From: Bacteroidales bacterium
GTDB taxonomy: Bacteria > Bacteroidota > Bacteroidia > Bacteroidales > ML635J-15
NCBI GenBank assembly: GCA_028702675.1
Contig: JAQVOJ010000021.1
Location: 1 to 34,455 of the forward strand
DNA: 34,455 nt
Direction: 5' to 3'
The notes beneath the pieces were generated by a model. The model saw only the letters and a program-made list of their open reading frames with translations. It did not search any database and was not told the origin of the DNA. The translations under genes were made by a program, and so were the position numbers. Position 1 is the first letter of the stretch, and every line of letters begins with the position of its first letter. This document shows, one piece after another, positions 1 to 34,455 of the stretch.

Positions 1-87
1 AGAACAATTTTAGAATTATGAAACATTTATACTCTATCAGAAAAATATTAAACATTTAAAACTGGTTAAAGCAAATTTGAACTTTTA

Positions 88-127
88 ATAAAAAAAAGAG
101 GCTGTCCACTTTTTAGACAGCCTCTTT
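88..127 (-). terminator. Rho-independent terminator downstream of tRNA-His
   Basis: 12-bp inverted repeat AAAGAGGCTGTC / GACAGCCTCTTT (95-106 / 116-127). A run of A on the + strand (91-97) gives a U-tract in the minus-strand transcript. Confidence 0.85.
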
Positions 128-133
128 GCTTTG

Positions 134-208
134 GGTGGAAGATGGGATTTGAACCCACGACCCCTGGAACCACAATCCAGTGCTCTAACCTACTGAGCTA
201 CATCCACC
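134..208 (-). tRNA. tRNA-His (anticodon GTG)
   Basis: The reverse complement folds as a cloverleaf: GTGGATG acceptor, GCTC...GAGC D-arm, CTGGA-TTGTGGT-TCCAG anticodon arm, GTGGG-TTCAAAT-CCCAT T-arm, CTTCCAC acceptor. An encoded G-1 sits opposite C73, the tRNA-His hallmark. CCA is not fully encoded. Confidence 0.95.
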
Positions 209-228
209 ATATTTTTTATCATCCCTTG

Positions 229-410
229 TGCTCTAACCCCCCGATAGTTATCGGGGGAGCTACATCCACCATATGTTTTATCATCCCTTGTGCTCTAACC
301 CCCCGATAGCCATCGGGGGAGCTACATCCACCATATTTTTTATCATCCCTTGTGCTCTAACCCCCCTCCGATAGCTATCGGAGTTATCGGGGGAGCTACA
401 TCCACCATAT
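229..410 (-). repeat. Tandem array of three ~62-bp units derived from the 5' part of tRNA-His, each with a palindrome in the D-loop
   Basis: Units start at 229, 291 and 353 with TGCTCTAACC and continue through a CCCCGATA..TATCGGGG-type palindrome into AGCTACATCCACCATAT. The flanks match tRNA-His plus its upstream spacer (181-228), where the palindrome is replaced by TACTG. Confidence 0.93.
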
Positions 411-424
411 GTTTTTTCGGCTTG

Positions 425-455
425 CAAATATAAATAGAAAATACTATATCACAAA
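425..455 (-). promoter_or_regulatory. Bacteroidetes-type promoter for the repeat array / tRNA-His transcript
   Basis: Minus strand reads TTTG (452-455), 19 nt, TATATTTG (425-432). This matches the Bacteroidetes consensus TTTG-N19-TAnnTTTG. Confidence 0.75.
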
Positions 456-465
456 GAAAATTTTG

Positions 466-720
466 TTAATCAATTTTCTTTATAGTAAAGCTATACCCTT
501 CCATTATTGGATTCGACAGAATTTTACTACAAGCTTTATCTACAAGTTTTTCAGCTTTCTCTTTATTTTCAGCTTCAATCGTAAAACTAATATGTTTACC
601 TATTCTTACATTTTCAACTGTATCAAACCCGATATTATTCATACTTCTATTTACAGCTTTACCTTGAGGATCTAAGAGCGCTTTTAGTGGCATTACATCT
701 ATTTCGGCAATAAACTTCAT
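466..720 (-). CDS. purS: Phosphoribosylformylglycinamidine synthase subunit PurS
   Basis: 84-aa small protein; MKFIAEIDVMPLKALLDPQGKAV...VRIGKHI is typical PurS. Its ATG overlaps the pssA stop (ATGA). Confidence 0.9.
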   Translation of the reverse strand: MKFIAEIDVMPLKALLDPQGKAVNRSMNNIGFDTVENVRIGKHISFTIEAENKEKAEKLVDKACSKILSNPIMEGYSFTIKKID

Positions 721-1433
721 ATTTTTTTCTTTAATAAATTCAAAACTATCGAAAGAACTATATAAAAAATAATGACCAAAGGTAATGCGAATATTCTAAA
801 AATAATTAACAAAACACTTGAAATTATTAAAAACACCCATTTCACTTCGTTACCTTTAAATGAAAGATTTTCAAATTTTAGAGAAAACATCGAAACTTTA
901 GATATCATTAGCACACTAAATAAAATAGTAATTATAATAATTACAGGAATTTGAGACAAGTATTCTGTAAATGTATTATTAAAATTTAATAAATACCAAA
1001 CAAAACTACTTATAAATATAGCCATAGCCGGTACAGCCAAACCAACGAAGTTACCGGATTTATTTTCACTAATATTAAAGCGTGCAAGTCTATAAATTGC
1101 AAAAACTGTAAGTAAGAAGCCAATATAACTAATCTGCTCGGGCCACAAAGAGTTAATTTTTAAGGCTACTTCAAGATATAAAAAGACTATAAATCCCGGC
1201 ACTAGTCCAAAACTTACTGAATCGGCAAGACTATCAAGCTGTTTTCCAAACTCTGATCTAGCATTTAAAATACGAGCAAACATACCGTCTAAAAAATCGA
1301 ATAAAGCAGCAAACAATACTAAAATTAGAGCTGCTCCAAAATTGCCATAAAACAAAAAGCTTAGTGCAGCTATACCAGCCAAAAGGTTGAGTGTCGTTAA
1401 TAAATTTGGAATAATGTTTTTTAATTTTGACAT
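717..1433 (-). CDS. pssA: CDP-diacylglycerol--serine O-phosphatidyltransferase
   Basis: CDP-alcohol phosphatidyltransferase motif (DFLDGMFAR...EFGKQLDSLADSVSFG) with multiple TM segments. Confidence 0.92.
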   Translation of the reverse strand: MSKLKNIIPNLLTTLNLLAGIAALSFLFYGNFGAALILVLFAALFDFLDGMFARILNARSEFGKQLDSLADSVSFGLVPGFIVFLYLEVALKINSLWPEQISYIGFLLTVFAIYRLARFNISENKSGNFVGLAVPAMAIFISSFVWYLLNFNNTFTEYLSQIPVIIIITILFSVLMISKVSMFSLKFENLSFKGNEVKWVFLIISSVLLIIFRIFALPLVIIFYIVLSIVLNLLKKKI

Positions 1434-1563
1434 AAAATTATGTTTATTTTAAGTACTATTTTTTGTACTTAGTTTCAATTAATTCAATATTTCAGGCAAT
1501 AAATACCCTTTATAAATAGTTAGAAACAAAATTATAGTATATTTGAATTCAAAATAGTTTTTA

Positions 1564-2652
1564 ATGCAATTGCGTACAAAATTAATAATAATATTAATAC
1601 TTATTTCGGGTAATATTTTTGCACAAATAGCACCTAAATATAGTAATGAGTTTCTAGCAATAGGTGTTGGTGGGCGAGCTCTTGGAATGGGTAACTCTGT
1701 TGTTGCCGGAGTAAACGATGTTACAGGAATATACTGGAATCCTGCTGGAATTTTAAACAACGAACGCAGTTTTGAAATTGGAGGTATGCACTCAGAGTAT
1801 TTTGCAGGAATCGCAAAATATGATTTTATCGGAGGCACATACAAAGTTGATGGAAACAGCGCTATTGGGCTGTCTATGATTCGTTTTGGTGTTGACGATA
1901 TTCCAAATACTTTAGATTTAATTGACAGCGACGGTAATATTAGATACGATAGAATTTCGTCTTTTTCAGTTGCCGATTATGCCTTCTTGTTTAGTTATGC
2001 ACGAAAATCTCCCATCGAAGGGCTTAATTATGGGGCGAATATAAAATTAATCAGACGAAAAGCGGGAGAATTCGGAGGTGCGTGGGGTTTTGGTTTCGAT
2101 GTAGGAACACAGTATTATATGGGTAATTGGCGATTTGGGTTAATGGCACGTGATATTACATCAACATTTAATGCTTGGAGTTTTAATACCGAAACTTTCG
2201 AGGATGTATTTTTAGAAACAGGAAACGAAATCCCTGAAAATGGTCTTGAGCTTACACTACCCAAGCTTCTGGTAGGAGCAGGTTATGTTTTTATTGTTAA
2301 AGAAAAATTTAGTGCATACCCCGAATTGGGTTTCGATCTAAGTTTTGATGGTAAAAGAAATACTGTTATTAGTAGCGACCCAATTAGTATTGACCCTCAT
2401 TTGGGCGTAGAGTTCGGATATAATAATCTTGTATTTTTAAGAGCTGGAGTAGGAAATTTTCAAAATATTCCTGAATTCGACAACACCCAATCTTTGTCAT
2501 GGCAACCTAATTTAGGTGTGGGAGTGCATTTTAGAGGATTAAAAATTGATTATGCATTTACTGATATTGGCGATCAAAGCATTGCTCAATATTCTCATGT
2601 GTTCTCTTTGAGCTACCGTTTCGACTTAAAGACAAAAAATCCTAGTCTTTAA
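1564..2652 (+). CDS. PorV/PorQ family outer-membrane protein
   Basis: Signal peptide, then the PorV/PorQ (UPF0164)-like motif LAIGVGGRALGMGNSVVAGVNDVTGIYWNPAGI; beta-barrel composition; adjacent to a C25 peptidase gene. Confidence 0.85.
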   Translation: MQLRTKLIIILILISGNIFAQIAPKYSNEFLAIGVGGRALGMGNSVVAGVNDVTGIYWNPAGILNNERSFEIGGMHSEYFAGIAKYDFIGGTYKVDGNSAIGLSMIRFGVDDIPNTLDLIDSDGNIRYDRISSFSVADYAFLFSYARKSPIEGLNYGANIKLIRRKAGEFGGAWGFGFDVGTQYYMGNWRFGLMARDITSTFNAWSFNTETFEDVFLETGNEIPENGLELTLPKLLVGAGYVFIVKEKFSAYPELGFDLSFDGKRNTVISSDPISIDPHLGVEFGYNNLVFLRAGVGNFQNIPEFDNTQSLSWQPNLGVGVHFRGLKIDYAFTDIGDQSIAQYSHVFSLSYRFDLKTKNPSL

Positions 2653-2703
2653 TAGTGATGTATTCACTTTTTTATTAATTTAGAAGCAATTAATAAATAA
2701 TAG

Positions 2704-5700
2704 TTGACAAAATCTTTTTACATATTGATAATCGTTTTATTGTGCAATAATTTAATTACTGCTCAATTGAGCTTTAATAACGAGTGGATTAATTATGACC
2801 AACAGTATTTTAAAATACTCGTTAGCGAAGATGGTATATACAGAATACCATACTCTCAACTTATTGAAGCCGGCATTCCTGTAGATCAGATTAACCCGCG
2901 ACAAATACAATTGTTTTACTTAGGCGAAGAGCAATATATACACATAAAGGGCGAAAATGCCGGAATTTTCGATCCTAATGGTTATATAGAATTTTACGGA
3001 AAGCGAAATAGAGGAATTATAGATACTACTGTTTACAATACTCATGCCGACCTTATTAACCCCGATTACAGTATGTTTAATGATACTTCGGTTTATTTCT
3101 TGACATGGAGCAATTCTTTTAATAATAATCGAATTAATATATCGGATAATACTGATTTCAATTCATGGGAAACAAATATTCCTAATTATTGCTTAAAAAC
3201 AGTTCGTAAGAATTACACAGGCCGTTATGTTGCAGGTTCGTCTAGGAATATTTATGGTGATGGCGAAGGTTGGTTCGATTCGCAAACAATAATGAAAGAT
3301 CACCCTGTATATGGAACTCAAAATGTAACAAAATCAATATCAACCCCTAATGTTTACGCTCAAGGTCCTGATGTGGAGCTTGAATGTGCTGTGGTAGGTT
3401 ATGCATCAAGTGCTCCTGATAACTATTATCCGCACCATTTAATTGTGAGTTTTTTGGGCAATGATTATATCAACGAAACATATACAGGATACGAACATGT
3501 AATTGCAAATACTTCTTTTAGTGCTTCATTATTAGGAAACAGCCTTAGCATGCTTTTTACAAGTAATGATATTTCTCAAACATCTGTTCCAGATCAAAAT
3601 GTAATTTCATATATCCAAATTAAATATCCACATAATTTGAATTTCGAAAGTACTACCAAGTTTCAATTTAGCATCGAAGCAGGAAGTGGAGGTATGCAAT
3701 TATTACAATTTACTAATTTTAATTCATCTAACAACGAGGATATCGTTTTATACGATCTAACCGAAAATTATAGAATTAAAGTAACAAAAGACGAAGAAGT
3801 GTTTAAAGCATTATTACCTGAATCCGGTACCAACCGTAATTATTACCTTACCTCGTCAAACGCTATAAAAGAAGTTGAAGATATCAGAAAAGTTTCACCA
3901 AATAATAAGTTCATTGATTATTTGAGTGAATATTCAGGTGCAAATTATTTAATTATTACTCATAAAAAATTAATAAATAGTGCACAACAGTATGCATCTT
4001 ACCGTAATTCAACAGGTTTTAATGTGGCTGTAGCAGATGTTGACCAATTATATTGCCAGTATGCTTTTGGTGTTGAGAAACATCCTATGGCTATAAGAAA
4101 ATTTGCCGAACATTTTTGTCATAATGGAGGGGTAAAACCTCAATATTTATTTCTTTTTGGTAAATCTCTGCATGCTTTCAATTATCGTAAAAACTCTCAA
4201 TTATTTGCATCTTGCTTAGTGCCTAGTTTCGGAAATCCATCTAGTGATAATTTATTTACTATTGGTATAGCACGAAACGATTTTAAACCTGAACTCGCTA
4301 CCGGAAGATTAGCCGCCAAAAATGAAGATGAAGCAATGCATTATCTAAATAAAATAATTGCATACGAAAATGCTCCCAGGGATGTATGGATGAAAAATGT
4401 TATGCACTTTGGCGGTGGAGCTAACGAAAACGAGCAACAAACATTTGCACAATATTTAAATAATTATGAAAATATTATTGAGGACACTTTGTTTGGAGCC
4501 TTTGTAAGTACTTTTTTAAAAACAAGTTCGGAGCCTATTCAAATTACTCAATCCGATTCTATTACCAACCTTATTAACAATGGTACCAGTTTAATGACAT
4601 TTTTCGGGCATGCTTCAGCTACCGGATTTGATCAATCTATTGACGACCCTATAAATTATCAGAATACCGGAAAATATCCTTTTATTTTGGCTAATTCGTG
4701 TTTTGCCGGAGATATTCATATAAACTCATCAACAAGCACTAGCGAAGATTGGGTACTTATTCCCGATAAAGGATGTATTGGATTTTTAGCCTCAGTTGGA
4801 GGAGGAATACCTTCGTATTTAAATAATTTTACTACCTCACTTTATAAAAAAATAAGCCGAGAATTGTATGGAAATAGTATAGGAGACCAATTTATAGCTG
4901 CTGTTGATGAAATACAGGAAAACAATCTGAATAATATACCCTTAGAAATTACTTGCCATGAATTTTTGTTACATGGAGATCCTGCTATTAAAATAAACGC
5001 TTTTGATAAACCTGATCTTACGGTTAAAATAGCAGATATTAGTTTTATTCCAAACGAAATAACTACTGTATTAGATAGTTTTGATGTAGAAATAGTTGTA
5101 ACAAACATGGGTAAAGCTACTTCACAAACATTTTTGTTAAGTATTAGTAGAGACTTACCAAATGAACAAATTGAAGAGTACAATGAAGTATTAAATGGAT
5201 GTAATTATAAGGATACCATAATCTTTAGAATGCCTGTTGATAAAGCAAACGGTCCCGGGTTAAATTCTTTACATGTTTTTGTAGATTCCTATAATGCGGT
5301 AGATGAATCAGACGAAACAAATAATAAAACGGACATTGAGTTTTTAATAAGATCGGCAGATCTTTTTCCCGTTTATCCTTACGAATATAGTATTTATCCG
5401 GCAAGTAATGTTAAACTGATAGCTTCAACCGGAGACCCTTTTACTTCCGAAGCAAGATATACTTTTCAGATTGACACTACTGATATGTTTAATAGCTTAG
5501 GAGGTGAACCCATTGCCAAAACTACAATAATCCAAAATGGAGGAATAATTTCGTGGGAAGTACCTTTCGATTTAAATCCTGAAACTGTATATTATTGGAG
5601 AATAGCTCTTGAACATCCCGAGCCCGACAGTATGATATGGAAAGAAAGCTCGTTTATATATATACCCGGAGAAGAGGGCTGGTCGCAAGCTCATTTCTAT

Positions 5701-7722
5701 CAGTTCAAAAATAACGATTACCGTTTTATAAATCAAAATAGGGAACAAGAAGAGTTTAGTTTTGAAGAGGTAAGCAAAACCTTAAAAGTTTATAATCACA
5801 GATTCATTTCATCCGCTACATATTCTGATGTAAGATATACACTTGATGGAGCTGTAAACAATGGACTTGGCGATTATGGTTGTTGTGGTAATCAACCTGC
5901 GATTATTGTAGCTGTAATTGATCCTGTTGAGTTATTGGCATGGCCTAGTTCTAAAACTGATTATGGACATAGAAACTACCCAAGGTGTTATGCATCTACT
6001 AGAGATAATTACTATTTCGTATTTGATAGTGGAAATAGTCCTACTGCTGTTGAGAGTATTATTGATATGATTCAGAGTGTTCCTGAAGGTTATTACGTAT
6101 TATTATATACATGGAGTAATCCTTACTTTGAAGTATGGGAAAACGATTGGTTCGATTATTTTGAAGATTTGGGAGCTACAAATATCCGAAATTTGACTAA
6201 TGAACAGGCTTATATATTGTTTATTGAAAAAGGATCATTAGATGTTGTTGAAGTGTCTTCTATAGGTACAGAAACTATCGAACTCCCTCCTGTGGATCTT
6301 ACCACTGATTTTATATACGGCAATATTCAAAGTACTCTGATTGGTCCTTCAAATGAATGGGAGTCTTTACACTGGTTCCAAAATGCAGACGATAATTTGC
6401 CACAAAATGACAGTGTGCTTTTAAGCATTTATGGTTTGCGACAGGATGGTAGTGAAGACTTATTGGTTGATAATATTGAACAGGGTAATTATGAAATTTA
6501 CAATCTTGAAAACGAGATTGATAATCAAGAATATCCTTACCTAAAATTGAATTTTTTTACTCAAGACGATAGTACACGTACTCCGGCACAGCTAAAAAAA
6601 TGGCAGTTACGACATCAAATTGTGGCCGAAACCGCTATTAGTCCACAAGATGGATATAATTTCTGCTGCGATACAATACAAGAAGGAGATTCGGTTTATT
6701 TTGCTATAGCTACAAAAAATGTTAGTCCAAAAGATATGGATAGCTTGTTGGTAAAATATTGGATACAAGATGTAGATAATCAAATAATTCCAATTTCAAC
6801 CAAACGTCTGAGTCCTCATCCGGCAGGAGATATTATTATTGATACAATTGCATTTTCAACACTTGGTATGTATGGATTAAACAGTATTTGGGTAGAATAT
6901 AATCCCGTAAATCCTGAAACTGGTTTTTACGACCAATTAGAACAACATCATTTTAATAATATTGCACAAAAACAATTCTATGTAAAAACCGATATCGAAA
7001 ACCCAATTCTTGATGTTACATTTGATGGGGTTCATATCATGGACGGAGATATCGTATCTGCAAGTCCGGAAATAACAATTCAACTTAAAGACGAAAATCA
7101 ATACCTTGCACTAAATGACACATCATATTTCAGACTATACTTAACAGATCTAGAATCCGGCTTAGAGCGTAGAGTTTATTTCGGATTATCTAATTTGAAC
7201 GAAACTATTGAGTTTATACCTGCTGACCTACCCAACAACTCTTGTAAAATATTTTATAAACCATATTTCGATACCGATGGGCAGTATCAACTCAGAGTTC
7301 AAGCAACTGATGCCAGCAGCAATGAATCTGGCGATTACGACTATTTGATATCATTTGAAGTTATAACAGAATCCACAATTACAAATGTTTTAAATTATCC
7401 TAATCCATTTAGCACTTCTACACGTTTCGTTTTTGAACTTACAGGTTACGAAGTGCCCGATAATATGAAAATAGATATATTTACAATAACAGGAAAGCTT
7501 GTGCGTACAATTTTTATTGATGAATTAGGTCCAATACGTATAGGTAGGAATATTACTGAGTTTTCGTGGGATGGCACAGATATGTATGGCGATAAACTAG
7601 CTAACGGTGTTTACTTTTACAAGATTACTGCAATTATGAATGGTATAGATATGGATAAACGTGATACCGAAGCCGATAAGTTTTTCAAGAATAATATCGG
7701 GAAAATGTATATTTTGAGGTAA
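2704..7722 (+). CDS. C25 (gingipain-like) cysteine peptidase, putative T9SS sortase PorU/PorU2-like, with C-terminal sorting-like domain
   Basis: 1672 aa, TTG start, signal peptide. C25 His/Cys dyad context FFGHASATGFD and ILANSCFAGD. C-terminal FlgD/T9SS-CTD-like motif NYPNPFSTSTRFVFEL...LANGVYFYKI. Confidence 0.85.
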   Translation: MTKSFYILIIVLLCNNLITAQLSFNNEWINYDQQYFKILVSEDGIYRIPYSQLIEAGIPVDQINPRQIQLFYLGEEQYIHIKGENAGIFDPNGYIEFYGKRNRGIIDTTVYNTHADLINPDYSMFNDTSVYFLTWSNSFNNNRINISDNTDFNSWETNIPNYCLKTVRKNYTGRYVAGSSRNIYGDGEGWFDSQTIMKDHPVYGTQNVTKSISTPNVYAQGPDVELECAVVGYASSAPDNYYPHHLIVSFLGNDYINETYTGYEHVIANTSFSASLLGNSLSMLFTSNDISQTSVPDQNVISYIQIKYPHNLNFESTTKFQFSIEAGSGGMQLLQFTNFNSSNNEDIVLYDLTENYRIKVTKDEEVFKALLPESGTNRNYYLTSSNAIKEVEDIRKVSPNNKFIDYLSEYSGANYLIITHKKLINSAQQYASYRNSTGFNVAVADVDQLYCQYAFGVEKHPMAIRKFAEHFCHNGGVKPQYLFLFGKSLHAFNYRKNSQLFASCLVPSFGNPSSDNLFTIGIARNDFKPELATGRLAAKNEDEAMHYLNKIIAYENAPRDVWMKNVMHFGGGANENEQQTFAQYLNNYENIIEDTLFGAFVSTFLKTSSEPIQITQSDSITNLINNGTSLMTFFGHASATGFDQSIDDPINYQNTGKYPFILANSCFAGDIHINSSTSTSEDWVLIPDKGCIGFLASVGGGIPSYLNNFTTSLYKKISRELYGNSIGDQFIAAVDEIQENNLNNIPLEITCHEFLLHGDPAIKINAFDKPDLTVKIADISFIPNEITTVLDSFDVEIVVTNMGKATSQTFLLSISRDLPNEQIEEYNEVLNGCNYKDTIIFRMPVDKANGPGLNSLHVFVDSYNAVDESDETNNKTDIEFLIRSADLFPVYPYEYSIYPASNVKLIASTGDPFTSEARYTFQIDTTDMFNSLGGEPIAKTTIIQNGGIISWEVPFDLNPETVYYWRIALEHPEPDSMIWKESSFIYIPGEEGWSQAHFYQFKNNDYRFINQNREQEEFSFEEVSKTLKVYNHRFISSATYSDVRYTLDGAVNNGLGDYGCCGNQPAIIVAVIDPVELLAWPSSKTDYGHRNYPRCYASTRDNYYFVFDSGNSPTAVESIIDMIQSVPEGYYVLLYTWSNPYFEVWENDWFDYFEDLGATNIRNLTNEQAYILFIEKGSLDVVEVSSIGTETIELPPVDLTTDFIYGNIQSTLIGPSNEWESLHWFQNADDNLPQNDSVLLSIYGLRQDGSEDLLVDNIEQGNYEIYNLENEIDNQEYPYLKLNFFTQDDSTRTPAQLKKWQLRHQIVAETAISPQDGYNFCCDTIQEGDSVYFAIATKNVSPKDMDSLLVKYWIQDVDNQIIPISTKRLSPHPAGDIIIDTIAFSTLGMYGLNSIWVEYNPVNPETGFYDQLEQHHFNNIAQKQFYVKTDIENPILDVTFDGVHIMDGDIVSASPEITIQLKDENQYLALNDTSYFRLYLTDLESGLERRVYFGLSNLNETIEFIPADLPNNSCKIFYKPYFDTDGQYQLRVQATDASSNESGDYDYLISFEVITESTITNVLNYPNPFSTSTRFVFELTGYEVPDNMKIDIFTITGKLVRTIFIDELGPIRIGRNITEFSWDGTDMYGDKLANGVYFYKITAIMNGIDMDKRDTEADKFFKNNIGKMYILR

Positions 7723-7765
7723 ATAAGTAATTCGGCTTTTATTTAAAACTTATACTACATATATT

Positions 7766-8704
7766 TTATAAAAAATAAAAAAGCAAAGGCAAAGTAAAAA
7801 GCGAGAGTAATGTGCTCAAAAAAATGTTTTCAACAGCTTGTTTATCATTTAAGCCTAAATCGCGAGCAAGAACAGAAATTATAATCATACAAGGCATACC
7901 TGCTTGCAACACTATTACTCCGGCAGCCTCTGTCGAAATATGGATTAAACCTGTCGTTTGGAAAACTTTTATTATTAAAACAACCAAAACAGGAACTAAA
8001 ACTAGTTTATTTAAACTTACAATCCATGCCCTATAATTCATCAAGACCTTAATGACTCGAACCTGAGCAAGTATAGCACCCACATAAACCATCGACAGAT
8101 ATATAGTAGATTGCCCTAAACCGGTAAGTGGCTTAAATATAACATTTGGTATTTCAACATTAATAAACATAAATGCTAATCCTATAGCGAAACCTATTGT
8201 TACGGGATTTATAAGATGCCTCCAAGTGCTTGTTGATGTTTTTTTTGCTCCTTTATTCAATATAAAAATTCCCCATGTCCACATTAGAGTATCGTGCCCC
8301 AACTGAAAGATTCCTGCAAATAATAATCCTTCACCTCCAGGAAAAAGAGCATCCAACAAGGGGAATCCTAAAAAAACTACATTACCAAACATACTATTAG
8401 TTCTGTGTAGTGCATTATTTTCTTTATCCAGTCTTAGCAATTTGGCACTTATACTCGAAACAATAAAAAGCAATACTACTGTGCTTATTGACATAATGAA
8501 CACAATAATCCCATTTTTAAAAATATCTAATGTAAAATCAGCATGTGCAAATGAGGTAAAAAGCAATAATGGCAAAGTTATTCGCATTATTAGCTTAACA
8601 AGATTGGTATTAATTTCCTGATTAAGCCATTTTAACTTAAACGCAATAAAACCAATCAATCCGAGTATGGCTAATATCCCTATTTGTTCAATTATTATTA
8701 ACAT
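7766..8704 (-). CDS. AEC (auxin efflux carrier) family transporter
   Basis: 312 aa, about 10 TM segments, AEC-like organisation (GNVVFLGFPLLDALFPGGEGL; VLQAGMPCMIIISVLARDLGLN). Confidence 0.85.
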   Translation of the reverse strand: MLIIIEQIGILAILGLIGFIAFKLKWLNQEINTNLVKLIMRITLPLLLFTSFAHADFTLDIFKNGIIVFIMSISTVVLLFIVSSISAKLLRLDKENNALHRTNSMFGNVVFLGFPLLDALFPGGEGLLFAGIFQLGHDTLMWTWGIFILNKGAKKTSTSTWRHLINPVTIGFAIGLAFMFINVEIPNVIFKPLTGLGQSTIYLSMVYVGAILAQVRVIKVLMNYRAWIVSLNKLVLVPVLVVLIIKVFQTTGLIHISTEAAGVIVLQAGMPCMIIISVLARDLGLNDKQAVENIFLSTLLSLFTLPLLFYFL

Positions 8705-8766
8705 TAGGCAAAGCTACAACTAAGATTCTGTTCAGGCAATAAGCTTGATAACAGTTTTAATATTAT

Positions 8767-8797
8767 AAAAAAAAGACCACTTCTAAGAGCAGTCTTT
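8767..8797 (-). terminator. Rho-independent terminator of the downstream-coordinate lipoprotein gene
   Basis: Minus strand AAAGACTGCT-cttaga-AGTGGTCTTT followed by a T-run; ~10-bp stem with two G-U pairs. Confidence 0.7.
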
Positions 8798-8823
8798 AAT
8801 CAGGTATTCTTTAAATTGAGCTA

Positions 8824-9414
8824 TTAATAAGCTCCACTTTCTTCAAGTTTTTTCATTTCTTCGTTGAAAATTTCTTCATACTTCATTTTATCATAGTCAA
8901 CGCGTAATTTTTGATCTTTGCTCAACGAAGTATTAATACCGCTTAATAGAGCTTCTTTATTTACCTCAATTGCGATGTAAGTAGTATATTTTCCGTTTTG
9001 CTCCTGATAATTCTTTTCGCAAGTTACAGCAACATCAGTAAGTTTTTGGTTAACAACTTCGCGAGTTAAATTCTCAAATTTTTGCTCAAAATCAGAGTTT
9101 TCACCAACTTCAGTTTCATTTACATAACGATCTGTTACCGATTTTATAGTTGATTGAATATTACTCGACAATCTTTGTTTACAAGCAACAAGAGCCTTTT
9201 CGCGAGATAAATTCATGTCTTGAGAAGTTGCACTAGCATCAGCACGGAAAAAATCAGCATCACTACGACCTTCGTTTTTACAAGGAATGTTAATTTCTTT
9301 TGCACCATCGGGTTTAACATCAGCCGCTTCTTTTGTACCTTTACAGGCAGAAAATAATGTAGCAGTTGCCAACAATGTGATTACAAATAGGTTTTTAATG
9401 GTAATTGTTTTCAT
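8824..9414 (-). CDS. Hypothetical lipoprotein (LPP20-like)
   Basis: Start is probably the internal Met at 9414 (MKTITIKNLFVITLLATATLFSAC lipobox). The body, with ATSQDMNLSREKALVACKQRL, resembles LPP20/FlgO-type domains. Confidence 0.65.
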   Translation of the reverse strand: MKTITIKNLFVITLLATATLFSACKGTKEAADVKPDGAKEINIPCKNEGRSDADFFRADASATSQDMNLSREKALVACKQRLSSNIQSTIKSVTDRYVNETEVGENSDFEQKFENLTREVVNQKLTDVAVTCEKNYQEQNGKYTTYIAIEVNKEALLSGINTSLSKDQKLRVDYDKMKYEEIFNEEMKKLEESGAY

Positions 9415-9566
9415 AGCATAAATTTTAATGTTATACATAAATAATTTTTGATAAAAGTAGTTAATTTTCTATAAATTACATAAATAATCGAAATATTTAA
9501 ATCAAACATAATGCCAAATAAAATACAAATAAACAAGGCTTTAGTTTAAAATTAAATCTATAAATA

Positions 9567-11699
9567 ATGAAACCTAACAATAAGCATAACAGCAAAAATG
9601 CAAACAATCGTAAAGATAATAAATCATTAACAAATTTAATCTTAGGAATACTAAGTAGCAGCCCTCAAAAATTGTTTAATTACAAACAACTTTCGGCTAT
9701 ACTAAACAGAACAACTCATGAAAGTAAAGAAGAAATTGCACTTTTACTTGAAGAGTTAAAACACACCGGAACAATTGAAGAAGTTTATCGCGGGAAATAC
9801 AGATTTAAATCAAGGACAGGGATTATCGAAGGAGTTGTTGATATTAGTCGTAGAGGATATGCTAGAATTATTAGCGAAGAGCTTACCGATGATATTTTTG
9901 TATCACAAAAAAACTTACATAATTCTTTACATGGCGATAAAGTAAAAATAGTGTTATATGCCAAAAAACGTACATCTAAATTAGAAGGAGAGGTTATTGA
10001 AATACTTAAACGCTTCAGAGATAAATTTGCCGGTACAATAGAAATTGTAAAATCTTATGGTTTCTTAATACCTGACGACTCACGAATGCCTTACGATATT
10101 TATATTCCATTAGAGAATCTTAATGGAGCAAAATCGGGCGACAAAGTTTTAGTTTCAATCACAGAATGGCACCCTAAAGGTAAAAATCCAACAGGAACAG
10201 TTGTAAGAATATTAGGAAGACCAGGCGAAAACGATGCTGAAATGCATTCTATACTTGCAGAATTTGGACTCCCAATCGATTTCCCAAAAGATGTAGAACA
10301 AGCTGCTGAAAAAATTCGTGAAGAAATATCCCAATTTGACGAAGAAACAAGAAAAGATTTCCGCAATATCCTTACATTTACAATAGACCCTGCCGATGCC
10401 AAAGACTTTGATGATGCAATTTCTTTTGAAAAAAATAATGATGACACATTTAACATAGGAATTCATATTGCTGATGTAAGTTATTACGTAACCCCCGGTA
10501 ATACTATCGACGAAGAAGCTAAAAGTCGTGCAACATCAATCTACTTGGTTGACAGGGTTGTTCCAATGTTGCCTGAAAAATTATCTAATAAGGTTTGTAG
10601 TTTAAGACCAAAAGAAGACAAACTTTGTTTCTCTGCTGTTTTTAAAATTAATAAAGAAGCTGAGATATCAGATTCGTGGTTTGGTAGAACTATTATTAAT
10701 TCTGATTATCGTTTTGATTATTCCGAAGTGCAAAAAATATTGGACACGCAAAATGGTAGCATTGCCTCAGAACTAAAACAAATAAATGAAATTGCAAAAA
10801 AACTTAGAGAAAAACGATTCCATAAAGGATCACTGAATTTTGAACATGCCGAAGTAAAATTCAAACTAGATGAAAAAGGGAAACCAATAAGTGTTTATTT
10901 TAAAGAAGCAACAGAAGCAAATCACTTAATTGAAGAATTTATGCTTTTAGCAAATAAAAAAGTTGCAGAGCTTATTGGTAAATCTAAACGAACCATGATA
11001 TACAGAGTACACGACGAACCTAATCCCGAAAAACTACAATCTTTTGCTGGTTTTATACGCAGATTCGGACATCAGTTGCCAACCGGAAACCCGAAGAAAA
11101 TACCTCAATCACTAAATGCCCTAATCAATGATGTGCAGGGAAAACCAGAACAGAATATAATTGAAAACCTTGCAGTAAGAAGTATGGCAAAAGCCGAATA
11201 TAGTATCGATAATATAGGCCATTACGGATTAGCATTTGATTACTATACACACTTTACATCTCCAATAAGACGATATCCAGACCTTATAGTACATAGATTA
11301 TTAGCTGCATTCCTTAAAAACGAAAAAACTCCAAAAGATAACTACGAATGGCTATGTAAACATAGTTCCGATATGGAACAACTCGCTACACAAGCAGAAA
11401 GAGCCTCAATAAAATATAAACAAGCCGAATTCTTAAGTGATAAAATTGGAAACCAATTCGAAGGAGTAATATCGGGAGTTACAGAATGGGGATTCTTTGT
11501 GGAACTTACCGAAAATGCTTGCGAAGGTCTTGTACCAATGCGTTCACTTACCGATGATTTTTATTATTTTGACGAAGACAATTATTGTATCAAAGGTAAA
11601 AGCAATGGCAAAATGTTTATGCTTGGCGATAAAGTAAAGATTGAAATTATTAAAGTTAATTTACAGAAAAAACAGGTAGATATGGATTTGGTTGAATAG
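9567..11699 (+). CDS. rnr: Ribonuclease R
   Basis: 710 aa; RNB catalytic motif TIDPADAKDFDDAIS; YTHFTSPIRRYPDLIVHR; C-terminal S1 domain. Confidence 0.96.
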   Translation: MKPNNKHNSKNANNRKDNKSLTNLILGILSSSPQKLFNYKQLSAILNRTTHESKEEIALLLEELKHTGTIEEVYRGKYRFKSRTGIIEGVVDISRRGYARIISEELTDDIFVSQKNLHNSLHGDKVKIVLYAKKRTSKLEGEVIEILKRFRDKFAGTIEIVKSYGFLIPDDSRMPYDIYIPLENLNGAKSGDKVLVSITEWHPKGKNPTGTVVRILGRPGENDAEMHSILAEFGLPIDFPKDVEQAAEKIREEISQFDEETRKDFRNILTFTIDPADAKDFDDAISFEKNNDDTFNIGIHIADVSYYVTPGNTIDEEAKSRATSIYLVDRVVPMLPEKLSNKVCSLRPKEDKLCFSAVFKINKEAEISDSWFGRTIINSDYRFDYSEVQKILDTQNGSIASELKQINEIAKKLREKRFHKGSLNFEHAEVKFKLDEKGKPISVYFKEATEANHLIEEFMLLANKKVAELIGKSKRTMIYRVHDEPNPEKLQSFAGFIRRFGHQLPTGNPKKIPQSLNALINDVQGKPEQNIIENLAVRSMAKAEYSIDNIGHYGLAFDYYTHFTSPIRRYPDLIVHRLLAAFLKNEKTPKDNYEWLCKHSSDMEQLATQAERASIKYKQAEFLSDKIGNQFEGVISGVTEWGFFVELTENACEGLVPMRSLTDDFYYFDEDNYCIKGKSNGKMFMLGDKVKIEIIKVNLQKKQVDMDLVE

Positions 11700-11700
11700 G

Positions 11701-11785
11701 GGGTAGGTGACAGGTTTTAGGGGGTAGGTGACAGGTTTTAGGAGGTAGGTGACAGGTTTTAGGGGGTAGGATTTAGGTTTTAAGG
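11701..11785. repeat. 21-bp tandem repeat (~4 copies), G-rich
   Basis: GGGTAGGTGACAGGTTTTAGG copies start at 11701, 11722, 11743 and 11764 (last degenerate), immediately after the rnr stop codon. Confidence 0.9.
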
Positions 11786-11915
11786 GTTGGAATTTGAAAT
11801 TTAAAATTTATAGGGCTACACCTTATTATGTTATTAAAAAACCATTCATATTTTAAAAATAATCTTGAAAATACTATAATTTTACGTATTTTGTAACAAA
11901 TTATACATTTTAGTC

Positions 11916-13130
11916 ATGGCAGGTTTAGATAAATCACCTAAATTACTAACAAATATTAGTTTGCTTCCACAAGAAGAAATGCTTGAAGTTAAAAATAAAA
12001 AGCATAGATTTTCTATTGGAATTCCTTGCGACAAAAGCGGACTTGAATCACGAGTGCCATTAGCTCCATTAAGTGTAGAGCATCTTGTAGAAATAGGATT
12101 TGAAGTTAGAATTTCACGTAATAGCGGAAACTCTGCAAATTTTTCAAACCTTGATTATTCAGAAAAAGGTGCTCAGATTGTAGATAACGAAGAAGCATTA
12201 CAAGCAGATATAATAATTAAAGTTGCTCCACTTTCACTAAACGAAATTTCTCTATTAAGAGGTTCACAAGTTATTATTTCATCATTGCATGTTTATACTC
12301 AACCCCGAGAATACTTTCTTGAACTTATTCGAAAAAAAATTACCGCTATTTCGTTTGAAGACCTAATGGATAAATATGGTAATTATCCTATTGTACGTAG
12401 CATGAGCGAAATAGCAGGTCGTTCATCAATTCTTATTGCCTCAGAATATCTTAGTAATGTACACAAAGGAAAAGGCGAAATGCTTGGAGGAGTTACAGGC
12501 GTTTCTCCATCAGAAATTGTTATAATAGGAGCAGGAACAGCAGGAACTTATGCTGCAAAAACAGCACTAGGACTTGGTGCCAATATTAAAGTGTTCGATC
12601 GTTCGGTACATAGACTTAATCGATTGCAAAATCTTGTGGGTTTTCCTGTATTTACATCAACAATACAACCGTCAATTCTTGTTCAAAGTTTAAAAACAGC
12701 AGATGTTGTAATTGGTGCAATTAGAATTATTGCAGGTAATTGCCCCGTTTTTATTACAGAAGATATGGTTAAAATAATGAAAAATAACTCTGTAATTGTG
12801 GATATAAGCATCGACCAAGGTGGATGCTTCGAAACTAGCAAAGTTACCGACCATAAAAAACCGGTATATAGAAAACATGATGTTGTTCACTATTGTGTAC
12901 CAAATATTCCTTCGCGTGTTGCTCGTACAGCATCTTATGCTCTTAGCAATATTATTATACATCAACTTATTGAACTAAAAAACTCCGGAACCTTAAACAA
13001 TTTCTTGAAACATCATCCCGAAAGCCGTAACGGAGTGTATCTATTTAATGGAATTCTTACCAGCGAACATATAGGACGAGTTATTGGTGTTTATTCCAGA
13101 GATATCGATTTATTACTTGCGGCACTTTAA
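11916..13130 (+). CDS. ald: Alanine dehydrogenase (AlaDH/PNT family)
   Basis: 404 aa; PNT N-terminal domain, Rossmann motif VIIGAGTAGTYAAKTALGLGA, and DISIDQGGCFETS characteristic of Ald. Confidence 0.88.
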   Translation: MAGLDKSPKLLTNISLLPQEEMLEVKNKKHRFSIGIPCDKSGLESRVPLAPLSVEHLVEIGFEVRISRNSGNSANFSNLDYSEKGAQIVDNEEALQADIIIKVAPLSLNEISLLRGSQVIISSLHVYTQPREYFLELIRKKITAISFEDLMDKYGNYPIVRSMSEIAGRSSILIASEYLSNVHKGKGEMLGGVTGVSPSEIVIIGAGTAGTYAAKTALGLGANIKVFDRSVHRLNRLQNLVGFPVFTSTIQPSILVQSLKTADVVIGAIRIIAGNCPVFITEDMVKIMKNNSVIVDISIDQGGCFETSKVTDHKKPVYRKHDVVHYCVPNIPSRVARTASYALSNIIIHQLIELKNSGTLNNFLKHHPESRNGVYLFNGILTSEHIGRVIGVYSRDIDLLLAAL

Positions 13131-13205
13131 CCTAATATAGTTAATCTAAAAAACATATTGTAATAGCTAGTAGCAATTATTTATAAGTAATAGCAATAAA
13201 TTCTG

Positions 13206-13237
13206 TTTGCAAAGTTCATAGTCTAAAACTATATTTG
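13206..13237 (+). promoter_or_regulatory. Bacteroidetes-type promoter of ileS
   Basis: TTTG (13206-13209), N20, TATATTTG (13230-13237), 35 bp upstream of the ileS ATG. Confidence 0.7.
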
Positions 13238-13272
13238 CACCTCATTTTCAGATTTATTAAAAATTATTACAC

Positions 13273-16200
13273 ATGGGCAATAAATTCCCTGAATATAAAC
13301 AACTTAATCTTTCTGCCATTAACAAAGAGATTATGGAATTATGGGAGAAAGAAGAAACTTTTAAACAGAGTATTAGTAGTCGTAAAAACAAACCGGAATA
13401 TGTTTTTTACGAAGGTCCTCCTTCTGCAAACGGAAAACCCGGAATACATCATGTAATGGCAAGAGCTATTAAAGATATTTTTTGCCGATACAAAACTATG
13501 ACCGGATACAAAGTAAACAGAAAAGCCGGTTGGGATACTCATGGCTTACCGGTAGAACTTAGCGTAGAGAAAACTCTTGGAATAACTAAAGAAGATATAG
13601 GTAAGAAAATTACCGTTGACGAATATAATACCACTTGCCGCAAAGAAGTAATGAAATATACTGATATGTGGGAAGAACTTACAAGAAAAATGGGGTATTG
13701 GGTTGATATGGACAATCCTTATATTACATACGACAACAGGTATATTGAAACTCTTTGGTATCTTCTAAAAAAAATATTCGATAAAGGCTTACTTTATAAA
13801 GGTTATACAATTCAACCTTATTCGCCTGCAGCAGGAACAGGACTTAGTACACACGAATTAAATCAACCCGGCTGCTATCGTGATGTTAAAGATACTGTAT
13901 GTACAGCTATGTTTAAACTTATTGCTAACGAGCCATACAAAAAAATATTTAACGACATACAAAATCCTATTTATACCTTAGCATGGACAACTACTCCATG
14001 GACTTTGCCAAGTAATACTGCTTTAGCAGTGGGTGCCGAAATAGAATATTTGTTGATTGAAACTTACAATCCATATTTAGGAAATAAAATAAATGTTGTT
14101 TTATGTAAAGACAGATTATCTGCATATTTTAACCCCGAACACGAACAAAATGAGTTAACTGATTATGAACCTGGCAATAAAAATTTACCATACAAAATCC
14201 TAAAAAGTTTTAATGGTAAAATGCTTATTGGTTTAAAATATGAACAATTAATTAACTGGGTAAAACCCGATGGCGATGCATTTAGAATTATTGCCGGTGA
14301 TTATGTAACTACCGAAGACGGAACCGGTATTGTTCACATTGCCCCAACATTTGGTGCCGACGACCTTCGTGTGGCAAAACTAGCAGGTATTGCAGCCTTA
14401 GTTCTTGTTGATAATGCCGGACAAACAGTTCCATTAGTTGATAAAAAAGGACGTTTTACTCCACTCAATAATATTGATGAAAATTTTGCACAAAAACACA
14501 TAAACTTTAATGAATACAAAGATTTTGAAAGTCGTTATGTTAAAAACGAATACGACCAAAATCTTACAGAAAAAGATATTACAGTTGATATAGATATTGC
14601 TGTAAACCTAAAGCAAAACGGAAAAGCCTTCAAGATTGAAAAATACGAGCATAATTATCCACATTGTTGGCGTACCGACAAACCAATACTTTATTATCCT
14701 CTCGATTCATGGTTTATACGTACTACTGCTGTTAAAGACCGTATGATAGAACTAAATAAAACCATAAACTGGAAACCGGCAAGTACAGGAGAAGGACGCT
14801 TTGGTAAATGGCTTGAAAATCTTGTGGACTGGAACCTTTCCCGCAGCAGATACTGGGGCACTCCCCTACCTATTTGGCGAACCGAAGATGGTAACGAAAT
14901 TAAATGTATTGGCTCCGTTACAGAATTAATTACTGAAATAGATAAATCTATTGCTGCCGGCAAAATGGCAGATAATCCATACAAAAATTTCCAGCAAGGT
15001 AATAACAGTAAAGAAAACTACGAAAAAATTGACCTGCATCGCCCTTATGTAGATAATATAGTTTTAGTTTCTGATAATGACAAAGCTATGTATCGTGAAT
15101 CTGATCTTATTGATGTTTGGTTCGACTCCGGAGCCATGCCTTTTGCACAATGGCATTACCCTTTCGAAAATAAAGATAATTTTAATAATCTTTTTCCTGC
15201 CGATTTTATTGCCGAAGGTGTTGATCAAACAAGAGGATGGTTTTTTACTCTACATGCTATTGCCACTATGATAAGTGATTCGGTTGCATTTAAAAATATT
15301 ATTAGTAACGGATTAGTTCTTGATAAATTTGGCAATAAAATGTCTAAGCGTCTTGGCAATGCCGTTGATCCATTCGAAGTAATAGAAAAATACGGAAGCG
15401 ATGCTTTGCGATGGTATATGATTACAAACGCTCAACCATGGGATAACCTAAAATTTGATGTAGCAGGTGTTGAAGAAATTCAACGTAAATTTTTTGGCAC
15501 ACTTTTCAATACATACGGATTTTTTGCACTTTATGCCAATGTAGATAGTTTCTATCATACCGAAAAAGAAATTCCCGTATCAGAAAGACCAGAATTAGAC
15601 AGATGGATTATATCTTTATTAAATACTCTTATAAAAGAAACTCACAAGTATTACGAAGATTACGAACCAACAAAAGCAGGAAGAGCTATTCAAGAATTTG
15701 TTAACGATAATTTGAGTAATTGGTATGTTCGACTTGGTAGAAAAAGATATTGGGGAGGCGAGATGAATAAAGACAAACTCGCAGCATACCAAACGCTTTA
15801 TACATGTTTAAATACTGTATGCAAACTTGCTTCACCAATCGCTCCTTTCATTACAGATAAAATCTATCGCGATTTAAATTCTGTGTGTAAAAAAGAAGCA
15901 TCAAATTCAATACATTTAAACTTATTCCCTGAATATAGCGAAAAATTAATTGATAAAGATTTGGAAGAAAGAATGAAGCTTGCCCAAACTATTTCTTCGC
16001 TTGTTCTTGCATTACGCCGTCAAGTAAATATAAAAGTAAGGCAACCTCTACAAAAAATCATTATACCTGTAATTGATAAAAACTTCGTAAAACAAGTTGA
16101 AGCCGTAAAACATATTATTCTTGCAGAAACCAATATCAAAGAATTAAACTTATTAGAAGATACATCCGGCATCTTGGTTAAAAAAGTTAAACCCGACTTT

Positions 16201-16716
16201 AAAAAATTAGGACCTCGCTATGGCAAAATGATGAAGCAAATTGCCGCATTTTTAAATGATTTAAATCAATCAGATATAGCCAAACTTGAAAGATCTGGTA
16301 TATTAGAGTTTGAAATAGAAAATCAAAAAATAAGCATTCATTTAGATGATGTTGAAATAAGATCAGAAGATATTCCCGGATGGTTGGTAGCAAATCATGA
16401 TAATATAAGCGTAGCCTTGGATGTAACTATTACTGAAGAGCTTCAAAAAGAAGGAATAGCAAGAGAATTAGTAAACAGGATACAAAACTTAAGAAAAGAA
16501 AGTGGATTTGAAGTTACCGATAAAATTTATATTTATATAGAATCGAACAAAGAAATTAATTCAGCTGTTATAGAGTATCAAGATTATATTTGCGAACAAA
16601 CTTTAGGAGAAGACATTAATATTCTCGAAAAATTGGAACAAAATATTTTTAAAAACGTAGAAGTTAATGATCTAAGCATAAGTATTGCAGTTGAGAGAAT
16701 AAAAAATATTAATTAA
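13273..16716 (+). CDS. ileS: Isoleucyl-tRNA synthetase
   Basis: 1147 aa; class I signatures PPSANGKPGIHHVMAR and NKMSKRLGN; DVWFDSGAMPFAQ; IleS C-terminal anticodon-binding region. Confidence 0.96.
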   Translation: MGNKFPEYKQLNLSAINKEIMELWEKEETFKQSISSRKNKPEYVFYEGPPSANGKPGIHHVMARAIKDIFCRYKTMTGYKVNRKAGWDTHGLPVELSVEKTLGITKEDIGKKITVDEYNTTCRKEVMKYTDMWEELTRKMGYWVDMDNPYITYDNRYIETLWYLLKKIFDKGLLYKGYTIQPYSPAAGTGLSTHELNQPGCYRDVKDTVCTAMFKLIANEPYKKIFNDIQNPIYTLAWTTTPWTLPSNTALAVGAEIEYLLIETYNPYLGNKINVVLCKDRLSAYFNPEHEQNELTDYEPGNKNLPYKILKSFNGKMLIGLKYEQLINWVKPDGDAFRIIAGDYVTTEDGTGIVHIAPTFGADDLRVAKLAGIAALVLVDNAGQTVPLVDKKGRFTPLNNIDENFAQKHINFNEYKDFESRYVKNEYDQNLTEKDITVDIDIAVNLKQNGKAFKIEKYEHNYPHCWRTDKPILYYPLDSWFIRTTAVKDRMIELNKTINWKPASTGEGRFGKWLENLVDWNLSRSRYWGTPLPIWRTEDGNEIKCIGSVTELITEIDKSIAAGKMADNPYKNFQQGNNSKENYEKIDLHRPYVDNIVLVSDNDKAMYRESDLIDVWFDSGAMPFAQWHYPFENKDNFNNLFPADFIAEGVDQTRGWFFTLHAIATMISDSVAFKNIISNGLVLDKFGNKMSKRLGNAVDPFEVIEKYGSDALRWYMITNAQPWDNLKFDVAGVEEIQRKFFGTLFNTYGFFALYANVDSFYHTEKEIPVSERPELDRWIISLLNTLIKETHKYYEDYEPTKAGRAIQEFVNDNLSNWYVRLGRKRYWGGEMNKDKLAAYQTLYTCLNTVCKLASPIAPFITDKIYRDLNSVCKKEASNSIHLNLFPEYSEKLIDKDLEERMKLAQTISSLVLALRRQVNIKVRQPLQKIIIPVIDKNFVKQVEAVKHIILAETNIKELNLLEDTSGILVKKVKPDFKKLGPRYGKMMKQIAAFLNDLNQSDIAKLERSGILEFEIENQKISIHLDDVEIRSEDIPGWLVANHDNISVALDVTITEELQKEGIARELVNRIQNLRKESGFEVTDKIYIYIESNKEINSAVIEYQDYICEQTLGEDINILEKLEQNIFKNVEVNDLSISIAVERIKNIN

Positions 16717-16728
16717 AGATTAAGAATT

Positions 16729-17115
16729 ATGGCACAAGACACAGAAAAAAAAAGATATACAAAAGAAGAACTTGAAGAATTTAAGGAACTAATTTTAGAC
16801 AAGCTTGAGAATGCAAAAGCAGATTATGAATTGTATAAGAATGCCTTAAACCATTCTGACACAAACGATATTGCAGATACGTCTCCTACTTTTAAAGTTC
16901 TTGAAGAAGGTGCTGCTGTTTTATCGAAAGAAGAGGCAGGCCGCTTAGCTCAAAGGCAATTAAAGTTTATACAGCACTTACAAGCAGCTTTAGTAAGAAT
17001 AGAAAATGGAACTTATGGGATTTGTAGAGAAACAGGAAAACTCATATCTAAAGAACGTCTTCGTGCTGTACCACATGCTACACTAAGTATTGAAGCAAAG
17101 AATAATCAAAAATAG
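16729..17115 (+). CDS. TraR/DksA family transcriptional regulator with a degenerate zinc finger
   Basis: 128 aa; C-terminal GTYGICRETGKLISKERLRAVPHATLSIEAK is the Bacteroidota DksA-like motif. Confidence 0.85.
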   Translation: MAQDTEKKRYTKEELEEFKELILDKLENAKADYELYKNALNHSDTNDIADTSPTFKVLEEGAAVLSKEEAGRLAQRQLKFIQHLQAALVRIENGTYGICRETGKLISKERLRAVPHATLSIEAKNNQK

Positions 17116-17142
17116 ATTAGTAAAAAATATTTTATTATTTTG

Positions 17143-17167
17143 CCCAACAATTACTGTTGGGTTTTTA
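17143..17167 (+). terminator. Rho-independent terminator between the dksA-like gene and lspA
   Basis: CCCAACA-attac-TGTTGGG followed by TTTTTA. Confidence 0.75.
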
Positions 17168-17188
17168 TATTTATAAAATTTTATATCA

Positions 17189-17800
17189 GTGAAGAAACAA
17201 TATATAGTTGCTGTCTTAGTAATATTATTGATACTAATAGCAGATCAAGCATTAAAAATATGGGTTAAAACAAATATGATGATAGGAGAACAAATTCCTA
17301 TTATCGGGAATTCTATTATGCTATATTTTATTGAGAATCCAGGAATGGCATTTGGGATGGAAATACCAGGTTTATTTGGCAAGCTTATTTTAAGCATTTT
17401 TAGATTAGTGGCAATCGTATTATTAAGTATATACCTACATAAAACAATTAAAAAGGGTGTAAGTTCATTTTTTGTTATTTGCATTGCAATGGTTATTGCC
17501 GGTGCTGCCGGAAACTTAATCGATAGTGCATTTTATGGTCTAATTTTTAGTGAAAGTACTAATCAAATTGCAACTCTATTTCCTCAAGAAGGTGGTTATG
17601 CTCAATTTATGCATGGACATGTTGTAGATATGTTTTATTGCCCCGTAATTGATACACATATACCCGAAAGCTGGCCATTTTGGGCAAGTAAACATATTAT
17701 TTTCTTCAGACCAGTGTTTAATATTGCCGATTCTGCAATTACTGTATCAGTAATTTTAATGATTATTTTTTATCGAAAAGTATTTCGAGACCAATTTTAA
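17189..17800 (+). CDS. lspA: Lipoprotein signal peptidase (signal peptidase II)
   Basis: 203 aa, GTG start; DQALKIWVK, NPGMAFGME, GAAGNLIDS, HGHVVDMFY and FNIADSAI signatures. Confidence 0.94.
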   Translation: MKKQYIVAVLVILLILIADQALKIWVKTNMMIGEQIPIIGNSIMLYFIENPGMAFGMEIPGLFGKLILSIFRLVAIVLLSIYLHKTIKKGVSSFFVICIAMVIAGAAGNLIDSAFYGLIFSESTNQIATLFPQEGGYAQFMHGHVVDMFYCPVIDTHIPESWPFWASKHIIFFRPVFNIADSAITVSVILMIIFYRKVFRDQF

Positions 17801-17806
17801 TAATTA

Positions 17807-18364
17807 TTATAAAAGTAAACTTTCAATTATTTGAGGATAATACTGATATTCTAACTCATGAATTTTTTTTGCTAAACTTTCGTATGTATCACTCTTATTT
17901 ATACTACATTTTTTCTGAAATATAATGCTTCCTTCATCATAAAGCTCGTTAACATAATGAATGGTAATACCGGACTCATTCTCCTTATTTTTAATTACCT
18001 CTTTATGAACATTATCTCCATACATACCTTTTCCTCCGTATTTTGGCAATAATGCAGGATGAATATTAATTATTCTATTCTCGAAAGCACTAATAATATC
18101 AAAAGGAATTAACCACAAAAAACCGGCTAAAACTATTAAATCAGGGTTACAATCTTGTAAAGATTTCAAAATTTTTCCCGACAAAAATTCATCACGATTA
18201 AAAATATATATCGGAATATTTAGCTTTTTGGCACGATTAATTACCAAAGCATGTTCATTATTTGTGAATACTCCACAAACTTTTATAGGTCTTTTTTCTA
18301 AATATTTGGCTATATTTTCCATGTTTGTGCCTGACCCAGAGGCAAATACGGCAATTTTCTTCAT
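17807..18364 (-). CDS. purN: Phosphoribosylglycinamide formyltransferase
   Basis: IAVFASGSGTNMENI; NIHPALLPKYGGKGMYG; GITIHYVNELYDEGSIIFQ. Confidence 0.94.
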   Translation of the reverse strand: MKKIAVFASGSGTNMENIAKYLEKRPIKVCGVFTNNEHALVINRAKKLNIPIYIFNRDEFLSGKILKSLQDCNPDLIVLAGFLWLIPFDIISAFENRIINIHPALLPKYGGKGMYGDNVHKEVIKNKENESGITIHYVNELYDEGSIIFQKKCSINKSDTYESLAKKIHELEYQYYPQIIESLLL

Positions 18365-18450
18365 AAGTATTCTATTTTATGTCTTTATCCTTAATATATT
18401 TCAATAAAATCTGTAAAAATGTGCATAGTTGATAAATTTATTGATAAATC

Positions 18451-18474
18451 TTTGATTATGAATATGTATATTTG
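18451..18474 (+). promoter_or_regulatory. Putative Bacteroidetes-type -7 box upstream of acpP
   Basis: TATATTTG at 18467-18474. The -33 TTTG is at non-standard spacing (candidate at 18451). Confidence 0.4.
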
Positions 18475-18528
18475 TTTCTTTGTAGGCTCAAAATAAATGA
18501 AAATAAGTTTAACTAAAAATTAAAAATT

Positions 18529-18765
18529 ATGTCAGACATTGCATCAAGAGTAAAAAGCATTATCGTAGATAAGCTTGGTGTTGATGAGGCTGAAGTTACT
18601 CCCGAAGCCAGTTTCACAAACGATTTAGGTGCAGACTCTCTCGACACTGTAGAGTTGATAATGGAATTCGAAAAAGAATTTGAACTTTCAATTCCGGACG
18701 AAGAAGCCGAAAAAATCGAAACAGTAGGGTTAGCTATCAAATACATCGAAGAAAACTCTAACTAA
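18529..18765 (+). CDS. acpP: Acyl carrier protein
   Basis: 78 aa with the 4'-phosphopantetheine site [17 protein letters not shown]. Confidence 0.97.
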
Positions 18766-18794
18766 GCTTTTTATTAACTAGAATTAGTACGTCT

Positions 18795-20042
18795 ATGGAA
18801 CTAAAAAGAGTTGTTGTAACCGGAATTGGAGCCATTACACCACTAGGGCACAATGTACCCGATACATGGAAAGCGCTTATAAACGGAGAAAGTGGCTCTG
18901 ATTTGATTAGCCATTTCGACACTACTAATTTTAAAACAAAATTTGCATGCGAGATTAAAAATTATGATGCTGCAAACTATTTTGACCGCAAGGAATCCCG
19001 TAAAATGGACAGGTTTGCTCAATATGCTATGATTAGTGCCGAAGAAGCACTTAAAGATAGCAATATCGATCTTGAGAGCGTTGATCTACATAGAATGGGA
19101 GTTATCCTTGCTTCAGGAATTGGAGGAGTTGAAACATTATTAAATGAAATAAAGGGCTTTATTGAGGGTAATGGAATTCCTCGATTTAGCCCCTTCTTCA
19201 TTCCTAAAATTATTTGTGATATTGCTGCCGGACTTATATCAATGAAATACGGACTAAAAGGTCCTAATTATGCAACAGTTTCAGCTTGTGCTTCTAGTAC
19301 TAATGCAATAATAGATTCTGTTCAACTTATTCGTAATCAAAAAGCTGATATTATTATTGCCGGTGGTAGCGAAGCAGCTATTAACGAAGTAGGAATGGGT
19401 GGCTTTAATTCTATGCAAGCAATTTCTACTAAAAACGATGAATATAAAACAGCCTCTAGACCATTCTGTGCTACACGAGACGGCTTTGTAATGGGTGAAG
19501 GCTCGGCGGTTTTAATTCTTGAAGAATACGAACACGCAAAAGCTCGTGGAGCAAAAATCTATGCCGAAATAGTAGGAGTTGGTCTCTCAGCAGATGCCCA
19601 TCACTTAACTGCCCCACATCCCGAAGGAGAAGGAGCCTTTCATGTAATGAAAAATGCTCTTGATGACGCATATATGAACTCTAACGAAGTTGATTATATT
19701 AATGTTCACGGAACTGCAACACCTAGAGGAGACATCTCTGAATTATTGGCAATTAAAAAACTATTTGGAGAACATGCTTTCAAAATGAATATAAGCTCAT
19801 CTAAATCAATGACAGGGCACTTACTAGGTGCCGCAGGAGCTTTAGAAGCAATAGTATGCATTTTATCAATGAGAGACGAAATTGTTAGCCCAACAATTAA
19901 CCATCAAAAACAAGACCCCGAAATTGACGAAAGATTTAATCTTACTTTGAATAAATCCCAAAAACGAAAAATAAAAGTTGCTATGAATAATACTTTTGGG
20001 TTTGGAGGTCATAATACCACTTTAATATTTAAAAGTATATAA
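18795..20042 (+). CDS. fabF: Beta-ketoacyl-ACP synthase II
   Basis: 415 aa; active-site SACASSTNAI, VHGTATPRGD, GHLLGAAGALEA; directly follows acpP. Confidence 0.96.
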   Translation: MELKRVVVTGIGAITPLGHNVPDTWKALINGESGSDLISHFDTTNFKTKFACEIKNYDAANYFDRKESRKMDRFAQYAMISAEEALKDSNIDLESVDLHRMGVILASGIGGVETLLNEIKGFIEGNGIPRFSPFFIPKIICDIAAGLISMKYGLKGPNYATVSACASSTNAIIDSVQLIRNQKADIIIAGGSEAAINEVGMGGFNSMQAISTKNDEYKTASRPFCATRDGFVMGEGSAVLILEEYEHAKARGAKIYAEIVGVGLSADAHHLTAPHPEGEGAFHVMKNALDDAYMNSNEVDYINVHGTATPRGDISELLAIKKLFGEHAFKMNISSSKSMTGHLLGAAGALEAIVCILSMRDEIVSPTINHQKQDPEIDERFNLTLNKSQKRKIKVAMNNTFGFGGHNTTLIFKSI

Positions 20043-20047
20043 ATTTC

Positions 20048-20782
20048 ATGTTAAACGGGTTTTCATTTCGTTATAGTTTTACAAAACACCGTTCTTATTT
20101 CTATCAATTAGTTTTATTACTTGGCTTTAAGCCCCACAATATTGACTTATACAAACTTGCATTTTGCCATAGTAGCTTATCTCTTACTGATAAAAATGGA
20201 AACCCATTAAATAACGAACGACTCGAATTTATTGGTGATGCCATTTTAGATGCAGTTATAGCTGATTTACTTTACATTCAATTCCCTAACGAAAACGAAG
20301 GTAGGCTTTCTTTAATGAGATCTAATCTTGTAAATAGAAAAAATCTTGATAAGCTTTCGCAAGAAACCGGAATTGCAGATTTTATAATCACAAAAATCGA
20401 TAATAACCACAACCAACATGTTGCAGGTAATGCTTTTGAAGCACTGATTGGAGCAATCTACTACGATAGAGGATTCTATAAATGTAAATACTTTATAAAT
20501 AAAATTATTGAAACCTATACTAAATGGGATAATATTAAAATGGTAGAAGAAGATTTTAAATCTCTTATCTTTCATTATACCCAAAAACTTAGATGGGAAC
20601 TAGTTTTTGAAACATACGAAGCGATAGAAGCGAATGAAAAACATTATCATTTTATTTCTGAAATTTCTATCAACAATCAATTTATAGCTCAAGGAAAAGC
20701 TTGGTCGAAAAAACAAGCTGAACAAAATGCTGCTCAAATTGCTATTAATACCCTTAAAAACAACAGAATGATTATTGATTGA
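20048..20782 (+). CDS. rnc: Ribonuclease III
   Basis: NNERLEFIGDAILDAVIADLL signature; C-terminal dsRBD (GKAWSKKQAEQNAAQIAI). Confidence 0.95.
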   Translation: MLNGFSFRYSFTKHRSYFYQLVLLLGFKPHNIDLYKLAFCHSSLSLTDKNGNPLNNERLEFIGDAILDAVIADLLYIQFPNENEGRLSLMRSNLVNRKNLDKLSQETGIADFIITKIDNNHNQHVAGNAFEALIGAIYYDRGFYKCKYFINKIIETYTKWDNIKMVEEDFKSLIFHYTQKLRWELVFETYEAIEANEKHYHFISEISINNQFIAQGKAWSKKQAEQNAAQIAINTLKNNRMIID

Positions 20783-20792
20783 TTGTTATTTT

Positions 20793-20825
20793 ATTGAAAA
20801 ACATTAGAATAATAATGTACTTTTG
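20793..20825 (+). promoter_or_regulatory. Putative promoter abutting the IPExxxVDY gene
   Basis: TACTTTTG at 20818-20825 matches TAnnTTTG; an imperfect -33 ATTG lies at 20793; the ORF ATG is at 20831. Confidence 0.45.
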
Positions 20826-20830
20826 CATAT

Positions 20831-21250
20831 ATGACACGTAAAATTCTAAAATTCACTCCTGAATTCGATTTCAATCTAATTGCTATTGCTAGCCCCGAAA
20901 ATATTTACAGACTAGCATTCATTATTAATAATACTACTGGCTTGAGTTTTGAAGCTGATCAAGCTTTAACTATCTGGCACCCTAAACTTACCGAACCTCA
21001 AAAATTTACTGTTTTTGTGTGTAACGAAGAAGAAAGCTTTATCACTCTAAGATTAATTTCTAATAAATGTGAAAATGGTCTTTTAATAGAAGAACTTAAA
21101 AATATAGATTATTTGATTCATCTTACCGGAGAAATTAATGAAACTTTTTTAAAAAGCTTTTTTAAGAAATTAAAACAATCTCCAGAAATACAAGCCGTTT
21201 ATAATATTGAACCAAATACACTCGTTTCAAAGCAAAAATTAGTGTTTTAA
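20831..21250 (+). CDS. IPExxxVDY family protein (conserved Bacteroidota protein)
   Basis: 139 aa, downstream of rnc. SPEIQAVYNIEPNTLVSKQKLVF corresponds to the IPExxxVDY-type C-terminal motif, with the motif itself diverged. Confidence 0.65.
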   Translation: MTRKILKFTPEFDFNLIAIASPENIYRLAFIINNTTGLSFEADQALTIWHPKLTEPQKFTVFVCNEEESFITLRLISNKCENGLLIEELKNIDYLIHLTGEINETFLKSFFKKLKQSPEIQAVYNIEPNTLVSKQKLVF

Positions 21251-21259
21251 TCTTTTAAT

Positions 21260-22759
21260 ATGGGCATAATTATTCGCCAAACAATAAAAGGTTCTATATA
21301 CTCCTATTTGGGTGCTATACTCGGATTTATTAACGTAGCTTTACTTATGCCCACAATTTTTTCAACTGAACAAATCGGGCTTACAAGTTTGTTAATATCT
21401 GTTTCTATTATCTTAGGACAATTAGGTAGCATGGGTTTCATTAATATTACTACAAGATTGTTCCCATATTTTAGAAATAAAGAAAACTCTCATAACGGAT
21501 TTTTATCAATAGCAATTCTTACCAGTTTGGCTGGTTTTATACTGTGTTTAGTAATATATTATTTATCTAAACCATACCTGATTAGTAATAATATTGAAAA
21601 ATCGCCTCTGTTTGCTCAATATGTTTATTTATTAGTTCCTTTGATATTCTTTACAATTTACTATCTTTTGTTGGATGCCTACAATAGAATGCTCTATAAT
21701 GCAAGTTTTGGCGTTTTTTTAAAAGATTTTTTACTTCGCATACTTAATCTTATCGGCATAGTACTTTTTTGGATGGGATATCTAGATTTCAAAGGGTTTA
21801 TTTACTATTATACACTAGCGTATGGGGTACCAACTATAGGATTAGGCGTATATTTACTCTGGAAAAAAGAGTTTTCATTAAAACTTCAGTTAAATTTTAT
21901 AACTCCTAAATTAAAATCTGACATGATAAGTGTTGGTTTATTTGGACTTATTTCGGGTTTTAGTGGAATTGTCGTAATTAATATCGACAGATACATGGTT
22001 AACCATTATCTCGATTTAAGTGCTACAGGAGTATATGCAACAGCATTTTATTTTGGTACTCTTATTTTGTTACCTGGACGATCATTAAGACGAATTGGTT
22101 CAAGTGTAATAACTCAAGCACTTAAAGACAACGACTTAGAAACAGTTAAACAAGTCTATTCCAAAAGTACAATTAATATGCTTATTGCTGCCATTGGATT
22201 GTTTTTACTAATTTGGGCAAACGAACATAATATATTTAAAATGCTACCTGAAGCTTTCTCAGACGGAAGACTTGTAATATTTTTTATCGGTGTGGCTCAT
22301 ATCTTAAACATGACAGCAGGTGTTAGTGGAGAAATTATTCAATTTTCAAAACACTATAGAAAACACGCTATAATAATGGGAGTGTTTATAACGCTTATTA
22401 TTATTACTAATATGTTATTAATTCCGATAATGGGAATTGTAGGAGCTGCAATAGCCTCAGCAATTTCATATCTTCTATATGATATTATGAGATTTGGATT
22501 TCTATTAAAGCATTACAAATTCCAACCTTATAGTTATAAGCACCTAATTATTCTGATTACCGGCATAGCTACATATGCTATCAGCTTAATTTTACCTGAA
22601 CTTAATAATTGGATTCTCGATACAATAATTCGCTCATCTTTAGTTTCAATAATTTTTGGTACAAGCCTGTATTTTATGAAAATTTCATCCGACATGAATA
22701 ACTCTATACTTGTAATTATTAAGAAACTTAAAAATATTGTAATCTCTAATAATAAATAG
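21260..22759 (+). CDS. Oligosaccharide flippase / lipopolysaccharide biosynthesis protein (MOP superfamily)
   Basis: 499 aa, ~12-14 TM segments, Wzx-like hydrophobic pattern (GIVVINIDRYMVNHYLDLSATGVYATAFYFGTL). Confidence 0.85.
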   Translation: MGIIIRQTIKGSIYSYLGAILGFINVALLMPTIFSTEQIGLTSLLISVSIILGQLGSMGFINITTRLFPYFRNKENSHNGFLSIAILTSLAGFILCLVIYYLSKPYLISNNIEKSPLFAQYVYLLVPLIFFTIYYLLLDAYNRMLYNASFGVFLKDFLLRILNLIGIVLFWMGYLDFKGFIYYYTLAYGVPTIGLGVYLLWKKEFSLKLQLNFITPKLKSDMISVGLFGLISGFSGIVVINIDRYMVNHYLDLSATGVYATAFYFGTLILLPGRSLRRIGSSVITQALKDNDLETVKQVYSKSTINMLIAAIGLFLLIWANEHNIFKMLPEAFSDGRLVIFFIGVAHILNMTAGVSGEIIQFSKHYRKHAIIMGVFITLIIITNMLLIPIMGIVGAAIASAISYLLYDIMRFGFLLKHYKFQPYSYKHLIILITGIATYAISLILPELNNWILDTIIRSSLVSIIFGTSLYFMKISSDMNNSILVIIKKLKNIVISNNK

Positions 22760-22892
22760 CATATTTACGATATAGGCTCACAATTACCCTGAATTATTTA
22801 GGTAATAAAATTTGTACAAGTTTTACTTATACAAACAAACTTCAATAAAAAATCAAAATTATGTATCTTTATGATTAATTTTACATACATAT

Positions 22893-24767
22893 ATGTTACC
22901 GGAATATGATATAATAGTAGTAGGAGCAGGACACGCAGGCTGTGAAGCAGCAGCAGCAGCAGCTAATTTGGGTTCAAAAACATTGCTAATAACAATGGAC
23001 ATGAATAAAATGGCCCAAATGTCGTGCAATCCTGCTATGGGAGGAGTTGCAAAAGGACAAATTGTTAAAGAAATTGATGCATTAGGTGGATATGCCGGAC
23101 TTGTAACTGATAAATCTTCGATACAGTTTAGAATGCTAAATAAATCAAAAGGACCTGCTATGTGGAGCCCACGTTCACAATGCGACCGTATGGTTTTTAG
23201 CAATACTTGGCGAGAATATCTTGAACAAATACATAATCTTGATTTCTTTCAAGATGTAGTAAGTGAACTTGTTTTTAATAATAAAAAGATTTGTGGTGTA
23301 AAAACTAAATGGGGAGTAAAGTTTAAGTGTAAGGCTGTTATTTTAACTAATGGAACATTTCTTAATGGTTTAATGCATGTAGGTAAAACTCAAATTTCTG
23401 GTGGCAGAAGTGCTGAAGAGGCCGTAGTTGGTATTACAGAACAGTTAGCTTCCTTAGGCTTTACATACGATAGAATGAAAACAGGCACACCGGTTAGAAT
23501 TGATGGTAGAACAGTTGACTTTAGCAAACTTGACGAACAAAAAGGAGATGATAACATAATTCCATTTTCATTCTTAAATGAATATAATAAAACTTATCTT
23601 CCACAAAAAAGTTGTTATATCTGTTTTACCAATAGCATTGTACATGAAAAACTCGAAGAAGGACTCACAAATTCACCATTATATGACGGCACTATTCAAA
23701 GTATTGGTCCCAGATATTGCCCAAGTATTGAAACAAAACTTGTAACATTTCCTGACAAAAATCTTCATCAACTTTTTCTAGAACCCGAAGGAGCAAACAC
23801 TCACGAATACTATCTTAACGGATTTTCATCATCATTACCGTGGGAAACACAGTTCATAGCATTAAAAGAAATTAAAGGGTTTGAAAATGCGCGAATTTTT
23901 CGACCTGGATATGCAATAGAATACGATTTCTTTCATCCTACACAATTAAAAGCAACATTAGAAACTAAAATAATAGAAAATTTATATTTCGCAGGACAAA
24001 TCAATGGCACTACAGGCTATGAAGAAGCAGGTGCTCAAGGAATAATGGCCGCAATAAATGCACATTTAAAATTACATGAAAAACCTGAATTTATATTAAA
24101 CAGAGATCAGGGATATATAGGTGTTTTAATCGATGATTTAATAACCAAAGGCGTTGATGAGCCTTATCGTATGTTTACTTCAAGAGCAGAATTTCGTATT
24201 TTATTACGTCAGGATAATGCTGATGTCAGGCTCACAGAACTTGGTTATCAACTTGGTCTTGTAAGCAATACAAGAATGAAAATTTTTGAACAAAAGCTTA
24301 AGGATAGAGACAATTTAGTTTCATTCACACAATCATTTAGCTGCAAACCTGAATATATTAACGAAAAATTAATTACTCTTAATACAAGTCCCCTATCGCA
24401 AAGAACAAAACTTTTTGGCATAATAACCAGACCTCAAGTTACACTTAAAGACTTACTTGATGTAATTCCTCAATTAAATGAATTAATAAATAGTTTTAAA
24501 CGAAAAGAAGAGATACTTGATGCAGCCGAAATACTCATAAAATATTCAGGATATATTGATAGAGAAAAATTACTTGCAGAAAAAATGAAACGCTTAGAAG
24601 AAATTGATATAAAGAATAAGTTTAACTATGAAGAAATACTTTCATTATCGACTGAAGCACGCCAAAAACTTAAAAAGATAAATCCAGGAACACTCGGTCA
24701 AGCCTCCAGAATAAGCGGAGTTTCGCCTTCTGATATTAGCGTTTTATTAATAAGATTAGGCAGATAA
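22893..24767 (+). CDS. mnmG: tRNA uridine-5-carboxymethylaminomethyl modification enzyme MnmG (GidA)
   Basis: 624 aa; DIIVVGAGHAGCEAAAAAANLG; MSCNPAMGGVAKGQIVKEIDALGG; FAGQINGTTGYEEAGAQGIMAA. Confidence 0.97.
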   Translation: MLPEYDIIVVGAGHAGCEAAAAAANLGSKTLLITMDMNKMAQMSCNPAMGGVAKGQIVKEIDALGGYAGLVTDKSSIQFRMLNKSKGPAMWSPRSQCDRMVFSNTWREYLEQIHNLDFFQDVVSELVFNNKKICGVKTKWGVKFKCKAVILTNGTFLNGLMHVGKTQISGGRSAEEAVVGITEQLASLGFTYDRMKTGTPVRIDGRTVDFSKLDEQKGDDNIIPFSFLNEYNKTYLPQKSCYICFTNSIVHEKLEEGLTNSPLYDGTIQSIGPRYCPSIETKLVTFPDKNLHQLFLEPEGANTHEYYLNGFSSSLPWETQFIALKEIKGFENARIFRPGYAIEYDFFHPTQLKATLETKIIENLYFAGQINGTTGYEEAGAQGIMAAINAHLKLHEKPEFILNRDQGYIGVLIDDLITKGVDEPYRMFTSRAEFRILLRQDNADVRLTELGYQLGLVSNTRMKIFEQKLKDRDNLVSFTQSFSCKPEYINEKLITLNTSPLSQRTKLFGIITRPQVTLKDLLDVIPQLNELINSFKRKEEILDAAEILIKYSGYIDREKLLAEKMKRLEEIDIKNKFNYEEILSLSTEARQKLKKINPGTLGQASRISGVSPSDISVLLIRLGR

Positions 24768-24773
24768 AATAAT

Positions 24774-24789
24774 AGTTCCACGTGAAACA
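24774..24789. promoter_or_regulatory. parS: parS-like ParB-binding site
   Basis: AGTTCCACGTGAAACA, one mismatch from TGTTNCACGTGAAACA; intergenic between mnmG and ade. Confidence 0.6.
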
Positions 24790-24808
24790 ACAATAAACTT
24801 TATATACT

Positions 24809-26440
24809 ATGAAACAAACACTTGAAGGTAATATAATTGATATTTTTAAAAGAGAAATATTTCCAGGAGAAATTCATTTCGAAGACGGTATAATCACCTC
24901 TATTATACCAAATAACAAAACCTATGAACATTATATATCTCCAGGATTTATCGATTCACATGTACATGTAGAAAGCTCTATGCTTATTCCCTCCGAATTT
25001 GCTCGATTAGCTTTAGCAAATGGCACCGTAGCAGTTGTTTCTGATCCTCATGAAATTGCAAATGTATTAGGAATAAACGGAGTTAAGTTTATGATTGAAA
25101 ATGGTAAAAAAGTTCCACTTAAATTTTTCTTTACAGCTCCAAGTTGTGTCCCCGCTACTCCTTTCGAAACTAGTGGTGCAAATCTAAACGAAAAAGATAT
25201 TGACAAATTGATGAACGAAGAACCAATTGTAGCACTTGGGGAAATGATGAATTTCCCTGGTGTTATAAACGAGTTCGAAGATGTAATAGCTAAACTAAAT
25301 ATTACAAAAAAACATAACTTACCAATTGACGGTCATATTCCGGGAGTTATTGGAGAACCTCTACAAAAATACGCTAAATTTGGAATCAGTACCGACCATG
25401 AATGCTCAACACTTGAAGAAGCTGAAGAAAAATTAAAACTTGGTATGAATATTTTAATAAGAGAAGGCAGTGCTGCCCGCAATTTTGAAGCACTCTATCC
25501 ATTAATTAATTCAAACCCCGATTCAGTTATGCTTTGTACAGACGATAGCCATCCCGACGATTTAATTAATCATGGACATATAAATAAAATATTAAAGCTA
25601 GGAATCGAAAAGAACATTGATATCTTTAAACTTTGGAGAGCTGCAACAATAAATCCTGTTAATCATTATAATATTCCTGTAGGATTATTAAGAATTGGTG
25701 ATACAGCAGATTTTATTATTATTGAAGACTTAGTAAATTTAAAAATTAAAGAAACTTATATTAATGGAGAACTCGTTTTTAGCAACCAAAGAGTTTTATT
25801 TGATAAAATCACGGAAAATACTGTAAATAATTTCAAACGTATAGAACATATCAAGATTGATGATTTAAAAATTAAAAACATCGATAAGCCTGTAAACGTA
25901 ATTGAATGCTACGATGGCTCATTAGTAACAGGTAGTTTTAGTTCCATATTACAATCACAAAACAACTATTTGATTCCAGACCTTAATAAAGATATTTTGC
26001 CAATAAGTGTTATTAATCGCTATACCGAGTCAAAACCGTCTAATGGTTTTATTAATGGTTTTGGACTCAGAAAAGGAGCAATTGCTTCTACTGTTGCCCA
26101 CGACAGTCATAATATTATTGCAATTGGTTCAAACTATGAAAGCTTACAAATTGCAATAAACGAACTTATAGAAAGTAAGGGCGGAATTTGCTTTGTTAAC
26201 GATAAGGACAGATATATTATTCCACTACCATATGCCGGATTAATGACTAACGAAGATGGATATACAGTTGCAAAAAAATACGAATTAATAAACAAAGCAG
26301 TTCAGTCATCGGGATGCAAATTAAAAGCTCCTTTTATGACTCTTTCATTTATGGCTCTACTTGTAATACCCGAACTCAAAATTGGTGATAAAGGACTATT
26401 TGATATAAATAAATTTGATTTCATAGATATTTATGTATAA
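24809..26440 (+). CDS. ade: Adenine deaminase
   Basis: 543 aa; amidohydrolase GFIDSHVHVESSMLIPSEFARLALANGTVAVVSDPHEIANVLG; C-terminal adenine deaminase domain (GLRKGAIASTVAHDSHNIIAIG). Confidence 0.95.
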   Translation: MKQTLEGNIIDIFKREIFPGEIHFEDGIITSIIPNNKTYEHYISPGFIDSHVHVESSMLIPSEFARLALANGTVAVVSDPHEIANVLGINGVKFMIENGKKVPLKFFFTAPSCVPATPFETSGANLNEKDIDKLMNEEPIVALGEMMNFPGVINEFEDVIAKLNITKKHNLPIDGHIPGVIGEPLQKYAKFGISTDHECSTLEEAEEKLKLGMNILIREGSAARNFEALYPLINSNPDSVMLCTDDSHPDDLINHGHINKILKLGIEKNIDIFKLWRAATINPVNHYNIPVGLLRIGDTADFIIIEDLVNLKIKETYINGELVFSNQRVLFDKITENTVNNFKRIEHIKIDDLKIKNIDKPVNVIECYDGSLVTGSFSSILQSQNNYLIPDLNKDILPISVINRYTESKPSNGFINGFGLRKGAIASTVAHDSHNIIAIGSNYESLQIAINELIESKGGICFVNDKDRYIIPLPYAGLMTNEDGYTVAKKYELINKAVQSSGCKLKAPFMTLSFMALLVIPELKIGDKGLFDINKFDFIDIYV

Positions 26441-26456
26441 TGTTTCATGTGGAACA
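26441..26456. promoter_or_regulatory. parS: parS-like ParB-binding site
   Basis: TGTTTCATGTGGAACA, one mismatch from TGTTTCACGTGGAACA; directly follows the ade stop codon. Confidence 0.6.
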
Positions 26457-26491
26457 TTATCTAATTTTCTGTTTTTCAATTTGTTAGATAT

Positions 26492-26944
26492 ATGAGAACA
26501 ATAATACAGAGAGTAAGCTCAGCATCAGTAATAGTAAATAATATAACTATATCTGAAATTAATTTCGGTTATTTAATCCTATTGGGTATTGAAAATGCAG
26601 ATACTAATGAAGATGCTTCTTGGCTTGCTAATAAAATATCAAACCTAAGACTTTTTAATGACTCACAAGGGATAATGAATAATTCTATTAATGATAAGGA
26701 AGGAGATATTATTGTTGTAAGCCAATTTACTCTTCATGCTAAAACAAAAAAAGGTAATCGTCCATCTTATATTCACGCAGCCAAACCAGATATCGCAATT
26801 CCTCTTTACGAATATTTCAAAAAAGAACTACAAAATTCAATAAAAGGTAAAGTTCTATCAGGAATATTTGGAGAACATATGCATGTAAAAATAATTAATG
26901 ATGGACCAGTTACTATTTTTATAGATACTAAAAACAAAGAATAA
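26492..26944 (+). CDS. dtd: D-aminoacyl-tRNA deacylase
   Basis: 150 aa; MRTIIQRVSSASV; VVSQFTLHA.TKKGNRPSY; C-terminal NDGPVTIFIDT. Confidence 0.95.
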   Translation: MRTIIQRVSSASVIVNNITISEINFGYLILLGIENADTNEDASWLANKISNLRLFNDSQGIMNNSINDKEGDIIVVSQFTLHAKTKKGNRPSYIHAAKPDIAIPLYEYFKKELQNSIKGKVLSGIFGEHMHVKIINDGPVTIFIDTKNKE

Positions 26945-26951
26945 TTTTATC

Positions 26952-27386
26952 ATGCTTTTAACCTTGAAAACTAATTATAATCAAAATCCGTTAAACATAT
27001 TAAGTTTATTTTTTATATTTATGCTTCTTACTATATTTAACTTTTCATGTAAAACAGATAATATTGAATCAGGTATAAAAGGTGTAGTAAAATATGGTGA
27101 AGGTAATTGTAGTTTAGACCCCAGTTTTTGGTATTATAATTCCTATTCCGGTTATGTATATCTAATACAAGAAAATGTAAAGGACACATTATCTGCAAGT
27201 TACAATTCGTTAAACTTATATTCAGATAGTACATATTGCAATAATGGTAATTTTTTAATATCATTAAATCCCGGTAATTACTATTTATTCATAAAAGAAT
27301 ATCCTATATTTGGAAACGACCAAAAAGTAACAGTTTATTACAATCAATTATCAGAAAAAGAGTTTTTTATTTATAAATGCATTTAA
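26952..27386 (+). CDS. Hypothetical lipoprotein
   Basis: 144 aa; hydrophobic N-terminus ending in a lipobox-like FNFSC; no recognised domain. Confidence 0.6.
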   Translation: MLLTLKTNYNQNPLNILSLFFIFMLLTIFNFSCKTDNIESGIKGVVKYGEGNCSLDPSFWYYNSYSGYVYLIQENVKDTLSASYNSLNLYSDSTYCNNGNFLISLNPGNYYLFIKEYPIFGNDQKVTVYYNQLSEKEFFIYKCI

Positions 27387-27405
27387 CAAATAAAATTAAT
27401 TAACT

Positions 27406-28254
27406 ATGGATATAAATAATTCAAAATTAACAATTGAAGAGGTTAATAAAACAATTGCTAAACTAAAGCAAAAAGTTTCAGATAATAAAACAAAACCTAT
27501 TCTGACACAGATATTTAACTGTATAGATCTTACAAGTTTAAATACAGATGATACTGAAGATAAAATTTTAAAACTAACCCAAAGGGTAAATAAGTTTTCT
27601 TCAAATACATCAATACCTAATGTAGCTGCAATATGCGTATATCCTACAATGGTATCTACAGTTAAAAAAAATCTTAAAGTCCCGAATCTAAATATTGCAG
27701 CAGTAGCAGCATGTTTTCCTTCTTCGCAAACATATTTGTCAATTAAGCTAGCAGAATGCGAAATTGTTTTAAATAAAGGAGCAAACGAAATTGATATAGT
27801 TTTGTCAGTAGGTAAATTTCTTGAAGGAAACTATCATTATTGCACAACCGAAATTACTATGATTAAACAATTATTAGCTCACAATCATTTAAAAGTAATT
27901 TTAGAAACAGGTATTTTGCAGGATTTAAATCACATTTACAATGCAAGCATTCTTAGTCTTGAAGCCGGTGCCGATTTTATTAAAACATCAACAGGTAAAA
28001 CGAGTATCTCTGCTACCCCCGAAGCTGTTTATTCTATGTGCACAGCAATAAAAGACTATTATAATAAAACGGGTGAGAAAAAGGGGATTAAAGCATCTGG
28101 AGGTATTTCAACATCCGAAGAAGCTATTCTATACTATTTAATTGTTGAAAAAGTTTTAGGCAAAGAATGGTTAAATAACAAGTTATTTAGATTTGGGGCA
28201 TCCCGTTTAGCTAATAATGTATTGAAAGATATTGATGAATCAATTGTCTTCTGA
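27406..28254 (+). CDS. deoC: Deoxyribose-phosphate aldolase
   Basis: 282 aa; AAVAACFPSSQ, GANEIDIVLSVGKFLEG, KVILETGIL, ADFIKTSTGKTS, GIKASGGIST. Confidence 0.95.
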   Translation: MDINNSKLTIEEVNKTIAKLKQKVSDNKTKPILTQIFNCIDLTSLNTDDTEDKILKLTQRVNKFSSNTSIPNVAAICVYPTMVSTVKKNLKVPNLNIAAVAACFPSSQTYLSIKLAECEIVLNKGANEIDIVLSVGKFLEGNYHYCTTEITMIKQLLAHNHLKVILETGILQDLNHIYNASILSLEAGADFIKTSTGKTSISATPEAVYSMCTAIKDYYNKTGEKKGIKASGGISTSEEAILYYLIVEKVLGKEWLNNKLFRFGASRLANNVLKDIDESIVF

Positions 28255-29229
28255 TTAATTATTCCTATTAACAATAAAGTTAAGTAATTCTCTCATTGCA
28301 GTTTTTGCATTACTATTAGGAAAATATTCTAATTTTGCTTGTGCAGCATTATAATATTGATTCATTTTGTTTTCAGAATATTCAATTCCACCATTTTCAT
28401 GTACAAAATCACAAGCAAGATTCTTAATATACTCTACATCCTTACCGTTTTTCCAGTATTGCAACAGGTTTTCTTTTTTCCTACCTGAACTGTTTTTTAA
28501 TGCTCCTATAAGCGGTAATGTTGCTTTTCTTTCTATAATATCGTTACATGCAGTTTTTCCTGTTTTGTTATTAATAGTATAATCAAATATATCGTCCTTA
28601 ATCTGAAACGCCATCCCTGCATTAAAACCAAATTCCGACATTATATTTTGATTCTTTTCATTAGTACCTGCTGCATATGCCCCTACTTTACAACAAGTGC
28701 TAATCAACGAAGCTGTTTTATTTTTAATAATTTCAAAATATGTCGCTTCCGAAAAATCATTTTCCATACTACTATTCAATTGTATAAGTTCTCCAATACT
28801 CATATTTAAAACCGTAGGAGAAATTATATCGAAGAGTTTATATTCTTCCTTTTCAGTAGCTATTTTCATTGCTTTAGCAAACAAATAGTCTCCAATCAAA
28901 ATTGCTCGTTTATTTTTCCAAACAGCATTTACCGAAGGCTTGCCTCTACGCAAATCAGCCTCATCAACAACATCGTCGTGAACAAGTGTTGCAGTATGAA
29001 CAAGCTCAAGTAAAACAGCAGCATTATTACAGGTTTCATTTACATCTCCAAACATCCTTGCTGATGAATAAACCATTATAGGCCTGATGTATTTCCCCTT
29101 TTGACTAAGAACGTACTCGGTCATTTCTTTAATAAAGCCATTCTTTTTATAAATGTAATCTTTCAATTTGCTTTTAAACAAATTTAAATCGTTTTCAATA
29201 GCTATTATTATATCTGAATTTTCTCTCAT
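28255..29229 (-). CDS. Polyprenyl synthetase family protein (trans-isoprenyl diphosphate synthase)
   Basis: 324 aa; FARM-type LVHDDVVDEADLRRGKPS; second Asp-rich motif FQIKDDIFDY. Confidence 0.93.
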   Translation of the reverse strand: MRENSDIIIAIENDLNLFKSKLKDYIYKKNGFIKEMTEYVLSQKGKYIRPIMVYSSARMFGDVNETCNNAAVLLELVHTATLVHDDVVDEADLRRGKPSVNAVWKNKRAILIGDYLFAKAMKIATEKEEYKLFDIISPTVLNMSIGELIQLNSSMENDFSEATYFEIIKNKTASLISTCCKVGAYAAGTNEKNQNIMSEFGFNAGMAFQIKDDIFDYTINNKTGKTACNDIIERKATLPLIGALKNSSGRKKENLLQYWKNGKDVEYIKNLACDFVHENGGIEYSENKMNQYYNAAQAKLEYFPNSNAKTAMRELLNFIVNRNN

Positions 29230-29324
29230 GCTTCAAATTTCGCCATAAATTTACAAATAAGTAAATATTTAATGTAAAATAAACAGTAAAACCATTAATT
29301 TTGTTAGATTATAAAACAAAAATT

Positions 29325-29774
29325 ATGAATGTAATAAGAGTTACCAAAATATTTAACTTCGAAATAGCTCACGCTCTTTATAACTACGATGGTCTTTGTA
29401 GAAATATTCACGGTCATTCATACAAAATGTATGTAACTGTTTCGGGAACACCCTTAAAATCTAATAATAACCCCAAAGATGGTATGGTAATAGATTTTTC
29501 TGAATTTAAATCAATAATTAAAAAACATATAGTTGATAAATTTGATCATTCTCTATTTCTTAATAAAAATGAAGATTCTGACAATTTAATCAATCAACAA
29601 ATGTTCAAGAGGTTATTTATCTTTGACTTTCAGCCTACTTGCGAAAACATGATTATTCATTTTGCAGAAATTATAAAAACTGTTTTACCCCATAACCTAA
29701 AATTATTATCAGTTAGACTACACGAAACAGATAACAATTATGCTGAATGGTATTCTTCTGATCAGATTTATTGA
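29325..29774 (+). CDS. queD: 6-carboxytetrahydropterin synthase (QueD-like)
   Basis: CRNIHGH (CxxxHGH) motif and FDHSLFLN. ATG at 29325 is preferred over the upstream TTG at 29301. Confidence 0.88.
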   Translation: MNVIRVTKIFNFEIAHALYNYDGLCRNIHGHSYKMYVTVSGTPLKSNNNPKDGMVIDFSEFKSIIKKHIVDKFDHSLFLNKNEDSDNLINQQMFKRLFIFDFQPTCENMIIHFAEIIKTVLPHNLKLLSVRLHETDNNYAEWYSSDQIY

Positions 29775-29791
29775 TTATAAAATTCTTAGTT

Positions 29792-30742
29792 ATGTTTACA
29801 AACAAAGGAAATACAGCAACTAAAATTGGTTTTAGAGAAGGATTAGTAGAAATTGCTTCCGAGAATAAAAATGTCTTAGGTTTAGGGGCTGATATAACTT
29901 CGTCGGTTGGCATGGATTTATTTGCAAAAAAATTTCCGGAACGCTTTTTTTCTTTCGGAATTGCCGAGCAAAATATTGCTGCTGTTGCTGCAGGCATGGC
30001 ATTAAGCGATAAAATTCCTTTTTTCTCAACTTATGGAGTTTTTGCTACACTCCGATGTGCCGATCAAATAAGAATTTCTATTTGTTATAATAATGTTCCC
30101 GTTAAAATTGGAGGTGCTCATGCAGGAATTTCTGTAGGTCCAGACGGAGCAACCCATCAAGCTCTTGAAGACATTTCCATAATGCGAACCTTACCCAATA
30201 TGACCGTACTGTCACCTTGTGATGCAAACCAAACAAAAATAGCAACCATAGCTTCAGTTAAACAAGTAAATGGCCCCTGCTACATAAGATTTGGCAGAGC
30301 AGAATTTCCTAATTTTACAGACGAAAACTTAGAATTCATTGTAGGAAAAGGACAAGTTTTAAAAAAAGGCTCAGATGTTTCAATAATTGCTACCGGACAT
30401 ATGGTTTGGGAAGCACTTGAAGCGGCAAAATTTTTAAAAAACAAATCAATAAACGCGCAAGTAATTAATATTCACACTATTAAACCTATTGATAAAGAAC
30501 TCATTATTGAAGCGGCAAAAAAAACAGGAGCTATAGTTACAGCCGAAGAACATCAAATTTACGGCGGATTGGGTAGTGCTGTTGCAGAAATATTGAGCCA
30601 ATATTATCCCGTACCAATGCGAATAGTGGGAATGCCTGATTGTTTTGGAGAATCCGGAAAACCTAATGAACTTATGAATAAATACGGTTTAACCGCAAAA
30701 AATATTGTTCAAAATGTAATGGATTTGGTCCATCCGCTCTAA
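29792..30742 (+). CDS. Transketolase C-terminal subunit (pyrimidine-binding and C-terminal domains)
   Basis: Pyr domain (FSFGIAEQNIAAVAAGMALSDKIPFFSTYGVFATLRCADQIR) plus C-terminal domain; the TPP-binding N-terminal half is absent. Likely start is ATG at 29792. Confidence 0.92.
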   Translation: MFTNKGNTATKIGFREGLVEIASENKNVLGLGADITSSVGMDLFAKKFPERFFSFGIAEQNIAAVAAGMALSDKIPFFSTYGVFATLRCADQIRISICYNNVPVKIGGAHAGISVGPDGATHQALEDISIMRTLPNMTVLSPCDANQTKIATIASVKQVNGPCYIRFGRAEFPNFTDENLEFIVGKGQVLKKGSDVSIIATGHMVWEALEAAKFLKNKSINAQVINIHTIKPIDKELIIEAAKKTGAIVTAEEHQIYGGLGSAVAEILSQYYPVPMRIVGMPDCFGESGKPNELMNKYGLTAKNIVQNVMDLVHPL

Positions 30743-30752
30743 TTCTTATGAA

Positions 30753-31529
30753 ATGATTAATAAAAAAGAGCTTATTTATATGAATATTATTCTAATTACA
30801 ATTCTTTCAATATTTTACTCGTGCAATAATAGTATCAGTAATTATTACCTTACTCCTATATCAATGAATTTTTTTGAAAGGAACACTTCAGTTCTAAGTA
30901 AAAACATTCTTACAGGAAAAGAAAACCCTAATACTATACAATACTTTGTAAAGGTAAAATCAGAATACTGCTTATATGGAGAACAATATTTACATAAACA
31001 AGCATACAATGCATATATTGATATGTATAAGCATGCACAAGAAGAAGGTATTGAATTAAAAATACTTTCTTCGCACCGAACATATTACACTCAAAACTGG
31101 CTTTGGGAAACTAATTGGGAAAAAAACAGAAATAAATTTACCACCGATAGTGCATGCGTAAAAAATATGTTAGATTATTTATCAATACCAGGAACTTCGC
31201 GTCACCATTGGGGAACAGATATAGATATATTAAGTGTTTCACCAGAATATTTTACATACGGAAAGGGTATAGAAGCATTAAATTGGCTAAATAAAAACGC
31301 AAAAACTTATGGATATTATCTAAGTTACACACCTAATAGAGAAATTGGTTATAATTATGAACCATGGCACTGGTCTTATGCTCCCTTGTCAAGAAAATAT
31401 CTTAAACAATATATTGAAACAATCACAATTGAAGATTTAGGCAATATCAAAGGAATAAGCACAGTACATTTTAATGAAATAATAAATGAATATGTTTTAG
31501 GAATTAATCCTGAATTATTACCATCCTAA
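30753..31529 (+). CDS. M15 family (VanY-type) D-alanyl-D-alanine carboxypeptidase, lipoprotein
   Basis: Lipobox-like FYSC; SSHRTYYTQ, PGTSRHHWGTDIDI and EPWHWSY are VanY zinc-peptidase motifs. An alternative start exists at 30780. Confidence 0.88.
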   Translation: MINKKELIYMNIILITILSIFYSCNNSISNYYLTPISMNFFERNTSVLSKNILTGKENPNTIQYFVKVKSEYCLYGEQYLHKQAYNAYIDMYKHAQEEGIELKILSSHRTYYTQNWLWETNWEKNRNKFTTDSACVKNMLDYLSIPGTSRHHWGTDIDILSVSPEYFTYGKGIEALNWLNKNAKTYGYYLSYTPNREIGYNYEPWHWSYAPLSRKYLKQYIETITIEDLGNIKGISTVHFNEIINEYVLGINPELLPS

Positions 31530-31537
31530 TTTGTAGA

Positions 31538-34423
31538 TTAATTTGTTAAAATTACTGCAATTCGTTTTTTTCCATCCATTTTAATAGTTAAAGAATTGTC
31601 AAAACATACATGCGTAAAATACTCGTTTTTATTAACAAGATTATTAGTCTTTAACTTATCCCATCTAACAAATTCCAACTCTGATTCTCTTTTGATACTA
31701 AAATACCCTACATTCATTGAAGTAACATTATGGAAAAAATGAGAACCCGATGAAGGATCTAAAGGAAAATCTTCAAATCCTAATTCTACAATTACTTTGG
31801 CATTAGATATTTGAGGCCAATTAACAGGAATTCCGATATACTTATCTCTTGTTCCCCAACGTCCGGGTCCAATTAATACATACTTTTTATTATCCTCAAT
31901 CATTTTTTTATTAATTGCTTCTATTTCTTCTGCCATTTTTTCGGTTTTTGATTTATCAAAATCTTTGGGGTCAATAAAAATAACATCAAAAACCTCTTCA
32001 ATAACACCATTTCCCATGGCTTTTTCGGTTTTGAGCAATATTTTATCATTATCAATTTCATCCAAATTTATTTCATAATCGCTCGCACTTCCAATTAGTG
32101 GCTTAATCTGAAGCAAATACATGGAAGTTTTATTCTCATCGTCTTTGTTAAGGTCAACAGCAAATTCAATTTCTACGGGCGATCCCATAGCTTCTTTAAC
32201 AATATTAAGAATTTTCTCTAGTGCTTCGGGTATCGGAGAATAATTAAACTTTAAAATGTTTGCAAAATTTACAATACGAGGTCCGGACTCTGACAATCCT
32301 GGTATAACCCTTTCGTTCTGAGCATCATAAACCGAAGCACAATGTTTTAGTGTCCCGTGTTTTTCAGCATCCCAAATTTCTTTTTTAATTAAGCCGGCTT
32401 CTTCGCCATCGAGTAAATCTACATCTTTTTTATTCATATCAACAGCATAAAAATACAGTTGTGAATCTTTATACTGATCTTTAAGACTTGCAATATCTAT
32501 TTTGGGGTATTTAGGACAAAATCTGTATGCTTTTTCACCTTCAACCACATAACACCCCAATCCAATAGCCATTATAGCATAACCGTCTTCAGGTTCCATG
32601 TATGCTACAGGATAATAATTATATGACTGAGCAACACCACTTATGTGTGGATAATAAGTATCATCAAATCTGTTTCCTACTACCTCCTGAACTACTACTC
32701 CCATTTTTTCAGAATCAAGCTTATAATTAATAGCATCAATATACCCTCTAGCTTTTGGTGAAAACAGCGAAGCATAAACAAGTTTAATAGCATCCATAAA
32801 TTGTTCAAGCCTAATATCAAAATCGGGATGATTGTTGGGAATCAAATAGGTTTCAAATATACCGCTAAATGGTTGATATAAACTATCTTCGAGTAAACTT
32901 GACGATCTAATTGCCAATGGTTTTCTAAAATTTTCGAGAACAATTTTTAATTGACGCTTAAGACTTCTTGGTAAAACTGAATCTTTAAATTTTTTTCTTA
33001 ATTCGGAATAATCAATTTCATCGCAAGAATAATACTCTTTTAACCCGTTTTCTTCCATAAATTCATCGAAAACATCAACCCCAATAATTGTTGTTCGAGG
33101 AGTTTTAATATTAATACCCGGGACTAAACTATTAAAATCAAAATTATATATTAAGGTATTAATAAAGGCTACTCCTCGCCCTTTACCTCCCATTGCACCT
33201 GTACCCATTTGTGCAATATTTCTCTCATCAATTAGTATAGATTCTTCGAAAGGCAATAATCGTCCTTTTTGAGCAATTACTTTAAATTTTTGGATAGTTT
33301 TAATCAAAAACTCACGTAGGTCCGAAACAGAATTAAAATCTTCTAATTTATAGGGATTTAGAACTTTAGCTAAATTTATCTCACCACGAGCCATTAACCA
33401 CATCGAAAAATGATTTCTGCTACTGTGATACATTAATGAATCGTCTGAAATTACTTTACAATAATTCTCGAAAGATTTTAAATCTTTGGCTACTGCTAAT
33501 TGCTGCCCGTCTTTATCTCGAAACACAAAATTTCCAAAACCAACAAAATGATTAATAAAAGTTCTTATTTGTTCTTCATAATTATCAGAGTTTTTGTTAA
33601 TAAAAGCTTGATTACGTTTAAAAGCATTTTCAACTTCTGAAGATTGAATACAAACAGGAATTTCAACTATTTCTGATTTAACAAAATCAATCAAATCATA
33701 ACCGGCTCTTTCATTAAGTATCCCGTTTTTAGGATATTTTAAATCTGTAATTACACATTGTAAATATTCTTTATATTGCTTTATCAAAACTTGAGCATCT
33801 TCGTAGTTATTAGCCAATAAAATTTTGGGTCTTGCTCTAAGTCGGAGCAGTCTATATAATTCGTCTGTTTTAACATCATCAATAATTCTCCGTGTTTGTT
33901 CCATTACTACTTTATATAATAATGGAAGAAGTCTGGAATAAAACTTTGCATTATCTTCAACAAGTAAAATTACCCTAACCATTCCCACTTTAGTATCGTT
34001 CCTAACATTTATCTTGTCTTCAACCATTTTAATCATTGCAAAAAAGATACTCGAATCGCCATTCCATACAAATATTTGGTCAACACTAGTAGGCTTATTC
34101 TCCTCATATATAGCTATATCGCTATTATTATTAAGTAAGAAAAAAACAGGTATATACGGAAATTTATCTTTAACCATTTCGCTCATTTGCTGAGGCGTAT
34201 TTTTATCAATCCCTACAACAAATATTATCATATCATATTGTTTAGAATTTATTTGTTGTTTTACCTCTTCCATTGTAGAAGAACCGGTAATTCGGGGAGT
34301 ATATGTTAAATTCAATTGTCGATATTCACCAAGAACATTTTCGGCAAAACGCCCCTCTCGCTCGATGCTGTATGCATCGTATAAGGTACCAACAAGTAAA
34401 ATTTCTTTTACTTTAAAAGGCAT
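31538..34423 (-). CDS. REC-like domain(s) fused to a PPDK/PEP-synthase-type ATP-grasp domain
   Basis: 961 aa. N-terminal REC-like segments (VRVILLVEDNAKFYSRLLP...CVITDLKYPKNG), then PPDK ATP-grasp motifs (GGKGRGVAFINTL, LAIRSSSLLEDSLYQPFSGIFETY, LLQIKPL). No phospho-His or PEP-binding domain was recognised. Confidence 0.8.
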   Translation of the reverse strand: MPFKVKEILLVGTLYDAYSIEREGRFAENVLGEYRQLNLTYTPRITGSSTMEEVKQQINSKQYDMIIFVVGIDKNTPQQMSEMVKDKFPYIPVFFLLNNNSDIAIYEENKPTSVDQIFVWNGDSSIFFAMIKMVEDKINVRNDTKVGMVRVILLVEDNAKFYSRLLPLLYKVVMEQTRRIIDDVKTDELYRLLRLRARPKILLANNYEDAQVLIKQYKEYLQCVITDLKYPKNGILNERAGYDLIDFVKSEIVEIPVCIQSSEVENAFKRNQAFINKNSDNYEEQIRTFINHFVGFGNFVFRDKDGQQLAVAKDLKSFENYCKVISDDSLMYHSSRNHFSMWLMARGEINLAKVLNPYKLEDFNSVSDLREFLIKTIQKFKVIAQKGRLLPFEESILIDERNIAQMGTGAMGGKGRGVAFINTLIYNFDFNSLVPGINIKTPRTTIIGVDVFDEFMEENGLKEYYSCDEIDYSELRKKFKDSVLPRSLKRQLKIVLENFRKPLAIRSSSLLEDSLYQPFSGIFETYLIPNNHPDFDIRLEQFMDAIKLVYASLFSPKARGYIDAINYKLDSEKMGVVVQEVVGNRFDDTYYPHISGVAQSYNYYPVAYMEPEDGYAIMAIGLGCYVVEGEKAYRFCPKYPKIDIASLKDQYKDSQLYFYAVDMNKKDVDLLDGEEAGLIKKEIWDAEKHGTLKHCASVYDAQNERVIPGLSESGPRIVNFANILKFNYSPIPEALEKILNIVKEAMGSPVEIEFAVDLNKDDENKTSMYLLQIKPLIGSASDYEINLDEIDNDKILLKTEKAMGNGVIEEVFDVIFIDPKDFDKSKTEKMAEEIEAINKKMIEDNKKYVLIGPGRWGTRDKYIGIPVNWPQISNAKVIVELGFEDFPLDPSSGSHFFHNVTSMNVGYFSIKRESELEFVRWDKLKTNNLVNKNEYFTHVCFDNSLTIKMDGKKRIAVILTN

Positions 34424-34455
34424 TAAATCATGATAAATGTCTCTTGAATAATTAT

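Follow-up and report, generated by a model that had tools for sequence, protein, structure and literature searches.

Directly upstream of an intact tRNA-His gene, a Bacteroidales genome carries a tandem array of partial copies of that tRNA, each with part of its D-loop replaced by a palindrome. Arrays of this kind recur beside tRNA genes in Bacteroidota, are mirrored by 3′ tRNA halves downstream of tRNAs, and at some loci contain genes for small GIY-YIG proteins. We give about an even chance to the reading that the tRNA-His array is an ORF-less member of a recurrent tRNA-gene-associated insertion class in Bacteroidota, in which a GIY-YIG element specific for tRNA genes has left scars and tandem amplifications, its fragments inactivated by a dispersed palindrome.

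The tRNA-His array and its counterparts in the same genome

The window (the whole 34,455-nt stretch that we analyzed) is contig C80 of a 188-contig, 3.09-Mb genome. Three units lie upstream of tRNA-His in transcript sense, at 228-406 on the minus strand, with a period of 62 (TRF: 2.8 copies, 96% match, score 323). The locus contains the following features:

90..132, minus: probable terminator, a hairpin plus T-run directly 3′ of tRNA-His (inverted repeat)
133..207, minus: intact tRNA-His, anticodon GTG (ARAGORN; Rfam RF00005, 67.7 bits)
208..227, minus: spacer from unit 1 to tRNA-His (direct repeats)
228..270, minus: decoy unit 1 (tRNA-proximal), a copy of tRNA-His nt 1-27 with a D-loop palindrome (sequence, direct repeats)
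239..256, minus: palindrome of unit 1, CCCCGATAACTATCGGGG, 18 nt, replacing AGTA (nt 14-17) (sequence)
290..332, minus: decoy unit 2 (sequence, direct repeats)
301..318, minus: palindrome of unit 2, CCCCGATGGCTATCGGGG, 18 nt, centre imperfect (sequence)
351..406, minus: decoy unit 3 (promoter-proximal) (sequence)
363..392, minus: nested palindrome of unit 3, 30 nt, CCGATAGCTATCGG within outer CCCCGATAA...GGGG (sequence; generic-pattern match AGCTCCCCCGATAACTCCGATAGCTATCGGAGGGGGGTTAGAGC)
425..432, minus: TATATTTG, upstream of the array, a candidate −7 box of the Bacteroidota type TAnnTTTG (sequence; consensus)

Each decoy reads GGTGGATGTAGCTC, palindrome, GGTTAGAGCAC, and is followed by CAAGGGATGATAAAA(A/C)ATAT. 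Nucleotides 1-13 and 18-27 of the tRNA are copied exactly, and nt 14-17 (AGTA) are swapped for a CCCCGATA..TATCGGGG palindrome. The spacer at 208..227, which is the 3′ part of the leader, recurs at 271-289 and 333-350, and unit 3 is longer because its palindrome is nested, one palindrome lying within another. A first-pass annotation, made from the sequence alone, had described three tandem units derived from the 5′ part of tRNA-His, and ARAGORN, Rfam, TRF and the direct repeats confirm them. The palindromes that it reported are real, at 18, 18 and 30 nt rather than 19, 19 and 31, and so is the D-loop replacement, which removes AGTA and not, as it had stated, the one-base-longer CAGTA. It was also right that the units are not tRNAs: they have neither an anticodon arm nor a T arm, and neither ARAGORN nor Rfam cmscan (RF00005) calls them. 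No 3′ tRNA remnant was found downstream of tRNA-His at 90..132. On the other side of the array, TATATTTG at 425..432 fits the Bacteroidota −7 consensus TAnnTTTG; this candidate box would probably place the array within the transcribed pre-tRNA leader. TRF also detected a 21-bp tandem repeat (TAGGGGGTAGGTGACAGGTTT) at 11697-11795 of the window, close to the end of a 710-aa ORF.

A search with the palindrome core revealed arrays at other tRNA genes of the genome, which brings the independent arrays to four, at tRNA-His, tRNA-Val(TAC), tRNA-Pro(TGG) and an Asn-type tRNA, each copying its own tRNA with the same part of the D-loop replaced. The Val array has 52-bp units and lies on two contig ends, the Pro array has at least 7 units of ~75 bp with one stretch given as N, and the Asn-type array has 58-bp units at a contig end. 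None was found at the remaining assembled tRNA genes of this genome. The generic pattern AGCTCNCCN{6,36}GGNGGTTN{0,1}AGAGC matched nine times in the genome versus zero times for a reversed control, which excludes a chance origin. The Asn-type array runs off its contig (G000:C147:1-150) and no tRNA-Asn gene was found in the assembly, probably because the array broke the assembly there.

Contigs of this MAG are broken at their ends by the Val and Asn arrays, and an N gap falls in the Pro array, as might be expected if the repeats were an assembly or sequencing artefact. We reject this explanation, to which we give practically no credence: arrays are present in the complete genome CP012155, in isolate genomes and in many independent assemblies, and their units differ in sequence. 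At tRNA-His, three unequal variants within one contig also speak against a collapsed repeat.

Recurrence across Bacteroidota and the dispersed palindrome

We scanned one genome per species from ~85,000 species with a pattern of 19 fixed bases, for which we estimate ~2 chance matches, and found 64 further stretches, nearly all titled Bacteroidota, with hosts in Flavobacteriaceae, Cytophagales, Chitinophagales and Bacteroidales. A MAG titled Rickettsiales contributed one (L112), and its locus is closely like that of Marinoscillum. An intact tRNA lies downstream on the same strand in 54 of the 64 stretches (54 of 56 once those truncated at a contig end are set aside), at a median offset of 76 nt and always within 525 nt; eight of the others reach contig ends and two are without a tRNA. 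None of the 56 uncut stretches has a tRNA upstream only. The decoy's seven acceptor bases, which are outside the search pattern, equal those of the adjacent tRNA exactly in 48 of 53 tested cases, and the 5′ homology of the decoys ends mostly at nt 26-28. Covariation is seen in the outer bases of the palindrome (TC/GA, TT/AA, and CC/GG in the window genome). Decoys without the palindrome core are under-counted, because the search pattern fixes that core. The possibility raised by the first-pass annotation of a one-off neutral duplication, with no similar units in relatives, is contradicted by these more than 60 loci elsewhere in the phylum.

The generic D-loop pattern was found in 0 of 30 other genomes of the same family and in two other genomes of the order in our sample. 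Run over 395 genomes of the order, it returned this palindrome family alone, and we discarded the idea of decoys with other GC-clamped D-loop palindromes. The decoy pattern was absent from 2.9 million viral contigs and no close phage relative was found for the GIY-YIG protein of UKL13-3 (below), on which grounds we rejected a phage origin. A known Rfam element was also rejected, as cmscan of the window and eight loci gave tRNA alone, with no match to the RF00391 covariance model. The literature that we searched held no description of such tRNA-half repeats in Bacteroidota.

The palindrome itself is dispersed, with 10-13 copies per genome and 67 in UKL13-3 (control, 0-2); its core has 18 copies in the window genome (control, 1). 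It is perfect, has no GTAG foot, and is found also away from tRNAs. That it always inserts into hairpin loops is true of the tRNA arms and untrue of most dispersed copies, and we abandoned that idea. In Salinimicrobium, the same palindrome lies within a second dispersed repeat away from tRNAs, TTTTGCCC(C/T)-TCCCGATAGCTATCGGGA-CTAAAGGGAGCC, at several places (L137, L138, L139, L144, L145 and L146 of G423). At G000:C158:14020 (L005), a copy (ATCCCGATAGCTATCGGGAG) lies a short way upstream of an ORF that begins MTKILGLDLGTNSIGWAVVE and resembles a type II Cas9.

Like REP/BIME elements, the palindrome is short and present in many dispersed extragenic copies; unlike them, it occupies one exact position of tRNA fragments. 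Mobile hairpins in the loops of structured RNA genes include STRR in cyanobacterial rnpB and the double-hairpin elements of Allomyces mtDNA. The Bacteroidota palindromes are similarly placed in loops of structured RNA genes, but whereas the host RNA of those elements stays functional, their own host is a partial duplicate next to an intact gene. The E. coli tyrT repeat, or rtT RNA (RF00391), consists of tandem units with a 3′ piece downstream of one tRNA at one locus, without a loop palindrome or a nuclease. Our loci share with it tandem units beside a tRNA gene, each holding a piece of that tRNA, and differ from it in their loop palindromes, their nuclease association and their occurrence at many loci.

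Mirror-image 3′ halves, GIY-YIG genes and empty sites

Downstream of tRNAs lie 3′ tRNA halves with a palindrome in the T-loop. In the complete genome of UKL13-3 (CP012155), tRNA-Asn is preceded by 11 5′ units of 80 bp and followed by seven units of 410 bp, each comprising the 3′ part of tRNA-Asn with its T-loop replaced (CTGGTTC-palindrome-CAGG) and an ORF encoding a GIY-YIG domain protein (PF01541, E=2e-11). In the same genome, 13 units of 63 bp lie downstream of tRNA-Leu, each repeating the 3′ part of that tRNA, again with the T-loop replaced. A Thr-Tyr-Gly-Thr operon has a 5′ decoy ahead of its first tRNA and a 3′-half array after its last; the 3′ halves at Thr in UKL13-3 form 65-bp units. 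At L107 a 5′ remnant (nt 1-26) and a 3′ remnant (nt 31-75) flank a GIY-YIG gene and an intact tRNA.

Elsewhere, palindromes occupy the D, anticodon, variable or T region of nearly full-length tRNA copies. In several remnants the T-loop or D-loop is intact and the palindrome sits in the anticodon or variable arm, and some remnants carry palindromes of other sequence families (TCCCGAC..GTCGGGA, CCTGCCTGCCGGCAGGCAGG). When 300 genomes of the phylum were searched with a T-loop pattern, most matches were not tRNA sequences, and tRNA remnants turned up in G541 and G609. In G609, a tRNA-Ala remnant in which two loops hold palindromes comes after a tRNA-Ile/tRNA-Ala pair (L230, ~490-600). Full-length tRNA-Phe-like and another tRNA-like copy, with palindromes in the D-loop and T-loop, occur at L098 (minus, ~3990-4110) and L055 (~1067-1170). 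Three loci of the window genome's family (L185, L189 and L175) have remnants beside GIY-YIG genes in which TCCCGAC..GTCGGGA replaces the anticodon arm; the palindrome here is a different one, and its choice therefore varies by lineage.

The tRNA-linked GIY-YIG proteins are ~95 aa long and chromosomal. Their genes have an intact tRNA on one side and a fragment of that tRNA on the other, in both orders, at Asn, Met, Val, Leu, Phe, Ala, His, Asp and Arg loci, and at L072 units with and without the ORF stand side by side in one array. A small GIY-YIG gene lies within 600 bp of the decoy in 13 of 53 loci, an under-count because many loci are MAG contigs cut near the tRNA. A search of the window's family that was not aimed at decoys returned GIY-YIG genes adjoining tRNA-Met, tRNA-Val (twice), tRNA-Ala and a tRNA-Lys remnant. 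In a tree of 74 small GIY-YIG domains, the tRNA-adjacent ones cluster (5 label changes vs 25 when shuffled; 0/500), and subclades track tRNA identity across host families (12 vs 18 changes; 0/200; L071 was automatically labelled Met, though its array belongs to Asn), as expected from specificity for one tRNA gene. The identity subclades include Met in Flavobacteriaceae, Flammeovirgaceae and Chitinophagaceae, Val, and two Asn groups. Related loci encode the catalytic domain as a free-standing protein, whereas the window genome has no small GIY-YIG gene and the domain occurs there in two long proteins alone (open frames of 623 and 457 aa).

Related loci also have a conserved target gene with empty sites in relatives, as homing elements do. 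Salinimicrobium sediminilitoris has two insertions at tRNA-Met, a decoy of 42-48 nt placed precisely at the 5′ end of the tRNA and an ORF-bearing unit just upstream of the −7 box, outside the tRNA; both are missing from two other members of the genus, S. TH3 and S. xinjiangense. The empty sites in sister species mark the decoys as derived insertions or duplications. Once present, decoys change little. The Asn decoy varies at 0 of 41 columns across seven species (19 of them fixed by the search pattern, 22 free), compared with 26 of 39 spacer columns, and the Salinimicrobium Gly-TCC decoy, with no nuclease nearby, varies at one position compared with 16 of 31 in the spacer. The tRNA-derived decoy columns could have been preserved by gene conversion with the neighbouring tRNA, a process that cannot account for the eight free palindrome columns.

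Origin and possible function of the arrays

Phage T6 SegB, a GIY-YIG enzyme, cuts within tRNA genes, prefers RAWTSGAAC, the complement of the T-loop sequence GTTCSAWTY, and is needed for tandem amplification of a tRNA segment by recombination (PMC13096335). Cutting inside tRNA genes at a T-loop motif, with tandem segmental amplification as the result, is a property of SegB-type enzymes (PMC13096335). The Bacteroidota loci resemble SegB and other free-standing GIY-YIG homing endonucleases of T-even phages (PMC13096335) in placing a small GIY-YIG protein beside tRNA genes, and differ in being chromosomal, in the ~95-aa length of the protein, in their single tRNA identities and palindrome-bearing tRNA halves, and in that most arrays are ORF-less. 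In the 3′ fragments the palindrome begins right after GTTC or GTTC(A/G), destroying the SegB-type motif (GTTC followed by GAWTC), and in the 5′ fragments it destroys the corresponding conserved D-loop stretch. By analogy, the SegB precedent and this loss of motif would favour break, duplication and amplification by a tRNA-specific GIY-YIG enzyme.

We propose that a clade of small free-standing GIY-YIG endonucleases, with one tRNA identity per subclade, would break tRNA genes, and that during repair one intact tRNA gene would be retained and a partial copy gained: nt 1 to ~27, sometimes together with the leader, on the upstream side, or the 3′ part on the downstream side. The duplicated fragments would carry the dispersed palindrome (TCCCGATAGCTATCGGGA type) in the D-loop or T-loop, and so would lose the conserved loop sequence by which a nuclease would recognise a tRNA gene and no longer serve as tRNAs. 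Such fragments may persist as poor tRNA mimics that are no longer cut, and repeated break-repair or unequal exchange could build tandem arrays from them. Loss of the nuclease gene would then leave only short arrays such as that at tRNA-His, inside a transcribed pre-tRNA leader. We infer that the nuclease makes the breaks and that the palindrome blocks re-cutting. The window array probably once had a nuclease gene too, given its identity in kind with loci carrying the enzyme (e.g. L072).

Several findings run against a nuclease origin: the window genome encodes no small GIY-YIG protein, 40 of 53 decoy loci lack such a gene within 600 bp, copies of the palindrome are found outside tRNA contexts too, decoys are conserved where no nuclease is nearby, and the ORF-bearing unit of S. 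sediminilitoris lies upstream of the −7 box, outside the tRNA. Remnants with an intact T-loop or D-loop mean that blocking of one fixed cut site does not suit every case. The first-pass annotation had offered, among other ideas, a REP-like palindrome inserted into an amplified tRNA fragment. This comes close, with a palindrome that proves dispersed, low-copy and phylum-wide; the mirrored 3′ halves, full-length remnants, tRNA-specific GIY-YIG genes and empty sites lay beyond its view, and its interpretation as a whole is partly supported.

Without a nuclease or any function, tandem duplication at tRNA ends might be followed by entry of a mobile REP-like palindrome into the non-functional copy, with only spare-copy insertions surviving. 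The dispersal of the palindrome and the presence of other host palindromes in remnants agree with such neutral debris. We nonetheless consider it unlikely: the same four D-loop bases are hit almost always in independent cases, divergence affects spacers but leaves acceptor strands and palindromes intact, and the association with a GIY-YIG clade and the match to tRNA identity go unexplained.

The main rival to a nuclease origin is a selected pre-tRNA leader element, which we consider rather improbable. Its spare acceptor strand and hairpin would compete with or pace the folding, RNase P cleavage or turnover of the downstream tRNA, or would give a stable tRNA-half-like small RNA. Decoys do sit between a candidate promoter and the first tRNA, and both the Asn decoy and the Gly-TCC decoy are conserved as selection would predict, though part of that conservation, the palindrome excepted, could be gene conversion. 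A leader function leaves unexplained the GIY-YIG genes inside units, the downstream 3′ halves, the full-length remnants with palindromes in other loops, and the patchy, lineage-specific distribution.

A broader reading, which we offer tentatively, is that phylum-wide cis-acting tRNA-half decoys bracket tRNA operons, 5′ halves with altered D-loops upstream and 3′ halves with altered T-loops downstream, and were selected as nuclease-resistant, folding-competent decoys in a conflict between GIY-YIG parasite and host, affecting tRNA maturation. The loci look like an undescribed kind of tRNA-gene parasite or its scars, and join three things unconnected in the literature that we searched: dispersed palindromes in Bacteroidota, small GIY-YIG genes next to tRNAs, and tandem repeats of tRNA fragments. 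If the nuclease origin is true, a homing system specific for tRNA identity resides in bacterial chromosomes and leaves scars that can be recognised, these pre-tRNAs contain strong half-tRNA structures that compete, and tRNA-gene parasitism, tandem amplification and pre-tRNA processing become directly testable in cultured Flavobacterium and Salinimicrobium species.

Predicted folding also bears on a leader function. In equilibrium predictions that leave out tertiary contacts and proteins, mean acceptor pairing falls from 0.855 for the tRNA alone to 0.297 with a decoy, and stands at 0.505 when the decoy's acceptor is scrambled. These predictions agree with the proposal of the first-pass annotation that the decoy's extra acceptor 5′ strand competes with that of the tRNA. 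A rescue of tRNA folding by the palindrome, in terms of secondary structure, is weakly supported (0.297 vs 0.206, p=0.003), with no effect in the window array (0.073 vs 0.068), and we set the idea aside; a normal D-loop in place of the palindrome changed the predicted acceptor pairing little.
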